Below, piece after piece: positions 1 through 64,000 of a stretch of DNA of 64,000 nucleotides. The position numbers and the translations under genes are program-made. The stretch's first letter is position 1. Every line of letters starts with the position of its first letter. The stretch is from NCBI RefSeq assembly GCF_023913515.1, contig NZ_CP099391.1:3844001-3908000 (forward strand), read 5' to 3'. The notes beneath the pieces were generated by a model. It ran no database searches, was not told the DNA's origin, and worked only from the letters and a program-made list of their open reading frames with translations. The stretch comes from Natronococcus sp. CG52 (GTDB taxonomy: Archaea > Halobacteriota > Halobacteria > Halobacteriales > Natrialbaceae).

Positions 1-292
1 CGTCCTCCTCGACGGACGCCACGCGACGATCGTCGAGCAAGTCCGTTCGCGCGTCGGCCGGAACCTCTGCGACGACGAACTCGAAGTTGTCGTACTCGAG
101 GACCGGGGTTCCGCCGACGGCCTCGATCACGTCGACGAGTTCACCGAGATCGTCGAGCAGTCCCGTCCGCGGGTGCACGAACACCCGCTCCCTGTCGGTG
201 TCGGTCTCCGCGGCCGACGCGGGCGCGCCGAGTAGCCCGACCGCGACGCCGGCCCCGATACCGCCGAGTAGCCGCCGCCGGTTGAGTTGCAT
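1..292 (-). CDS. S8 (subtilisin-like) serine protease, N-terminal part only
   Basis: The gene runs off the left edge and only about 97 residues are visible, read from an ATG at 292. The N-terminus has a twin-arginine-like stretch (NRRRLLGGIGAG) followed by a hydrophobic segment and an APASAAE cleavage region, so the product is probably exported by Tat. The rest reads as an I9-type inhibitory propeptide, ending in a VASVEED stretch typical of halolysin prodomains. The catalytic domain lies outside the window. The family call rests on the propeptide pattern alone. The peptide is encoded on the minus strand and diverges from the remnant at 383. Confidence 0.62.
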   Translation of the reverse strand, partial: MQLNRRRLLGGIGAGVAVGLLGAPASAAETDTDRERVFVHPRTGLLDDLGELVDVIEAVGGTPVLEYDNFEFVVAEVPADARTDLLDDRRVASVEED

Positions 293-382
293 GCACGGGT
301 CGACGGCCAAGTTCGGGATAAGTCTTCTGTGCGTCGGTGACTGTCACCGAATTCGATAGTTCTGCGTCCTCGAGCGGCATCC

Positions 383-530
383 GTCACCGAAGAGTACGAC
401 ACGGTCTTCTCGAACGGCTACGGGTCGGTACTCGGCGAGAAGACGTTCCGCATCGGTTACACGGGCGAACGCGACGTGGAGAGCATCGAGGCGCTGAACC
501 GACGTCATCGAGGACGTCGCCGACCAGTGA
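383..530 (+). pseudogene. Class V aminotransferase C-terminal remnant, frameshifted
   Basis: A 49-codon stretch resembles the C-terminal end of alanine-glyoxylate/serine-pyruvate aminotransferases: the peptide contains GYGSVLGEKTFRIGYTGE, then, after a one-base shift near 500, DVIEDVADQ and a stop. The catalytic and PLP-binding parts are absent. There is no start codon or promoter in a sensible place. It lies just outside the left end of the IS at 608, which may have taken part in the deletion. The family call is by recognition of the C-terminal motif only. Confidence 0.5.
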
Positions 531-607
531 GCCGACGCTCGATCGGTGTCCTTGAGCGTCATCGGTAGAATTCGGCCGCGGTGTCGGGGCGACCGTGCGA
601 AATCGTT

Positions 608-624
608 GGCTCTGTTGAAATCCT
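608..624 (+). repeat. Left terminal inverted repeat of the IS
   Basis: GGCTCTGTTGAAATCCT. It is an exact reverse complement of 2216-2232. About 130 bp of AT-rich sequence separates it from the stop codon of the DMT permease. Confidence 0.75.
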
Positions 625-758
625 ACTCTTCAGATACAATACGGTATGCAACATCCGCTCGCTGAATACTGCGAATTGATCGCTAATTATACAACAATAT
701 TTTGGAGTGACTACACTCTGTAATTAGTAATAGAATCTCTTCAGACCGGGTGGTTTTA

Positions 759-1694
759 TCAACTCGATTCGTGCGTATCATTTGCTTGAGGCCCGTGTCG
801 TACTACTGCGGACCGAATCGACTCGCGCTTGATCAGGATAAATCCAAGGGTGATAATAATAAATCCGACGACTGTCCGTAACGCGAGGGGTTCGTCGAGA
901 AACACCCAGCCGCCGATCGCTGCAAATACCGGGGCGGCATATCCGATCAAATTGATTTCGATTGCTCCAATCCGATCGAGCAGTTCGAAGTAGAGCAAGT
1001 ATCCACCTGCGCCAGCGATGAGTGCGAGATACGTGAGGCCTGCGAGCGCTGGCGTCGTCCACTCGATCATCTCAAACCCGGGGAACGGAAAAACAACTTC
1101 TGCGAGATGCAACAACGGAGCTCCGAGGATCATCATCCACGCCAGCATAGACTGGACAGGAAGGTCTGTTCGATATCGGCGCGTAAGGACTGCTCCCAGA
1201 GCGAACACAGCAGCTGACAGGAAGACGAGAAGGACACCGAATAGCATCGCGGTATCCGTTCCATCGAACGTCGGATTCGCAATGATTCCGACGCCGAGTA
1301 ACCCTAACCCGAGCCCGAGGAGACCACCACGATCGAGTCGCTCATCGGGCAGCAGAAGCCATGCAAACCCAGCAGCGAGTATCGGGTCGAGGCTGATGAC
1401 GGTGGCGGCGACAGCGCTGGTCACGTACTGCTGACCGGCGAACAGCAGTGCATGATGAACTGCGATGAATAGTGTCCCTCCGAGAACGACGACTCGCCAC
1501 TCGTCGTGCGTTTTGGGGTACCATCGATCCGTCGTGAACCACGCATACGCGAGCACGACTACGGCCACAATATCGAACCGGAGGGCTGCAAGTGGGACGG
1601 GAGGGATGTACGGCAAAGCGGCACGAGCAGCAACGAATGAGAGCCCCCAAATAGCTGCGAGCAGGATGAACAGTCCAGCAGTTCCGAGGCGCAT
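759..1694 (-). CDS. DMT-superfamily (EamA) transporter
   Basis: A 311-residue integral membrane protein with about ten hydrophobic helices, arranged as two tandem EamA halves. The first helix (AGLFILLAAIWGLSFVAARAA) carries the usual Trp-Gly of the family, and the second half ends in a LDEPL...GFIIITLGFILI pattern. DMT exporters move small metabolites or amino acids out of the cytoplasm; the substrate cannot be read from sequence. Length is normal, so it may be functional. Its base composition is lower in GC than its neighbours and it sits inside an IS, both signs of transfer. The start at 1694 is the first ATG before helix 1, with a palindromic promoter region at 1711-1774. Confidence 0.9.
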   Translation of the reverse strand: MRLGTAGLFILLAAIWGLSFVAARAALPYIPPVPLAALRFDIVAVVVLAYAWFTTDRWYPKTHDEWRVVVLGGTLFIAVHHALLFAGQQYVTSAVAATVISLDPILAAGFAWLLLPDERLDRGGLLGLGLGLLGVGIIANPTFDGTDTAMLFGVLLVFLSAAVFALGAVLTRRYRTDLPVQSMLAWMMILGAPLLHLAEVVFPFPGFEMIEWTTPALAGLTYLALIAGAGGYLLYFELLDRIGAIEINLIGYAAPVFAAIGGWVFLDEPLALRTVVGFIIITLGFILIKRESIRSAVVRHGPQANDTHESS

Positions 1695-1710
1695 ACACGT
1701 TCTACCGAAG

Positions 1711-1774
1711 AGTAGATGATAATCATTTTCATCGTGTTGACATTTATCAACATGAACAATAGGGTCGTGTTGAC
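1711..1774 (-). promoter_or_regulatory. Palindromic promoter/operator of the DMT transporter
   Basis: The region has a near-palindrome ATGATAATCAT (1716-1726), an inverted repeat TGTTGA-N6-TCAACA (1735-1752), and a direct repeat CGTGTTGAC at 1733-1741 and 1766-1774. The first core reads GATTATCATC on the minus strand and can serve as the TATA region about 27 bp before the ATG at 1694. The core resembles metal-regulator (Fur/DtxR-like) boxes, but this similarity is suggestive only. Confidence 0.4.
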
Positions 1775-1810
1775 GCTAATTCTCGTATTACGATAACCTG
1801 TATTGACCGC

Positions 1811-2157
1811 TCAGAGCGATCGGTCGATGTTGTGAACGAGACAAGCGATGGTGAGTTCACGGAACTGCTTCCACCACCGTTGTGATCGAACGAACGCACC
1901 GTATTTTCGCTCGAGTCGAGAGTTCACCGTTTCGCTCCGGTTCCGTTGGGCGTAGAGGGCGGAATCCAGCCGAGCGTTCCACGCTTTCTGCAGTGAGGAG
2001 AACTCACGGTGTTTGATGAGTGGGCGAATATCGCTCTCGCGGGCCAGCCATCGAATCTGTTGATCGTCGTACCCCTTGTCACCGAACAGAACTTCGAGGA
2101 GTGTCGAGCCACAGCACGTTTCGCTAACTGAAATGCTTCCTCGACAAACCGGAGCAC
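1811..2157 (-). pseudogene. IS5/ISH-type transposase, internally deleted
   Basis: The C-terminal 90 residues, ending at 1811, are well preserved: GDKGYDDQQ, PLIKHREF, a basic segment, then ETVNSRLERKYGAFVR and VHNIDRSL, which match the last part of haloarchaeal IS5-group DDE transposases. In another frame, residues from an ATG at 2157 read MLRFVEEAFQLAKRAVA, a typical N-terminus of the same family. The two join near 2085-2100, so roughly the middle two thirds, including most of the catalytic core, is missing. It cannot encode an active enzyme. Confidence 0.75.
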
Positions 2158-2215
2158 CGTGACTTCGGGAGAGTCTGCATTCGGTCACGCTACTGTCCAA
2201 ACGTGTGACTTCTCA

Positions 2216-2232
2216 AGGATTTCAACAGAGCC
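2216..2232 (-). repeat. Right terminal inverted repeat of the IS
   Basis: AGGATTTCAACAGAGCC, the exact reverse complement of 608-624. It lies 59 bp beyond the transposase N-terminal remnant. CAGAGCC occurs again at once downstream, but no matching duplication is seen at the left end. Confidence 0.75.
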
Positions 2233-2438
2233 ACAGAGCCAAATAGCCCCACCTACGTTCACCCCGTTCGGCGACGAATACGGCAGTTAACCACCCCGAA
2301 ACCGCCGATTGGTACCGAACGACGGGGGCGTGCAACGAATCGTCCGCCGGCACACCGAAACGCGATCGTCGGGACCAGCGCTCGCGATCTGTGGGGGCGT
2401 CGCTCGAAATCCCGTCGTCGGGGCCGATCGAAAAGTCG

Positions 2439-2729
2439 CTACTGAATGTGTCCTTCACGCCGGAGCTGATCGGCTTCGCTCTTCTCGTAGCGCCAGGTGA
2501 TGTCCGCCTTCTCGTCCTGCCAGTCCCAGGGTTCGACGAGAACCACGTCGTCCTCTCGGATCCAGATGCGCTTTTGCATCTTGCCGGGGATGCGCGCGGT
2601 TCGCTCCGTTCCGTCGGCGCATCGTACCTTGACGCGGTTCGCTCCGAGCATGTTCGTAACGGTCGCAAACACCTCGTCGTCGTCGGGCATCCGGAGATTC
2701 TTACGACCGCCATCACCGTCGTCGCTCAT
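2439..2729 (-). CDS. eif1A: Translation initiation factor aIF-1A (eIF1A)
   Basis: A 96-residue protein of the S1/OB-fold eIF1A family, which binds the small ribosomal subunit near the A site and helps start-codon selection. The family core is clear: [17 protein letters not shown], then [24 protein letters not shown]. The reading frame is open upstream to 2828, but the inner ATG at 2729 gives the normal N-terminus and has a TTTTAAAC box about 28 bp upstream, as for a leaderless message. It is a single-gene unit here. Confidence 0.95.
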
Positions 2730-2989
2730 AGCGCGACGTTGGGGTTCGATCGGTTTAAAAGAATAGGTTAGCAGAATCCCTCGAGATGAGTACGATAGGC
2801 GGCCCTCATCCGAGACACCGTATAGCAATTTTCTGAACCGTTCAGTTGTAGTGGAGCCGACCTGCCGCTATCGCGCGTCCCCTGAAAACGACACGGTGTC
2901 GATTTCGCCGGACGGACCGCTACCCGCCGTCGGTTTGGCGGCTGCGACGAACCACGTCGTTTATCTCTCTTCCCTGATCAGTTCACCGT

Positions 2990-3169
2990 ATGCTGAAGAA
3001 TCTCGGACCGCTCGGAATCGCCGGCGTCGCGATTCTGCTGGTCGGAATCGCACTTATCGCGTACGCCGACCCGGTGATCGCTGCGGGAATAGCCCTCGTC
3101 CTCGCCGGTCTCGGCCTCGTCGTCAAGGCGCTCATCTCGGGCGTTCTCCGGCAGTTCGGCATGTTCTGA
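2990..3169 (+). CDS. Short two-helix membrane protein
   Basis: A 59-residue ORF starting MLKNLGPLGIAGVAILLVGI and ending RQFGMF. It has two hydrophobic segments, about residues 8-25 and 28-50, joined by a short AYADP turn, so it should form a membrane hairpin. Small proteins of this shape are common and conserved in haloarchaea, with unknown function. A TTTATC box lies about 30 bp before the ATG. The gene stands between aIF1A and the DUF460 gene and has no obvious operon partner. Confidence 0.7.
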   Translation: MLKNLGPLGIAGVAILLVGIALIAYADPVIAAGIALVLAGLGLVVKALISGVLRQFGMF

Positions 3170-3402
3170 CAGACGGGACGGATCGAGACGCGTCCGATTC
3201 CCGCTCGAAGAATCCACCGTCTCCCGACCTTTTTGAGCCGACGCAGCCGACGATACGTACGGACGACACGCTCCGGTACGACGGTCTCGTACTGATCGGT
3301 ATCGCCGCGAGCCTCGAGACCGGCGTCTTCGTCGGGTACGCGGCTTCGCCCCTCGAGTCGCCGGAGTCACGACGGCGGCGCGGTCCACCGCCCGACCGAT
3401 CG

Positions 3403-5376
3403 TCAGACCTCGTTGTCGCCCGCCCGGTGTTCGCTGATGAGCTGGTCGACCATCGCCGCCTTCCGTTCGTGCGCTCGTTTCTCGGCCCGGTCGTGCCAGT
3501 CGTCGATCACCGCCTCGACGTCGTCCTCGCGAGCGACCGCGAGTTCGTCGACCTCCTGCATCGCGACGTCGCCGGCCGGTCCGACGGGAATCTCGCTGTC
3601 GAAGAGGATATCGTCGGCGACGTCGGAGAGGCCGCCGTCTTTCAGGATGACTCGCGGCTCGAACTCCGCGAGGAGTTCGGCGGTCGAGCGACCCGCACCG
3701 CTGGCATCCCGCAGGTAGACGACGTCGTCGGCCGCGATCCCGTACTGCTCGTCGGCCTCGCGGATCGCCCCTTTCGTGAACTTCTCGATCACCTTGACTG
3801 GGACGAGTCCCTCCTTCTCCGCGGAGACGTCGCTGAAGTTCGAGTGATCGAGCTTCCAGAGCGCCTTCATCCGCTCGACCTTCCGCTCGAGTTCCTCGAC
3901 CTCATCCCGGGCGTCGTCGCGCTCGCCCTCGAGTCGGTTCGTCTTGCGCTCGAGACGGGACACCTCGCGGTCCTTGCGGACCTCCTTGCGCTCCTGTCGG
4001 CGAGCGCCGGTGAGGCTCGCCTCGAGTTCGTCGATCCGGTCGTCTTTCTCCTCCAGGCGTCCCTCGAGCGTCTCGACGTGGGACTGGAGGCGCTCGACCT
4101 GCCGTTTGAGATCCTTGATCTGCCGTTCCTCCTCGGTCAGTTCCCGGGGCTCGTGCTCGGTCGACTCCTCCTCGGGTTCCTCGTCGTCGGTCAGGTCGGT
4201 CAGGACGGCCTCGACGCTCTCCTCGTCAGCGACGACGCGGGCGGTCACCTCGCCGCGGTCGAGTCCCGGCGGGAGTTTGTCGGCGATGCGCTCGAACTGG
4301 TCCTCGTGGGCGTCGAAGGCGTAGAGTGCAGCGGCCATCGCGTCGCGCTGGTGGTCGTCGTCGTACGGTTCTTCTCGCGTCCGGTGTTGTTTCTCGTCGA
4401 TCGGCAGATCGTTCGTCGGCGTCCAGCCCGCGGCATCGAAGCTCCGGCGGAACTTCTCGACGGTCTCGGGCATCGGCGTCACGTCCGCCGCGACGACGAT
4501 CGGACGGCCACGCTCGACGATCCACTCGATCACGTCGGCGGTGTCGCTGGTGCGTGAACTCCAGACGTCGAGCACCTCGCCCTCGAGCGAGACGATGGCG
4601 ACCGCAGTCGTCGTGCCGGGATCGATGCCGACGAGGACGTGATCCCGGCGCTTGGCCAGCGGCCGAAACTCGATGCCGTCCCGGCGCTCGCGCTCGATTT
4701 CGACGCGGACGTCGCCCGACCGGTTGCGCGAGACGGGGATCTCGCTCGGCTTGGCTTCGACAGTAAAGATCGCGTTGGCGAAGCCGCCGTAGGACTCCCG
4801 GACGTCTTTCTCGTACTCGAGGTTTTCGTCCTCGAGTTCGGACTCCACCTCTCGAGCCCGTCGCTTGACGGAGCCGTGGATGCGCCGGGTGTAACGGTCC
4901 TCGCTCCAGCCGCCGCTGCCGGTCGATCGACCTCTCGCGACCTTGACCTCGGTGGTATTGGTGAAGGCCGACACTTCGTGGCCGACGTTGTGGGCGGCCA
5001 GACGGGCGGCCGCTTCGGCCTCCTTCATCGGCTGCTTTCCGTACGGGATGCCGTGGCGCTTCGCGACGCGAGAGAGGGGCTCGGGCTGTTCGGCGCCCGT
5101 CACCTGGACGAGTTTCGTCCCGGTGGGCAGCGAACCGAGAAGGTGAATCAGCTGGTCCTTGTCCGCCGCGAGTTCGTACATGTTGTCCGTCGCGACGATC
5201 GCCGGCTCCTCGTCGTCGATCAGTCGCCTGAGCTTTCGGTGGCTGACGACGTCCCGGGTGACGTCCTCACCGTCGTAAACGGCCAGTGCGTACGACGGTG
5301 CGTCCCCCCGCACGTCACCGCTCTGAACGTCGACGCCGAAGACGACCGCGTCGAGCGCACTCGTTCGCGTACTCAC
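3403..5376 (-). CDS. DUF460 family RNase H-fold protein with coiled coil
   Basis: A 657-residue archaeal protein of the DUF460/COG2433 family. The middle part has a RuvC/YqgF-like start, HVLVGIDPGTTTAVAIV, with the acidic residue after the first beta strand, and a conserved HQRDAMAAALYAF stretch near residue 350 that looks like the C-terminal acidic position of such folds. Residues about 405-510 are charged and heptad-like, so a long coiled coil is likely. The N-terminal 140 residues contain a second nuclease-like segment (VVFGVDVQSG). No activity is established for the family, so a nucleic-acid role is inferred. The GTG start at 5376 has a TTTATAC box about 27 bp upstream. Confidence 0.88.
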   Translation of the reverse strand: MSTRTSALDAVVFGVDVQSGDVRGDAPSYALAVYDGEDVTRDVVSHRKLRRLIDDEEPAIVATDNMYELAADKDQLIHLLGSLPTGTKLVQVTGAEQPEPLSRVAKRHGIPYGKQPMKEAEAAARLAAHNVGHEVSAFTNTTEVKVARGRSTGSGGWSEDRYTRRIHGSVKRRAREVESELEDENLEYEKDVRESYGGFANAIFTVEAKPSEIPVSRNRSGDVRVEIERERRDGIEFRPLAKRRDHVLVGIDPGTTTAVAIVSLEGEVLDVWSSRTSDTADVIEWIVERGRPIVVAADVTPMPETVEKFRRSFDAAGWTPTNDLPIDEKQHRTREEPYDDDHQRDAMAAALYAFDAHEDQFERIADKLPPGLDRGEVTARVVADEESVEAVLTDLTDDEEPEEESTEHEPRELTEEERQIKDLKRQVERLQSHVETLEGRLEEKDDRIDELEASLTGARRQERKEVRKDREVSRLERKTNRLEGERDDARDEVEELERKVERMKALWKLDHSNFSDVSAEKEGLVPVKVIEKFTKGAIREADEQYGIAADDVVYLRDASGAGRSTAELLAEFEPRVILKDGGLSDVADDILFDSEIPVGPAGDVAMQEVDELAVAREDDVEAVIDDWHDRAEKRAHERKAAMVDQLISEHRAGDNEV

Positions 5377-5460
5377 GGAGGGCCATAGGGGCGAGTCGGG
5401 TATAAATCCGGCGCGGAATCACACGACGCGCAGCGCGGTACCCGGTCTATTATAGCGACA

Positions 5461-5498
5461 ACTGAAACGGTTACCACACCGATCGCACAGCCGTCGTG
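5461..5498 (+). repeat. Truncated copy of a palindromic intergenic repeat
   Basis: ACTGAAACGG at 5461 followed by CGATCGCACAGCCGTCGT matches the left half of the 67-bp palindrome at 25337-25403. The right arm is missing, and the aldo/keto reductase remnant follows at once. Confidence 0.6.
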
Positions 5499-5765
5499 GG
5501 CGAGGTCGGTGGTGTCGACCTGCTGACCCGGCACTTCCGGAACGACAACGTGACGGCGCCGATTCTCGGCACCTCGAGCGGCGAGCACCTGGAAGAGGCG
5601 GCGGAAGCGCTCGAGATCGAGCTCTCGGAGTCGGACGTGGAGTATCTCGAGGAGCCGTACGAACCGGTGCCCGTCTACGGTCACGAGGAGGAGTTCGGTG
5701 GGCAGTATCTCAGTCGGACATTCGTTACGTACGAAAGGAACCGAGAAATCCACCTCCGTCCCTGA
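5496..5765 (+). pseudogene. Aldo/keto reductase C-terminal remnant
   Basis: The 89-codon frame contains TAPILGTSSGEHLEEAAEAL and LSESDVEYLEEPYEPVPV, which is the C-terminal end of haloarchaeal aldo/keto reductases. The first 200 or more residues of the barrel, including the catalytic Tyr and Lys, are absent, and the tail reads past the usual end. It begins directly after a truncated palindromic repeat. It is a remnant and not a working enzyme. Confidence 0.6.
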
Positions 5766-5866
5766 TTTGTCCGTCAGTACTGCGCGGAAGAGCCGCGATT
5801 GTGACTGTCGCTGCGGACGGCGTGAGGAAAAACGGCTGAACGAGGGGGCGTGAACGGACGCGCCGT

Positions 5867-6136
5867 TCAGGTGGACGTAGTCTCGAGATTCCAACCGGGA
5901 TCGCGACCCGTGCGTTCGATGTGATCCGATCGGCACGCCGGGCAGTAGTCGGGTGTGGTAGCTGCACTTCGGGGGACGTAGACCGCGCCGCTACACTCCA
6001 CGCACGCATCAGAAACGATGGTCGCGCAGTCGACGCAGACGTTGAAGTCGTCGACCGTGAGTCCGCGCAGGGGTTCGAGTTGTTTGTCCAGGGTGTACTC
6101 GTCGATGACCGCCTGACAGTTCTGGCACGGTTTCAT
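5867..6136 (-). CDS. Small Cys-rich zinc-ribbon-like protein (DUF7571-like)
   Basis: An 89-residue soluble protein with three CxxC pairs: CQNC near residue 4, CVDC and CVEC in the middle, and CPAC near residue 67. These could form one or two zinc ribbons. The function is unknown; related haloarchaeal proteins are classed as DUF7571, which I recall but could not check. I chose the ATG at 6136 (MKPCQNC) over the longer frame start at 6169 because it begins just before the first Cys pair. It has no close operon partner. Confidence 0.72.
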   Translation of the reverse strand: MKPCQNCQAVIDEYTLDKQLEPLRGLTVDDFNVCVDCATIVSDACVECSGAVYVPRSAATTPDYCPACRSDHIERTGRDPGWNLETTST

Positions 6137-6284
6137 GTCGATCCGTTTGGTACTGTGTGACAGTAACACAAATGCCTACCGGCCCCGCGGAAACTCGCCG
6201 TCGTTTCGGCGTCGTCAGACCGCGTGAATCTATATATCTCGTAAGAAGTACAGTTTATTATAACTACCTTCCAAAAAAGAACGT

Positions 6285-6658
6285 ATGTCGACGATATCTA
6301 ACTCGTTGACGGGTTCCTCGGCAGTCTTCGTCGGAGCGATCGCGTTGATCGGTCTGTAGATTGCTTACGAAGCTGCCGCGCTTCAGTTGACGGTGTCGAG
6401 GCTCTCAACCGCTCTCGTCGATTCACGATCGTTCGGTACGTGATTCTCAGCGCAGGTGTGGGCGTTGCGCTGGTAGCAACTATCTGGATCGGGCTATCAG
6501 TACTCTCCGCGACGGACGGGCTTTCCCTGACGATTCCCGGCGTCCTGCTCGCGTTCACTGGATTATTCGTCCTCTTTCGAGGGGTGGAGACTTTCGGCGG
6601 CGGCTATCGCGGAGACGATACGATAAATTTCAACGGATACCGCGTCTCGCAACCGTCA
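6285..6658 (+). pseudogene. Possible decayed membrane-protein gene
   Basis: An ATG at 6285 follows an AT-rich promoter-like stretch (TTTATTATAA near 6254) and opens a 24-codon hydrophobic peptide, closed by TAG. A different frame from about 6425 then encodes two clear hydrophobic helices (VGVALVATIWIGLSVL and IPGVLLAFTGLFVLF) but has no stop of its own and runs into the antisense of rnz. This looks like a small membrane protein broken by a stop, a frameshift and a truncated end. Family unknown. Confidence 0.35.
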
Positions 6659-7585
6659 TCACGGGTCCGGATACGGAATGTCGAGTTCCTCGCCGTCGTC
6701 GGGAACGAACACGTCGCGGTCGAACACCCCGCGGGCCTCCTCGAGGTGGGCCGACGGATCTCCCGCGTACCGGGAAGAGAGGTGCATCAGCGCCAGTCGC
6801 TTCGCGTCGGCGCGGTTCGCGATTTCGGCCGCCTGGCGGGCCGTCGAGTGAGCGGTGGCGGCGGCCCGATCCGCACGGTCGTCCGCGAACGTGGCGTCGT
6901 GGATCAACAGGTCCGGTTCGTCGGCGATCTCGATCGTCGCGCTCGTCGGCCGCGTGTCGCCGGTGTAGACGAGCGATCGGCCGGGGCGGGGGTCGCCGAC
7001 GACCTGCTCCGGGCGGACGACGGTGCCGTCCTCGAGTTCGACCGATTCGCCCTCGTGGAGCTTCGAGAACTTCGGACCGATCGGGACGCCGAGTTCCTCG
7101 GCGCGCTCGCGGTCGAACCGTCCCTTCCGGTCGTCCTCGACGAGCGCGTAGCCGACCGACCGAGTTTCGTGGTCGGTCGCGAACGCGCGAACCTCGTACT
7201 CGTCGGCGCGGTAGGCGACGTCGCCGTCGCCGACCTCGTTGATCTGCACCGGAAACGAAGGGGTATTGCCGAGGGCGTTCACCAGCGACTTCAGCTCTCG
7301 ACGCGTGCCGTGAGGCGCGTGAATCGTCAGAGGGTCCTCGCGGTCGTTAAAGTCCATCGTCTGGAGGAGGCCGGGAATCCCGAGGACGTGGTCGCCGTGA
7401 AGGTGCGTGACGAAGAGGTGGGCGATCGAGAATCCCGTTCCGAACCGCATCATCTGGCGCTGGGTTCCCTCGCCGGCGTCGAACAGCAACTCCTCGCCCT
7501 CGCGGGCGACGAAGATCCCGCTGGGATTGCGCTCGGTCGTCGGAACGGCCCCACTTGTCCCCAAAAACGTCACGCGCAGTGGCAT
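6659..7585 (-). CDS. rnz: Ribonuclease Z (tRNA 3' endonuclease)
   Basis: A 308-residue metallo-beta-lactamase-fold enzyme that cuts tRNA precursors after the discriminator base. The zinc motif THLHGDH is at residues 60-66; FLGTSGAVPTTERN at the N-terminus and YTGDTRP, HDATF and LMHLSSRY further on are all family hallmarks. Length matches the short form. The reading frame has adjacent GTG (7588) and ATG (7585); I prefer the ATG. GGTTTAGTC about 30 bp upstream fits a leaderless message. Confidence 0.95.
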   Translation of the reverse strand: MPLRVTFLGTSGAVPTTERNPSGIFVAREGEELLFDAGEGTQRQMMRFGTGFSIAHLFVTHLHGDHVLGIPGLLQTMDFNDREDPLTIHAPHGTRRELKSLVNALGNTPSFPVQINEVGDGDVAYRADEYEVRAFATDHETRSVGYALVEDDRKGRFDRERAEELGVPIGPKFSKLHEGESVELEDGTVVRPEQVVGDPRPGRSLVYTGDTRPTSATIEIADEPDLLIHDATFADDRADRAAATAHSTARQAAEIANRADAKRLALMHLSSRYAGDPSAHLEEARGVFDRDVFVPDDGEELDIPYPDP

Positions 7586-7739
7586 CACTGCCTGTTCGAC
7601 GGGCTGAGACTAAACCGGCTTCGGATCGCTCGAGTTCGGAACGGCGACCGACCAGGGTGTCACTGTTTCACACACCGTGGGAACGGACTGGGCGTTTTAC
7701 GTCCCTCGAGTCCGAACCGATCGATCGTTACCCTTCCAA

Positions 7740-8861
7740 ATGAGTTCGAGACTGACGTTCGGAACTATCAAACGAGTCGCCGCCATCCTGATCGCGATCG
7801 CGGTCGTCCTCGCGGCGGGTATCGTCGTCGGCCAAGCCCCTGCGATCTTCGGCGTCGACGAGGATCCGAAGGCCTCGATCACGTTCGAGGATCAAGAGAC
7901 CGACGGAACGAACGTGACGATCGGCGAAGTCACCCTCTCGGACGGCGGCTTCGTCGTTATCACGGACGGCGGTGACGAACCGCTCGCCGTCTCGGAGTAC
8001 CTCGGAGACGGCACCCACGAGAACGTCACCGTCGACCGCGACGATAACGAGACCGAACTCGTCGGCCAGCTAACCGCGACGGTCCACCAGGATACGACCG
8101 ACAACGAGACGTACGCCTACGAGGAGACCGACGGCCAAGAGGACCATCCCTACCTCGAGGACGGCTACCCCGTCAGCGACACCGCGACGGTGACGTCGAC
8201 CGACGACGAGGCGGTCTCGGACTCCTTCGTCGTCGAATCCATCGACGCACCTGCGACGGCGACGACCAACCAGACGATCGAGATCGTCGCGCAGATCCGC
8301 AACCCGACCGACTTCGACCAGCAGCAGACCGTCGAGTTACGCCTCGACGGATCGGTCCTCGAGCGCCAGGTGCTCGAACTCGAGGCCGGCGACGAGCGCG
8401 AGGTGACTTTCGCGGTCGACACGAGCAGAACGCCCCCAGGGACCCAGATTCTCGGCGTCTACACCGACGACGACGGCGCGCTCGAGGAGATCGAACTCGA
8501 GTTCCACACCGATCCCTCGGTAACGGTCGTCGACGCGGACGACGAGGCGGTCACGGTCGACGTGGCGACCCCCGAGAGCGGCTTCGTCGCCGTCGAGAAC
8601 GGCGAGGAGGTGCTCGGAACGAGCGACGAACTCGAGGCCGGCGAACACGACAACGCCACCGTCGAGTTCGACGAGAACGCCTCCGTCGACGAGAACGACG
8701 AACTCACGGCCGTCGTCTACGAGGGCAACCCCGAGGACGTCGAGGCGGCGTCGCCGCTCGAACACGACGGCGAACCGGTCGAGGAGACGTTTACCATCGC
8801 GGACGTGGCGGCCGAGTCGGACGACGAAGACGGCGATGACGAGAACGGCGGCGACGAGTAA
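7740..8861 (+). CDS. Secreted/anchored acidic protein with DUF7282-like repeats
   Basis: A 373-residue protein. Residues about 10-35 form one hydrophobic signal-anchor (VAAILIAIAVVLAAGIVVG). Outside it are two similar domains, about 45-145 and 270-355, each with GFV-V, a short G-D or EVLG-like element, LEAGEHDNATVEF or GDGTHENVTVD, and LTA-V, the pattern I associate with DUF7282. A CARDB-like Ig domain (about 160-265) lies between them. The tail is a run of Asp/Glu. It is probably exposed on the cell surface; role unknown. Start taken at 7740, because the frame upstream to 7677 lacks hydrophobic or conserved character. Confidence 0.75.
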   Translation: MSSRLTFGTIKRVAAILIAIAVVLAAGIVVGQAPAIFGVDEDPKASITFEDQETDGTNVTIGEVTLSDGGFVVITDGGDEPLAVSEYLGDGTHENVTVDRDDNETELVGQLTATVHQDTTDNETYAYEETDGQEDHPYLEDGYPVSDTATVTSTDDEAVSDSFVVESIDAPATATTNQTIEIVAQIRNPTDFDQQQTVELRLDGSVLERQVLELEAGDEREVTFAVDTSRTPPGTQILGVYTDDDGALEEIELEFHTDPSVTVVDADDEAVTVDVATPESGFVAVENGEEVLGTSDELEAGEHDNATVEFDENASVDENDELTAVVYEGNPEDVEAASPLEHDGEPVEETFTIADVAAESDDEDGDDENGGDE

Positions 8862-8900
8862 CCGACCGATTCTTACCGCCGTCTCCCCTACCGACAGTCG

Positions 8901-9905
8901 ATGGACGCGCCGCTGTGGACAGACACGTACGCCCCGGAGCTGGCCGAGTTGCCACAGGACGACGCTCGCGAGTACCTCGAGCGAGCCGTCGAGGAGCCGA
9001 TCAACCTCGTCCTGCAGGGACCGCCCGGCAGCGGAAAGACGGCGGCAGCGCGCGCACTGGCTCGAGACGCACACGAGGACCCCGACAACGACCTGGTCGA
9101 GATCAACGTCGCCGACTTCTTCGGGCGGACGAAAACGGAGATCAAGAACGATCCCCGGTTCGCCTCGTTTCTCACCGGTCGCTCGTCGATGTCCAAGCGA
9201 GACATGATCAACCGCGTTCTCAAGGAGTCCGCGAGCTACGCACCCGTCTCCGGCGAGTACAAGACGATCCTGCTCGACAACGCCGAGGACGTCCGCGAGG
9301 ACTTCCAGCAGGCCCTGCGCCGGATCATGGAACAACACCACCGGACGACGCAGTTCGTCATCGCGACCCGCCAGCCGACGATGCTCATCCCGCCGATCCG
9401 TTCGCGCTGTTTCCCCGTCTCCCTGCGCGCACCGTCGAGCGAGGAGACCGTGACGGTCCTCGAGCGAATCGTCACGGCCGAGGGAGTCGACTACGACCGG
9501 GACGGCCTCGAATTCGTCGCGGGCTACGCGAACGGCAACCTCAGGCAGGCGATTCTGGCGGCACAGACCACCGTCGAGGACGAGGGCGAACTGACGATGA
9601 GCGCGGCCTACGAGACCATCGGCGAGGTCGGTCTCGACGACGAGATCGAGTCCATGCTCGACGACGCCGAAGCCGGGGAGTTCACGGACGCGCGAAGTAC
9701 CCTCGACGACCTCCTCGTCGACGAGGGGCTCGACGGCCAGGAAGTGATCGACGAGATGCTTCGGATCGCTCGCAAACGCTATCAGGGGCCGCGGCTGGCT
9801 CGCGTCCACCGCCTCGCGGGCGACATCGAGTTCGAGATGCACGAGGGGACGAGCGATCGGATCCACGTCTCGCATCTCCTCGCCGAACTCGGTCGGAACG
9901 CGTAA
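8901..9905 (+). CDS. rfcC: Replication factor C small subunit, RfcC type
   Basis: A 334-residue AAA+ clamp-loader subunit. Walker A is GPPGSGKT at about residues 38-45, the arginine-finger motif is IRSRC near 170, and the C-terminal collar region is present. The Walker B position reads ILLDNAED, so the usual DExD is replaced by DNAED; ATP binding looks possible but hydrolysis may be altered. Haloarchaea have several RFC small subunits and this divergent one is normally named RfcC. An ATTCTTACC box lies about 27 bp upstream of the ATG. Confidence 0.88.
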   Translation: MDAPLWTDTYAPELAELPQDDAREYLERAVEEPINLVLQGPPGSGKTAAARALARDAHEDPDNDLVEINVADFFGRTKTEIKNDPRFASFLTGRSSMSKRDMINRVLKESASYAPVSGEYKTILLDNAEDVREDFQQALRRIMEQHHRTTQFVIATRQPTMLIPPIRSRCFPVSLRAPSSEETVTVLERIVTAEGVDYDRDGLEFVAGYANGNLRQAILAAQTTVEDEGELTMSAAYETIGEVGLDDEIESMLDDAEAGEFTDARSTLDDLLVDEGLDGQEVIDEMLRIARKRYQGPRLARVHRLAGDIEFEMHEGTSDRIHVSHLLAELGRNA

Positions 9906-9943
9906 GCTGTACGTTTTTCGTCGTTCCCGAGACATAGAGTACT

Positions 9944-10375
9944 GTGCCTACTGTTCTCGAAACCCGCATCAGGAACCGATTTCGCGTCCAGCCGAATCAC
10001 GCGAACAACAACGGGACGCTCCACGGCGGCCACCTCATGAAGTGGCTCGACGAGATCGGCGCCATGTCGGCGATGCGATTCGCCGGCGAGACCTGCGTCA
10101 CCGCCCGGGTGAACGAACTCGACTTCGAGCGACCGATCGGGATCGGCGACACGGCGCTCGTCGAGGCCTACGTCTACGACGCCGGCCGAACGAGCGTCCA
10201 CGTCGCGTTACGGGCCTGGCGCGAGGAGCCCCGTTCCGGCGAGACCGAGAAGACGACCGAGTCCTCGTTCACGTTCGTCGCGATCGACGAGGAGAACAGA
10301 TCGACTCCGGTCCCGGAACTGACCGTCGAGACCGACGAGGGTGAGCAGCTACGACGGCGAGCGCTCGAGTCGTAA
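9944..10375 (+). CDS. Acyl-CoA thioesterase (hotdog fold)
   Basis: A 143-residue YciA-like thioesterase. The N-terminal half has NHANNNGTLHGGHLMKWLDE, the hotdog helix with the conserved Asn/His and the acidic residue used in catalysis. It should hydrolyse acyl-CoA in the cytosol; chain-length preference is unknown. The start is a GTG at 9944, 38 bp after the rfcC stop, with its own TTTTT-containing box, so it may be transcribed separately. Confidence 0.88.
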   Translation: MPTVLETRIRNRFRVQPNHANNNGTLHGGHLMKWLDEIGAMSAMRFAGETCVTARVNELDFERPIGIGDTALVEAYVYDAGRTSVHVALRAWREEPRSGETEKTTESSFTFVAIDEENRSTPVPELTVETDEGEQLRRRALES

Positions 10376-10457
10376 GCACCGCGACTGGTCGCGAGCCCGT
10401 TCGGTCACCGACCCGTATATCACAATTTTTTTGGATAGTGTTCGGGTCGATAGAACG

Positions 10458-12692
10458 ATGTCCGAGGATAACACGACGCAGCAGCCGTCGGATAGCAGCC
10501 GCGATCCGTCCCGGCGATCCCTCCTTCGAACCGCCGGAACGGCGACTGCCGCCGGACTCCTGGGAACGGGACTCGGGGCCGGTGTGACGGCAGCGGGCGG
10601 CGACTGTCCCGGCGCCGACCACCTCGAGTCCCCGCGACCCGGTCCCGAGGTGCTGTACGAGGATCCCGTATCGTCGCCCGAGCTCGAGCCCACCGGCAAC
10701 TGGGAGGCGGACCCCCTGCTCGTCTGCGGGCGAACGGGCTACGACGACGGCGAGTTCCTCTCGCAGGGCTGGCCCTTCGACGACCGCGGGGCGACCAACG
10801 AGCGGGAGTATCCCGACGCGGAACGGTACGCCAACAACGCCGCGGACCTCCTCGAGATCCGCGCTCGGCCGACGCGCGACGGCGTCAGCTATCGGATCGC
10901 GCTGAACACGATGGTCGAACCCGACGCGGCCATCGTCGCCGTCGGGATCGACACGGGGACCGACGAGGGGCGAACCGACTGGGGGCACGAACTCGGCGAC
11001 CTGGGTGCGTCCGTCGACCACGTCCTCGCGATCTGGGGCACCGGAGCGACCCTCGACGGCGAACCGCTCCCGGACGACGCGTACGCGGTCGATCTCGAGC
11101 GCAACCAGCTCGAGGTCGAACTGGAACTCGACCCCGGCCGGGAGACCTGGCGCCAGTACGCCGTCTCGGGGGTTCACGACGGGGACGGCGGCTTCTCGCG
11201 GGAAGACGGACCGTTCGACTCGGACGAGCCGCCGGTGTACAACGTCGGCTTCCGGACCGTCGCGGACGAACCGCTCGAGTTCCGCGACGAGGAAAGCGAG
11301 ATCGAAGAGCTGGGGACGCTCCTGGTCGACCAGGAGGGGATGTGGCGCGCCGCCGAACAGGCGGAGGCACTCGAGGAGCGTGACATCGCCGATCTCGGGG
11401 AAGACGTCGACTTCGGTCGGCTGGAAGACGGCGACGTCGATCGGTCGGTCCCGGAGGCGGGCTATCACAACCGGCTCTACGCCTCGCGGTACGATCTCGG
11501 GGACGGAATCGATCTCGAGGAGCCCCGGGACGTCTATCAGACGCGGGTTCAGCCCTACTCGGTGTACGTCCCCGAGAGCTACGAACCCGGCGAGCCGACG
11601 TCGCTGCTGGTGCTGTTGCACTCGCTGAACAGCAACTACAACCAGTACGCCGCCTCGCCGAACAAGCTCGCTCAACTCGGAGAGGAGCGCGACGCGATCG
11701 TGTTGATGCCGTTCGGCCGCGGCCCCGCGGGCTGGTGGAAGAACGAGGCCGAACTCGACGCCTTCGAAGCCTGGGCGGATCTGCGGAGCCGCTACGATAT
11801 CGATCCCGACCGCGTCACCCTCAGCGGTTACTCGATGGGCGGCCACGGCACCTACCGGTTCGGATCGCTGTATCCGGACCTGTTCGGCCGCGGGTTCGCC
11901 GTCGTCGGACCGGCCGACGAGTCGATCTTCGGGGGTCCGACCGACGGCGTCTACGGCGACTACTCGACTGCCTCGGAGAACCCGCAGAACATGATGCGCG
12001 TGACGAACAACCTTCGGCACGTGCCGCTGCTCGTGTGGGCCGGAATGTTGGACGAACTCGTCCCCTACCCGGGCGTTCGTAACTACCGCGACCGACTCGT
12101 CGAGCACGGCTACCGCCACCGACTCGACTCGTTCCCCCAGGACGACCACTTCACGTTCTTCGGTCACGACGAGTGGGGGCCGGGTCGGGACTACCTCGGC
12201 GACGCGAGCGTCGAGCGTCGGCCCGCACGCGTCACCTACCGCGCCGTTCCCGAGTTCGGAAACGAGCGCTACGACATCTCTCACGACGGGGCGTACTGGG
12301 TGCGTGAGATCGCTGTCGACGACGACGCCGCGGACGGAGCGGTCGACGCGCTCTCGCTTACCGACGGCTACGCCGAGCCGGTCGCCGAGGAGTTCGAGAC
12401 CGAATCGACCGATCCCAGAGCCAACACTCGGGAGGGGATGCGCTGGCGCTCGTCGCTCGAGCGCCGCCCCGCGGAGAACGCGATCGAGCTCGAGGCCGAG
12501 GACGTCGCCGCTGCCACGCTGTACGTCGACGACGCCGGCGTCGATACGACGGAACCGCTCGAGGTCCGCGTCGAGACGAACCGCGAGCTAACGCTGACGC
12601 TGAAGAGTGGTGCGGGCGAGCGAACGCTCGAGTTCGACTCGGGCGAATCGAGCGAAACCGTCGTACTCTGTGAGACGGGCTCGGATTCGTAG
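10458..12692 (+). CDS. Tat-exported alpha/beta-hydrolase, esterase/PHB-depolymerase-like
   Basis: A 744-residue protein. SRRSLLRTAGTATAAGLLG near residue 20 is a twin-arginine signal. Residues about 75-300 form a beta-rich domain similar to the accessory domain of glucodextranases. A catalytic alpha/beta-hydrolase domain follows: VLLHSLNSNYNQY as oxyanion region, GYSMGG nucleophile elbow (Ser near 458), DELVPY as acid region and DDHFTFFGHDE with the likely His. The last 150 residues are another beta domain. It probably cuts an ester polymer or glyco-ester outside the cell; substrate is unknown. The frame is open to 10341, but the ATG at 10458 begins the signal. Confidence 0.82.
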   Translation: MSEDNTTQQPSDSSRDPSRRSLLRTAGTATAAGLLGTGLGAGVTAAGGDCPGADHLESPRPGPEVLYEDPVSSPELEPTGNWEADPLLVCGRTGYDDGEFLSQGWPFDDRGATNEREYPDAERYANNAADLLEIRARPTRDGVSYRIALNTMVEPDAAIVAVGIDTGTDEGRTDWGHELGDLGASVDHVLAIWGTGATLDGEPLPDDAYAVDLERNQLEVELELDPGRETWRQYAVSGVHDGDGGFSREDGPFDSDEPPVYNVGFRTVADEPLEFRDEESEIEELGTLLVDQEGMWRAAEQAEALEERDIADLGEDVDFGRLEDGDVDRSVPEAGYHNRLYASRYDLGDGIDLEEPRDVYQTRVQPYSVYVPESYEPGEPTSLLVLLHSLNSNYNQYAASPNKLAQLGEERDAIVLMPFGRGPAGWWKNEAELDAFEAWADLRSRYDIDPDRVTLSGYSMGGHGTYRFGSLYPDLFGRGFAVVGPADESIFGGPTDGVYGDYSTASENPQNMMRVTNNLRHVPLLVWAGMLDELVPYPGVRNYRDRLVEHGYRHRLDSFPQDDHFTFFGHDEWGPGRDYLGDASVERRPARVTYRAVPEFGNERYDISHDGAYWVREIAVDDDAADGAVDALSLTDGYAEPVAEEFETESTDPRANTREGMRWRSSLERRPAENAIELEAEDVAAATLYVDDAGVDTTEPLEVRVETNRELTLTLKSGAGERTLEFDSGESSETVVLCETGSDS

Positions 12693-12764
12693 GTCGATTG
12701 CGACCGCGACCTCGGCGTATTGCGTTCGGCGGCGCGGGCAGCTTCCCGAAACCGCGCCTCGCCC

Positions 12765-13187
12765 TCAGCGGTGCTGTCGGAGGAATTCGTCGAGAACGGA
12801 CTCGACTTCCGCGGGCGTTCGGTACTCCGTTACCTCGACGGCGTCGTTGCCGCGCACCATCGCGGACAGTTCGCGCTCCCCTTCGGGGCGGTACAGACAG
12901 AGCACGGGTTTCTCCCGCGCGACCGCCCTGCCGAGTTCGTACCCGACGCCGAGGCTGGGCGTCGTCACCTCGGCCACGACGACGTCGGCCTGCCGGAGCC
13001 AGGCGACGTCCTGGTCGTGAATGTCGCCGTCAGACAGCCCCGCTTCCTCCTGTTCCGCTTCGACGCCTTCGGTTCCGACGTGTTCACTGAGGACCGTCCC
13101 GTGTTGCTGGAGAAATTCGACGAGGTCACCGTACAGATCCACGTCAGCACGACCGCCGCGGATGGAACCGCTGAAGAAGATGTCCAT
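12765..13187 (-). CDS. Nucleoside 2-deoxyribosyltransferase family protein
   Basis: A 140-residue protein of the NDT/Rcl fold. The start MDIFFSGSIRGG gives the phosphate/sugar-binding loop; HDQDVAWLRQADVVVAEVTTPSLGVGYELG gives the catalytic region with Asp and Glu. Such enzymes transfer or release 2-deoxyribose from nucleosides or deoxynucleoside monophosphates, in salvage or pool cleaning. Reaction type (transferase or hydrolase) cannot be settled from sequence. A TATTAATAC box lies about 27 bp before the ATG. It converges with the esterase gene. Confidence 0.85.
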   Translation of the reverse strand: MDIFFSGSIRGGRADVDLYGDLVEFLQQHGTVLSEHVGTEGVEAEQEEAGLSDGDIHDQDVAWLRQADVVVAEVTTPSLGVGYELGRAVAREKPVLCLYRPEGERELSAMVRGNDAVEVTEYRTPAEVESVLDEFLRQHR

Positions 13188-13291
13188 GCCGCGGCCGTGG
13201 AGCCGGCGAGTATTAATATTCGCTTATTTCGACTCGTCTCCCGTGCGATTCCGTCCGGAGTCCGATTTCGAACCGGGCGGCGGACGGATCG

Positions 13292-14377
13292 TCACTCGAG
13301 CACCAGCACGTACCGCGTCAGCGACCGGTGGACGCGCCGTTCGAATGCGGCCTCGAGCTCCCACCCGGCCTCGCGAGCCTCGGGGGCCCACGAGCGGTCG
13401 GCGACGACGACGGCTCGCGACGCGACGCGACGGGCTTCCGAGAGCGCCCCGGAAACGAGGTCCTCGAGCCGGTGAGTGTCGATCTTCGACTGGCGACCGT
13501 ACGGTGCGTCGAAGACGACGGCGTCGACGGCGTCGTCCGCGAACGGGAGCCGGGTCGCGTCGCCGCGGCCGACGTGCCACGACCCGCGGGAGACGCCGGT
13601 CGGCGACGGCTCGTTCCGCTCGAGGAAGTGCGCGAGGTTCGTTCGGGCGCCCTCGACCATCTTCGCCTGCGCGTCGGCGCCGAGGACGTCCGCGCCGACG
13701 AGGCCGGCCTCGACCAGGACGCCGCCGGTGCCACACATCGGATCCAGCACCGTCGCGCCGGGACGCGCGCCGGCGATGTTCGCGACCGCGCGGGCGAGCA
13801 GCGGGTCCATGCTGCCGGGCTGAAAGAACGGCTTGTCCGTCGGGGCGCGGGTTCCGAAGTCGCGAACGCTCTCGGCCGCGAGCCAGCCCAGCGCGCAGAC
13901 CGAGATCTCCTCGCCTCGCGAGACATCTCCCTCGGCCGTCGAGAAGGGATCGCCGCGCCCGTCGGCGTCGCGCTCGAGTTCACCCGCCGAAAAGGACGCT
14001 CGCAGGACGCGATCCGGATCCTCGAGGTCGACCTCGAAGCCGCGGTCGACCAGCACCTGGCCGAGTTCGCGCTCCGCGCGGTCGGTCTCGACGCCGCTCG
14101 AGCCGTGGACGTCCGTCGCGCGCACCGCGACGGTCCCCTCGGGGTCGAGCGACGCGGCCTCGAGCAACTTGCAGGCACCGGCGAGATCGGCGTCGGTTCG
14201 GCCGAGGAGGTCGCTCGCGCAGTGCGTGTAGGCCAGTCCGCGAACGCGATCGGGAACGACCGCGTTCGCGACGGCGAGTCCGGGTGCGATCCGGCGAACG
14301 TCGGCCGCGGCGCTCGCCGCCTCGCGGGCCGCAAACGCGTCGTCCTCACCGCCGAGTTCGAGCAGGTACACGCCCAT
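13292..14377 (-). CDS. trmG10: tRNA (guanine(10)-N(2))-dimethyltransferase
   Basis: A 361-residue TIGR01177-type enzyme that methylates G10 of tRNA. It has an N-terminal THUMP-like part (about residues 40-120) and a C-terminal Rossmann methyltransferase: DPMCGTGGVLVEAGL is the SAM-binding motif, and DAPYGRQSK is the catalytic motif IV, with Ala in place of the more common Pro. Position MGVYLLELGG at 14377 is the family N-terminus; the open frame to 14536 is not supported. Confidence 0.9.
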   Translation of the reverse strand: MGVYLLELGGEDDAFAAREAASAAADVRRIAPGLAVANAVVPDRVRGLAYTHCASDLLGRTDADLAGACKLLEAASLDPEGTVAVRATDVHGSSGVETDRAERELGQVLVDRGFEVDLEDPDRVLRASFSAGELERDADGRGDPFSTAEGDVSRGEEISVCALGWLAAESVRDFGTRAPTDKPFFQPGSMDPLLARAVANIAGARPGATVLDPMCGTGGVLVEAGLVGADVLGADAQAKMVEGARTNLAHFLERNEPSPTGVSRGSWHVGRGDATRLPFADDAVDAVVFDAPYGRQSKIDTHRLEDLVSGALSEARRVASRAVVVADRSWAPEAREAGWELEAAFERRVHRSLTRYVLVLE

Positions 14378-14533
14378 TCGTCGCCGTGGCGCGAGTATGA
14401 GCGTACCGTTTTCCGCGAATCGGCTTCGGGAACAGGTCCCACGATCCCGCCCGAGAGACGGCGAGGAGGCAAAAGACGGTCGTTTCGGAACGTAGCGAAA
14501 ACCGTATAAACCGGATATATCAGGTACCGGCAC

Positions 14534-14556
14534 CAACCTTTATAAACCTTAAATAC
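14534..14556 (+). promoter_or_regulatory. Promoter of tbp
   Basis: CAACC (BRE-like) is followed by TTTATAAA at 14539-14546, centred about 31 bp before the ATG. A second AT-rich box CTTAAATA lies at 14549-14556. The spacing predicts a leader of a few bases at most. Confidence 0.65.
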
Positions 14557-14573
14557 GTCTTTTTAAGCGACTT

Positions 14574-15134
14574 ATGACGGATCCGAAGGATACCATCAAC
14601 ATCGAAAACGTGGTGGCGTCGACTGGCATCGGACAGGAACTCGACCTGCAGAGCGTCGCGATGGACCTCGAGGGGGCGGACTACGACCCCGAACAGTTCC
14701 CCGGTCTCGTCTACCGTACTCAGAATCCCAAGTCCGCAGCGCTCATCTTCCGCTCGGGGAAGATCGTCTGTACCGGTGCGAAGAGCACCGACGACGTCCA
14801 CGAGAGTCTCCGCATCGTCTTCGACAAGCTCCGTGAACTCCAGATTCAGGTCAACGAGGACCCCGAGATCGTCGTCCAGAACATCGTGACGAGCGCGGAC
14901 CTCGGTCGAAACCTCAACCTGAACGCGATCGCGATCGGACTCGGCCTCGAGAACATCGAGTACGAACCCGAACAGTTCCCCGGTCTCGTCTACCGACTCG
15001 ACGAACCCGAAGTCGTCGCGCTGCTGTTCGGTTCCGGGAAGCTCGTTATCACCGGCGGGAAAAAGCCCAAAGACGCCGAACACGCCGTCGACAAGATCGT
15101 CTCGCGACTCGAGGACCTCGGCCTGCTCGAGTAA
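14574..15134 (+). CDS. tbp: TATA-box-binding protein
   Basis: A 186-residue archaeal TBP made of two direct repeats (about residues 8-95 and 99-184). Both contain the DNA-binding signature, with EQFPGLVYR in each half and FRSGKIVCTGAKS and FGSGKLVITGGKK in equivalent places. It binds promoter TATA boxes with TFB. The C-terminal acidic tail is short. Transcribed alone from its own strong promoter. Confidence 0.98.
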   Translation: MTDPKDTINIENVVASTGIGQELDLQSVAMDLEGADYDPEQFPGLVYRTQNPKSAALIFRSGKIVCTGAKSTDDVHESLRIVFDKLRELQIQVNEDPEIVVQNIVTSADLGRNLNLNAIAIGLGLENIEYEPEQFPGLVYRLDEPEVVALLFGSGKLVITGGKKPKDAEHAVDKIVSRLEDLGLLE

Positions 15135-15461
15135 CGGAGCACGACCCGATTCGATTCTTTCGAGCGAACGACGCCACCGAGACGTTCGTTCGTACTGACC
15201 GTTCACGCCCGTTTTGCCGAAATCCGGCCGGATAGACGGACGGTCGCGATTTCGAACGACACGTTTATCGACGACGAGTGTCGCCGGTAATGGCGTTTTA
15301 ACGACCACATACCCGTCTCCGACGGCGTTCCGGGTCGAGATCGTTCGACCGAATTGTCGACCGTTTATTCCGGGACGAGCCTCCCACATTCACCTGAAAC
15401 GACGCTGAGTGTCCGAAACGACCGGCCGCGTTTATTCGGTGGTATTGAGTCTCCGTCGACG

Positions 15462-15857
15462 ATGACGATCCATCCCGACCGAACGACGGCCGTACCGGAG
15501 CAGCTCAGTGGCGAGAACGTCTGCCTCCGTACGATCTCACGGGTGGAGTTCGGTCGCGTGCTGGCGAGCGACCGTCGGTGCGAAGTAGTTCGATACCTCC
15601 TCGAGGCTGACGAGCCGATCACGGTCCAGCGGCTCGTCGGCTGGCTCGCGGACACGGAGGACGAGAACGCCGTCCTGACGACGATCCACGAACTGCGCCA
15701 GCGCGTCCACGTCGCGCTCTGTCGCACCCACCTCCCGCTGCTCGAGCGGTACGGGATCGTCCAGTACGACCGCGAACGGGGCCTCGTCTCGCCGGCGGCG
15801 AACCTCACCGAGTTCGAGGCGGCGATCGACGCCGTCGATCTCGAGCGGCCCTGGTGA
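15462..15857 (+). CDS. DUF7344-like winged-helix protein
   Basis: A 131-residue protein. FGRVLASDRRCEVVRYLLEADEPITVQRLVGWLAD followed by LHHLRQ-like HELRQRVHVALCRTHLPLLERYGIVQYD is the winged-helix pattern of haloarchaeal DUF7344 proteins, which are putative transcription regulators. Target genes are unknown. The ATG at 15462 has a TTTATTC box about 31 bp upstream, which supports it over the longer frame from 15354. Confidence 0.75.
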   Translation: MTIHPDRTTAVPEQLSGENVCLRTISRVEFGRVLASDRRCEVVRYLLEADEPITVQRLVGWLADTEDENAVLTTIHELRQRVHVALCRTHLPLLERYGIVQYDRERGLVSPAANLTEFEAAIDAVDLERPW

Positions 15858-16251
15858 TCGCCAAAGCGGCCAAGAAACTCGAGCAGCGCTGTATCCCCTC
15901 CCTGCTCGCGCCTCCGGCGCTCGCTGAGGGAAGGGGCTTAGCGCCTCGATTCAGCTAAAGAGCAGCTATCTCACAACACCGACTGCCGGGAAGAACGGTT
16001 CGTGTTCACGACAGCTACCGGTAGGGAGTAGCACGGTTGCTCTATTCAGAGCTACTCGTGACGGTGTTCTGCACAAGTGAAGCAGTGAACGCGGCCGCAC
16101 CCCCGTGAGCGAAGCGAGCGGTTTTCCGCCGAAGCGGGCGAAGCCCGCGGCCTTTTTGGCGCAAAAAGGTACTTCTGCACAGCGACGTAACGAATCAGCA
16201 GTTCGGATTCGAGGCTAAGACGGGGTCGAGAAATCGTACTCCCAACTGCCC
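15858..16251. other. Gene-free 394-bp stretch with hairpins and an insertion-like block
   Basis: No coding frame is convincing. An imperfect inverted repeat (CCCTCCCTGCTCGC against GCTCGCTGAGGGAAGGGG) lies at 15893-15935. At 16067-16181 a 97-bp GC-rich block with two strong hairpins is enclosed by the direct repeat TTCTGCACA. It lies after hisG and after the DUF7344-like gene, which converge here, so the hairpins may also act in termination. Confidence 0.5.
16067..16181. repeat. Hairpin-rich block between 9-bp direct repeats
   Basis: TTCTGCACA occurs at 16067-16075 and 16173-16181. Between them are GCGGGC-GAA-GCCCGC (16134-16148) and CCTTTTT-GGCGC-AAAAAGG (16151-16169). It resembles a small non-coding inserted element with a target duplication, although no terminal inverted repeats are visible. 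Confidence 0.4.
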
Positions 16252-17115
16252 CTACTCGACCAGTCGTTCGATCTCGGTCACCAGGATCCCGCTCGCACCG
16301 GCCTTCTTGACCTCGGTGATCGTCTCGAAGACGTCGCGTTCGTCGACGACGACGTGGACTGCGAGCATCTCGTCGTCACCGTTACCGTCGTCGGCGATGT
16401 CCATGACCGTCGGGCCGCCGAGACCGGGGATCACCTCGCGGACCTCCTCGAGTCGGTCCTCGGGGACGTTCATCATCAGGTAGCGCTTCCCGTCGGCCGA
16501 GATCACGGAGGAAAGGGCCGTCCGCACCTCCCGAACTTTCGGATCGTCGACGACGTCCTCGCGAGCGAAGAGTCGGACGGAACTCGAGAGCACCTCCTCG
16601 ACGACGGCCAGCTGATTCATCTTCAGCGTGGTGCCGGTGCTGGTGATGTCGACGATCGCGTCGGCCATCTCGACGTGTGGCGTGAGCTCCGTCGCGCCGG
16701 AGACCTCGACGACGTTGGGGTCGACGCCGGTGTCGGCGAAGAAGTCGCGGGTGACGTTCGGGAACTCCGTGGCGACGGTCTTGCCGGCGAGGTCCTCGAC
16801 GCCGTCGATGTCGCCGTCCTCGGGTGCGGCGAGCACGAGGCGGCAACGACCGAACTCGAGGTCGAGCAGTTCGGAGACGGTGTCGACGCGGGCCTCCCGG
16901 ACCTGGTCGTAGCCGGTGATACCCATCTCGGCCGCGCCGTCGGCGACGTACTCCGGGATGTCCGCCGCGCGGGCGAAGAGGACGGAGACGTCGGGGTCGA
17001 CGGTGTCGGCGTAGAGTTTCCGCTCGGCACCGTTCTCGAGGTGGAGTCCCGCCCGCTCGAGGAGGTCGATCGTCGGCTCGTGCAGGCGGCCCTTGTTGGG
17101 AACGGCGATTCGCAT
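16252..17115 (-). CDS. hisG: ATP phosphoribosyltransferase, long form
   Basis: A 287-residue enzyme for the first step of histidine synthesis, condensing ATP with PRPP. The N-terminus is [21 protein letters not shown] and [18 protein letters not shown] (PRPP-binding loop) are present, and the last 70 residues form the ACT-like regulatory domain of the long form, so a HisZ partner is not required and feedback by histidine is expected. It is a single gene, apart from hisA and hisB. No TATA box is seen close to the ATG; three tandem promoter-like repeats lie 110-400 bp upstream. Confidence 0.96.
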
Positions 17116-17226
17116 TTGCCGGGATTTCGGCGTCGGCGGGGAACTGTCTTTCCATCCCGGCGACTCGGACGGCGCTGTCGCTGTCGAAAGGTGACACTAC
17201 CGAGAAGGACGAACGTGAAAACGGCG

Positions 17227-17272
17227 ACCTCCCGTCGTAGCTTCACCTCGTGACCGGAACCACTTGACGAAC
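17227..17272 (-). promoter_or_regulatory. Tandem promoter-like repeat, copy nearest hisG
   Basis: On the minus strand it reads GTCAAGTGGTTCCGGTCACG, then GAAGCTACGACGGGAGGTCG. The TATA position (GTCAAG) has decayed compared with the other two copies. A short match to the palindromic repeat (CGATCGGGTGTG) follows at 17279-17290. Confidence 0.5.
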
Positions 17273-17334
17273 GGACGGCGATCGGGTGTGGAGATAGCCG
17301 TTCGACTACGGGGTCTGAAAGCGGTAGAACGGCC

Positions 17335-17390
17335 GGCTTCCCGTCATAGCTCTACTTTGTGACCAGAAGCGCTTAAAGCGCGAACCGTTC
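17335..17390 (-). promoter_or_regulatory. Tandem promoter-like repeat, middle copy
   Basis: On the minus strand it reads GCTTTAAGCGCTTCTGGTCA, then CAAAGTAGAGCTATGACGGG. TTTAAG is a good archaeal TATA box, with the conserved block beginning about 22 bp downstream at the expected transcription start. Confidence 0.55.
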
Positions 17391-17463
17391 GGATAGCTCG
17401 ATCGGACACTCGCCACTACCGACGCACAGCCGTCGCTACCGAAATCGAGGACCGTGAGAAGCG

Positions 17464-17517
17464 ACGATCTCCCGTCGTATCTCTATCTTGTGACCAGAAG
17501 CACTTAAAGAACGATCG
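17464..17517 (-). promoter_or_regulatory. Tandem promoter-like repeat, distal copy
   Basis: On the minus strand it reads TTTAAGTGCTTCTGGTCACA, then AGATAGAGATACGACGGGAG. The TGACCAGAAG words of the three copies start at 17251, 17360 and 17491, so spacings are 109 and 131 bp. The copy lies 40 bp beyond the CopB stop. Confidence 0.55.
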
Positions 17518-17556
17518 ACCACCCGGCCTCGAGTGTCGACGCCGGTCGCCGGACGG

Positions 17557-19785
17557 TCAGATCTCGAGGTCGACCCGGCGCAACAGCTGCGCGTTGATCG
17601 CGACGATCACGGTACTCGCGGACATGAGGACCGCGCCGACCGCGGGTGAGAGCAGGATGCCGATCGGCGCCAGGATCCCGGCGGCAAGCGGCAGTGCGAA
17701 CACGTTGTAGCCGGCGGCCCAGGCGATGTTCTCCTGCATCTTCCGGTAGCTCTTCCGGCTCAGCCGCACGAGCCGGGCGACGTCGCGCGGATCGTTCTCG
17801 ACGAGTACCACGTCCGCCGACTCGACGGCGACGTCCGTCCCGGAGCCGATGGCGATCCCCACGTCGGATCGGGTGAGCGCCGGCGCGTCGTTGACGCCGT
17901 CGCCGACCATCGCGACGAGTTTGTCCTGCGCCTGGAGTTCGACGATCTTCTCGTCTTTGTCCTCCGGCAGCACCTCCGCGAACACGGTGTCGATCCCGAG
18001 TTCGTCGGCGACGGCGCGGGCGACGTCCTCGTCGTCGCCGGTCAGCATCGCGACCTCGATGCCCGTTCCCTGCAGCGCGTCGATCGCCTCGAAGCTCTCC
18101 TCGCGCACGACGTCGGCGAGCGCGAGTGCGCCGACGACGGACTCGTCGCGCAGCACGTAGACGACGCCCTGTCCGCGCTCGCCGGCCTCGTCGGCGAACC
18201 GCTCGAGATCCGCTCCGGGCTCGACCCCGAGGTGGCGCAGCAGGTTGGGGCCGCCGACGGAGACGGTTCGGCCGTCGCGGTCGTGGGAGACGCTCTCGCC
18301 GGCCGGACCACCTTCGCCGCCGGGTATCACGGCCGGAATCGCGTCGTGCTCGATCGTCGCTCGGACGCCCCGGCCCTCGAGTGCCTCGAATCCGCGGACG
18401 TCGGGCACTGAGAGACCCCGCCCGCTGGCTTCCTCGAGGATGGCCTGGGCGATCATGTGTTCAGAGTCGCCCTCCGCGGCGGCCGCGAGCGTCAGGACGT
18501 CGTCTTCGCTCCAGCCCTCGACCGCCGCGATCTCGACGACGCCCTGTTCGCCCTCGGTGAGCGTTCCCGTCTTGTCGAAGACGACGGTGTCGAGGTTCCG
18601 GGCCTCCTCCATCGCGATCCGGTCGCGGACGAGCATCCCGTTCCGGGCGGCCGTCGACGTGTTGATCGCGACCACCAGCGGGACGGCCAGTCCGAGCGCG
18701 TGCGGACAAGCGATGACGAGGACGGTGACGACGCGTTCCACGACCGGTAGCCCGAAGCCGGCGGCGACGGTCCAGCCGACGGCGGTGACCGCCGCGACGC
18801 TAAGTGCCGCATAAAAGAGCCAGCCGGCAGCCCGGTCGGCGAGCACCTGCGTTCTCGAGCGGCTCTCCTGGGCCTCCTCGACCAGGCGCATGATACCCGA
18901 CAGCGTGGTCTCCTCGCCGGTCGCGGCGATCCGAACGCGCAGGCTCCCGTCGCGGTTGGTCGTCCCGCCGATGACCTCGTCGCCCGGCTCCTTCTTGACC
19001 GGCTTCGACTCGCCCGTGAGCATCGCCTCGGTGACGTTCGACTCGCCCTCCTCGACGACGCCGTCGGCCGGAACGTTCGAGCCGGGCCGGACGAGCACGA
19101 GGTCGTCCTCCTCGAGGTCGTCGACGGGAACTTCTTCGGTCTCGCCCTCCTCCGTGATTCGTTCCGCGGTGTCGGGCAGCAGTTCGGCGAGTTCGTCGAG
19201 CGCGCCCGAGGCGCGCCTGACGCTTCGCATCTCGATCCAGTGGCCCAGCAGGAAGATGACGATCAGCGTCACGAGCTCCCAGAAGAACGGCTCGCCGATG
19301 CCGAACGCCACCGCCGCGACGCTGTAGACGAACGCGACGGTGATCGCCAGCGAGATCAGCAGCATCATCCCCGGCTCGCGGTTGCGGGCTTCGACCGCGC
19401 CCATCCGGAGAAACGGAATCCCGCCGTAGCCGAAGACGGCGACGCCGAGGACGGGGCTCGCGAACTCGCTGCCGGGGACCGTCACCGCGGCGTAGCCGAA
19501 CCACTCCTGGAGCATCGGACTGTAGTACAGCACCGGCAGGGAGAGCGCGAGGCAGGCGAAAAATCGTTTCCTGAACATCCCCTCGTGATCCGAGTGATCG
19601 ACGTGCGCGCCGTGGTCTCGCTCGCGGTCGTGGCGATCCGCGTGATCGTCGTGGTCCTCCGACGGCATCTCGTCGGGCCCCGGCGTATCCCGATAGCAGT
19701 TACAGACCCGACAACACGAGCAGTACCCGTCGGTCGGCCGCTCGTCGCGGGACGGTCCGTGTCGGTCCGATGAGCGGTCGGCCAT
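17557..19785 (-). CDS. copB: CopB-type heavy-metal P1B-ATPase (CPH motif)
   Basis: A 742-residue metal pump. The transmembrane metal site reads [11 protein letters not shown], the CPH form found in CopB-type Cu/Ag exporters; [11 protein letters not shown] is the phosphorylation site, TGES the actuator loop and [10 protein letters not shown] the ATP-site hinge. There is no HMA domain; instead the first 70 residues hold a Cys cluster ([11 protein letters not shown]) and a His/Asp-rich stretch ([18 protein letters not shown]) that could bind metal. It is head-to-head with the CopA-type gene. Start at 19785 keeps the Cys cluster; an ATG at residue 39 is an alternative. AATTATACTCG near 19915 may be its TATA box. 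Confidence 0.9.
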
Positions 19786-19996
19786 CGGCGCTACGCACCT
19801 CGTTCGAGACGGTGTGGTAGGCCCCCCTCCCGAGCGGTCGAGTGAGCCGCGATCCCGATCGTGCTGGTGTAGCCGGTGACGAGAGACACAAGCGTTCTTC
19901 TCGAGACGCGAGTATAATTCTCACACGTCGGACTCCGATCGGTCGGCCCGTACTTTCGTCTCGAAGGTCGATACCCGGCTTCAGATTTTATTCGAA

Positions 19997-20035
19997 ATTG
20001 TGATCGTGAAATATTTTGCGCGTGTAAGTCACAAT
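19997..20035 (+). promoter_or_regulatory. copA promoter with flanking inverted repeat
   Basis: ATTGTGA (19997-20003) and TCACAAT (20029-20035) form a perfect 7-bp inverted repeat with 25 bp between them. The AT-rich centre AAATATTTTG (20009-20018) is the best TATA box for copA. A repressor bound across both arms could block TBP; this is inferred from position only. Confidence 0.5.
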
Positions 20036-20066
20036 CCGCTTGAACGTGTAGCCCATACGATCAGGT

Positions 20067-22688
20067 ATGACTACCAGGCGAGCGCACCTCGAGATCACCG
20101 GCATGTCCTGTTCGACGTGCTCGGGGAGCGTCGAGGACGCGGTGGGAGCCCTCGAGGGCGTCGCGTCGGCGAACGCGAACTACGCGACCGACGAAGGGAC
20201 AGTCGAGTACGACCCCGACGAGACCTCGCTGGCCGAGATCTACGACGCGATCGCGGACGCGGGGTACGAGGCGGCCTCCGAGACGGGGACGCTCACCGTC
20301 CTCGGGATGTCGTGTTCGACCTGTTCGGGGACGGTGAGCGACGCCGTCTCCGACCTGCCGGGGGTGATCCGGGCGGACGTGAACTTCGCCTCGGACGAGG
20401 CGCGGGTCGCGTACAACCCGAACGACGTCTCGCTCGCCGAGATCGGCCGGGCGATCGAGGAAGCGGGGTACGAACCCGTCCGCGACGAGGTCGAGGAGAC
20501 CCAGGGGGCGAGCCGGCGCGAGCGCGCCGTCGAGAAAGAACTCCGCCGTCAGCGCCGGTTGGTGATCGGCGGCGGCCTGCTGACGCTCCCGTTCGTGCCG
20601 ATCATGCTCGCGATGTTCGGTCTGGTCGACCTCCCGCACGCGGTGTTCGGGATCGATCTCGACTGGATCGAGTTCGTCCTCGCGACCGCGCTGATGGCGA
20701 CGCTCGGTAGGGAGTTCCTCGTCGGCGCCTACCGCGCGTTCGCGAACGACCGCCGCGCCAACATGGACACCCTGGTCGCGATGGGGACCTCGACGGGGTA
20801 CGTCTACAGCGTGGCCCTGCTGTTCGGTCTCATCAGCGGCGCCGGACTCTACTTCGAGGCCGTGGGGTTCATCCTCTGGTTCATCACGCTCGGCAACTGG
20901 CTCGAGGTGCGCTCGAAGGCCCGCGCGGGCAGCGCGCTGCGGGAACTGCTCGAGATGGAGGCCGACGAGGCGATCGTCGTCGAGGACGGCGAGGAGAAGC
21001 AGGTTCCGCTCGAGGACGTCGAAGTCGGCGACGTCATGAAGGTCCGGCCGGGCGAGCGAATTCCGACCGACGGCGTCGTCGTCGACGGCCAGAGCGCGGT
21101 CGACGAGTCGATGCTCACCGGCGAGTCCGTCCCCGTCGAGAAGGGCGACGGCGACGAGGTCGTCGGCTCGACGATCAACGAGAACGGCGTCCTGTTGGTC
21201 GAAGCGACGCGGGTCGGCTCCGAGACGGCGATCCAGCAAATCGTTAACCGGGTCAAGGAGGCCCAGTCGCGCCAGCCCGAAATTCAGCGACTGGTCGACA
21301 GGGTGAGCGGCTACTTCGTTCCCGCGGTGATCGCCAACGCCGTCTTCTGGTCGCTGCTCTGGTTCCTCTTCCCAGAGACGCTGTACGGTGCGTCCTCGTC
21401 GCTGAGCGCCTGGATCCCGGTGCTCGATCCCGTCGACGGCGGTCCCGTCGCCGGCGGCGTCCCGATCCTCGAGTTCTCGGTGATCGTGCTCGCCTCCGCG
21501 CTCCTGATCGCCTGTCCCTGCGCGCTCGGACTGGCGACGCCGGCCGCGACGATGGTCGGCTCGACGCTGGCCGCGACGAACGGCGTCCTCTTCGAGGGCG
21601 GCGACGTGCTCGAGCAGGTCCGCGGCATCGACACGATCGTCTTCGACAAGACGGGGACGCTGACCCACGGCGAGATGGTGCTGACGGACGTCGAACTCGT
21701 CGGCGAGCGGACGGCCACCGACGGGGGCGCTGACGCCGCACCGGACGGTGGAGCGCTCGCCGAACCCGAGGAGACCCTCGAGTCGTTCGTCCTGGGCGCC
21801 GCTGCAACCGCGGAATCCGGCTCCGAACACCCCATCGCGAGGGCGATCGTCGACGGCGCCGAGGACCGCGGCGCCGACGTCGGCGAGGTTTCCGAGTTCG
21901 AGAACGTTCCCGGTCACGGTATCCGCGCGGAGACCGACCGCGGAACCGTGCTGATCGGCCGGCGCAAGCTCCTCGAGGAGGAGGGAATCGACACGCAGTC
22001 CGCAGAGGAGACGCTGATGCGTCTCGAGCGCGAAGGAAAGACGGCGATGCCGATCGCGGTCGACGGGGACCTACTGGGCGTGCTCGCGGTCGCGGACGAG
22101 GTCCGCGAGAGCGCGACGGAGACCGTCGCGGCGCTGCGCGAGCGCGGAACCGAGGTCGCGATGCTCACCGGCGACAACGAGCGCACGGCGAAGGCGGTCG
22201 CCGAGCAGGTCGGCATCGACCCCGCGAACGTCCGGGCGGAGGTGCTGCCGGAGGACAAGGCGGACCACGTCGAGGCGCTCCAGGAGGATGGATCCCGAGT
22301 GATGATGGTCGGCGACGGCGTCAACGACGCGCCCGCGCTGACGACCGCCCAGGTCGGCGTCGCCATCGGGTCGGGGACCGACGTCGCCATCGAGAGCGCC
22401 GACGTGACGCTGATGCGCGACGATCCCGCGGACGTGCTGAAGGCCGTCCGGATCTCCGAAGCGACGATCTCGAAGGTTCGCCAGAACCTCTTCTGGGCCT
22501 TTATTTACAACACGACGCTGATTCCGATCGCCTCGCTCGGCCTTCTGAATCCGGCGCTGGCGGGGCTGGCGATGGCCACCTCGAGCGTGAGCGTCATGAC
22601 GAACAGCCTCGCGTTCGCGAAGTACGACCCCCACGAGGACTACCGACTCGCCGTAACGAAACCGCTCGCGCGGCTCCGTCGGAAGTGA
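20067..22688 (+). CDS. copA: CopA-type copper P1B-ATPase with two HMA domains
   Basis: An 873-residue Cu(I) exporter. Two N-terminal HMA domains (about 1-70 and 72-145) each have GMSCSTCSG, i.e. CxxC copper sites. The membrane site is [12 protein letters not shown] (CPC); [21 protein letters not shown], the SEHP nucleotide-binding signature and [10 protein letters not shown] are all present. It takes copper from the cytosol and exports it. The divergent partner is the CPH-type ATPase. No copper chaperone gene is adjacent. Confidence 0.95.
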
Positions 22689-22898
22689 CGGTATCACGGA
22701 ACGGTCGGGAGTTCCGACTATCCGTCGACCGTCGGACAACTGGATCGGCCGGGAGACGCTCTGATCCAGTTATGAATGGATCGTATCGGAAAAGTCTAAG
22801 TGGTATATCGAAGTAATGATACTGGTGCTTGATAGCATCCATCATGGTATCGAGCGCTAGTCACTGATCGACGCGCGGCAGAAGGGGAGCGACTGCAT

Positions 22899-23072
22899 AT
22901 GGCGAAAGCACACAAACTCGATTGCGAGGCGGCAGAGGCTGACTGCCGATTCATCATCCAATCGGAAAACGAAGAAGAGGCGGTAGAACTGGCCAAAAAC
23001 CACATGAGAGACGTTCACGGAAAAGACTTCACGGACGAGGAGCTTCAGGAACAACACCTACAGGTCGTATAA
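22899..23072 (+). CDS. Small DUF1059 protein
   Basis: A 57-residue protein, MAKAHKLDCEAAEADCRF at the N-terminus, then a helix (ENEEEAVELAKNHMRDVHG) and a short acidic end. DUF1059 proteins have this size and the LDCxxxxxDCxF start. Function is unknown. A TCTAAGTGG/TATATCG stretch about 100 bp upstream could be its promoter. No operon partner: copA ends 210 bp before it. Confidence 0.8.
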   Translation: MAKAHKLDCEAAEADCRFIIQSENEEEAVELAKNHMRDVHGKDFTDEELQEQHLQVV

Positions 23073-23232
23073 CGACCGGAGAAGTCGGCCCGATAGCGCT
23101 ATCCGGTGCATCCGGGACCCCGCTTTCACAGGGGACGGGTAGATTGCGGTCCGGGGCGGCGCGCCGTTCGCCCGGACGCAACGAGGATCGGACGAGTGTT
23201 CTCGAACGCGAAACCCGCGCTATCGACGACTG

Positions 23233-24198
23233 CTACTCGCCGAGTTGCGGGAACAGCGTTTCCGCGACGACGGCCGTCAGGTAGGCCTCGACGAACGCCG
23301 CCAGCACGAGCAGCAGCCAGCCGAAGACGATCAGCAGGGCCGTCCGGTAGGCGTACGATTTCGTGAACAGCGCGTCGCGCGAGCCGCTGATTCGCTGGAC
23401 GACTCGATGGAGGAACCGGAAGCCGACCCCCGAGGCGATGAACAGCGCCGGAAGCTCGAAGATGCCGTGGGGCACGAGCAGGGCGACAATCGGTCCGAAC
23501 CCGACCTCGAGTCCGGTTACGATCGCGAGATTGCCGACGAGGATGCCGTTGAACACCATGATGAACGCCGTCACCAGCCCCAGCGTGAGCGCGCCGAGGA
23601 TCGCGACCAGGAACGGCGGCGTGTTCTGGACGATGAAGAACGTCGCCGAGAGTTCGATCTCGCCGCCGCCCTCGGCGAACTCGCCCTCGTCGAACTCCTC
23701 CATCACCAGCTCGAAGAACAGCTCCGTCAGGTCGACGCCCGCGGCGACGAGCGCGCCGCCGATGAGGACGCCGCCGGCGAACAGCGCCGTCGCGAACCAG
23801 ACGTAGAGACGGTGTTCGGCCCATCCCTCGGCGAGTCCGGCAGCGATTCCGAGACCGCCGGTCAGCGCCAGGGCACCGAGTGCACCGAAACCGACCGCGA
23901 GCGCGACTGCGCCGGTCGCGGCGAGCGCCGCGTCGTGAGCGGCCGCCGTGGTCCCCGCCGTCACGAGCGAAACGACCGCGAGCGCGAACGCGAGGGCCGC
24001 CCAGCCGCGTCCCGCCGTTTCCCCCGGCTCCCGTCCTCCGGGCGGGCTCGAGCCGGGCTCTGCGGGCGGAGTCGAGGGAGCGGTCCGGCCCTCGGCGTCG
24101 CTCGATTCGCGAGACTCGGCCGACGATCGCTCGGTACGTTTGCGGTGACCGGAGTCGATCGTCTCGGTCTCGTCGCCGCCGGGTCGTCGATCGTTCAT
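23233..24198 (-). CDS. Stage II sporulation protein M (SpoIIM)-family membrane protein
   Basis: A 321-residue membrane protein with a polar, disordered N-terminal 65 residues and then about seven hydrophobic segments. The family core is FIVQNTPPFLVAILGALTLGLVTAF followed by GNLAIVTGLEVG and PHGIFELPALFIA, all typical of SpoIIM/DUF95. In archaea the role is unknown; membrane remodelling or secretion has been suggested from other lineages. The ATG at 24198 is preferred over the longer frame because a palindromic TATA box lies 27 bp upstream. Confidence 0.85.
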   Translation of the reverse strand: MNDRRPGGDETETIDSGHRKRTERSSAESRESSDAEGRTAPSTPPAEPGSSPPGGREPGETAGRGWAALAFALAVVSLVTAGTTAAAHDAALAATGAVALAVGFGALGALALTGGLGIAAGLAEGWAEHRLYVWFATALFAGGVLIGGALVAAGVDLTELFFELVMEEFDEGEFAEGGGEIELSATFFIVQNTPPFLVAILGALTLGLVTAFIMVFNGILVGNLAIVTGLEVGFGPIVALLVPHGIFELPALFIASGVGFRFLHRVVQRISGSRDALFTKSYAYRTALLIVFGWLLLVLAAFVEAYLTAVVAETLFPQLGE

Positions 24199-24219
24199 GC
24201 ATCTCCGTTGGACGAAATC

Positions 24220-24233
24220 GCGGATAAATCCGC
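24220..24233 (-). promoter_or_regulatory. Palindromic TATA element of the SpoIIM-family gene
   Basis: GCGGAT-AA-ATCCGC is a perfect 14-bp inverted repeat that includes the minus-strand TTTATCC box. Its centre is about 28 bp before the ATG at 24198. Confidence 0.45.
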
Positions 24234-24467
24234 CGACGGAACCGACCTGCCGAGAACGCGTCGCGATCACTCGAGCGGTCGGCGACTGCGAGCGTCGCGG
24301 GAGGACGGTTCGAACGGAGGGGGCCTCGGCGGTGCGCTCGAGTACGTCGCCGGTCATCGTCGTGAGATACGTTCGGGGAGCCCGCAGCCCGTCGGCTACG
24401 GACGAGACCGCGACCGCAGGAGGGCGAGAACGAAAACTGGTTTACCCGCCGGACTGTGGCAACGACT

Positions 24468-25331
24468 ATGATCATCAGCGGATCCGCGTCGCAGTCTCTC
24501 GCCGCGGCGCTCGCACGCGAACTCGAGGAACCGCTCGCCGCCGTCGAGTACGACCGCTTCCCCGACGGCGAACTGCTCGCGGCCGTTCCGGAGATCGGCG
24601 AGGCCGGGGCCGACGTCGACCGGGCGGTCGTCGTCGCCTCGACCGTCTCGAGTGACGCCCACCTCGAGGTACTCCAGTTACAGGACGCCGCTCGAGAGGC
24701 GGGCGTCGACGAGGTCGTGACCGTCCTGCCGTACATGGGCTACGGCCGCCAGGACGAGGCTTTCGAGCCGGGACACCCGATCTCGGCGCGGGCGGTCGCC
24801 CGCGCCGTCTCGACCGGTGCGGACCGCGTGCTCACCGTCAACCCCCACGAGCGGGACGTCCGCGAGTTCTTCGAGCCGTCGGCGACGACCGTCGACGCCG
24901 CCGATCGACTTGCCGAACCCCTCCCCGACGAACTCGAGGATCCCGTCTTCCTCTCGCCCGACGAGGGGGCGATCGAACTCGCCGAGACGGTTCGCGACGC
25001 CTACGGGGCGGGCGAGACCGACTACTTCGAGAAGACCCGCTACTCCGGGACGGAGGTCGAAATCTCGCCGAGCGACGTCGCCGTCGAGAACCGGGACGTC
25101 GTCGTCACCGACGACATCATCGCGACGGGATCGACGATGAGCGAAGCCGTCGGGGTCCTCCAGGAGCGCGGCGTCGGGCGCGTCTTCGTCGCCTGCGTCC
25201 ACCCGCTGCTGGCGCGCGACGCCGTGACGAAGCTCTCGCGGGCCGGCGTCGAGCGGATCTACGGAACGGACACCATCGAACGCCAGCACAGCGCCGTCTC
25301 GGTCGCGCCGACGATCGCCGAGCAGCTATAG
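24468..25331 (+). CDS. prs: Ribose-phosphate pyrophosphokinase
   Basis: A 287-residue PRPP synthase. It keeps FPDGEL near residue 27, LPYMGYGRQDEAF, NPHERD and the PRPP loop DDIIATGSTM, and has the shorter archaeal length. It makes PRPP from ribose 5-phosphate and ATP, the substrate for HisG and Upp in this window. The ATG at 24468 has a GTTTAC box about 27 bp upstream; a GTG at 24456 is a possible alternative. Confidence 0.95.
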   Translation: MIISGSASQSLAAALARELEEPLAAVEYDRFPDGELLAAVPEIGEAGADVDRAVVVASTVSSDAHLEVLQLQDAAREAGVDEVVTVLPYMGYGRQDEAFEPGHPISARAVARAVSTGADRVLTVNPHERDVREFFEPSATTVDAADRLAEPLPDELEDPVFLSPDEGAIELAETVRDAYGAGETDYFEKTRYSGTEVEISPSDVAVENRDVVVTDDIIATGSTMSEAVGVLQERGVGRVFVACVHPLLARDAVTKLSRAGVERIYGTDTIERQHSAVSVAPTIAEQL

Positions 25332-25336
25332 GAGGC

Positions 25337-25403
25337 ACTGAAAGTCAGTTCACACCCGATCGCACAGCCGTCCGTCGTGCGATCGGGTGTGAATCGTTTC
25401 AGT
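25337..25403. repeat. 67-bp palindromic intergenic element
   Basis: Inner arms TTCACACCCGATCGCAC (25349-25365) and GTGCGATCGGGTGTGAA (25377-25393) are perfect 17-bp complements around an 11-nt loop. Outer words ACTGAAA and TTTCAGT frame the element. Partial copies occur at 5461-5498 and 17279-17290. It lies just after the prs stop, so it can also act as a terminator, but its dispersed copies point to a repeat family. Confidence 0.75.
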
Positions 25404-25521
25404 TACTGCATGACGTTCTCGGCCAGTCGAGTTCCTGAAGGGTTAAGTGCTCGCTCCGCCCCGTTCTAGCCATCTCGAGCGGCGTGTCGACCGCGCCGCG
25501 ATCACCACGCAGACTCCTCGG

Positions 25522-26064
25522 ATGCACGGAATCGTTCACAAATCTCTGAAATCGTACGTCGTCGCGAAGGCCGGCGGCGAGACGTGGGACACGATCGTCG
25601 AGCAGGCGGATATCGAGCCGACGCTGTACCTTTCGGTCAGTCGCTACGACGACGCGGAGATCGACGCTGTTCTCGAGGCGCTCGCGTCGATGGCCGTTCA
25701 GGATCGGCCCGCGATCGAACGCGACTTCGGCCGCTCGCTCGCGCCGGAACTGTGTTCGACGTTCGACGCCCACCTCGACGACGAGGCCGAACTTCTGGAG
25801 GGACTCACCTCGCTCGAGGCGATTACCGCGACCGTCGAGCGGACGACGACGGAGACGACGCTTCCGAGCGTTACCTGCGCGGAGGACGACCGGGCGGTTG
25901 TCGTCCGCTACGACTCCCACCGCGACTACTGCGACCTGGCTCACGGTGTGCTCGAGGGACTCGTCGCCGAGTCCGACGCCGAGGCGACCGTCACGGAACG
26001 AGTGTGTGTCCGGAACGGAGCCGGTGACTGTGCGTTTCGGGTCGAACTCGAGGAACTCGAGTAG
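25522..26064 (+). CDS. H-NOX-like (heme NO-binding domain) protein
   Basis: A 180-residue soluble protein resembling the HNOB family. The start MHGIVHKSLKSYVVAKAGGETWD, the YLSVSRYDDAEID stretch and VVRYDSHRDYCDLAHGVLEG fit the fold. A candidate heme-ligand His lies in FDAHLDD near residue 84, but I could not confirm its alignment. The C-terminal RNGAGDCAFRVE also resembles the V4R/4-vinyl reductase ending. It may sense NO or O2; no kinase, cyclase or transducer gene is adjacent. GGTTAAGTG at about 25441 may be the promoter. Confidence 0.72.
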   Translation: MHGIVHKSLKSYVVAKAGGETWDTIVEQADIEPTLYLSVSRYDDAEIDAVLEALASMAVQDRPAIERDFGRSLAPELCSTFDAHLDDEAELLEGLTSLEAITATVERTTTETTLPSVTCAEDDRAVVVRYDSHRDYCDLAHGVLEGLVAESDAEATVTERVCVRNGAGDCAFRVELEELE

Positions 26065-26082
26065 CCGACGTGCGGGACGTTC

Positions 26083-28152
26083 TCACCGGCGCCGCGCCAG
26101 CGAGAACGCCGCAACCGCGAGTCCCGCGATCGCTACCGTCGCGCCGAAGCCGGAGAGTTCCTCGAGTCGCGTCAGCGCGCCGCCGCCGACCGCGACCGTC
26201 GCCGACTGGCCGTCGACGGCGACCTCGTAGCGGCCGTCGTACGCGAACGTCAGCGTCGCCTCGACGGTCGTTCGCTCGCCGGGCGCGACCGACACCGGCC
26301 GCTCGACGGTTCCGCCGCTGGTCCGGAACTCGAGGACGGCCGCACCGGGCCGGGAGTCGGCGGCCGTGACCGTCGCGGTCGCCGTCACCGAATCGCCCGG
26401 ATCGACCCGTTCGGGTTCGACCGCGAGGTCGGTTACTTCTACGCTCGAGGACGAGCGGACGAGCACCGTGAACCGATCCTCGCCGACTCGGACGTCGTAC
26501 TCGCCGGGTTCGAACGGCGTCCAGGTGAGCGAGGTCGTCGTCCGCCCGCCACCCTCGAGAGCGATCGGATCGTAGTCGACGATCCTGCCGTCGACCGTCA
26601 GCGCGGCGTCGGCGGTGCCGTCCCGGTCGTCGGCGTTCTCGAGTTCGACCGGAACCGTGACGGGTTCGCCGACGGGAACCGCGACGGCCGAGCCGCCGGT
26701 TTCGATCTGACCGCTCCAGGGCTCGCCGGCGACCTCGAGTTCGCCCTCGCCCAGCCCGGACGTGATGGTGGTGGCCACCAGATCGAACGCGGCCGCGTGA
26801 GCCGATCGGTCCCAGGTCGACGGCGTCTGAGCGGTCCGCGCGTACCGTTCGGCGGTCGACCGCACGTCCGATCCGCCCGCGTCCTCGACGGCTTCGAGGA
26901 ACGCCCGTTCGGTGACGCGATCGTCCCGCGCGTTCAGCGCCCGGAAAACGTCTTCGAGCGTCCGGTCACCGTCGGTTTCCAGCCGAAGCCGTCGGTCGAG
27001 TTCGCCGTAGACGAGCGGCCCCTTCACGTAGTCGGTCCGCTCGTCGCTCCAGGTTCCGGGATCGGCGAGCACCGCGTCCGCGTACGGCGATCGCTCGCCG
27101 CGCTCGAGGAACGCGCGGAACTCGCGAAACTCGATCAGTCCCTGCTCGAGGGCGAGCGCGGCCGCGTAGTACTCGGCCTGGGCCTCGACGAGCCAGGCGG
27201 TCTCGCTCGCGGTCCCGACGGCCGGATCGGCGTACGGCTGTCGCGTGTGGACGAACTCGTGGAGCCAGACGCTCGGGGATCCCTCGAGGGGCGCGTCGGC
27301 GACGACCCAGGCGTCGGCTGCTCCGTACTGGAGGCCGCGGGCGGCCCAGTCGACCTCGTCGGGTACAGCGACGACAAACACCTCGTCGTGGCTGGCACCG
27401 ACGTCGAGGCTCGCGCTCGCGGCGGCGAGACTCTCGAGGACGTCGTCGGGATCCTCCCGGAGGTCGACGGCCGCGGGGACGGCCAGTCGGATCGTCTCGC
27501 CGTCGACCGTTCGCTCGTACTCCTCGACCTCGCCGAAGAAGGCGATGTCGCCGCCGGTCGCTCCGGGACCGTCGACGGCGACCGTCTCCTCGTGACCGAC
27601 GGGATCGGTCCGCTGGAGGGAGATACCGACCGTCGGCACCTGGACGACGGCCCACTCGCCCGTGTCGACGAACGTGTAGCCGCGGTCGGTCGACTGCGTC
27701 TCGGCCGTCGCTCCCGAACCGTCGTGATGGGCCTCGTACCCCGTCCGATCCGTCGGCATCGTGAACCGGACCGTCGGGTCGTCGTCGCCGGTCCACCGGT
27801 ACGTTCCGTCGCCGGTCGACTCGAAGCCGTCCGTCTCGACGACGGACGCTTCCGGCTCGAGATCGATCTCGAACTCGCTCACCGGGTCGGGCACGCGAAA
27901 CGTCATCTCGGCTTCGAACGCGTCGTCCCGCTCGGGAAGATGTCGAAGCACGGTCGTTCGATGGAGGACGTCCGACGTCTCCGACGACGAAACGGTTACG
28001 CCGCCGCCGGCGACGGCCGGTGTGCCGTCGGGCGCAGCGCGAGTTTGCTCGGTGACCGAGCGCTCGGGAGTGCTCCCCGCCTCGAGGCCTGCGACCCCCG
28101 CCGGCAACGACCCGATCAGGAGGAACGCGATGACGACGACCCGGTGGTTCAC
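26083..28152 (-). CDS. Exported HExxH metallopeptidase-like protein, surface anchored
   Basis: A 689-residue protein. A hydrophobic signal (VVVIAFLLIGSLPAGVAG) follows a GTG start at 28152. The first 200 residues are beta-rich. HEFVHTRQPY near residue 315 is an HExxH zinc motif, and WLVEAQAEYYAA about 30 residues later supplies the third-ligand Glu, as in gluzincins (M1/M61-like). Two or more Ig/CARDB-like domains follow. The end is GFG, a hydrophobic helix and RRR, close to a PGF-CTERM sorting tail but with Ser-Gly-Phe in place of Pro-Gly-Phe. No function is assigned by experiment as far as I know. Confidence 0.75.
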   Translation of the reverse strand: MNHRVVVIAFLLIGSLPAGVAGLEAGSTPERSVTEQTRAAPDGTPAVAGGGVTVSSSETSDVLHRTTVLRHLPERDDAFEAEMTFRVPDPVSEFEIDLEPEASVVETDGFESTGDGTYRWTGDDDPTVRFTMPTDRTGYEAHHDGSGATAETQSTDRGYTFVDTGEWAVVQVPTVGISLQRTDPVGHEETVAVDGPGATGGDIAFFGEVEEYERTVDGETIRLAVPAAVDLREDPDDVLESLAAASASLDVGASHDEVFVVAVPDEVDWAARGLQYGAADAWVVADAPLEGSPSVWLHEFVHTRQPYADPAVGTASETAWLVEAQAEYYAAALALEQGLIEFREFRAFLERGERSPYADAVLADPGTWSDERTDYVKGPLVYGELDRRLRLETDGDRTLEDVFRALNARDDRVTERAFLEAVEDAGGSDVRSTAERYARTAQTPSTWDRSAHAAAFDLVATTITSGLGEGELEVAGEPWSGQIETGGSAVAVPVGEPVTVPVELENADDRDGTADAALTVDGRIVDYDPIALEGGGRTTTSLTWTPFEPGEYDVRVGEDRFTVLVRSSSSVEVTDLAVEPERVDPGDSVTATATVTAADSRPGAAVLEFRTSGGTVERPVSVAPGERTTVEATLTFAYDGRYEVAVDGQSATVAVGGGALTRLEELSGFGATVAIAGLAVAAFSLARRR

Positions 28153-28315
28153 GAACAGATACTGGAAGCTGACCGTCAAGACTGTTGTGGAGTTCTCGAT
28201 AGACGGCGTTCGAGAGAGTCGACGACTTCGGCAAAGACGAGAGCCGTCGGACAATTCCTGCATGTGTCCGGGTAATTCTTTCAGGGGCCGCGATAGAAGA
28301 CCGTCCGTGACCGCG

Positions 28316-28783
28316 ATGGAACTCGACGACGTCGATCGTGGAATCTTGCACCTGCTCCAGAATGACGCTCGAGACACGACTACCGCCGAGATGGCGGAGC
28401 AGGTCGGCGTCTCGGCCAGTACCGTTCGCAACCGGATCGAGAACCTCGAAGAGGAGGGGGTGATTCGGGGCTACCATCCGGAGATCGATTACGAGCGAGC
28501 GCAGTACCAGCTTCACACGGTCGTCATCTGCCACGCGCCGGTTCGCGAGCGACCGGAACTCGTCGAGGCGGCGATGGAGGTCGAGGGCGTCGTTACCGTC
28601 CGGGAGATGCTCACCGGAGAGGCGAACGTGCACGTCGAGGCGATCGGAGCGGACTCCGAGAACGTCGACCGAATCACCGAGGGGCTCACCGATATCGGTC
28701 TCGAGATCGAGTCCGTCAACCTCGTGAAGGAGCGGCACGTCCAGCCGTTCGATCACTTCGGGATCGAGATAGTAGACGACTGA
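28316..28783 (+). CDS. Lrp/AsnC family transcription regulator
   Basis: A 155-residue regulator with an N-terminal helix-turn-helix (AEMAEQVGVSASTVRNRIENLEEEGVIRGY) and a C-terminal RAM-type sensing domain. These proteins form dimers or octamers and respond to amino acids. It is transcribed away from the metallopeptidase gene, sharing a 163-bp intergenic region, so it may regulate that gene or itself. Start at 28316 places the usual LDDVDRGIL at the N-terminus. Confidence 0.9.
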   Translation: MELDDVDRGILHLLQNDARDTTTAEMAEQVGVSASTVRNRIENLEEEGVIRGYHPEIDYERAQYQLHTVVICHAPVRERPELVEAAMEVEGVVTVREMLTGEANVHVEAIGADSENVDRITEGLTDIGLEIESVNLVKERHVQPFDHFGIEIVDD

Positions 28784-28930
28784 CGGCCCGGTACTGAGAA
28801 AATCGGAGTTATTCTTCTAAAATCTGCTGAAACCGCACTCGTTTGGTCGAACACATCGCAATTTCTAATCGGTGACGCGACGTATTACGCACCGGATCTG
28901 CGTATCTCACAATCCGACGGGCTATCACAG

Positions 28931-29080
28931 ATGACTGGAGAACACAACCGTTCGAAAGGAGCCGTCCGGGGTATCGACCGTTCGGCGATCTACACGACGT
29001 GGACGCGGGATCACGAGAGTTTCCGGTTCGGCGGGACCGACGACGAGTTCGAAAAAAGCGAGCTCCAACTGCGCCCCTAA
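28931..29080 (+). CDS. Possible small hypothetical protein
   Basis: A 49-codon ORF from an ATG at 28931 to a TAA at 29078-29080. The product is polar, contains IYTTWTRDHESF and an acidic end, and matches nothing I recognise. The gene that follows starts 5 bp later. It could be a small gene cotranscribed with it, or an unrelated open frame. Confidence 0.3.
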   Translation: MTGEHNRSKGAVRGIDRSAIYTTWTRDHESFRFGGTDDEFEKSELQLRP

Positions 29081-29085
29081 CGGCC

Positions 29086-29439
29086 GTGGACGCAAGCGAC
29101 ACGACCGGACCGACCCTGGACGACGTGTTCCGAGCGCTCGCCGACCGGCGGCGGCGTCTCGCTCTCGTCGCGCTTCTCGAGTCCGAGACGCCGCTCACGA
29201 TCGACGAACTCGCCGCGGATATCGTCGCTCGAGAGCGCGAGGAACGATCGACCGACGGTTCGGCGCGCGAGACCGAACGCGCACGAATCGAGCTCCATCA
29301 CAAACAGCTACCGCACCTGGTCGACGCCGACCTCGTTCGCGGCGGGATCGACGGGCAGCCGATCGAGCCGACGGCTCGAGTCGACGAGATCGAATCGCTG
29401 CTTCCGATGGCTTCCTCGGAGAACCGTTCTGACGACTGA
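29086..29439 (+). CDS. DUF7344-like winged-helix protein
   Basis: A 117-residue putative regulator. DDVFRALADRRRRLALVALLE is the typical first helix pair; a helix-turn-helix at ETPLTIDELAADIV and a wing region (IELHHKQLPHLVDADLVR) follow, as in haloarchaeal DUF7344 proteins. The start is a GTG at 29086. It converges on ileS, 176 bp away. Confidence 0.75.
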   Translation: MDASDTTGPTLDDVFRALADRRRRLALVALLESETPLTIDELAADIVAREREERSTDGSARETERARIELHHKQLPHLVDADLVRGGIDGQPIEPTARVDEIESLLPMASSENRSDD

Positions 29440-29452
29440 CGGCTGAACGTCG

Positions 29453-29473
29453 GTCCGACGCTTCCGCGGCCGC
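29453..29473 (-). repeat. Duplicate of the ileS 3' end
   Basis: This 21-bp stretch is identical to 29619-29639, which encodes the last residues of IleS (AAAEASD and stop). Similarity continues weakly for about 25 bp (GATCGCGGTCGT against GATCGCGATCGT). The two copies are 166 bp apart in the same orientation. Confidence 0.55.
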
Positions 29474-29615
29474 GCGGGCACGATCGCGGTCGTGGCATCC
29501 ACCTTTTTCCGGTTCGGGTTCGCTCACGCCGTGAGCTCATCCTCAGCGAAAAACCGGACCAAAAACTACAGAGCGGTCGGCTCCGCCTCCCGTTCTGGGA
29601 AATACCTCGGGCTCG

Positions 29616-32600
29616 CTAGTCCGACGCTTCCGCGGCCGCCACCGGCTCGATCGCGATCGTCATCGAGACGTCCTCGACGTCCCACTCCTTGCGGTGACCG
29701 TCCTCGACGGTCCGAAGTTCGTCGGCACGAACCTCCTCGCGGATCAGGCCTTCGTGTTCCTCGACGAGATCGGCCACGCGGTCGTCGGCGATCTCGAGTT
29801 CGAGCGTGATTCGTTCCTCGACGTCCAGGTCGAGGTCCTTGCGCATCTCCTGGACGCGCCGGATGACCTCGCGGGCGTAGCCCTCGCTCTCGATGTCGTC
29901 GGTCAGCGAGGCGTCGACGTAGACGACGCCGCGGTCGTCGCCGTCGAGTCCGAACGCGGTTCCCGCGACGCCCTCGGGGGTCTCCGTGACGAACGAGACC
30001 ATCTCGTCGGTCAGTTCCTCGTCGCCCTCGAGGACGTCTGCGACGGCCGTCTCGAGGCTCTCGAGGGTCGGATCCTCGATTCGAGCCTCGTTGAGCGCGT
30101 TCATGACCCGGCCGGCGCGGTCGCCGAAGGCGGGGCCGAGTTCGCTCATGTCCGCCTGGGCGCTGTACTCGAGTTCGCCCCAGCGGTCGTCGGGGGCGAC
30201 GAGTTCGACGCCGCGGGCGTTGAGCCGATCCTCGAGCAGGTCGGTGTGGCGCTCGACGGCGTCGACGACGCGGTCGTCGTCAGCCGCGACGACGACCCGC
30301 GGGACTGGCCAGCGCAGCTTACGGCCGGCCTGCTGGCGTGCGTTGGCGCCGGCTTCTTCGATCGCTCGCAGGAGGGCGACGTCCTCCTCGAGCTGGTCGT
30401 CGACCCAGTACTCCTCGACGGCGGGCCAGTCGCACATGTGGACCGTGTCGTGCTCGGCGTCGCCGGTCAGCGTGCCGTAAATCTCCTCGCTGACGAACGG
30501 CGCGTAGGGTGCGAGCAGGGCGACGCTCTCCCGGAGGACGCGGTAGATGGTCGCGTAGGCCGCCCGCTTGGAGTCGCTGTCCTCCTCGTCCCACATCCGT
30601 TCGCGGACCGCCTGGACGTAGAACCGGGAGACGTCCTCGACGACGAAGTCGACGAGCGCCTCGAGCGCGCGGTCCTGGCGAAACGCCTCGAGTTCCTCGG
30701 TCATCTCGGCCTTCGTCGACTGGAGCCGGGCGAGGATCCACTCGTCGACGAGCTCGAGGTCACCGTCGGAGCTTCGCTCCGACGAGCCTCCGCTCGCGTC
30801 GCTCGCGGAGACGCCGTCGACGCTCTCGAGATCCGTTTCGGACGGATCGAAGCCGTCTAATCGCATGTACGGCAGCGGGAACCGGAAGACGTTCCACAGC
30901 GTCCGAAGGTGGTTCTCCATCGTCCCCATCTCGTCCCACGAGAAGCGCATGTCGTCGCCCTGCGGGTTCGCCGACAGCAGGAACATCCGCATCGCGTCCG
31001 AGCCGTGGCGCTCGATGGCCGTGTCGGGCTCGACGACGTTGCCGACGGACTTGGACATCTTCCGGCCGTCCTCGTCTAACGCGTGGCCGTGCATCAGCAC
31101 CTCGTCGTAGGGAATCTCGCCGAGCGCGGCGGTTCCCATGCCGAGCTGGGACCAGAACCAGCCGCGGGTCTGGTCGTGGGCCTCGAGGATGAGGTCGGCG
31201 GGCCAGAGCTCGTCGAACTGACTGTCGTCCGAGGGGAAATCGAGGGTTCCCCACGACGCCACGGAGGAGTCGAGCCAGACGTCGAACACGTCGGGGACGC
31301 GAGTGTAGGTGGTGTCCCCATCGGTGATCGTGAGGTCGTCCACCGTGTCCTTGTGGAGATCCACAGCCTCGGGATCGACGTCCTGGTCGACCCGCTCGGC
31401 GAGTTCCTCGCGGGTGCTGACGACGATCGTGTCCTCGTCGTCGTCGCGGTCCTCGGGCGTCCAGACGGGCAGCGGGATTCCCCAGTAGCGCTGGCGGGAG
31501 ACGTTCCAGTCCGGCGCCTCCTCGACGAAGTCGCGGAAGCGGTTGTCGCGGGCCCACTGCGGATGCCACTCGCTGTCCTCGATGTTGTCGAGGAGTTCGT
31601 CCTTGACGTCCGTGATCGTGATGAACCACTGGTCGGTGACGATCTGGATGATTCCCGTATCACAGCGCCAGCAGTGGCCGTAGCTGTGGTGGACCGTCTC
31701 CGAGGTGAGCAGGGCGTCGTTCTCCTCGAGATCGGCCGTGATCTCGTCGTCGGCCTCCTTGACGAACTGGTCCTCGTACTTGCCGGCCTTCTCGGTGTAG
31801 ACGCCGTCGCCGCCGACGGGACAGAAGATCGGCAGGCCGAGTTCGCGGCCGCGCTCGAAGTCCTCCTCACCGTGGCCGGGCGCGGAGTGGACGAGCCCGG
31901 TGCGGTCGGCCTCGACGTAGTCGGCGGCGTAGACCTGCAGCGCGTCGTCGACGTCGACGTGGTCGGGCACTTCCTCCGCGAGGGGGTGCTCGTACTCCCA
32001 GCCGATCATCTCCTCGCCGGTGACCTCCTCGACGACCTCGTAGTCGCCGTAGCGGCCCGCCTTCAGGACGCCCTCGACGCACTCCTCGGCGACGTAGAGC
32101 ACTTCTTCCTCGCCGTCGCGCTCCGCGCGAACGCCCCGGTAGGTCAGGTCGGGGTCGACGGCGACGAACGTGTTCGCGGGGATCGTCCACGGGGTGGTCG
32201 TCCAGATGACGACCGAGCCCTCGCGATCCTCGAGGTCGAACTTGACGTAGATCGAGGGGTCCTCGACGTCCTCGTACTCGACCTCGTTGTTCGCGATTGC
32301 GGTCTCGCAGCGCGGACACTGCGAGATCGAGCGGTGGCCCTTCTCGACGAGGCCGCGCTCGGCGGCCTTCGAGAAGCCCCACCAGGCGGCCTCCATGTAC
32401 TCGGGGCTGACCGTCCGGTAGGGATTGTCCCAGTCCATCCAGACGCCGAACGATTTGAAGTCGTCCTGGAGTCCCTCGAGCTGCTCGTCGGCGTAGTTCT
32501 TGCACTCCTGGATGAAGTTCTCCTCGCCGAACTCCTCGATGTCTTTCTTGTTCTCGAATCCGAGTCGCTCCTCGACTTTGGTCTCGATCGGGAGTCCGTG

Positions 32601-32867
32601 CATGTCGTAGCCCGGTCGGTCGGTCACGTCGTAGCCCTGCATCCGCAGGAAGCGGATGTAGACGTCCTTCAGGGACTTGTTCCAGGTCGTCCCCATGTGT
32701 GCCGACCCGGAGGTGTACGGCGGACCGTCGACGAAGAAGAAGGACTCACCGTCGGACCGATGCTCGACCGTCTGTTCGTAGGCGTCGACCTCGTCCCAGT
32801 ACTCGAACACCCGCTGCTCGAGTGCGTGGGGGTCGTACTGGTCGTCGACCTCGCCGAACCTGCTCAT
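29616..32867 (-). CDS. ileS: Isoleucyl-tRNA synthetase
   Basis: A 1083-residue class I synthetase of archaeal/eukaryotic type. The HIGH-equivalent is HMGT within PPYTSGSAHMGT, the second signature is GRKMSKSVGN, and an editing domain with the WTTTPWTIPAN motif is present at about residues 185-400. Possible zinc ligands lie in CPRCETAI and CWRCD. It charges tRNA-Ile in the cytosol. CTTTACCG about 27 bp before the ATG suggests a leaderless message. Confidence 0.97.
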   Translation of the reverse strand: MSRFGEVDDQYDPHALEQRVFEYWDEVDAYEQTVEHRSDGESFFFVDGPPYTSGSAHMGTTWNKSLKDVYIRFLRMQGYDVTDRPGYDMHGLPIETKVEERLGFENKKDIEEFGEENFIQECKNYADEQLEGLQDDFKSFGVWMDWDNPYRTVSPEYMEAAWWGFSKAAERGLVEKGHRSISQCPRCETAIANNEVEYEDVEDPSIYVKFDLEDREGSVVIWTTTPWTIPANTFVAVDPDLTYRGVRAERDGEEEVLYVAEECVEGVLKAGRYGDYEVVEEVTGEEMIGWEYEHPLAEEVPDHVDVDDALQVYAADYVEADRTGLVHSAPGHGEEDFERGRELGLPIFCPVGGDGVYTEKAGKYEDQFVKEADDEITADLEENDALLTSETVHHSYGHCWRCDTGIIQIVTDQWFITITDVKDELLDNIEDSEWHPQWARDNRFRDFVEEAPDWNVSRQRYWGIPLPVWTPEDRDDDEDTIVVSTREELAERVDQDVDPEAVDLHKDTVDDLTITDGDTTYTRVPDVFDVWLDSSVASWGTLDFPSDDSQFDELWPADLILEAHDQTRGWFWSQLGMGTAALGEIPYDEVLMHGHALDEDGRKMSKSVGNVVEPDTAIERHGSDAMRMFLLSANPQGDDMRFSWDEMGTMENHLRTLWNVFRFPLPYMRLDGFDPSETDLESVDGVSASDASGGSSERSSDGDLELVDEWILARLQSTKAEMTEELEAFRQDRALEALVDFVVEDVSRFYVQAVRERMWDEEDSDSKRAAYATIYRVLRESVALLAPYAPFVSEEIYGTLTGDAEHDTVHMCDWPAVEEYWVDDQLEEDVALLRAIEEAGANARQQAGRKLRWPVPRVVVAADDDRVVDAVERHTDLLEDRLNARGVELVAPDDRWGELEYSAQADMSELGPAFGDRAGRVMNALNEARIEDPTLESLETAVADVLEGDEELTDEMVSFVTETPEGVAGTAFGLDGDDRGVVYVDASLTDDIESEGYAREVIRRVQEMRKDLDLDVEERITLELEIADDRVADLVEEHEGLIREEVRADELRTVEDGHRKEWDVEDVSMTIAIEPVAAAEASD

Positions 32868-33273
32868 ACCTGACGTAATTGCCTGGGACGGTAAAGAGGA
32901 ATCGATATTGCAGGTTCGACCGGCAGCGGGGCCGAGAGCGTATTCGCGACGCTCGTCGGTCCGGCACGACCCTTCGATACCCCTATCAGTTAGAAATGGA
33001 ACCTGTTTGCACGAACGCTCGAGGCGCGCGACGCCGTCGGCGTATCGCTCGATCGAGAGGTCCTGAAACTCGTCCTCGTCGCGCTGCTCGGCTGGTGAAC
33101 GATCGGGACGGAGGCGGAACGACGGCGTTCACCGCCTTTCCGAGCATCCTGAACGCGCTTTAGGAAAGGATAGGCGCGCTCACGGCGCTCGTCGGGTACA
33201 TATTCTACTACGGCGGGACGCTCGCGCTCCCGGTCAAAGTCGTCGACGAAGCGATAGTACTGGCCGAGTCGCG
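32868..33273. other. Gene-free 406-bp stretch with membrane-protein fragments
   Basis: No intact gene is seen. On the plus strand three short stretches in three frames look like parts of one membrane protein: VLKLVLVALLGW then stop, TTAFTAFPSILNAL then stop (33160-33162), and ALTALVGYIFYYGGTLALPVKV ending at 33277. This fits a decayed gene, family unknown. The ileS promoter occupies the left end. Confidence 0.35.
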
Positions 33274-33501
33274 CTAGCTCGAGCGAACGGATCCGAGCAC
33301 CTTCTGGTAACCGATACCGTAGACGCCGGCGTAGAGCATGACGCCGCCCAGCGCGGCGAGCCACAGCGCGACGGCCGCTTCGCCCGAGCCGAAGTGCTGG
33401 ACGCTCGCGTACTCGGCGGCGATCCCGCCAGTCGTGAGGACGGCACCGACGGCGACGTACAACAGTACCGAGAGCGATTCTGCGATGAGTTCGGAAGCCA
33501 T
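33274..33501 (-). CDS. Small two-helix membrane protein
   Basis: A 75-residue protein with hydrophobic helices at about residues 10-30 and 40-60 and a charged end. Function unknown. The ATG at 33501 has a GTTTACC box about 28 bp upstream. It diverges from the UDG gene. Proteins of this size and shape recur in haloarchaea but I do not know a family name. Confidence 0.65.
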   Translation of the reverse strand: MASELIAESLSVLLYVAVGAVLTTGGIAAEYASVQHFGSGEAAVALWLAALGGVMLYAGVYGIGYQKVLGSVRSS

Positions 33502-33605
33502 TATCGTGGGTAAACCACCCGGAGAAGGTAAACTTGTCCCCCGAGACCGAAGCCGCCGCATTCCCGATCCGACTGGCCTATACGCCTCGAAGCCCGAACG
33601 AAGCC

Positions 33606-34295
33606 GTGCCCGCGTCGAACGACGATACCGATCCTGATACCGCCGCAGACCCGTCGTTCCCCGACTCGAGGAACGTTCTCGAGGCCGACTGTCGGCGCTG
33701 TCCCGCCCTCGCCGAGAACCGCAACTGCATCTCGTGGGGAACCGGGCCGCTCGACGCCGACGTCCTGGTCGTCGGCGAGGCTCCCGGCTCCGGCAACCCG
33801 GACGCCGACCCCTGGCAGGGCGGCAACTGGACCGGAAAGGCCTACACCTCCCGCCACTCCGGCCGGCGCATTCGCCGAATGGTCGAGCGGATCGGGTACG
33901 GAGACGAGGCCTACTACACGAACGCCGTGAAGTGCTTCCCCGCGAGCGAGGACGAGCCGACGAGCAACCGCGAACCGACCGACGAGGAGCGAGCGAACTG
34001 CCGTACCCACCTGGTGACCGAAGTCGAGGCGCTCGAGCCGAGCGTCGTTCTCGCGACGGGCAAGCACGCGACAAAATCCGTGCTGGCCGCCGAGCAGCGA
34101 TCGCTCGAGGGGTTTATCGACACCGTTCTCGAGCCCGTCCGCTGCGAGCGCCTCGATACCTGGCTCGTGCCGATTCTTCACCCTTCCTACCAGGACGTCT
34201 GGATCGGCCGACTCGGGTTCGAACCCGACGAGTACCTCGAGGAGATCCGAACGACGCTCGACGAACTGTGTTCGCCGGACGGCCGCGGAAGCTAA
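33606..34295 (+). CDS. Uracil-DNA glycosylase superfamily protein (family 4/5-like)
   Basis: A 229-residue DNA-repair enzyme that would remove uracil from DNA. CRRCPAL near residue 28 and KCFP in the middle, with two further Cys residues, suggest a [4Fe-4S] cluster as in family 4. GEAPGSGNPD is the first active-site motif and LHPSYQD the second (HPS). A TTG frame begins at 33534, but the GTG at 33606 has CCTATACG about 25 bp upstream and gives a normal N-terminus, so it is preferred. It may form an operon with the Rieske gene 24 bp downstream. Confidence 0.85.
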   Translation: MPASNDDTDPDTAADPSFPDSRNVLEADCRRCPALAENRNCISWGTGPLDADVLVVGEAPGSGNPDADPWQGGNWTGKAYTSRHSGRRIRRMVERIGYGDEAYYTNAVKCFPASEDEPTSNREPTDEERANCRTHLVTEVEALEPSVVLATGKHATKSVLAAEQRSLEGFIDTVLEPVRCERLDTWLVPILHPSYQDVWIGRLGFEPDEYLEEIRTTLDELCSPDGRGS

Positions 34296-34319
34296 GCCGC
34301 TCGCGTCCGAGGCCGGAGT

Positions 34320-34754
34320 ATGGCCACTCGGTACCGGCTGGCGACCGTGGAAACCGTCGAGGAGGAGGAGTCGTGGCTGTTCACCGTTCGCGATCGACGC
34401 GGAAACCGCGAGGAAGCGATTCTCGTCCCCTGCCGCGACGAGGAGAACGGACCCGTCGAAGCGTGGATCAACCGGTGTACCCACGAGAACCAGCGCCTCC
34501 ACCGCGAAGGCGTCGGCGTCGTGTTCCGGGAGGGGCGGATCGTCTGCCCGAAGCACGGATCGATGTTCGACGCCTGTTCGGGCTACTGTGACAACGGCGA
34601 GGCGGCGGAGACGACGCTCGTCTCCCTCGACGTCGACGTCGAGGACGGTACGGTGTACCTGACCGACGACGACGTCGGTTTCCTCTCGGCGGGACCGAGC
34701 GGTGACGACGAAGACGACGACGAGCCGGATTCGACATCTCACCTGCGGTTCTAG
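34320..34754 (+). CDS. Rieske [2Fe-2S] domain protein
   Basis: A 144-residue soluble protein. CTHENQRL and CPKHGSMFD form the two-Cys two-His Rieske site, about residues 60-88, and the flanking beta strands fit a small Rieske ferredoxin. The C-terminal 30 residues are almost all acidic. There is no oxygenase catalytic domain, so it probably carries electrons or redox-senses. Spacing from the UDG gene is 24 bp. Confidence 0.88.
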   Translation: MATRYRLATVETVEEEESWLFTVRDRRGNREEAILVPCRDEENGPVEAWINRCTHENQRLHREGVGVVFREGRIVCPKHGSMFDACSGYCDNGEAAETTLVSLDVDVEDGTVYLTDDDVGFLSAGPSGDDEDDDEPDSTSHLRF

Positions 34755-34834
34755 CGGGCGTCGTCGCTGACGGATCGTCCGGCAGCAAAACGAGTCAGCC
34801 GCGCCCCTCGAGGTGGGGCCGGGGGTCGGCTCGA

Positions 34835-37258
34835 TCAGCGCGGCGAATTCACCGACTTCTCGACAGCAGGAAGCGTGAACGAGAACGTCGCCCCCTCGCC
34901 GGGTTCGGACTCGACCCAGATCTCGCCGCCGTGACGTTCGATAATGCGCTGACAGAGCGCGAGGGCGATTCCCGTCCCCTCGTACTCCTCGCGGCTGTGG
35001 AGCCGGTCGAAGACGGTAAACACCCGCTCCTGATCGTCCGGATCGATGCCGATCCCCTCGTCTCGAACCGAGATCACCCACTCCTGACTCCGACGCTTCG
35101 CGTCCACGTGGACGCGCGCCGGCTCGTCTCCCGAGTAAGTGATCGCGTTGTCGAGCAGGTTCTGGAAGATCTGGCGCACCTGGCTCGCGTCACCCTCCGT
35201 GCGAGGCAGTTCCTCGGCGGTGATTTCGGCGTCGTTCTCCTGAATGCAAAGCTGGAGATCCTCGAGGACGTCGTCGAGGACCGCGTCGAGGTCCATCGGT
35301 TCGAACGGGTCGCCGCTCGTCTCGACGCGGGAGTACTCGAGCAGCCCGTCGATCATCTGACGCATCCGGTCGGCGCCGTCGACCGCGAACTCGAGGAACT
35401 CCTCGCCGTCCTCGTCGAACTCGTCGTCGTAGCGGCTCTCGAGCAGTTGCAGGTAGCTCGTCACCATCCGCAGCGGCTCTTGCAGGTCGTGCGAGGCCGC
35501 GTACGCGAACTGCTCCAAGCGCTCGTTTGACTCCTCGAGGGCTCGTTCGCGCTGTTTTTGCTCGAGTTCGTACTCGATCCACTGCGACATTAGGTGGTGA
35601 AACGTCCGTTCGGCGTCGGAAAACGGCTGCTCGCGGGGCTCCGACGAGACGAAGAAGAACGTTCGATCGGACCCGTTCTCGAGTTCGATCCGCGTTCCGA
35701 GGTAGGTTCCGATGCCGAACTCCTCGTGAGCGAAGCAGTCGTCCAGACCGGCTCGCTCGGGATCGATAACGGCGGCCGTCCGCTCCCTGCCGAGGGTCAG
35801 CTGACAGTAGGTGTCCGAAAGCTGCGCCCGGTCGCCGACTTCGAAGTAACCGCTCTCGCCGCTCACCGCTTCGACCTCGAACGTGTCACTCGCCAGATCG
35901 ATGCGAGCCAGACCGCCTGTGTCGAGGTCGAACCGCTCGCGGCCCAGTTCGAACATTTCTCGGAGCTTCTCGTCGAACGTGCTGTCCGGATCCGCCGCGA
36001 TCTCGTACAGCGTGCGCTTGTGGTACTCGCGCCGGTTCTGCTCGAGTTGATACTTCGCCCACTGTCCCATCAGCCGGTTGAACGTCTGTTCTTCGTCGGT
36101 GAACCCCTCGTCGCGGTCCTCCGACGAGACGAAGAAGAACGTTCGGTCGTCGCCGCCGTCGATCTCGAGGTAGGTGCCGAGATACGCCTGCAGTCCGAGT
36201 TCCTCGTAGACGGTGGCGTCGTCGTACCCGTCCGTCTCCGGATCCGAGACGCACTCACCCGCCTCGGTTCCGGCGGCGCCGATACAGTACGTCTCCGACA
36301 GCGGCAGTTCGACGCCGGGTTCGAAGTGTTCGTGGTCGCCGCTGACGTACTCGACCTCGAACCAGTCCCGTTCGGGATCGACGCGGGCCATCGCGCCGAA
36401 TTCGAGACCGAACCGCTCACAGCCCAGTTCGAACATTTCCTGGAGTTTCTGCTCGAAGGAGGTGTCCGGATCGGCCGTGATCTCGTTCTGGTGCTTCAGG
36501 TGCTGGTGGCGCCGTTGCAGTTCGACCCGTGCTTCGGTCCGGTCGAGCAGGGTTCCCACCATCCGGTCGATCTCCCGTTCCGGTTCGTCCGGACCGAAAA
36601 ACTCCTCGGGCGGCGTGTAGTAGAAATTATGACAGACCGTGTTGTCGTAGATCAGGTGCGGGTGAGTCTTGATAACGTCTCGAAGGATCTCTGCGGGGAA
36701 CTGCTCGCGGTTGTACTGACAGAGCGCGATGCCGTTCGTGCCGGGAAGGAGCCTGTTGAGTTTCCCCTCGTACTCGACGAGTTCCTCGATCGGAGGGTCG
36801 TCGCCGAACACCCACGTCATCTCGCCGGCGATTCGAAGACCCTCGTACTCCTCGGTGGCCTCCTCGATGGCGCCCTCGAGGAAGGCGATCATGTCGTCGG
36901 GATCGAACGCACCGTTCCGGAGATACGAGTCCTGGGCGGTGTGCATCGTGAGCGCGCCCGACTCGAGCGCCCCGTCGACGTCGACGCCCGCGTCCCGGAG
37001 CGCCGAACGGATCTCGTCGATGTCGTTCTCGTCCGCGATGTAGACGCACCGCTCTCCGCGCTCGAGGCCGCGTTTGACGTACGGAACCACCGCCGCGAAC
37101 TGTTCCGCCTGTGACTCGTAGACGAGGGCGAGGTGGTCGTACGAGTCGTGTTCGGCGACCGATTCGACGGGTCCCGTGAACTCGGGCGTCGCGTGTAGCG
37201 CCTCGAGGCCGGCCTCGAGTCCGAGGAGGTCGTCGGTGCGTTGTATTTGCTGGCTCAT
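34835..37258 (-). CDS. Sensor histidine kinase, MEDS-GAF-GAF-HisKA-HATPase
   Basis: An 807-residue cytosolic kinase with no membrane helix. Residues about 40-205 are a MEDS (DcmR-like) sensor. Two GAF-like domains follow at about 250-410 and 415-570; they are duplicates even at DNA level. ASHDLQEPLRM gives the phosphorylated His near 590; DNAITYS and DEGIGID are the N and G1 boxes. The 27-bp identity at 35639-35665 and 36119-36145, 480 bp apart, shows recent duplication or gene conversion. No response regulator is adjacent. The ATG at 37258 starts a better N-terminus than 37303. Confidence 0.85.
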   Translation of the reverse strand: MSQQIQRTDDLLGLEAGLEALHATPEFTGPVESVAEHDSYDHLALVYESQAEQFAAVVPYVKRGLERGERCVYIADENDIDEIRSALRDAGVDVDGALESGALTMHTAQDSYLRNGAFDPDDMIAFLEGAIEEATEEYEGLRIAGEMTWVFGDDPPIEELVEYEGKLNRLLPGTNGIALCQYNREQFPAEILRDVIKTHPHLIYDNTVCHNFYYTPPEEFFGPDEPEREIDRMVGTLLDRTEARVELQRRHQHLKHQNEITADPDTSFEQKLQEMFELGCERFGLEFGAMARVDPERDWFEVEYVSGDHEHFEPGVELPLSETYCIGAAGTEAGECVSDPETDGYDDATVYEELGLQAYLGTYLEIDGGDDRTFFFVSSEDRDEGFTDEEQTFNRLMGQWAKYQLEQNRREYHKRTLYEIAADPDSTFDEKLREMFELGRERFDLDTGGLARIDLASDTFEVEAVSGESGYFEVGDRAQLSDTYCQLTLGRERTAAVIDPERAGLDDCFAHEEFGIGTYLGTRIELENGSDRTFFFVSSEPREQPFSDAERTFHHLMSQWIEYELEQKQRERALEESNERLEQFAYAASHDLQEPLRMVTSYLQLLESRYDDEFDEDGEEFLEFAVDGADRMRQMIDGLLEYSRVETSGDPFEPMDLDAVLDDVLEDLQLCIQENDAEITAEELPRTEGDASQVRQIFQNLLDNAITYSGDEPARVHVDAKRRSQEWVISVRDEGIGIDPDDQERVFTVFDRLHSREEYEGTGIALALCQRIIERHGGEIWVESEPGEGATFSFTLPAVEKSVNSPR

Positions 37259-37603
37259 GGTGTGTATCGAGCGGTGATCGATCGTCCGACAAGCGTCTCT
37301 CAACAGTCGAACAGTGGCCGCCCGCCGCTGCAGTGGGTCTCTGTTCGAAATCGCAGGGGAGTCTCCCCCGCCACTGACAACTGTAGTTTAGTACCGTGAA
37401 AAGCGGACTCGAAGGGATAAGTACGCGGCTTATTTTCTCCCGTATCCGATAGGAAAAACGACCACACTACGATATTTACGCGGTAGGGAGCTTCAGCACT
37501 GGCGGACGTTCGAACCGGTTGTGCTCGAAGAGGCGGAGTCGTGAACGCTTCCGCACTCGCACGTCGGGTAACCTTCTTACGGTGAGCCGACACACACTCG
37601 CGT
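37259..37603. other. 345-bp divergent intergenic region
   Basis: No gene is visible. It contains the promoters of the kinase (AT-rich words near 37415-37450 on the minus strand) and of the HIT gene (CTTCTTA at about 37573-37579, 27 bp before its ATG). An antisense open frame across it is not protein-like. Confidence 0.5.
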
Positions 37604-38023
37604 ATGAGTACGATCTTCAGCCAGATCGTGGAGGGGGATATCCCCGCTCGAGTCGTGTACGAGGACGAGACGACGTTCGCGTTTCTCGACGCCAACCCGC
37701 TGGCGCCGGGTCACACGCTCGTGATCCCGAAAGACGAGTACGAACGGCTCAACGACGTCCCCGACGACGTCGCGACGGACCTCTACGCGACGATTCACCG
37801 ACTGGTTCCGGTCGTCGAGGAGAGCGTCGACGCCGACGCCTCCACCGTCGCCTTCAACAACGGCGAGGCCGCCGGTCAGGAAGTACCCCACGTCCACTGT
37901 CACATCGTGCCGCGGTTCGACGGCGACGGCGGCGGTCCGATCCACGCCGCCGCGGGCGACCGACCCGACCTCGCGGACGACGAACTCGACGACATCGCCG
38001 CGGACATCGAGTCTCGAGTCTGA
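37604..38023 (+). CDS. HIT family nucleotide-binding protein
   Basis: A 139-residue histidine-triad protein. HVHCHIVPRF near residue 97 is the active site, and IFSQIVEGDIPARVVYED is the typical N-terminus of the Hint/PKCI branch. These enzymes hydrolyse purine nucleotide phosphoramidates or related adducts. The promoter fits a leaderless message. Confidence 0.92.
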   Translation: MSTIFSQIVEGDIPARVVYEDETTFAFLDANPLAPGHTLVIPKDEYERLNDVPDDVATDLYATIHRLVPVVEESVDADASTVAFNNGEAAGQEVPHVHCHIVPRFDGDGGGPIHAAAGDRPDLADDELDDIAADIESRV

Positions 38024-38074
38024 ACCGGGTCGAAGATACGCGGACTTTTATCGGCCGCGTCCGAGTCGCCAGGT

Positions 38075-38311
38075 ATGTCGCTGTCCCTCGCCGACCTCGC
38101 CGCCCAGTTGCGGGCCCACCCGGTCGCCGCGACGGTCGAACTCGGGAGTCTCCTCGTCTGTTGTCTGCTGTTCGTCGGCACCGTCGGCCTGCTCGCGAGC
38201 GGAGCGCCGACCGGCTCCGGGCGGCCGTGGCTCCTGATCGTCGGCGTCGGCGCCGCGTTCGTGGTGTTCTGGACGGTCCTCGTCCCGCTGTACGAGCGAA
38301 CGCTAGAGTAG
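38075..38311 (+). CDS. Two-helix membrane protein
   Basis: A 78-residue protein with hydrophobic helices at about 20-42 and 50-72. CTTTTATCGG lies about 28 bp before the ATG, which supports it as a real gene. Its last 9 bp overlap the end of the prepilin peptidase gene on the other strand. Function unknown. Confidence 0.65.
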   Translation: MSLSLADLAAQLRAHPVAATVELGSLLVCCLLFVGTVGLLASGAPTGSGRPWLLIVGVGAAFVVFWTVLVPLYERTLE

Positions 38312-39313
38312 CGTCCCGACGAGCAGGTCGCCGTAAACCAGTGCGATCACCAGACCGACGAACACCGGCACGAGAAACGGCATCCCCGGCGAGATCCAGA
38401 CTCGCTCCTCGGTCGCGAGCGCCTCGAGGCCGTCCCGTAACTCGTCCGGGGCGGTCCCGTAGGCCGTGCCCTCGATATCGGCGAGGAAGGTCTCGGCGCC
38501 CCAGGGATCGTCGGGCGCGCCGCCGCCCGTGTTTCGGGGTTTTTCTCGGGTCGCCTGCTCGAGCGCCGTCTCGCCGTCGCCGGACCCGTCCGCGGTGACG
38601 GCGCCGTCGGTCGGCGGATTCGGCTCGTCCGGAAGCGTCGCCGGATCGCGGAACCGATCGGGGTGTTCGCGAACGGCAGCGAGGGACAGTCCGCGCCAGC
38701 GGAGGTACATCCGCAGCGCGTCGAGGTCGAGTCCGCCCCGTGACCGGCCGTCGGGTGCCGAGAGCAGTTTGCCGTGCGCGGTCGTCGCCCGCTCCCACGG
38801 GACGGGCCAGCCGACGAACATCACGGGCGTGAGCCGACCGGCGGCGGCGTTACGGAGGGCGAGCGCGAGCGGAATTGCGACCCCGACGAGGACGGCGTTC
38901 GTCAGAATCGTGAAGGAAAACGCCCCGAGCGGCATCGTCACTACCGGAACCGTCACCGGGCCGACCGCGTACCGGGGCACCGTCGGAAACAGCAACGCGA
39001 GGACGAACAGGGCTTTCGCGTCCGCACCGCCGAAGCCGCCGAACCACCAGAAGCAGTAGGCGAGCGGAACCACGAACCCCAGACTGATCGCCGCCGGAAC
39101 GAGAAACTCGTAGCTCCAGGCGTACGGGCCGGCGTTCCAGGCCGTCCAGCCGTCCCACACGAGCAGGACGGCCCCGAGAGTCGCGAGCGGAATCCAGACC
39201 GCACTCGAGACTCGCCTGGTCTTGACGTCGCGAACGGCCGTCCAGGCGAAGAGCGGAAGCGCGACGAGTCGCAGGAGGTCGGGTACGGTCGCCGACACGC
39301 CGGCCAGTGACAC
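38303..39313 (-). CDS. pibD: Archaeal prepilin/preflagellin peptidase (A24)
   Basis: A 336-residue membrane aspartyl protease that removes class III signal peptides from pilins and archaellins. The first catalytic Asp lies in AVRDVKTRRV near residue 27, and the second in GGFGGADAKAL, the GxGD motif. Six or so hydrophobic segments are seen, interrupted by a long polar loop of about 110 residues between the fifth and sixth segments, which is a haloarchaeal feature. No pilin gene is nearby. Confidence 0.88.
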   Translation of the reverse strand: MSLAGVSATVPDLLRLVALPLFAWTAVRDVKTRRVSSAVWIPLATLGAVLLVWDGWTAWNAGPYAWSYEFLVPAAISLGFVVPLAYCFWWFGGFGGADAKALFVLALLFPTVPRYAVGPVTVPVVTMPLGAFSFTILTNAVLVGVAIPLALALRNAAAGRLTPVMFVGWPVPWERATTAHGKLLSAPDGRSRGGLDLDALRMYLRWRGLSLAAVREHPDRFRDPATLPDEPNPPTDGAVTADGSGDGETALEQATREKPRNTGGGAPDDPWGAETFLADIEGTAYGTAPDELRDGLEALATEERVWISPGMPFLVPVFVGLVIALVYGDLLVGTLL

Positions 39314-39470
39314 GTCTCACTCTCTCGAGTGCGACAGTGTCATTGTTTCGGCCTTCCGGTCACGGGATTCGGTCGACGAACCGGAGACGACGATCGACGG
39401 AAGCCCGCGACGGCGAACGGCAGCGCTGACGCTCGTCGGCCCTTGAAAAACGGAAAACGGAAGATCGGGT

Positions 39471-39860
39471 CTAAATGACGCGGTTCTGCAGGTAGTCGAG
39501 GTGCTTCGCGTTGTACACGATCTGGACCTCGTCGGTCTCGGCGGAGCCGATGCAGGTCAGACGGACGTTCTTGTCCTCGACTTCCTCGTCCGAGAGGATC
39601 TGCTGCATGTCCATGTCGATCTCGCCCTCGTAGACGATCGCTGCGCAGTTCGCACAGGCGCCTGCACGGCACGAGAAGGGCCAGTCGTAGCCCTGGGCCT
39701 CGGCGGCCTCGAGGATGTACTCGCCCTCGGCGACGTCAAGGGTACCGTAGTCCTCCTCGTCGAGGCCGGCGTCGGCAGCCTGACCGAAGAGGTCGTCGTC
39801 ATCCATTTCCCAGCCCTGGTCGTCTAGTACTTCGTAGTTGAGGTATTCTACCGTGGGCAT
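39471..39860 (-). CDS. fer: [2Fe-2S] ferredoxin, halophilic plant type
   Basis: A 129-residue ferredoxin. CRAGACANC plus a distant Cys in LTCIGS give the four cluster ligands of plant-type ferredoxins. Haloarchaeal ferredoxins carry an acidic insertion near the N-terminus, seen here as [20 protein letters not shown]. It serves as electron acceptor of 2-oxoacid oxidoreductases. The ATG at 39860 has CTATACC about 30 bp upstream. Confidence 0.95.
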
Positions 39861-40141
39861 CACTCGCCGGTTCGAGGGCCGCATTGGTATAGCTTGCTGT
39901 TCGGTCCTCAATTGTCTTTGACTCGGAATTGGAACGTTCGAAGGGAAGAATGTCGATATCCGTCAAACGTCGGGTCGGAAAACGGATGGGAGAAAGAAAC
40001 ACTGAAACAGAACCGCGTGGCTCCGGTTTCGTTTGCCGCGTTCATTACGAATCGCGTCTTGCACTCGTCGGGTGACGTTCAGGACGGTACTACGCGAGCT
40101 CGCGTGTTGGCACGGAGAACGCGTCGAAGACTAGCCGACCG

Positions 40142-41320
40142 TCAGAAGCCGAAGATCGGGACGAACCGGAAGGTCAGGAACGCGCCGACCGTCGAGATGA
40201 TCGGGACGACGTTTTGCATGAGGACGACACGAGCCGTCGTCGAGGGGTTGAAAAGATCGGAGGCTTTCGGGATGTCTTCGGGTTCTTCTTCCCCGATGTC
40301 GGGCGAGCGTTCGCCCTCTTCTTCAGCGGTTAAGGCACCCACGGAGACCGTGGTTTCTTCGCCGGCTCTGACGTCCGATAGCGTCGTCGTCCGGGTCGCT
40401 CGTCCCCACCCCAGCCCGATAATGCTCATCGTCGCGATGACGACGAAACTGGCGGGAATGCCGATCCACGAGAGGCCGATGACGATCCCCGAACTGATGA
40501 TGGCGACGACGATCGCTGCCGTCAGCGGGAGATTCGTAATGTCGTTGCCGAGCGTATCGAGCGTTCGTCGAGCGATGGTGAAACAGCCGACGGCGACGGC
40601 GGCCGAGCCGAGCAGGATCAGCGGAATCATATCGACGCCGGTGCCGTAGATCGGTGCGATGGCGTTGGCGATGTTGCTCGTCCCGGAGGAAAAGGCCATC
40701 AGACAGCCGATCCCGACGACGACCAGCGCGCCCGTGATCTCGCGTCGATCGGCGTTCTCGCCGAACTGCAGCCGTGGAACGGTCCCCGAGCGGTCGACCG
40801 TGACCATCTCGCGTCCCTCGCGGTTGCCCTCGATGGCGACCCACGCGTTGATTCGCGGGTAAAAGTAGCGGCCAACGACGCCGGCCACCCAGAACCCGAT
40901 GATCGGGGCGACGACCCACCAGACGACGATCTCACCGAGCACCGCGAAGTCGAGTTCCCCCGTCGCGAGGCCGAGTGCGGAGATCGCGCCGACGGCGGTC
41001 ATCGACGTCGAGGCCGGTACCCCGAAGTAGTTGCCCACGAACAGCGCACCGCCGATGAAAAAGAGGACGGCAACGTTGGATCGGAGGGTGAAGATATCGG
41101 TCGTGTGGACCAGTTCGTCCCCGAGCGTCGTGACGACCTGTGGACCGATCGTGATCGCACCGAGAAAGAAGAAAATCGACATCAACGCGGCCGCCATCAG
41201 TTTCGTGATCACGTTTGCGCCGACAGCGGGGCCGAATGCGGGTCCCGTCGTCGCGCCACCGATATTATAGCCGACGAAAGCCGCGACGAGGAGTCCCACG
41301 ATCAGCAGTACTTCTGTCAC
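40142..41320 (-). CDS. pitA: PiT family inorganic phosphate permease
   Basis: A 392-residue membrane transporter with two related halves. The duplicated PiT signatures are GYNIGGATTGPAFGPAVGANV near the N-terminus and FSSGTSNIANAIAPIYG in the second half. A cytoplasmic loop of about 60 polar residues precedes the last helices. It should move phosphate with a cation. The GTG at 41320 has TTTTTAG about 28 bp upstream. A PhoU-type regulator, often adjacent, is not present. Confidence 0.9.
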   Translation of the reverse strand: MTEVLLIVGLLVAAFVGYNIGGATTGPAFGPAVGANVITKLMAAALMSIFFFLGAITIGPQVVTTLGDELVHTTDIFTLRSNVAVLFFIGGALFVGNYFGVPASTSMTAVGAISALGLATGELDFAVLGEIVVWWVVAPIIGFWVAGVVGRYFYPRINAWVAIEGNREGREMVTVDRSGTVPRLQFGENADRREITGALVVVGIGCLMAFSSGTSNIANAIAPIYGTGVDMIPLILLGSAAVAVGCFTIARRTLDTLGNDITNLPLTAAIVVAIISSGIVIGLSWIGIPASFVVIATMSIIGLGWGRATRTTTLSDVRAGEETTVSVGALTAEEEGERSPDIGEEEPEDIPKASDLFNPSTTARVVLMQNVVPIISTVGAFLTFRFVPIFGF

Positions 41321-41640
41321 ACTGTCACCCACATTGCCCGTCCCTAAAAACGCGGCTATTTGCGGCCGCAACCGCCGACCAGGCACGGCTCAGTCGTCGC
41401 GGACGGGGAGCCGCTGATCGCGCGAGTGGCCCCGATCCGGACGACGTTCTACGAGACGGTTCGATCCTAAAGAACTTCAACCGGCCACACCATGGAATAC
41501 AGTATCATGTACTCCGACTGGAATCTCGTCTCGAGAGAGCCTCAGGGGCGAACTGGATCGTCTCCCCAGTGCGCAGGAATCGACTCTGTCGACGAACGCT
41601 TGGGCCCCATCCGATTCGGACGTGTCGGTGGCGATCGTCT
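41321..41640. other. 320-bp divergent intergenic region
   Basis: It holds the pit promoter on the left. A 40-odd-codon frame from the ATG at 41509 reads into no known pattern and was not called. No repeats or hairpins of note were seen. Confidence 0.4.
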
Positions 41641-42246
41641 ATGCTGAACCCGGTCCGGGTCGATGCAGCCGTCGACCTCGCCTATGGGGCACTGATCGCG
41701 CTCTCGATCGTGCTGATCATGGTTCTCGGCACGAACGTCGGGATCGCGTTCGGGGTAGGCGTGTTCGCTTCGTACGTCATCCACGTCGTCTGGAAGATGG
41801 CGCGTTTCGATCCCGACTGGATGACCAGAGCCGTCCAGGAATCGGTCGAGGAAAGCGTGGGCGAAACCGTCGAGAAGAGCGTCGGCGAGACCGTCGAGAA
41901 GACGGTCGGTGAAACTGTCGAAAAGAAGGTTGGCGAGACCGTCGAAGAAAGCGTGGGCGAGACGGTCGAGGAACGGGTCGGCGAAACCGTCGAGGAACGG
42001 GTCGGCGAGACCGTCGAGGAACGGGTCGGCGAGACCGTCGAAAGGAAGGTCGGCGAGACCGTCGAAGAGGCCGTCGAACGAACCGTCGGCGAACAGCTCG
42101 ACGAGATGCAAGCGGAGGTCGAAGCCGTCGACGAGCGGATCGACCGCCGTCCCCGTGAGGACGAGGTCGAGGAGTTGATCGACAGCTCCGCCGAGGGTGA
42201 TCGAGCGGAGAACGACGAGCGAACGGAAAACGGCGACGACCGCTGA
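41641..42246 (+). CDS. Membrane-anchored octapeptide-repeat protein
   Basis: A 201-residue protein. Residues about 9-50 form a membrane hairpin (LIALSIVLIMVLG and GIAFGVGVFASYVIHVVW). From about residue 68 to 150 there are nine or ten tandem octads of the form VGETVEER, with E/K/R variation at the last two positions. Hydrophobic Val recurs every four residues. A polar, acidic tail follows. The function is unknown; it may form a long amphipathic helix along the membrane, or a scaffold. The frame is open to 41215, but the ATG at 41641 begins the hydrophobic part. Neighbours are PiT and UspA. Confidence 0.72.
   Translation: MLNPVRVDAAVDLAYGALIALSIVLIMVLGTNVGIAFGVGVFASYVIHVVWKMARFDPDWMTRAVQESVEESVGETVEKSVGETVEKTVGETVEKKVGETVEESVGETVEERVGETVEERVGETVEERVGETVERKVGETVEEAVERTVGEQLDEMQAEVEAVDERIDRRPREDEVEELIDSSAEGDRAENDERTENGDDR
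41845..42086 (+). repeat. 24-bp coding tandem repeat
   Basis: About ten copies of a 24-bp unit, such as GTCGGCGAGACCGTCGAGGA plus four variable bases, encode the VGETVEEx octads. Three central units are almost identical at DNA level, while the outer ones differ in synonymous and Lys/Arg/Ser codons. Confidence 0.85.
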
Positions 42247-42335
42247 CGACCGTCGCTACCGGTAGCACGAAATCGATTCGAATACGGCGAACCGGCACCG
42301 TCTCTGCCGACAGTCGGCCGGTTTCACGGTCTCGG

Positions 42336-42761
42336 TTACCGAACGACCGTCACCGGAACCGGCGACTGGTGGACGACCTTCTTGGCGACGTTGCCGACGT
42401 AGAGATTATCCGCGATCGTCCCCCCGTGACTGCCGACGACGACCGTATCGTAGTCACCGGCGCGATTGATTATTGCGCGAACGGGGTGTCCCAGATCGTA
42501 AACGGTCTCGAGTTCCGCGTCGCCGTCGGCGCCGTCGACGATCTCGCGTGCCCGATCGAACGTCGACTGGGCGTGTTCCCGTGCTGCCTCCTCGAGATCG
42601 TCGGCGAGCGCGAGGCCGGTCGCTGCTCCCCACATCGACGACGGTTCGCCCACGACGGTCAGGACGGTTATCTCGGCGTCCGGAAAGGCATCGAGGGCGT
42701 ACTCGAGTGCGTGTTCGCTCATCTCCGAGCCGTCCATCGGAACGAGAACGCGCGCAGTCAT
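42336..42761 (-). CDS. Universal stress protein (UspA family)
   Basis: A 141-residue cytosolic protein. VLVPMDGSEMSEHAL is the family N-terminus, and GSHGGTIADNLYVGNVAKKVV near the C-terminus is the G-x2-G-x9-G ATP-binding motif. The role is stress adaptation by an unclear mechanism. GTTTATTCG lies about 28 bp before the ATG. Confidence 0.93.
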   Translation of the reverse strand: MTARVLVPMDGSEMSEHALEYALDAFPDAEITVLTVVGEPSSMWGAATGLALADDLEEAAREHAQSTFDRAREIVDGADGDAELETVYDLGHPVRAIINRAGDYDTVVVGSHGGTIADNLYVGNVAKKVVHQSPVPVTVVR

Positions 42762-42773
42762 ACGCGAGCTACG

Positions 42774-42880
42774 ACAGCGACTCGAATAAACGCGAGGGAA
42801 AGGCTCGGCCGACGAACGGGAAGGCGACGAAGAACCCGTAGACGAGGATCGTCGGCATCGAGACGTGCTTCACGAGGCCC
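42774..42880 (-). pseudogene. Membrane-protein C-terminal fragment
   Basis: The minus strand encodes a short hydrophobic peptide, GLVKHVSMPTILVYGFF and VAFPFVGRAF, ending in a stop near 42774. No complete start is present. It looks like the last helix of a lost transporter gene. Low confidence. Confidence 0.25.
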
Positions 42881-43025
42881 GCGAGTTGAACGGGCTGCCC
42901 GCGTCGAGGACCTCCTGAAAGTCTGTCTCGTCGATTTTCGTCACGAAGGTGAGTGTATCCGTCGCCGGTCCCAGCCTCGCGAACCGGCCGTCGCTTCGCA
43001 GCGCGGCTCGGTTCGTGGCGGTCAC
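42870..43025 (-). CDS. Possible small ORF or gene remnant
   Basis: A 51-codon frame starts with GTG at 43025, just after the SLC13 gene. Its product is polar (RSDGRFARLGPATDTLTFVT, then KIDETDFQEVLDAG) and resembles a domain fragment. It matches no family I recognise. It may be translated as a small protein or be decayed sequence. Confidence 0.25.
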   Translation of the reverse strand: MTATNRAALRSDGRFARLGPATDTLTFVTKIDETDFQEVLDAGSPFNSRAS

Positions 43026-43038
43026 CTCGTCGGTGCGG

Positions 43039-44895
43039 TCAGACGCCCCAGAGGAACGCGATGCCGAGCACGGTCACGACTGACAGCAGCAACTGCAGCG
43101 GCGCGCCGACCCGGAAGTAGTCGCCGAATCGGTAGCCGCCCGGTCCGTAGACGAACAGGTTCGTCTGGTAACCGATCGGACCCAGGAACGCGGTGCTCGC
43201 CGCGAAGGTGACCGCCAGCACGAAGGCAAACGGGTTCGCACCGATTCCCGCTGCCGCGGCTGCCGCAACTGGGATCAGGAGGACGACGCTCGCGTTGTTG
43301 CTGATCACCTCCGTGATAAGACCCGTGACGATGTAGAACAGCCACAGCACGAGCAGCGTCGGCAGGAACCCCGCCGTCGAGACGACGAGCCAGGCGAGGT
43401 AGGCCGCGGTGCCGGTCCCCTCGAGCGCGATTCCCAGCGGAATGACGCCCGCCAGCAGGAAGATGATGTCCCACTCGACGGCGTCGTACAGCTCGTTCGG
43501 CTCGAGCACGCCGGCGACGATCATCGCCACGACGCCCGCGAGCGCGGAGAGGAGGATCGGATAGATCTCGAGGGCCGCGACGGCGACGACGCCGATCATG
43601 ATGGCGACGGCGATCGGCGCCTTGTCCGCGCGGTAGTCGGGTTGAGGGGGCTCGCGGGCGACGATCACGTCGTCGCTTCGAGAGAGGCGATCGAGCGTCT
43701 CCGGCGGCGCCTGCACGAGGAGCGTGTCCCCGACGTCGAGTCGTTTACCGACGATCCGATCGGCGACGAGTTCGCCGTGGCTCCGCAGGCCGAGCACGGC
43801 GGCGCCGAACTCTTCGCGGAAGCGCTCGGGATCGAGCCGTTCGCCGACCAGTCGCGAGTCCAGCGAGACGATCAGTTCCGTCACCAGCCCTTCCTCCGAC
43901 TCCGGCGCCAGCTCCGCCTCCGTTCTCGGACGGCCGACCGGTTCGACGCCCGCCGCGTCCTCGAGCGTCCTGATCGCGTCGCGGTCCGTGCGGACGACGA
44001 GGACGTCACCCTCCGCGAGGTGCGTCTCCCGTCGCGGCGCGACCGACCGGTCCCTGTCGTGAACGACCTGGACGACGTCGACTTCGGGACCGAGCACGTT
44101 CGTCGCGTCGCCGACTGTTGCCCCCACGAGCGGCGACCCCGGGACGATCGCCACGTCGGCGATGTAGTCGCCAACCTCGTACTCCTCGAGGTAGTCCGCC
44201 CGCGGCGGCACCCGCTCGGGGAGGAGGTAGTGGCTGACGAAGATCAGGTAGAGCGCACCGGTAACGACGACGAGCGCGCCGAGCTGTGTGAACTCGAACA
44301 TCGAGAACCCGTGGAGTTCGGGGTACTCCTCGCCCAGTCGAGCGCTGATGTCGCTCGCGAGGATGTTCGTCGACGTTCCGATGAGGGTGAGCATCCCGCC
44401 GACCTGCGAGGCGTAGGAGAGCGGGATGAGGAGTTTGGAGGGGGAGGTGTTGCCGCGGTTGGCGACGTCGGTGACGACCGGCACGAGCAGTGCGACGACG
44501 GGCGTGTTGTTCAGAAAACCGGAGACGGGACTGGTCGCGAGAACGGTCGCAAACAGCTGTTTGCGGACGCTAGTTCCCGCGTACGACGCCATCCGTCTGC
44601 CGAGTTCCTGGACGAGCCCCGTCCGAGCGATGCCACCGCTCAGAATCAACATCGCCAGCACCGTGATCGTCGCGTCGTTCGCAAAGCCGGAGATTCCGGT
44701 ACTCGCATCGATCCCCGTCCACGGTTCCAGGACGACGAGGATAACGATCAGCAAGATTGCGGTGACGTCGACCGGCAGGCGCTCGGTGACGAACAACGCG
44801 AGCGCGCATAGAACGACGCCGAGGACGACGAGAATGTCCGTCGTCAGCTCCGGTTGCGTCATCGGCTCCTGAGCGAGCACCAGCCCCGTCGACAT
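43039..44895 (-). CDS. SLC13/DASS-type permease with TrkA-C domains
   Basis: A 618-residue transporter. Two membrane halves carry the family pattern: SPVSGFLNNTPVVALLVPV, LIGTSTNILAS in the first and GLITEVISNNASVVLLIPV, GPIGYQTNLFVYGPGGY in the second. Between them lie two cytosolic RCK/TrkA-C domains (about residues 225-400). Such proteins import sulfate, dicarboxylates or other anions; the substrate is unclear. TTGTTACC about 28 bp upstream supports the start. Confidence 0.9.
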   Translation of the reverse strand: MSTGLVLAQEPMTQPELTTDILVVLGVVLCALALFVTERLPVDVTAILLIVILVVLEPWTGIDASTGISGFANDATITVLAMLILSGGIARTGLVQELGRRMASYAGTSVRKQLFATVLATSPVSGFLNNTPVVALLVPVVTDVANRGNTSPSKLLIPLSYASQVGGMLTLIGTSTNILASDISARLGEEYPELHGFSMFEFTQLGALVVVTGALYLIFVSHYLLPERVPPRADYLEEYEVGDYIADVAIVPGSPLVGATVGDATNVLGPEVDVVQVVHDRDRSVAPRRETHLAEGDVLVVRTDRDAIRTLEDAAGVEPVGRPRTEAELAPESEEGLVTELIVSLDSRLVGERLDPERFREEFGAAVLGLRSHGELVADRIVGKRLDVGDTLLVQAPPETLDRLSRSDDVIVAREPPQPDYRADKAPIAVAIMIGVVAVAALEIYPILLSALAGVVAMIVAGVLEPNELYDAVEWDIIFLLAGVIPLGIALEGTGTAAYLAWLVVSTAGFLPTLLVLWLFYIVTGLITEVISNNASVVLLIPVAAAAAAGIGANPFAFVLAVTFAASTAFLGPIGYQTNLFVYGPGGYRFGDYFRVGAPLQLLLSVVTVLGIAFLWGV

Positions 44896-45013
44896 TGTTC
44901 ACCCGCACACCGACTCGACAGGTAACAATTCCGCATGAAGTACGAACTGTGTGAAACACGTGGTATTCGTCGAAACCGTCGGCTTTACTCGCGTCGGCCA
45001 CGGGCACTCGAGT

Positions 45014-45760
45014 ATGGCTACTGACGACGCGGGCGAGGCGGCGTTCGAGGTGATTCCGGCGGTCGACGTCCAGGACGGCGAGGTCGTCCAACTGGTTCAG
45101 GGCGAGCGCGGGACGGAGAAGACCTACGGCGATCCCGTCGAGGCCGCGCGCCGGTGGATCGACGCCGGCGCGGAGACGCTCCACCTGGTCGATCTGGACG
45201 GCGCTTTCGAGGGCGAGCGCGAGAACGCCGACGCCATCGACGCCGTGATCGACGCCGTCGACGTGCCGACCCAGCTCGGCGGCGGCATCCGAACCGCCGA
45301 GGGCGCGACCGACCTGCTCGAGCGCGGCGTCGACCGCGTCATCCTCGGGACGGCGGCGGTCGAGAACCCGGATATCGTCGCCGAGATCAGCGACTCCCGC
45401 CCCGAGAGCGTGATCGTCAGCCTCGACGCCAAGGACGGCGAGGTCGTCGTCGAGGGCTGGACCGAGGGCGCCGGTATTACGCCGGTCGAGGCAGCCGAGC
45501 GGTACGAGGAGCTGGGCGCCGCCGCGATTCTCTTTACGAACGTCGACGTCGAGGGACAGCTCGAGGGCGTCGCGACCGACCCCGTCCGGGAACTGGTCGA
45601 GGCGACCGACGTGCCCGTGATCGCCAGCGGCGGCGTCGCGACGCTCGAGGACGTTCGAGCGCTCCGGGAGGCCGGTGCCGCCGCGGTCGTCGTCGGCAGC
45701 GCCCTGTACGAAGGGAAGTTCACGCTCGAGGAGGCCCAGGCTGCGGTCGACGAGCGCTGA
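45014..45760 (+). CDS. hisA: Phosphoribosylformimino-AICAR ribotide isomerase
   Basis: A 248-residue TIM barrel. FEVIPAVDVQDGEVVQLVQGE gives the first catalytic Asp, and LFTNVDVEGQLEG the second; LGGGIRT and ASGGVATLED are the phosphate-binding loops. It opens and isomerises the ribose in histidine synthesis. The ATG at 45014 has a TTTACTC box about 30 bp upstream. Confidence 0.96.
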   Translation: MATDDAGEAAFEVIPAVDVQDGEVVQLVQGERGTEKTYGDPVEAARRWIDAGAETLHLVDLDGAFEGERENADAIDAVIDAVDVPTQLGGGIRTAEGATDLLERGVDRVILGTAAVENPDIVAEISDSRPESVIVSLDAKDGEVVVEGWTEGAGITPVEAAERYEELGAAAILFTNVDVEGQLEGVATDPVRELVEATDVPVIASGGVATLEDVRALREAGAAAVVVGSALYEGKFTLEEAQAAVDER

Positions 45761-45835
45761 ACCCGCTATCGGAGTAGAGTGGTAGGAAGTAGCACACCAC
45801 CAAAACCGAATTAGCGGCGGCGGAGACAGCGAGAG

Positions 45836-46095
45836 GTGATGACTCGGGTTCGAGATCTAACACCCGACGACCCCCGCACTGACCGGCCTCTACGAGGACT
45901 ACGAGCGGTGGACCGACCGCGACGCCGACGGCGTTCGGCGGGCGCTCGCCGAGACGGAGGTCGTCGGCCTCTCGTCGCTCTGCCGCCGCGGTCTGGTGCC
46001 GCACTACGAGACGATCGGCTTCGAACCGTTCGACCTCGAGACGGAGATTCCGGAGGGCGGTACGGAGGAACTGGTCCGGATGACCTCCGAGCAGG
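45836..46095 (+). pseudogene. GNAT acetyltransferase remnant
   Basis: A start at 45836/45839 reads MTRVRDLTPDDPR, a GNAT N-terminus, then a frameshift within the run of C residues near 45872. The next frame reads ALTGLYEDYERWTDRDADGV, loses the acetyl-CoA loop through an internal deletion, and resumes at VPHYETIGFEPFDLETEIP. The ending is the C-terminus of the same family. It is decayed and inactive. Confidence 0.5.
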
Positions 46096-46099
46096 GCGA

Positions 46100-46416
46100 C
46101 CGAACCAGATCGATTTTCGAAACGCGAAGAGGAGCGGATCGACGACCGCGAAAATCGACAGCAGGAAGAAGGTGGGGATTGCCGGTCGCACGGTGGTGTA
46201 GGGGTCCCGGACCGTCTCCCCGTCGATGACCGTGTCACCGAGTCGGAGCGAACGAACCGCCTCTGGCTGCACCGGCGGGAAGATAATCAGTTCGGAACGG
46301 CGATGTGGGGATCGCTCGATAACGAACCGTCGCGGTGCAGTGTCGAGGCCGAGAGGGATCCAGACGACTCGAGTGCGTTCACTCCCGGTTGTGGCCGTGA
46401 CCAATGTAGAGGGCAA
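46100..46416 (-). pseudogene. Truncated membrane-protein gene, unknown family
   Basis: A minus-strand frame from the ATG at 46416 reads VWIPLGLDTAPRRFVIE, then LGDTVIDGETVRDPYTTVR and a helix FFLLSIFAVVDPLLFAF. After about 46100 the frame is only the antisense of the GNAT remnant, so the true end is lost. It overlaps the upstream gene by 38 bp. It may be a truncated member of an operon with it. Confidence 0.35.
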
Positions 46417-46651
46417 AGACGTTGAGCAACAGCAACAGGAGGAACGCGAGCGAGACGCTCGGATCGCCCAGTCCGCGCGCGAGCAACGGCAGGTGGACGA
46501 ACGGGAGCGTGACGGCGACCCAGAACGCGAGGAACTCTGCCGGTTTCTTGAGCGAGCGGGCGAGTCGGTGGTGACGGCCCTCGGGGTTGGGCTTGGCTTC
46601 GGCGCCGGAGGGCGTGATCGATTCGTTCGAGAGCGGGGAGTGATTCGACAT
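46379..46651 (-). CDS. Small two-helix membrane protein
   Basis: A 90-residue protein with a polar, disordered N-terminus and hydrophobic helices at about residues 40-58 and 66-86, ending in GHGHNRE. Function unknown. It is transcribed away from hisB, with a 279-bp region between them that contains an AATCGGTTA palindrome. Confidence 0.65.
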   Translation of the reverse strand: MSNHSPLSNESITPSGAEAKPNPEGRHHRLARSLKKPAEFLAFWVAVTLPFVHLPLLARGLGDPSVSLAFLLLLLLNVFALYIGHGHNRE

Positions 46652-46781
46652 GGGACCGGATCCTACCTCTGTGTATTCACGACTTTCACAGGAGACGTCA
46701 TATAAGCAGCCGAATATTGGACTGGTTTCGGATAGTTTTATCTCGTAAACGACTGCTACCGACGTTTCGTAACTCCCCCAA

Positions 46782-46808
46782 AATCGGTTAGATATTTTAT
46801 AACCGATT
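46782..46808. promoter_or_regulatory. Palindromic operator-like site enclosing a TATA box
   Basis: AATCGGTTA (46782-46790) and TAACCGATT (46800-46808) are perfect 9-bp inverted arms separated by GATATTTTA, which provides TATA-like sequence in both directions. It lies 123 bp before hisB and 131 bp before the divergent membrane-protein gene. The geometry suits a dimeric repressor; which gene it controls is unknown. Confidence 0.55.
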
Positions 46809-46930
46809 CTAAATCTGTTTCTTTGATCGAGAGTGTCTCGGAGTTACCGGTCCGAATCCCGGTAGATCTGACGGGCGGAGCAGTCGAGACGAGCGGAACC
46901 CCCTTGTACCGGCGGCGGTATCGATGCGGC

Positions 46931-47518
46931 ATGAGCGATCGGACAGCAACGGTGACGCGCGAGACGGGCGAGACGTCGATCGAGTGTACCATCGCGATCG
47001 ACGGCAGCGGCGACGCCGACGTCGAAACCGGAATCGGCTTCTTCGATCACATGCTGGCGTCGTTCGCCAAACACGGCCTGTTCGACCTCGAAGTCGACTG
47101 TGACGGCGACCTCGAGATCGACGATCATCACACCGTCGAGGACGTCGCGATCGTCCTCGGGACGGCGATCGACGAAGCGCTCGGCGATCGGTCCGGGATC
47201 GTCCGCTACGCGGACCGGCGCGTGCCGCTCGACGAGGCCGTCGCTGGTGCCGTCGTCGACGTCAGCGGCCGGCCGCGCTTTTACTTCGACGGCGCGTTTT
47301 CGCAGGACGAGATCGGCGACTTCACGAGCGACATGGCCCGTCACTTCGGGGAATCGCTCGCGATGAACGCCGAACTCACCCTCCACCTCGAGGTCGACGG
47401 CGAGAACGCCCACCACGAGGTCGAGGCGCTGTTCAAGGCGCTCACGCGGGCGCTCGACGACGCGACCCGGATCGACGAGCGGCGCGACGGAGCGCCGAGC
47501 ACCAAGGGGACGCTCTAG
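46931..47518 (+). CDS. hisB: Imidazoleglycerol-phosphate dehydratase
   Basis: A 195-residue monofunctional dehydratase of histidine synthesis. [16 protein letters not shown] and [12 protein letters not shown] near residues 34-75, and a late [12 protein letters not shown], are the manganese-binding His motifs. There is no phosphatase domain. The frame opens at 46823, but [15 protein letters not shown] at 46931 is the family N-terminus. The gene is followed after 68 bp by an ACT-domain regulator with its own TATA box. Confidence 0.95.
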
Positions 47519-47586
47519 GGTCGACGGGCGGGCGCACGGACCGACCACCGATCATTATACCACGGCCGGCGTACACCCGGTACGGA

Positions 47587-48090
47587 ATGTTCGACGAGAT
47601 CATGGAGAAGTTCGAGGGCTCGCCGAGCCAGCAGGCGGTTATTCGCCTGCTGCTCGAGCGGGGCTTCTCCGTCAACGACGACGGCCGGGTCGTCTCCGGC
47701 GGCATCGAGATACCGAACACGGGAATCGCCCGCGAGATCGACGTCGATCGGCGGGTCGTGGACTCGACGACCGACGCGATCCTCGAGGATCCGGAACTGC
47801 GTCGGATCTTCCAGAACATCTCGCAGGTGCCGAGCCTGATGGACCTCGCACCCGTCCTCGATCTGACGGTGCTATCGATCGCGGTCGACAACGCCGAACA
47901 GGAGGGGATCGTCGCCCGGATCACGGGAACGCTCGCCGACCACGACATCTCGATCCGCCAGACTATCAGCGAGGATCCGGAGTTCACCGACGAGCCACGA
48001 CTCTACCTGGTGACCGATCAGGATCTGCCGGGCGACGTCATTACCGAAATCCGCGACCTCGAGTTCGTCCGGAAGATCGAACTGCAGTGA
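47587..48090 (+). CDS. ACT-domain regulator
   Basis: A 167-residue protein with an N-terminal winged-helix part (about 1-75, QAVIRLLLERGFSVNDDGRV) and a C-terminal ACT domain (LTVLSIAVDNAEQEGIVARIT). It probably regulates genes in response to an amino acid. The position after hisB hints at histidine, but that is inference. CATTATACCAC about 30 bp before the ATG suggests it is transcribed on its own. Confidence 0.85.
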   Translation: MFDEIMEKFEGSPSQQAVIRLLLERGFSVNDDGRVVSGGIEIPNTGIAREIDVDRRVVDSTTDAILEDPELRRIFQNISQVPSLMDLAPVLDLTVLSIAVDNAEQEGIVARITGTLADHDISIRQTISEDPEFTDEPRLYLVTDQDLPGDVITEIRDLEFVRKIELQ

Positions 48091-48109
48091 GTTCGGACGC
48101 GGCGGGCCG

Positions 48110-48505
48110 TCACTCGCCGTCTGCCGGCCGCTCCTCGTCGAGGACGGCCGCGAGTGCGCTCGTGAGTTCCTCGAACCGTTCCATCGACATGTCGTCGGTC
48201 GTCACCCAGACGCCGTGTGGCTCCCGGATAACCCGCGACAGGTAGCCGTTCTCGAACATCCGGATCGTCGCCTGGTACTCGCCGAGTTGGGTGTCGCGGT
48301 AGGCGGACTGGGACCGAAACCCCATTCGTTCGTGCTCTGCGAAACCGATCAGATCGGCGGTTCGGTCGAGATCCGACCGGAGGTACACCTGTTCGACCGT
48401 TTCCTCGGAGAAGTAGGTGATACTGCGAAGTTCGTCACCGACGGTAGTCCGACAGACGCTGCGTAACTCATCGGCAAACTGTGGATCGATGGACTCTCTC
48501 GCCAT
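48110..48505 (-). CDS. DUF7522-like haloarchaeal protein
   Basis: A 131-residue soluble acidic protein. Segments LRSVCRTTVGDELRSITYF and YLRSDLDRTADLIGFAEHER are conserved in haloarchaeal relatives that I recall as DUF7522; I could not verify the label. Function unknown. CTATTACTG lies about 27 bp before the ATG. It converges with the ACT gene. Confidence 0.7.
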   Translation of the reverse strand: MARESIDPQFADELRSVCRTTVGDELRSITYFSEETVEQVYLRSDLDRTADLIGFAEHERMGFRSQSAYRDTQLGEYQATIRMFENGYLSRVIREPHGVWVTTDDMSMERFEELTSALAAVLDEERPADGE

Positions 48506-48674
48506 GCTTATTCATACCATAGAAGCAGTAATAGCATAGTAGGTCGGCTTGAATAACACACTGAGCTTCGTGCGCCGCCAACTCGGCGACCGATAGCGGG
48601 GACCGATGGGCTCTTTTCGGTGGCCGGAATAGCGCTGGCATGATCGAACCGGGGCGCGAGCGGGGTGGACGCGC

Positions 48675-49283
48675 GTGAGCGAGACGTACCGAACCGTCGC
48701 CGAATCCGCGACCGCCAGTTTCGTCGTCCGGGGATCGGAGTTCATCGGGCACGTTCGACCGGTCGAGTCCGTCGACGCCGCGGAGGGGTTCGTCGACACC
48801 GTCCGGACGGAGTACGCCGACGCGACCCACAACGTTCCCGCCTATCGGGTGCGAGCCGATTCCGAGGGGGAGTTCCTGCGGGAGTACTCGAGCGACGACG
48901 GCGAGCCGTCCGGATCGGCGGGTAAGCCGGCGTTAAACGTCCTCGCTCAGCAGGACATCGAGAACTGCGCGGTCGTTGTCACCCGCTACTACGGCGGGAC
49001 GAACCTCGGCGTCGGCGGTCTCGTCCGGGCTTACTCCCGCGCGGTGAAGGAGGCCGTCGAGGAAGCCGGAATCGTCGAGGAGCGTCCTCACGAGCGGGTA
49101 ACCGTCACCGTCGAGTACGACGACTCCGGGACGGTACGAGGAATTCTGGAGAGCGAGGGACTCGAGTTCGACGCCGACTACGAGGCCGACGTCTCCTTTT
49201 CGGTCCAGGTCCCCGTCGAGGAGGCCGAGGCACTGCGGGATCGACTCCGGAGTGCAACGAGCGGGCGGGCCGACCTCGAGTGA
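48675..49283 (+). CDS. IMPACT/YigZ family protein
   Basis: A 202-residue protein. SEFIGHVRPVESVDAAEGFV and SDDGEPSGSAGKPALNVL, followed by VVVTRYYGGTNLGVGGLVRAYS, are the family signature; a second small domain follows. Members bind ribosome or nucleic acid and affect translation, with unclear details. The start is a GTG at 48675 that overlaps the stop of a 12-codon upstream frame (48640-48678), a spacing that could allow translational coupling. Confidence 0.9.
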   Translation: MSETYRTVAESATASFVVRGSEFIGHVRPVESVDAAEGFVDTVRTEYADATHNVPAYRVRADSEGEFLREYSSDDGEPSGSAGKPALNVLAQQDIENCAVVVTRYYGGTNLGVGGLVRAYSRAVKEAVEEAGIVEERPHERVTVTVEYDDSGTVRGILESEGLEFDADYEADVSFSVQVPVEEAEALRDRLRSATSGRADLE

Positions 49284-49292
49284 GGAGACCGA

Positions 49293-50192
49293 TCAGTCCG
49301 CGGTTCGATTCCGACCGGTGGCGTTCGGACGGGTTCGCTCGATCGCATCGCGGACGGCCTCGAGGTCCTCGAGTTCCGACCGCTCGAGGCGGACGTCGAA
49401 CAGCCCGCGGTCGAGGACCAGTTCGTCGTCCCGCAGTCGGACGTGCGAGACGTCCGCCCAGGGGACGAACGTCTCCGTGAACGGTCGTCGTTTGACGAAC
49501 CCGTTCTCGTAGACCCGGATTTCGGGCCGGACGCCCCATTCGATCCGCCATCGGCCCTCGATGATACCGGCGACGATCCAGCCCAGTACGATCACGATCC
49601 ACGCGGCGGCGGCGGTCCAGTTCCCGTTCGCGGCACTGGCGATCACCATGAACAGCCAACCGAGAGCGACGAGCGTGTAGGCCCTTCCTGCCCTCGGCGG
49701 CGTCCACCACCACGAGTCGACGGGGTCGGCGGCGACGACGGCGTCGACGTACCGCGTCCGGGCCAGTTCGGCGACGACGTACCCTAACACGAGGAGGCCG
49801 GCGGCTGACACGGTCGCGACGAGGGAAAGCGCGGACTCGAGCGAGAGCCACCACGAGGCGACGGCCACCGCCCCGAACGGGGCGGCCGGAACGGATAGCG
49901 ACGCGCGACGGACTCGACTCCTGCCGAGTCGAATCGCCAGCGTTCCGTCGATCCTCGCGGCAGCGATGCCCGCGAGGAACCCGCCCGCGAAGCCGATCAG
50001 GTAGATTCCGGCGAGGGCGGCGCTCGAGACGGCCTGCAGTGTGGCAACTGCAGTTACGAACCCCGCGACGAGCACGCCCGTATAGAGCCCGAAGAGCGTC
50101 TGAAACCACACGTTCGAGGAGCGCGGCCGGTGGTCAGCGTCGATCGGCTCGAGTCGGTTCGAAGGACTCACGGCTCGATCTACGTCGAACAA
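49293..50192 (-). CDS. Membrane protein with PH-like C-terminus
   Basis: A 299-residue protein with about six hydrophobic helices up to residue 225 and then a small soluble part (RPEIRVYENGFVKRRPFTET, VPWADVSHVRLRDDELVLDR) that resembles a bacterial PH-like domain. Function unknown. The gene begins 33 bp after the TRAP permease stop on the same strand, so it may be cotranscribed with that operon. Confidence 0.65.
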   Translation of the reverse strand: MFDVDRAVSPSNRLEPIDADHRPRSSNVWFQTLFGLYTGVLVAGFVTAVATLQAVSSAALAGIYLIGFAGGFLAGIAAARIDGTLAIRLGRSRVRRASLSVPAAPFGAVAVASWWLSLESALSLVATVSAAGLLVLGYVVAELARTRYVDAVVAADPVDSWWWTPPRAGRAYTLVALGWLFMVIASAANGNWTAAAAWIVIVLGWIVAGIIEGRWRIEWGVRPEIRVYENGFVKRRPFTETFVPWADVSHVRLRDDELVLDRGLFDVRLERSELEDLEAVRDAIERTRPNATGRNRTAD

Positions 50193-50224
50193 ATTAAAAT
50201 AATGACTGGAAAAGGGGGCCCGGC

Positions 50225-52939
50225 TCAGGCGTCACCGGCAGCCGGGGCGGAAACGTCCGCGTCGGCTTCCTCGAGCGACGCTCGCGACCGGTTGCGATAG
50301 GAGAACCCGACGAGAAGCGCCAGGCCGACGACCCGAAGCGGGAAGGTAATCGAGAAGATCGTCAGTGCCGAGGGGACGCCGGCGAGGGTGAGAATTCCCT
50401 CGACGACGAGCAGGGGAATCTCCGGCACCATCAGCAGGACCGAGGAGATCGAGTAGAGCACTCGACTCGTGGAGGTGACTTTCGAGTACTGGTAGCCGAT
50501 GATCGTCACGCCGAGCGCGTACACTCCGAGGAACATTCCGATGATGGGAATCACGACCTCCGGGAGGAAGTAGCCGACGTCGGCGATGTCGGCCCAGCCG
50601 ACGAGTCCCCACTCTCCGTCGGTGTAGCGATAGAACAGGATCCCCGGCGAGAAAACGAACGCGAACGGGACGAGAACCTTGTTCAGCGAGAGCAGGAAGG
50701 CGATCGCCGCCGTTTTCATCTCGTCAGCCTTGGCGACGCCGGCGCCGGCGAAGGCGGCGACGGCGACCGGCGGCGTGACGTCCGCCATCAGCCCGAAGTA
50801 GAGGATGAAGAGATGGGCCGCGATAATCGCCATTCCGGTGGCCTCCAGCGGCGCTTCGAGCATCGCGACCAGAATGATGTACATCGCGGTCGTGGGCATC
50901 CCCATCCCGAAGATGATCGAGGCGACACCCGTCAGGCTGAGCAGGATCAGCATCGAATCGCCGCTGACGGAGGCGATGAGCGCCGCGAGGTTCGGCCCGA
51001 GTCCGGAGACGCTGATGACTCCCGGGACGATTCCCGCCGCAGCGACGGCGATGACGACCGTTGTCGCGGTTCTAGCGCCCGAATCCATCGACTTCAGGAT
51101 GAACGCGCCGAACCGATACGCCGTGTTGCCCGACAGCTTCGGTCGGCCGAGCGTCTCGGCACCCTTCTCGGCCGCCTCGTCGACCGTCTCGTTGAACTCG
51201 AGCAGGGGAGCATCGACGCGCGGTCGGACGAGCAGGAAGGCGACGGAGACGAGGATGGCGATGATCCCGAGGTCTGACACCGCGGCCGTCGCGGCAGTTC
51301 CGAGCGGGAGCGGCTCGGCCGTCTCGAGACCCGCCGCGTTCTGGACCGCAGTGGCGATTCCACCGCCCGTGGTCGCGTAGGCCGCCGCCTGGACGAAGTA
51401 GAGCCCCCCGATCGAGGCGAGCAGCGGGAGCCGCGTCCGTTCGTTGTACGCGGCGACGACCGCGATCAACGCGATCACGGCGACGATGGTGAACCAGCCG
51501 GCGCGATTGATCGAGAGACGGGCGACGATCAGGTAGTACAACAGCAGGACGATCGGGATCAGGTAGAACCAGCCGCTCCGGAGGCTAGAGCGAATTTCCG
51601 GAAGTTCGGATCGGGGGAGGCCGCCGATACCGCCCCGGACGGCTTCGAAGTGGACCATGATCCACATTCCGAAGAAAAAGGCGATCGCCGGAAGCGTGGC
51701 AGCGATGATCACGTCCGCGTACGGCGTTCCGGTGAATTCGACGATGAGGAACGCCGCCGCCCCCATCACCGGCGGGAGCATCTGGCCGCCGGAGGACGAA
51801 GACGACTCGACCGCGCCGGAGAACTCGGGCGAGTAGCCCGAGCGCTTCATCAGCGGAATCGTGAACGCGCCCGTCGTCACCGTGTTCGCGATCGACGATC
51901 CCGAAAGCATTCCCATGAAGCCGCTCGAGACGACGCTCGCTTTCGCCGGTCCACCTTTCTTCGTCCCGGTCGCGGAGTACGCCATATCGATGAACCACTT
52001 GCCCGCGCCGCTCATCTCGAGGAAGGCGCCGAAGAGGATGAAGATGTATATGAACCGGACGCTGACGGCGACGGGAGTGCTGTGAACGCCCGCCTCGGTC
52101 GTGTACCAGAGGTTGTAGACGATGTTCCCCCAACTGTCCGGCTGGATCGCCAGCGCCCCGACGATCGAGTCCCGAGGGACGAGATATCCCCACCGGGCGT
52201 AGACGATGAACGAGGCGACCAGCGACATGAGCAACGCGCCGAGCGCCCGCCGGGTCGCCTCGAGCACGAGCAGAAGGCCGAGGACGCCGAGGAAAAATCC
52301 GTAGGAGACCTCGTTGAGCGGGACGCCGAGCGAAGCGAGAGCCGTCACGGGAATTTCGAGCCAGGGGTACACGTCGTGGACGGCGGGACCGCCCTCGAAT
52401 CGGCGGTAGGCGTACTGCTGGTTGATCACCTGGTATTCGGTCGCGATGTAATAGGCGGGCAACACCGAGAGGAAGACGAAGAGAACGTCGATAGGGGTAA
52501 CCCGCTTCATCTCCGGATCGAGAACCATCCAGCGGACGGTCTCCGCGACGGAGACAGTTGCGCGGGTGAGCGGATGTTCGTCGCCGAACCGGCTCCTGAC
52601 GGCAGGTTCGACCCGGCCGAGTTTCCGGGCGACGAATCCGTCGCCGCGACTCGCCGGAAAGAGGAGGAACGCGAGCACCAGCGCGAACGCCACGTGGATC
52701 GCATAGACCTGTAGCGGCTGAAAGCCGACGAGGTACACCTCGCCTACTACCGGAAGGTCCGCCGCGAACGTGTTTCCTCGAGCAGCGATCCACATCTGGA
52801 ACGCCGAAAAGGCGATGCCGATCAAGGTGACGATCAGGGCCGTCGCGCCTCGATGGGTTCGGCGTCGCTCGACCTCGTCGAGCAGCTGCTGCTTTTCCTC
52901 CTCGCTCATCGTGTCCGTGTCTTCAGTGTCTATACTCAT
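50225..52939 (-). CDS. TRAP transporter fused permease (DctQM-like)
   Basis: A 904-residue membrane protein with the small (4-helix) and large (12-helix) TRAP subunits fused, as in TAXI-type systems. The DctM part contains SGSSIANTVTTGAFTIPLMKR and GMGMPTTAMYIILVAM. It uses a sodium gradient to import an organic acid or amino acid delivered by the binding protein. The start codon overlaps the DUF1850 gene stop by 4 bp, so the two are translated together. Confidence 0.95.
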   Translation of the reverse strand: MSIDTEDTDTMSEEEKQQLLDEVERRRTHRGATALIVTLIGIAFSAFQMWIAARGNTFAADLPVVGEVYLVGFQPLQVYAIHVAFALVLAFLLFPASRGDGFVARKLGRVEPAVRSRFGDEHPLTRATVSVAETVRWMVLDPEMKRVTPIDVLFVFLSVLPAYYIATEYQVINQQYAYRRFEGGPAVHDVYPWLEIPVTALASLGVPLNEVSYGFFLGVLGLLLVLEATRRALGALLMSLVASFIVYARWGYLVPRDSIVGALAIQPDSWGNIVYNLWYTTEAGVHSTPVAVSVRFIYIFILFGAFLEMSGAGKWFIDMAYSATGTKKGGPAKASVVSSGFMGMLSGSSIANTVTTGAFTIPLMKRSGYSPEFSGAVESSSSSGGQMLPPVMGAAAFLIVEFTGTPYADVIIAATLPAIAFFFGMWIMVHFEAVRGGIGGLPRSELPEIRSSLRSGWFYLIPIVLLLYYLIVARLSINRAGWFTIVAVIALIAVVAAYNERTRLPLLASIGGLYFVQAAAYATTGGGIATAVQNAAGLETAEPLPLGTAATAAVSDLGIIAILVSVAFLLVRPRVDAPLLEFNETVDEAAEKGAETLGRPKLSGNTAYRFGAFILKSMDSGARTATTVVIAVAAAGIVPGVISVSGLGPNLAALIASVSGDSMLILLSLTGVASIIFGMGMPTTAMYIILVAMLEAPLEATGMAIIAAHLFILYFGLMADVTPPVAVAAFAGAGVAKADEMKTAAIAFLLSLNKVLVPFAFVFSPGILFYRYTDGEWGLVGWADIADVGYFLPEVVIPIIGMFLGVYALGVTIIGYQYSKVTSTSRVLYSISSVLLMVPEIPLLVVEGILTLAGVPSALTIFSITFPLRVVGLALLVGFSYRNRSRASLEEADADVSAPAAGDA

Positions 52940-53472
52940 TCGCTGATATCGATTAGCTCGTAGCTGTGGTCCGCAAACATAGTTTCGAGTCGAGACTCGA
53001 GCGCATCTCGGGCGTTGGCGTCGATGAGAGACAGGACGACGTTACCGTCCGTCCGGTCGACGAGATCGTACCGTTCGCCGTTGACGACGAGTTCGTGACC
53101 GGCGATCGATCCCGGTGACACCCGCAGTTTCTCGTACGTTCCGGTACCCTCGACGACGAATCCCTCGTCGGTTCGTTCGACGTTTTTCGTCGGTAAGCCC
53201 GCACCGTGTGAGTGAAACACCATCCGCTCCGCTCGCAATTCGGGCCAGTCGACGACGTAGACGTCCTCGACCGGCGTCCGCTCGACGCTGTGCATGTACT
53301 CGAGCGCTACTTCGTCCCCGTCGTCGACCGGAATTTCGAGCAACCGTTCCTCCGAGTCGGCGGCGTCGACGACCAGAGTCCGGTCGGCCGCAACCGACGA
53401 GAGAGCGACGGTCGATGCTCCGGCCACCGCACAGACGGAAGCGATGAATTTCCGGCGACTCAGAGGGTTCAC
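52936..53472 (-). CDS. DUF1850 domain protein of TRAP operon
   Basis: A 178-residue exported protein with a Tat-like start (SRRKFIASVCAVAGAST). DUF1850 begins near ERLLEIPVDDGDEVALEYMHSVERTPVED. Proteins of this family commonly sit beside TAXI-TRAP permeases, and the 4-bp overlap with the permease supports this. Its exact role is unknown; likely outside the membrane and linked to the transporter. Confidence 0.88.
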   Translation of the reverse strand: MNPLSRRKFIASVCAVAGASTVALSSVAADRTLVVDAADSEERLLEIPVDDGDEVALEYMHSVERTPVEDVYVVDWPELRAERMVFHSHGAGLPTKNVERTDEGFVVEGTGTYEKLRVSPGSIAGHELVVNGERYDLVDRTDGNVVLSLIDANARDALESRLETMFADHSYELIDISE

Positions 53473-53493
53473 AGTAGTGATTTGACGGTAGCG

Positions 53494-54531
53494 TTATTCG
53501 TCTTCGCCGTTCTCGTCCTCCTCGTCGGCGTCGCCGAAGTACGCCTCTGCACCGGGGTGGAGGTCGATCGGCATCCCGTCCTGAGCCGACTCGACGTCGA
53601 TGAACTCGCTCTGCGTGGAGAACTCGTCGACGTTATCGAACAGCGCCGTCGTTACTTCCTCGATGACTGCGTCGTCCATCCCGTCGTGAGTGGCGAGCAT
53701 CGCCTGGACCGAGACCGTCTCCACGTCGTCGTCGACACCGTCGTAGGTGCCGCCGGGAATGGTGTCCTCGGCCAGCCACTCGGCGTCGTCCAGGAGCTGC
53801 TCGCGGATGTCGCCTGTGACCTCGACGAACGCGATGTCCTGAGTCGTCGCGAGTTCCTCGACGGAACCCACCGGCCAGCCGCCGACGACGACAGCGGCGT
53901 CGATGTCACCGTCCCTGATCTGGTCGGCTGCCGTCCCGAAGTCGCCGCTCTGCTCGTCGTAATCGTCGATTTCGGCCGTCTCGAGGATCTGGCGAGCGTT
54001 GACCTGCGTCCCGCTCCCGGCGTCGCCCGTGTTGACCGACGCACCCTCGAGATCCTCGACGGACTCGATACCCGAGTCCGCCTGGGTGATGATGTGAATC
54101 GTCTCCGGGTAGAGCGAAGCGATGCCGCGGAGGTTCTCGACGGGTTCTCCTTCGAACTCCTCGATGCCCGTTCCCTCGTACGCGAAGTAGCCGATGTCGT
54201 TCTGAATCAGGGCGAGTTCGGCGTCTCCGCGGGCGAGACTGCCGACGTTCTCGACGCTGGCGCCGGTCGACTGCACCTGGATACCATGTGGCGTGTGGTC
54301 TTCGACGATAGTCTTCATGTCGCCGCCCAGCGGGTAGTACGTCCCCTCGGTTCCGCCGGCGTGCAGCGAGAGGATTTCGCCACCCTCGTCAGGGTCGGCC
54401 TCCTCGAGGTCCTCGTCGTCGCCGTTTCCGTCGTCATCGACGGCGTCCTCGCCGATACAACCTGCGAATCCAGCGATTCCAGCAGCCCCACCGATCGCGA
54501 CGAACTCGCGTCGCTTGATATGTCGAACCAT
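53494..54531 (-). CDS. TAXI-family TRAP substrate-binding protein
   Basis: A 345-residue lipoprotein. Tat-like KRREFVAIGG is followed by a lipobox (GFAGC) near residue 26. LHAGGTEGTYYPLGGDM is the first conserved motif of the TAXI family, and GDAGSGTQVNARQILE the second. It binds the substrate, for which glutamate or similar acids are common in the family, and passes it to the permease. It is the first gene of the TRAP operon (binding protein, DUF1850, permease). Confidence 0.93.
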   Translation of the reverse strand: MVRHIKRREFVAIGGAAGIAGFAGCIGEDAVDDDGNGDDEDLEEADPDEGGEILSLHAGGTEGTYYPLGGDMKTIVEDHTPHGIQVQSTGASVENVGSLARGDAELALIQNDIGYFAYEGTGIEEFEGEPVENLRGIASLYPETIHIITQADSGIESVEDLEGASVNTGDAGSGTQVNARQILETAEIDDYDEQSGDFGTAADQIRDGDIDAAVVVGGWPVGSVEELATTQDIAFVEVTGDIREQLLDDAEWLAEDTIPGGTYDGVDDDVETVSVQAMLATHDGMDDAVIEEVTTALFDNVDEFSTQSEFIDVESAQDGMPIDLHPGAEAYFGDADEEDENGEDE

Positions 54532-54590
54532 ACTGAATATATAATGTGGAATTCGTTAATAGCTGCTTCGGATTTTGCCCGTTCGTTAAT
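54532..54590 (-). promoter_or_regulatory. TRAP operon promoter with a 30-bp spaced direct repeat
   Basis: The plus strand carries TTCGTTAATA at 54552-54561 and TTCGTTAATA at 54582-54591. On the minus strand, with the operon, they read TATTAACGAA. ATTATATATTC close to the start codon is also AT-rich. A spacing of 30 bp is about three DNA turns, so two protein dimers could bind the same face. Confidence 0.4.
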
Positions 54591-54801
54591 ATTGCAACGA
54601 TTCCAGTAATAAATAACACACCGGTGAATCACTCGGCGCCGTGTTCGCCGACACTCGAGGCGGAGAATCCGCAGACGGGAGCGGTGAGTACGCGTTCAAC
54701 GATCATCACGAAACGGACAGATTCGTGTCAACACGTGGCGGTTGTGCTCTGAGACCGATACGAATCGAAATACTTTCACGCCCTTCACGACGGTTGTTGG
54801 C

Positions 54802-56880
54802 ATGAAGCAGATCGAAGCAGCCGATTATCACGACGTGGTTCGCGTCGCGGATCCGCAGCCCGCACCCAGCGGCGAGCGGGTCGCGTTCGTGCGAAAGACT
54901 CCCGAGGACGACGAGACGGACGACGCGACGATCCACGTCGTCCCCGTCGGCGGCGGCGAGCCCAGGCAGTTCACCGCCGCCGACGGCGTCGACGGGGAGC
55001 CCCGGTGGAGTCCCGACGGCACTCGACTCGCGTTCGCCAGCACGCGCGGCGAGGGCGACCGACAGCAGCTGTGGATCCTCCCGACGACCGGCGGCGAGGC
55101 GCGGCGGGTCACCGGCGTCGTCGGCGGCGTCAGCGGTCTCGAGTGGAGTCCCGACGGCACTCGCCTCTGCTTCACCCAGCAGGTGAGCGAATCCGACCGC
55201 GAGGAAGGACGCGACTACGCGGTCGACGCGGAGTACGAACCGGAGACGCCGGACCCGCGGGTGATCGACCGCATGATCTACCGCGCCGGGACGGAGTACG
55301 TCGACGGCCGGCGGAACCACGTCTACGTCCTCGACGTCGAGGCGGCGCTCGAGGGCGACGTCGATCCCGCGGACGAGGACGACGACGGCGCGGGCGACGC
55401 GATTACCCGGCTCACCGAGGGAGACACCGACTACGTCGGAGCGACCTGGGGCGACAGCGAGACGGTCTACTACGCGGCCAAAACCGGTGAGCAGCCCGAC
55501 GACTCGATCGCGTACGATCTCTTTGCGCACGACCTCGAGACGGACGGGACCGAAGCCTTCACGCAGACGACGGGCTGGATCGGCGCGCTCGACGCGACCG
55601 AAGACGGACGGGTCGCGTTCGAGTACACGCCCGAGGAGGGAATGACGCTGCGCCAGACCGAACTCCGGGTTCACGACCGTGAAAGTGGGACCGAAACCAC
55701 GCCCACCGAACCGCTCGACCGAACGATCAGCCACAAATCGAGCTTCGAGTGGGGGCCGGACGACGATCTGCTCTACTTCACCACGCCCGACGAGGGTTCG
55801 CAAGTCCTCTGGTCGGTGCCCGGCGACGGGACCGACGCGCCGACGAGGATCTACGGCGACGGCGTCACCGTCGAGGCGTTCTCGGTCGGGAGCGACGCCG
55901 TCGCCTACGTCCAGAGCGAGTGGGACCATCCGGGCGACGTCTTCGCTACAACTCGCGGCGGCAACGAGACGACGCGGCTAACCCGCATCAACGACGCCTA
56001 CCTCACCGATCGAGCGGTCTGCCAGCCCGAAGAGGTGTGGTTCGAGAGCGAGGGAACGGAGATTCAGGGCTGGATCCTCACGCCGCCGGACTTCGACCCC
56101 GACGAGACGTACCCGCTGATCGTCGAGATTCACGGCGGCCCCCACTCGCAGTGGACGACCGCGGGGACGATGTGGCACGAGTTCCAGACGCTCGCCGCGC
56201 GCGGCTACGTCGTCTTCTGGTCGAACCCCCGCGGATCGACGGGCTACGGCGAGGATCACGCGAGCGCCATCGAACGCGACTGGGGCGACGTCACCCTGAC
56301 CGACGTGCTCGCGGGCGTCGACGTCGTCTGCGAGCGCGAGTACGTCGATTCCGAGGAGCTGTTCGTCACCGGCGGGAGCTTCGGCGGCTTCATGACCGCG
56401 TGGACGGTCACGCAGACCGATCGCTTCCGGGCTGCCGTCTCCCAGCGCGGCGTCTACGACCTCACCGGATTCTACGGCTCGACGGACGCGTTCAAGCTCG
56501 TCGAAGGCGATTTCGGCACGACCCCCTGGGAGGAGCCCGACTTCCTCTGGGAGCGCTCGCCCGTCGCTTACGTCCCGAACGTCGAGACGCCGACGCTCGT
56601 GATACACTCCGACCGGGATTACCGGACGCCCGCGAACACCGCCGAACTGTTCTACCTCGGGCTACAGAAACACGGCGTCGACACGCGACTCGTCCGATAC
56701 CCCCGCGAGGGACACGAACTCTCCCGCAGCGGCGAGCCCGGTCACGTCGTCGACCGCCTCGAGCGCATCGCTCGCTGGTTCGACGGCTACTCGGAGTCCC
56801 ACGAGTCCCCGCCCGCACTCGAGCGCGAGCGAGACGCCGACCTCTCGGCCGAAGCGAGCGAGAACGACGCGGACGAGTAA
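54802..56880 (+). CDS. S9 family (prolyl oligopeptidase-type) peptidase
   Basis: A 692-residue cytosolic peptidase. The first 400 residues form a beta-propeller (repeated WSPDGTRLAF-like blades), and the C-terminal part is an alpha/beta hydrolase with GGSFGGF as nucleophile elbow (Ser near 532), HSDRDYRTP as Asp region and REGHELSRSG with the His. It resembles acylaminoacyl peptidases of haloarchaea and cuts short peptides. The ATG at 54802 begins the conserved start; no signal peptide. Confidence 0.92.
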   Translation: MKQIEAADYHDVVRVADPQPAPSGERVAFVRKTPEDDETDDATIHVVPVGGGEPRQFTAADGVDGEPRWSPDGTRLAFASTRGEGDRQQLWILPTTGGEARRVTGVVGGVSGLEWSPDGTRLCFTQQVSESDREEGRDYAVDAEYEPETPDPRVIDRMIYRAGTEYVDGRRNHVYVLDVEAALEGDVDPADEDDDGAGDAITRLTEGDTDYVGATWGDSETVYYAAKTGEQPDDSIAYDLFAHDLETDGTEAFTQTTGWIGALDATEDGRVAFEYTPEEGMTLRQTELRVHDRESGTETTPTEPLDRTISHKSSFEWGPDDDLLYFTTPDEGSQVLWSVPGDGTDAPTRIYGDGVTVEAFSVGSDAVAYVQSEWDHPGDVFATTRGGNETTRLTRINDAYLTDRAVCQPEEVWFESEGTEIQGWILTPPDFDPDETYPLIVEIHGGPHSQWTTAGTMWHEFQTLAARGYVVFWSNPRGSTGYGEDHASAIERDWGDVTLTDVLAGVDVVCEREYVDSEELFVTGGSFGGFMTAWTVTQTDRFRAAVSQRGVYDLTGFYGSTDAFKLVEGDFGTTPWEEPDFLWERSPVAYVPNVETPTLVIHSDRDYRTPANTAELFYLGLQKHGVDTRLVRYPREGHELSRSGEPGHVVDRLERIARWFDGYSESHESPPALERERDADLSAEASENDADE

Positions 56881-57003
56881 CGCTGACAGGGAGCGTTTCC
56901 ACTCGAGTCCCACGATCGAAACCACCCGACTGAACCGTGGTTCGACCGGAAACGAAGGGGTTCAGGGAACGGATCTACAGGACCGACGCTTCTACGATCA
57001 GAT

Positions 57004-57198
57004 ACGGAGCGAAACGTCGGCGGCTTCGACCGCGCGCTGCGAGTCGTGCCCGGTGCCGCCCTGCTGATCGTCGGCTACCGGAACCGAGAAAGAACGGCCG
57101 GTAGCCTGGCGTTCATCGCCGGGAGCGACATCGTTGCGACCGCAATCATCCAGCGCTGTCCGGGAAACACCGTATTGGGGATCGATACCTGCCAGTAG
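57004..57198 (+). pseudogene. DUF2892-like membrane protein without a normal start codon
   Basis: From 57007 the peptide reads ERNVGGFDRALRVVPGAALL, then helix, QRCPGNTVLGIDTCQ and a stop at 57196-57198, which matches small DUF2892/YgaP-type membrane proteins of about 64 residues. The expected initiating Met position is ACG (57004-57006), and no ATG, GTG or TTG lies in frame upstream. It is either a recently inactivated gene or uses a non-standard start. No promoter was seen. Confidence 0.55.
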
Positions 57199-57306
57199 CG
57201 CCAACGGCGTCGACGAATCGACCGACTCACCGATTGTAGGGGACCGCGAGAAAAACCACGACGACAGCCGCCGGGATGCCCGACGCGCAGCGACAGCAGG
57301 TGCCAC

Positions 57307-57537
57307 TCACTCCGACCGGGGACCGTAGGCGAGGCGGCTCCCGACGTCGTCGAGCCACCGTCTGAATCGGGCCATGAGGACGACGTGTGGCGAGACGCGG
57401 CGGAGTTCCGCGTCCTCGAGTTCGATGCGTTCGCCCTCGATGATCTCGCGGTCGCTTCGGGCGTCCTCGGTCGCGTCGAGGACGGTGGTCATCGAACAGC
57501 GACCACAGGCTTCCGCGCGGTTGTCGGAATCGGTCAT
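57307..57537 (-). CDS. Small hypothetical protein with CxxC
   Basis: A 76-residue soluble protein with an N-terminal EACGRCSMTTVL, an acidic middle, and a C-terminal basic helix (LMARFRRWLDDVGSRL). The CxxC may hold a metal or be redox-active. Function unknown. The ATG at 57537 has CATAACG about 30 bp upstream; a longer frame from 57591 is possible. It is divergent from the next gene. Confidence 0.6.
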   Translation of the reverse strand: MTDSDNRAEACGRCSMTTVLDATEDARSDREIIEGERIELEDAELRRVSPHVVLMARFRRWLDDVGSRLAYGPRSE

Positions 57538-57648
57538 CGGCGAACGGTACGAGCGCAATCGCGTTATGTCTTGTGTCACTCTATCACGCATCGGCCAGGT
57601 ATATGCTACTAAGGAACATACGATAAGAGCGTTCGACCGACTCCGACC

Positions 57649-58362
57649 ATGAGCGAGGATCGAGATCCGACCGATGTGCAAAGTCCGGACGTGAGCAGCG
57701 AGTCACGACTCGATGGCGGCGCCGACGAACGCGAGCGGCGCGCCGAGACGAACATCGACGAAACGGACGTCGACGAAACGGGGATCGACGACCGGCCACC
57801 TGACGTCCCGCGCTGGGAGGACGAGTACCTCGCCGCCGTCGCACGGCGGCTGTGGAGCCACTACGACCTCGAGCGGGAGTACCGCGTCGCCGGCGAGTCG
57901 TTCGACCTCTACGGGAATCTCCGGATCGAAACCGAACGACACGCCTTCCACCCCACGGTCCGGTTCGCCCGCCACCACTCGAACGAGCACCTGTTCGTCC
58001 GCCGGGAGCCACGGCCGCGCGTCGAGACGCTCGAGAGCCTCGAGTCCCTGGGCGAGACGATCGCCGACGAGTGGATCGACGCCGACGAACACCACTTCAG
58101 CACCGACTTCACGTTCGTCGTCGTGGCGACGGAGATTTCCGACGCTGTCGGCGATTTCGTCGAACGGTATCGGAATCGAACGCTAATCAAGTTCGGCTAC
58201 TACGGCCACTACGAGATCAACCTGATCGTCGTCGCACCCGACCGCGAGCAACTGGTCTCGAGCGACGGGGCCGGCGTCGCGAAGGCGTTCCGAACCTGGC
58301 AGCCGATCGAGCGCAACGAACTCGGCAGGGTAGGGCGATTCCTCGACTGGATCACCCGATAA
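57649..58362 (+). CDS. Conserved hypothetical acidic protein
   Basis: A 237-residue cytosolic protein. The first 50 residues are acidic and disordered; the rest, from VPRWEDEYLAAVARRLWSHYDLE, is a folded domain with RHAFHPTVRFARHHSNEHLF and TDFTFVVVATEI. No known motif. It converges with cstA, and I cannot tell a function from sequence or neighbours. Confidence 0.7.
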   Translation: MSEDRDPTDVQSPDVSSESRLDGGADERERRAETNIDETDVDETGIDDRPPDVPRWEDEYLAAVARRLWSHYDLEREYRVAGESFDLYGNLRIETERHAFHPTVRFARHHSNEHLFVRREPRPRVETLESLESLGETIADEWIDADEHHFSTDFTFVVVATEISDAVGDFVERYRNRTLIKFGYYGHYEINLIVVAPDREQLVSSDGAGVAKAFRTWQPIERNELGRVGRFLDWITR

Positions 58363-58380
58363 GAAGCGGAGAGCCGATCC

Positions 58381-60225
58381 TCAGTCGTCGTCCGAACCTG
58401 GAGCGATGGCGTCGGTTCCGAGTCCGGCGCGCGCGTCGCGGATATTGTTCAGTCCCAGGTACAGCAGGCCGATCGCGAGCACGATGAGGACGACTGCGAT
58501 GATGCTCTGGAGCGCCCGGGCGACGTTGGCGTAGGTGAGCGACGGATCCGCCAGGATCGCCTGCGGGTTCCGCCAGAGACCGATCACGGCCAGCGCGACG
58601 ATGGTAACGCTGACCATGAACACCATCGGGGCCCCGGTCGTGAGCAACTGCTTCGACTCGTCCGCGTTGGCGAGCCAGACGGTCGCGACGAGCAGCGCGA
58701 GCGACGCCAGCAGCTGGTTCGCGCCGCCGAACAGCGGCCAGATGTCGCCCCACGTTCCGGAGGCGACGAGCAGGTAACCGCCGAACGCGCAAACCGCAGA
58801 GCTCACGTAGCGGTTCGCCGCGAACTCCTGCGTGGTCGACTCGGGTGTGCCGACGAGTTCCTCGATCATGTACCGTCCGAGCCGAGCTGCCGTGTCGGTG
58901 CTGGTCAACAGGAAGCTGACGAACACCAGCGCGACGAAGATCACGCCGATCATTACGCTGATCCCGAGCGCGGAGATGAGCGCGCCACCACCTGCCGGGA
59001 ACGTCGCGATCGCCTCCATGAGCCCCTCGGTCGTGGCGGAGATGATCACCACCGCGAGAATCGCAGTCACCGCGAGCAGTCCCTCCGCGAGCATACCACC
59101 GTAGCCGATGAGTCGGGCGTCCGACTCCTTGTCGAGCTGTTTCGCCGTCGTCCCCGACGAGACCAGCGAGTGGAAGCCGCTGATGGCTCCGCAGGCGATG
59201 GTCACGAACAGGAAGGGGAACAGCCAGCCCAGCTCCGGATGGACGAAGCCGGTGTACGCCGGTACCTCGGTGACCAGCCGATCGACCTGGACCGACTCGA
59301 CCCCGGCGGTCGCAATCGAGATTTCGACCGATTCGAAACCGATTACGCTGCCGACGATCGCTCCGAGCAACATCGCACCGATCCCGACGTACAGCAGCGT
59401 CGACGTGAGGAAGTCACGCGGCTGGAGCAAGACCCACACCGGCAACACCGCGGCGGCGAAACAGTAGAGCGCGACCACGATCGCCCACAGCGCGGCGTTC
59501 GGGTTCGTCTCGGCGGCGAGCGGGAGCCACTCCCAGGCCGCAGCGTCGCCGAGCAGGACGATCGTCCCCTCCGGAAGCAACCCGGTGTCGGCCATCGCGA
59601 TCGGGTACTGAAGGCCGACCCAGACCCCCGCGAACACGCCCGCGGTGAACAGGAGCGCGCCGGGCCAGAACGGCAGCTGGAACTGGTACAGGTACACCCC
59701 GAACAGCAGCGCCAGCCCGATGTAGATCATGCTCGCCGTCGCCGCCGCCGGGTACGCGTTGAACACCGTCGCCACCAGGAAGATGAACGCGGCGATCACC
59801 AGGATGACCAGCAGGAACGCGAACCACAGCAGCATGTTCTTTCCCTGCTCACCGACGTACTCGCCGATGATGTACCCGATCGACTTCCCCTCGTGACGAG
59901 CGCTCGAGACCAGCGCCATGAAGTCGTGCACCGCGCCGAAGATCGGGTTCCCGATCGCGATCCACAGCAACGCGGGGAGCCAGCCGAAGGCCGCGACGGC
60001 AGTGATCGGGCCGGCGATCGGTCCCCCGCCGGCGATCGAGGAGTAGTGGTGCCCGAGCAGGACCGGCTTCTCCGAGGGAACGTACTCCTGTCCGTCGCTG
60101 TACCTGTGCGCCGGCGTCTCTCGACTATCGTCGAGATCCGTCAACGAAGTGAGATATCTCGAGTACCCGATGTACCCGATCGTGAACGCCACCAGTATGA
60201 ACAGCACCATCCAGATGACTTGCAT
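58381..60225 (-). CDS. cstA: Carbon starvation protein CstA (peptide/pyruvate transporter)
   Basis: A 614-residue membrane protein with about 16 hydrophobic segments. FGHHYSSIAGGGPIAGP-type region is GHHYSSIAGGGPIAGP, and SARHEGKSIGYIIGEYVG follows, both CstA hallmarks. In other organisms CstA imports peptides or pyruvate during carbon limitation. The AT-rich region above 60226 is the promoter. A small conserved gene lies upstream on the same strand. Confidence 0.94.
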   Translation of the reverse strand: MQVIWMVLFILVAFTIGYIGYSRYLTSLTDLDDSRETPAHRYSDGQEYVPSEKPVLLGHHYSSIAGGGPIAGPITAVAAFGWLPALLWIAIGNPIFGAVHDFMALVSSARHEGKSIGYIIGEYVGEQGKNMLLWFAFLLVILVIAAFIFLVATVFNAYPAAATASMIYIGLALLFGVYLYQFQLPFWPGALLFTAGVFAGVWVGLQYPIAMADTGLLPEGTIVLLGDAAAWEWLPLAAETNPNAALWAIVVALYCFAAAVLPVWVLLQPRDFLTSTLLYVGIGAMLLGAIVGSVIGFESVEISIATAGVESVQVDRLVTEVPAYTGFVHPELGWLFPFLFVTIACGAISGFHSLVSSGTTAKQLDKESDARLIGYGGMLAEGLLAVTAILAVVIISATTEGLMEAIATFPAGGGALISALGISVMIGVIFVALVFVSFLLTSTDTAARLGRYMIEELVGTPESTTQEFAANRYVSSAVCAFGGYLLVASGTWGDIWPLFGGANQLLASLALLVATVWLANADESKQLLTTGAPMVFMVSVTIVALAVIGLWRNPQAILADPSLTYANVARALQSIIAVVLIVLAIGLLYLGLNNIRDARAGLGTDAIAPGSDDD

Positions 60226-60448
60226 GGTATGTGTGCCCCTACCACATCGACGGAGTCGCGTACAATAAAATTATTTAGTCTAAAAAATTGAAATTATATG
60301 GTTCGGTACTCGCTGGTCGTGTTTTTTGAATCTTTCGCGGTGATTCTTACGAAATCGGCGGCGGCCCGATTCTCGGTGACGGCTGAACGACCCGACGGTC
60401 TCCCGAGTCGAAAGAACCGACCCGTCCTCCGCGAACACCGCGGTCGGT

Positions 60449-60823
60449 TCAGAGCGGATGGAACTGTTCGCCCTTTCGCTCGAGCAGCGACCAGCGGTCC
60501 CACGTGCGGCGCTGCCACGCTTCGTACTCGTCTTCGAGGTACGGGAGGAACTCCGCGGTGTAGTACGAAACCGGGCTGGGAACGCCGAACGCGTCGGGAA
60601 AACACGCGAGCAGGAACGCGTCCTCCAAGTCCTCGGCCTGGGCTTCGACGATCTCGTAGGTCGGGTGCGAGATCATCCCGTGATACAGCCCCCGGATCCA
60701 CGTGTCCGCGACCTCTCGGTCGACGACCAGCGAGGTGATCCCCAGTATCGGGCCCTCGTACGCGCGGCGAACGAACGCCAGCACCCGCTGCCGGTACGCG
60801 TCGATCCGCGCTGCCAGGTCCAT
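60449..60823 (-). CDS. Conserved hypothetical protein upstream of cstA
   Basis: A 124-residue soluble protein with ITSLVVDREVADTWIRGLYH, a Trp/Tyr-rich C-terminal half (SYYTAEFLPYLEDEYEAWQRR) and no recognised domain. CCTTATTCG about 27 bp before the ATG suggests leaderless transcription. It sits upstream of cstA on the same strand but with a 223-bp gap, so it is likely a separate unit. Confidence 0.65.
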   Translation of the reverse strand: MDLAARIDAYRQRVLAFVRRAYEGPILGITSLVVDREVADTWIRGLYHGMISHPTYEIVEAQAEDLEDAFLLACFPDAFGVPSPVSYYTAEFLPYLEDEYEAWQRRTWDRWSLLERKGEQFHPL

Positions 60824-60873
60824 GCCGTGTGTTACCAGCCCGTGTCGAATAAGGATGTCGTCCCCCGGGATCG

Positions 60874-61194
60874 CTAGCGTACCGACGCGAGTAATACGAG
60901 CAACAACAACAGCGCGATACCGATCAGGATCGCGTAAAACAGCCGCTGTAGTCGATGTTCGACGGGAACTCGCTCCCGACGCACCGGGTCGTTCGCCCAG
61001 ACGAGGTGGTAGTACGCGGCGACGGTCGCGAGGAGAAAGCCGACCGAGGCGACGACGAGTGCAGCGGCGGTGGAGACCCCGAGTTCGCCGAGATAGATCG
61101 GGACCCAGGCGTAGCTCACCAGGAACGCGATGCAGACGACGACGAAAAACGGAACCGGATCGATCGGCGTTCCGTCTCGATTGCGCAACCGCAC
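60874..61194 (-). CDS. Three-helix membrane protein
   Basis: A 106-residue protein with hydrophobic helices at about 13-33, 40-65 and 82-104. Function unknown. The open frame extends to 61296, but the GTG at 61194 gives the N-terminal arm just before the first helix; I prefer it, with moderate confidence. It lies 125 bp after upp on the same strand. Confidence 0.6.
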   Translation of the reverse strand: MRLRNRDGTPIDPVPFFVVVCIAFLVSYAWVPIYLGELGVSTAAALVVASVGFLLATVAAYYHLVWANDPVRRERVPVEHRLQRLFYAILIGIALLLLLVLLASVR

Positions 61195-61318
61195 AGTATC
61201 AACGGCCGCGTCCCGAATCGGACGAGCACTCGGCGGAGATGGTGATTCGACCCATGTGGTACGTGCGCCCCTCACGCGTCGGAGCGGCAAAGACACCGGG
61301 GTCGAACCGGTCCGCCGA

Positions 61319-61996
61319 CTACGTCGTCCGGAACGCGCGATCGCCGGCGTCGCCGAGACCCGGCACGATGAAGCCGTCTTCGTCGAGGTGGTCGTCGATC
61401 GACACCGTCAGGAGGTCCGCCTGGGGGAACGCCTCGTCCACTCGGAGCAGCCCCTCCGGCGCGGAGACCGCGGAGAGCACGATCAGGTTCTCCGGATCGG
61501 GCGAGTTCTCGACGACGTGCTCGAGGACGGTACACATCGTACTCCCGGTCGCGAGCATCGGATCGGCGATGATCACCGTGTCCTCCTCGTGGATCTCGGG
61601 CAGTTTGACGTAGTCGACCGTGATCGGGAACGAGCCGTCCTCGTCCCGACCGGCCTCCTCGTTACGGCTCGCGCTGATGACGCCCTGGCGGGCGCGCGGG
61701 AACGCCTTCAGCAGCCCCTCGACGAACGGCGTCGCCGCGCGCAGGACGTTGATGATCACGACGTCGTCGAGCCCCCGGACCCGTTCGCCCATCGTCGGCT
61801 CGAGGGGCGTCTCGATCTCGACGTACTCGGTTTCCATCCGGCCGTCGATGACCTCGTAGCCGCAGATGCGGCCGAGTTTGACCAGTCCTTTCCGGAAGCT
61901 TACCTGTTCGGTTTCGACGTCCCGGAGCTGTGAGAGCGTGTGTTTCGCGAGCGCGTGCGTGACGAGGTACGCATCCTCCCGATCTTCGATCGTCAT
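61319..61996 (-). CDS. upp: Uracil phosphoribosyltransferase
   Basis: A 225-residue pyrimidine-salvage enzyme: uracil plus PRPP gives UMP. The PRPP loop is [12 protein letters not shown], and the C-terminal [12 protein letters not shown] is the uracil-binding flap region. Length is typical. CGTAAAATTCC about 27 bp before the ATG fits a leaderless message. Confidence 0.95.
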
Positions 61997-62162
61997 TACC
62001 CGAATGCGAACGCGCCGGGAATTTTACGGTGTCGGTCCGTCTCGAGCACCGGACACCGCGTGATGGTGCCCTATCTCGCGTGTGATCGGGTGACGTAACA
62101 GTGTCGTTCCCACGCAGCGACGAAGTTTATACTCGTCCATCTCATAGGGATCGCCCAACCGA

Positions 62163-62879
62163 ATGGAAGAGAGCATTTCGGGGTTCAAGATACGCGGTGA
62201 CTGGGGTGACGTCGTCGAACACGGCGAACGCATCACGCGCGCGCTGCGGAACGTGGGTGTGCACGACCCCGATCACGACTACGGCGCCCGCTTCGCCCGC
62301 GCCTTCGAGGAGTGGGACGAGTGGCGACCCAAGGCCCACGAGACACTCGAAACGGACGTCAGCGAGAAGACGGCCGATCAGGCGAGCGTCGAGGAGGGAA
62401 AGGGCGAACGGGCCGGCAAGGAGCCCGACGAGGACCTGAAGACCGCCGGCGAGAAGCTCTCAGAGTCGTACGAGCGCCTCGAGCGGGACGACGCCGACGC
62501 CGCGGTCGACAACTGGAAGGAATCGATCGACTACGTCGCGCGAGCGGCCGACTCGGCGAGTCGCAAGGCGCTGCGTCGCGTCGAGGACACGGTCTACCAG
62601 AACGTGATGACCCAGCTCGCGCCGTACTACTTCGACAACGAACTCATCAGCGCGAACATCCAGCAGTCGACGCGCGGCGAGGGCGAACAGTTCATTTTCG
62701 AGGTCAACGTCAACGACGACGTGCTAAAGGAGAACGTCTCCGACCGCCTCACCGAGTTCGAGGACGAGATCGATCGCTGGCACGTCGAGGTCGAGAAGGA
62801 CACCGAGGCCGCCGAAGCGATCGAGGGCGTCGAACCGCCGCCGGAGCCCGAGGACAACTCGAAGTCGACGACGAACTGA
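62163..62879 (+). CDS. DUF5828-like haloarchaeal protein
   Basis: A 238-residue acidic soluble protein. Residues 1-70 contain ESISGFKIRGDWGDVVEHGE; the middle is helical and charged; the C-terminal domain has YQNVMTQLAPYYFDNELIS and FEVNVNDDVLKENV. I recall this as DUF5828, not verified. Function unknown. GTTTATAC lies about 33 bp before the ATG. Confidence 0.8.
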   Translation: MEESISGFKIRGDWGDVVEHGERITRALRNVGVHDPDHDYGARFARAFEEWDEWRPKAHETLETDVSEKTADQASVEEGKGERAGKEPDEDLKTAGEKLSESYERLERDDADAAVDNWKESIDYVARAADSASRKALRRVEDTVYQNVMTQLAPYYFDNELISANIQQSTRGEGEQFIFEVNVNDDVLKENVSDRLTEFEDEIDRWHVEVEKDTEAAEAIEGVEPPPEPEDNSKSTTN

Positions 62880-62920
62880 AGACGGCCGGTCGAACCACTC
62901 CTCGGTTCAGAAAGGACTTC

Positions 62921-64000
62921 TCACCACCAGCGGTTCTCTATCAGCCGGTCGATAGCCTCCTCGAGGGTCGCCTCGTTTCGCGAGAACGTAAACCGGATCC
63001 AGTCGGCCTCGACGTCGGGATCCGTGTAGAAGCTGCTGCCGGGAACGGCGGCGACGCCGGCCTCCCGGATCAGCCGGTAGCAGAACTCGATATCGCTCTC
63101 GTCCGTCGGGTACCGCGTCATGATGTAGTAGGCACCGTCCGGTTTGACGGGGTCCAGTCCCGCCTCGAGTAATCCGTCGTAGAGGAGGTCCCGGCGCTTC
63201 TCGTAGGAGTCGGACAGCTCGTCGTAGTACGAGTCGGGAAGCGACAGCGCTTCGACCCCCGCCCGCTGGAACGGCGTCGGCGCGCAGATGCTCGTGTAGT
63301 CGTGGATCTTCCGGAGTTCCTTCGAGAGGTACTCGGGGGCGAGACAGAAGCCGACCCGCCACCCGGTAACGCTGAACGTCTTGGACATCCCCGTACAGAC
63401 GACGGTCCGTTCGGCGAGATTGCCGACCTCGACCGGACTGCAGTACTCCTCGTAGACGATGTGCTCGTAGATTTCGTCGGTCAGCACGATCAGGTCGTGT
63501 TCGACCGCGATCTCCTCGATCGTCTCGAGTTCCTCGCGGGAGAAGATTTTCCCGGTCGGATTCATCGGCGTATTGAGAACGAGAATCCGGGCGCGCTCGG
63601 CCGCCTCGGCGAGACGCTCGGCGTCGATCGTGAGGTCGTCGGTGATGTCGAGGGGGATCGGCGTGGCGCCGGCGAACTGGCTCGCCGGGATGTAGCTCTC
63701 GTAGACCGGCTCGAAGTAAATCACCTCGTCGCCCGCTCCCGCGAGGGAGAGCATCGTCGACATGATCGCCTCGCTGGTGCCGCTGGTGATCGTGACCTCC
63801 GTCTCGGGGTCGTAGGTGACCCCCTTCCACTCGGCGTAGCGTTCCGAGACGGCCTCCCTGAGTTCCGGCAGCCCCCAGGTGATCGTGTACTGGCTGTCGG
63901 TGTCGATCGCCTCCTTCGCGGCGGCTTTGATCTCGGGCGGCGTCTCGTCCTCGTCGGGGATCCCCTGGGACAGGTTGATCGCGTCCTTTCGAATCGCCTC
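62921..64000 (-). CDS. PLP-dependent aminotransferase, class I/II (N-terminus cut off)
   Basis: 359 residues are visible and the frame is open to the right edge, so only about 20-30 N-terminal residues are missing. NLSQGIPDEDETPPEIKAA, GLPELREAVSERYAEWKG, LNTPMNPTGKIF and the PLP lysine in CTGMSKTFSVTGWRVGF are all present, which places it with AspC-like aminotransferases. Substrate may be an aromatic or aliphatic amino acid; cannot be settled. The C-terminal region is complete, ending RLIENRWW. Confidence 0.92.
   Translation of the reverse strand, partial: EAIRKDAINLSQGIPDEDETPPEIKAAAKEAIDTDSQYTITWGLPELREAVSERYAEWKGVTYDPETEVTITSGTSEAIMSTMLSLAGAGDEVIYFEPVYESYIPASQFAGATPIPLDITDDLTIDAERLAEAAERARILVLNTPMNPTGKIFSREELETIEEIAVEHDLIVLTDEIYEHIVYEEYCSPVEVGNLAERTVVCTGMSKTFSVTGWRVGFCLAPEYLSKELRKIHDYTSICAPTPFQRAGVEALSLPDSYYDELSDSYEKRRDLLYDGLLEAGLDPVKPDGAYYIMTRYPTDESDIEFCYRLIREAGVAAVPGSSFYTDPDVEADWIRFTFSRNEATLEEAIDRLIENRWW

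What the first reader, a model, noticed from the sequence alone, without database searches (positions are those of the whole stretch)
41641..42246. Membrane hairpin with octapeptide repeats of four-residue periodicity
Nine or ten VGETVEEx units follow two membrane helices. Val every four residues is neither a heptad nor an 11-mer, so the structure is unclear: a strongly twisted amphipathic helix or another fold. The near-identical central units suggest ongoing expansion. Lying between phosphate permease and a stress protein, it could be a membrane-surface or stress protein not described before.
Basis: seen in the sequence. Interest (0 to 1): 0.62.

Follow-up and report, generated by a model that had tools for sequence, protein, structure and literature searches.

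The report
Haloarchaeal phosphate-permease partner with four-residue repeats
A small membrane protein found across salt-loving archaea is usually encoded beside a phosphate permease, and carries a long tail with valine at exactly every fourth residue, a spacing that accepted coiled-coil theory says a helical bundle cannot keep.

Summary
Window 41641-42246 (+) encodes a 201-residue protein: a two-helix membrane hairpin, nine VGETVEEx octads, and a short heptad segment with a conserved RRPREDEVEELI tail. The structural unit is the tetrad V-[E/G]-[E/K]-T; the octad alternates VGET and VEEx. The four-residue register is strict across the family (3368 of about 3,680 hydrophobic spacings are exactly 4; runs up to 66), and all four Val codons are used, so it is under selection. 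A true 4.0 period lies outside the published accessible range for coiled coils. AlphaFold gives a helix hairpin with fair confidence and cannot resolve the repeats.

The family has no Pfam or NCBIfam model. It occurs in 270 of 391 Halobacteria genomes, with no credible hit in other classes. Its strongest link is to one clade of PiT phosphate permeases: divergent from it in the window, and in other families directly upstream on the same strand, often with overlapping stop and start codons. Its presence tracks that PiT clade, also within genera. I read it as an undescribed accessory membrane subunit of PiT, analogous to bacterial PitR or SCO1846 but with no detected homology to PitR. Function and fold are untested.

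The parts
41641..42246 (+). whole CDS, 201 aa, PiT-associated hairpin protein (HP)
41674..41730 (+). TM helix 1 (about residues 12-30); D8, D12, Y15, G16 invariant
   Evidence: AF2 helix 4-29; invariant columns
41737..41802 (+). TM helix 2 (about residues 33-54), Gly-rich G34/G38/G40; H48 invariant
41791..41826 (+). WKMARFDPDWMT juxtamembrane motif (residues 51-62), the most conserved stretch
41833..42099 (+). tetrad register: 23 consecutive hydrophobics exactly 4 apart (residues 65-153), with nine VGETVEEx octads at residues 73-144
   Evidence: TRF array 41845-42069
42085..42141 (+). heptad-spaced segment V149 L153 M156 V160 V163 I167 (4-3-4-3-4)
   Evidence: 50 of 57 RRPR-bearing members share this spacing
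42145..42180 (+). conserved C-terminal motif RRPREDEVEELI (residues 169-180)
   Evidence: RRPR present in 57 of 115 tails
40142..41386 (-). divergent PiT (PHO4) phosphate permease, clade PiT-A
42336..42761 (-). universal stress protein (Usp), convergent neighbour

Best explanation
The protein is an accessory membrane subunit of a haloarchaeal PiT-type phosphate permease. A short N-in/C-in hairpin with an almost invariant face docks on the permease in the membrane (inferred). The very acidic tail runs into the cytoplasm as an extended, probably helical rod of V-x-x-T tetrads, whose length can vary in steps of four residues, ending in a short heptad segment and the RRPREDEVEELI cap (helix from AF2 at low confidence; rod inferred). 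The cap probably joins copies of the subunit or binds a cytoplasmic partner, so that the subunit clusters or regulates the permease, filling the role of PitR in bacteria (inferred). Shown: gene linkage, co-inheritance, paired duplication and selection on the four-residue register. Not shown: physical contact, fold and any effect on phosphate transport.
For: Synteny: 114 distinct members had enough flank to judge; 79 have a PiT-A within 700 bp and 9 more have Usp plus a second PiT. Of the HP-PiT-A pairs, 33 are same-strand with HP directly upstream of PiT, about half with an in-frame start that touches or overlaps the HP stop (offsets -1, -4, -8); 43 are divergent, as here. HP-linked PiTs form one clade of 60, SH-aLRT 100. 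Co-occurrence at order level: HP+/PiT-A+ 68, HP+/PiT-A- 8, HP-/PiT-A+ 2, HP-/PiT-A- 45. At genus level 26/3/2/14, p = 4e-7; in five genera with both states, PiT-A differs with HP, permutation p = 0.001. Paired duplication: Halobiforma haloterrestris (L067) and L155 carry two PiT-A genes, each with its own HP, long and short; distances in HP and PiT correlate, Mantel r = 0.82. Conservation: 24 invariant columns in the first 71 residues over 14 diverse members. PitR-family PF01865 was not found in this genome or in the sampled own family. Bacterial precedent: PitR works with its cognate PitA, and a small unrelated membrane protein, SCO1846, neighbours pitA in genomes of which many lack PitR (PMC13170248).
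Against: 25 of 114 members have no PiT nearby, for example Halorubrum, where the neighbours include an amino-acid permease and a Usp; sampled genomes of that genus mostly do have PiT-A elsewhere. Five own-family genomes and two others have PiT-A but no HP, so PiT-A can do without it. This genome has a second PiT-A paralogue (G000 C1:940229) with no HP. Within the own family there is no presence/absence correlation (p = 0.49). Co-inheritance and Mantel r also follow from two genes travelling as one operon and from shared species history. No complex prediction or experiment was possible.
Confidence: 0.6

Rival explanations
1. A general membrane-anchored surface or envelope rod (scaffold, spacer or stress protein) that has no direct business with PiT; the linkage is inherited neighbourhood.
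For: Orphan members sit beside varied genes (amino-acid permease, TrkA, methyltransferase). Usp is a frequent neighbour.
Against: Linkage to PiT-A is kept in different gene arrangements across many families (divergent, same strand, overlapping), and duplicated PiTs have duplicated HPs. Passive neighbourhood would be unlikely to keep the pair through rearrangement.
Confidence: 0.2
2. A regulator or sensor that uses PiT as its input, passing phosphate status to a downstream partner such as Usp, rather than changing transport itself (a PhoU/PitR-like signalling role).
For: Usp next to HP-PiT in Natrialbaceae and some others; PitR precedent (PMC13170248).
Against: Usp is missing from most same-strand HP-PiT loci outside Natrialbaceae. 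No known sensor domain.
Confidence: 0.15
3. The repeat is an ordinary right-handed coiled coil or disordered linker that merely looks periodic because of tandem 12/24-bp duplication. (This concerns the tail only and can be true together with the PiT-partner reading.)
For: Three central units are nearly identical in DNA. AF2 is not confident in residues 72-139 (pLDDT below 50).
Against: The a-position is 95% Val over 2102 tetrads with all four Val codons in use, while b, c and d vary (aa entropy 0.46 against 1.8-2.1 bits; arrays were pre-selected at 75% or more Val, so this is somewhat circular). A period of 4.0 is stated to lie outside the accessible coiled-coil range, the most extreme known being 3.8 (PMC4786415). 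Total length is kept in steps of 4.
Confidence: 0.2

Closest known systems
PitR (PhoU-like accessory regulator of PitA, Pfam PF01865 PhoU_div)
   Same: Encoded beside a PiT permease; one accessory family per transporter family (PMC13170248).
   Different: PitR belongs to the PhoU-related clade; HP has a membrane hairpin and tetrad tail and no match to PF01865. This genome has no PF01865 match. That PF01865 is the Pfam name for PitR is my own knowledge, not from the paper.
SCO1846-type small uncharacterised membrane protein beside pitA in bacteria (named from Streptomyces coelicolor)
   Same: Small membrane protein of unknown function next to pitA, noted where PitR is missing (PMC13170248).
   Different: Described as one third the size of PhoU; homology to HP could not be tested because the sequence was not held here. 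No repeat tail is described.
Right-handed coiled coils (hendecad 11/3, pentadecad 15/4, YadA 19/5)
   Same: Spacing above 3.63 residues per turn, hence right-handed drift of the hydrophobic stripe.
   Different: HP keeps exactly 4.0 for up to 66 consecutive positions; the expected upper limit is about 3.9 (PMC4786415). The core residue is almost only Val, not Leu/Ile.
T4 gp5 C-terminal octapeptide beta-helix (PF22178)
   Same: Eight-residue repeats with Val and Gly (own knowledge); weak hit, E 0.043.
   Different: Well below the curated cut-off (14.4 against 30.9 bits). Alternation of side chains (V1, E3, V5, E7 on one face) does not suit a beta strand, and AF2 gives helix.

Membership tests
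Any Pfam-A or NCBIfam family | score above the curated cut-off | tested here: not met
   best hits far below cut-off for the whole protein and for 14 hairpin domains (Pfam)
PitR / PhoU-like accessory regulators | match to PF01865 or a PhoU-type family | tested here: not met
   no PF01865 or PhoU match in the protein; no PF01865 in the genome
PitR / PhoU-like accessory regulators | gene adjacent to a PiT permease and inherited with it | tested here: met
PitR / PhoU-like accessory regulators | changes phosphate uptake or signalling with its cognate transporter | not testable with these tools
   needs a deletion mutant
Coiled coil (heptad, hendecad, pentadecad) | hydrophobic period within about 3.33-3.9 residues per turn | tested here: not met
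   period 3.98 for window and family against the limits in PMC4786415; the short C-terminal segment is heptad-spaced and does meet it
Coiled coil (heptad, hendecad, pentadecad) | two or more helices packed side by side | not testable with these tools
   only single-chain prediction available; repeats at pLDDT below 50
SCO1846-type pitA neighbour | sequence homology to SCO1846 | not tested

The most novel reading that the evidence does not exclude
The tail is an ordered helical assembly with a true period of 4.0 residues per turn (for example a regularly underwound or pi-bulged helix bundle stable in molar KCl), a structural class outside accepted coiled-coil limits, used as a length-adjustable rod on an archaeal phosphate permease.
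Probability: 0.25. Interest if true: 0.78.

Novelty: new variant of a known kind. Interest (0 to 1): 0.6.

Why it matters
It gives a large, unannotated haloarchaeal family a testable partner and role, suggests that PiT permeases have acquired accessory subunits more than once, and offers a natural sequence that keeps a 4.0-residue period over up to about 264 residues, a direct test of where the limits of helical supercoiling lie.

Tried and rejected
PDB by sequence: nothing relevant. Pfam/NCBIfam weak hits (SecF, GvpQ, EcsC, Gp5_trimer_C, DUF2884) rejected as low-complexity chance, all far below cut-off. Presence/absence of PiT in general is uninformative, since 390 of 391 genomes have it; only the PiT-A clade is. 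Searching other genomes for the Val-every-4 DNA pattern returned HP itself and what look like antisense reads of Ser/Thr-rich or other low-complexity linkers, so it was not pursued. No structure search was run because both models are of low confidence. Literature: no held paper contains VGETVEE, and the haloarchaeal PiT searches returned no paper whose title or listed abstract describes such a partner (those papers were not read through). Four PF01865 loci in haloarchaea show no match to the PiT query within about 1.5 kb, so haloarchaeal PF01865 proteins do not look like partners of this PiT.

Full report
WHAT IS THERE. The ORF at 41641-42246 (+) is real and starts at the ATG used by its homologues. 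It encodes residues 1-62, a two-helix hairpin ending in WKMARFDPDWMT; residues 65-153, 23 hydrophobics exactly four apart, including nine VGETVEEx octads; residues 149-167, a heptad-spaced stretch; then RRPREDEVEELI and an acidic end. The tail is strongly acidic: net -16 over residues 63-148 and -15 over 149-201; the family median for the whole tail is -43.

IS IT CHANCE. No. The 90.5-degree Fourier peak was not reached by any of 5000 shuffles, and TRF finds the 24-bp array independently. In the own genome the Val-every-4 pattern occurs only in this gene.

THE UNIT IS FOUR, NOT EIGHT. Across 115 distinct members, 3368 of about 3,680 hydrophobic spacings are exactly 4, and the longest run is 66 positions. 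The distance to the conserved RRPR is 2 modulo 4 in 41 of 57 members, but 2 or 6 modulo 8 in 24 and 17. So lengths change by tetrads, and VGET/VEEx is a superimposed alternation. In 2102 tetrads the a-position is 95% Val with all four Val codons used, while the other positions vary. The array is thus under selection as protein, not just copied DNA, although the three central VGETVEER units (1-3 nt apart) look recent. Caveat: arrays were chosen for at least 75% Val at that phase.

WHY THE PERIOD IS ODD. Published limits place coiled coils at about 3.33 to 3.9 residues per turn, the most extreme known being 3.8, and say explicitly that 4.0 is not in the accessible range (PMC4786415). On a straight alpha-helix a stripe at every fourth residue drifts about 40 degrees per step and circles the helix in about 36 residues, so it is a poor membrane-surface amphipathic helix over this length too (geometry, my inference). 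AlphaFold2 gives the hairpin at pLDDT about 73-84 and helix in most of the repeats, but below 50 for residues 72-139; a short paralogue is only slightly better (mean 62.6). The fold of the repeats is therefore open.

WHO HAS IT. With a 14-sequence hairpin profile, 270 of 391 genomes of the class match. In a phylum-wide draw only genomes of the own order match well; the two outside hits are E 0.002-0.004 over partial length. On plasmids the annotated copies are called hypothetical protein. Lengths run from 114 to 361 residues.

WHAT IT TRAVELS WITH. In 79 of 114 members with enough flank, a PiT-A permease lies within 700 bp, and 9 more have Usp plus the second PiT type. In 43 the pair is divergent, as in the window; in 33 HP lies directly upstream on the same strand, and in about half of those a PiT start codon lies at or inside the HP stop. 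PiTs of 58% or more identity to the window's form one clade with full SH-aLRT support in a quick tree (the careful tree did not finish). PiT in general is universal (390 of 391), but PiT-A is not, and it tracks HP: 68/8/2/45 at order level, 26/3/2/14 by genus, and in all five genera containing both states the HP-lacking species has the weaker PiT-A match (permutation p 0.001). The cut between PiT-A and weaker matches was placed by eye at a gap in E-values and is stable for three thresholds; some HP+/PiT-A- cases are split alignments where PiT-A is in fact adjacent (for example G127 and G146). Within Natrialbaceae itself presence does not correlate.

WHAT IT PROBABLY DOES. The simplest reading is an accessory subunit of PiT-A. 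The hairpin is far more conserved than a plain anchor needs: 24 invariant columns, including charged and aromatic residues inside or beside the membrane. Bacteria offer the precedent: PitR is the cognate regulator of PitA, and a small unrelated membrane protein, SCO1846, neighbours pitA and is common where PitR is missing (PMC13170248). PF01865 is not found in this genome or the sampled own family. What the tail does (oligomerise PiT, tether a partner such as Usp, or gate transport) is inference. The N-in/C-in topology is also inferred, from K52 and R55 just after the second helix.

WHAT DOES NOT FIT. About a fifth of members are not beside PiT (25 of 114). Seven sampled genomes have PiT-A without HP. 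The own genome's second PiT-A has no HP. These limit the claim to 'usual partner', not 'obligate subunit'.

VERDICT. The family is undescribed in the libraries and papers I could search; the structural question is the more surprising part and remains open.

Noticed in passing
L067:9905-10255 (-) and L155, L153, L154, L156, L157, L163: Short paralogues (114-130 aa) with the same hairpin and RRPRE-type tail but only a few tetrads, each beside its own PiT-A; the minimal form of the protein.
   Followed up: partly
L052, L058, L112, L164 (Halorubrum type): HP lies not beside PiT but downstream of a BrkB-like gene and, in some, upstream of an amino-acid permease and a Usp; PiT-A is elsewhere in the genome where it was sampled.
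   Followed up: partly
G000 C1:940229-941422: A second PiT-A paralogue (63% identity) in the window's own genome, with no HP: the genome's only HP is the one in the window.
   Followed up: no
window 43039-44895 (-): CitMHS-type transporter with two TrkA_C stretches, a frequent neighbour of HP-PiT-Usp in Natrialbaceae.
   Followed up: no
L123 (G165), L122 (G162): Divergent HP members with DPQWMT or DPDWMV in place of DPDWMT; L123 pairs with PiT-B and Usp instead of PiT-A.
   Followed up: no
window 41542-42111 (-): A 189-aa antisense ORF over the repeat with FDGLAD-like units; mirror of the repeat's codon pattern, no evidence of a gene.
   Followed up: no
164 Halobacteria genomes, PF01865 (L202-L205): PhoU_div proteins occur in 33 of 164 genomes; in the four loci checked none has a match to the PiT query within about 1.5 kb, so their transporter partner in haloarchaea is unclear.
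   Followed up: partly
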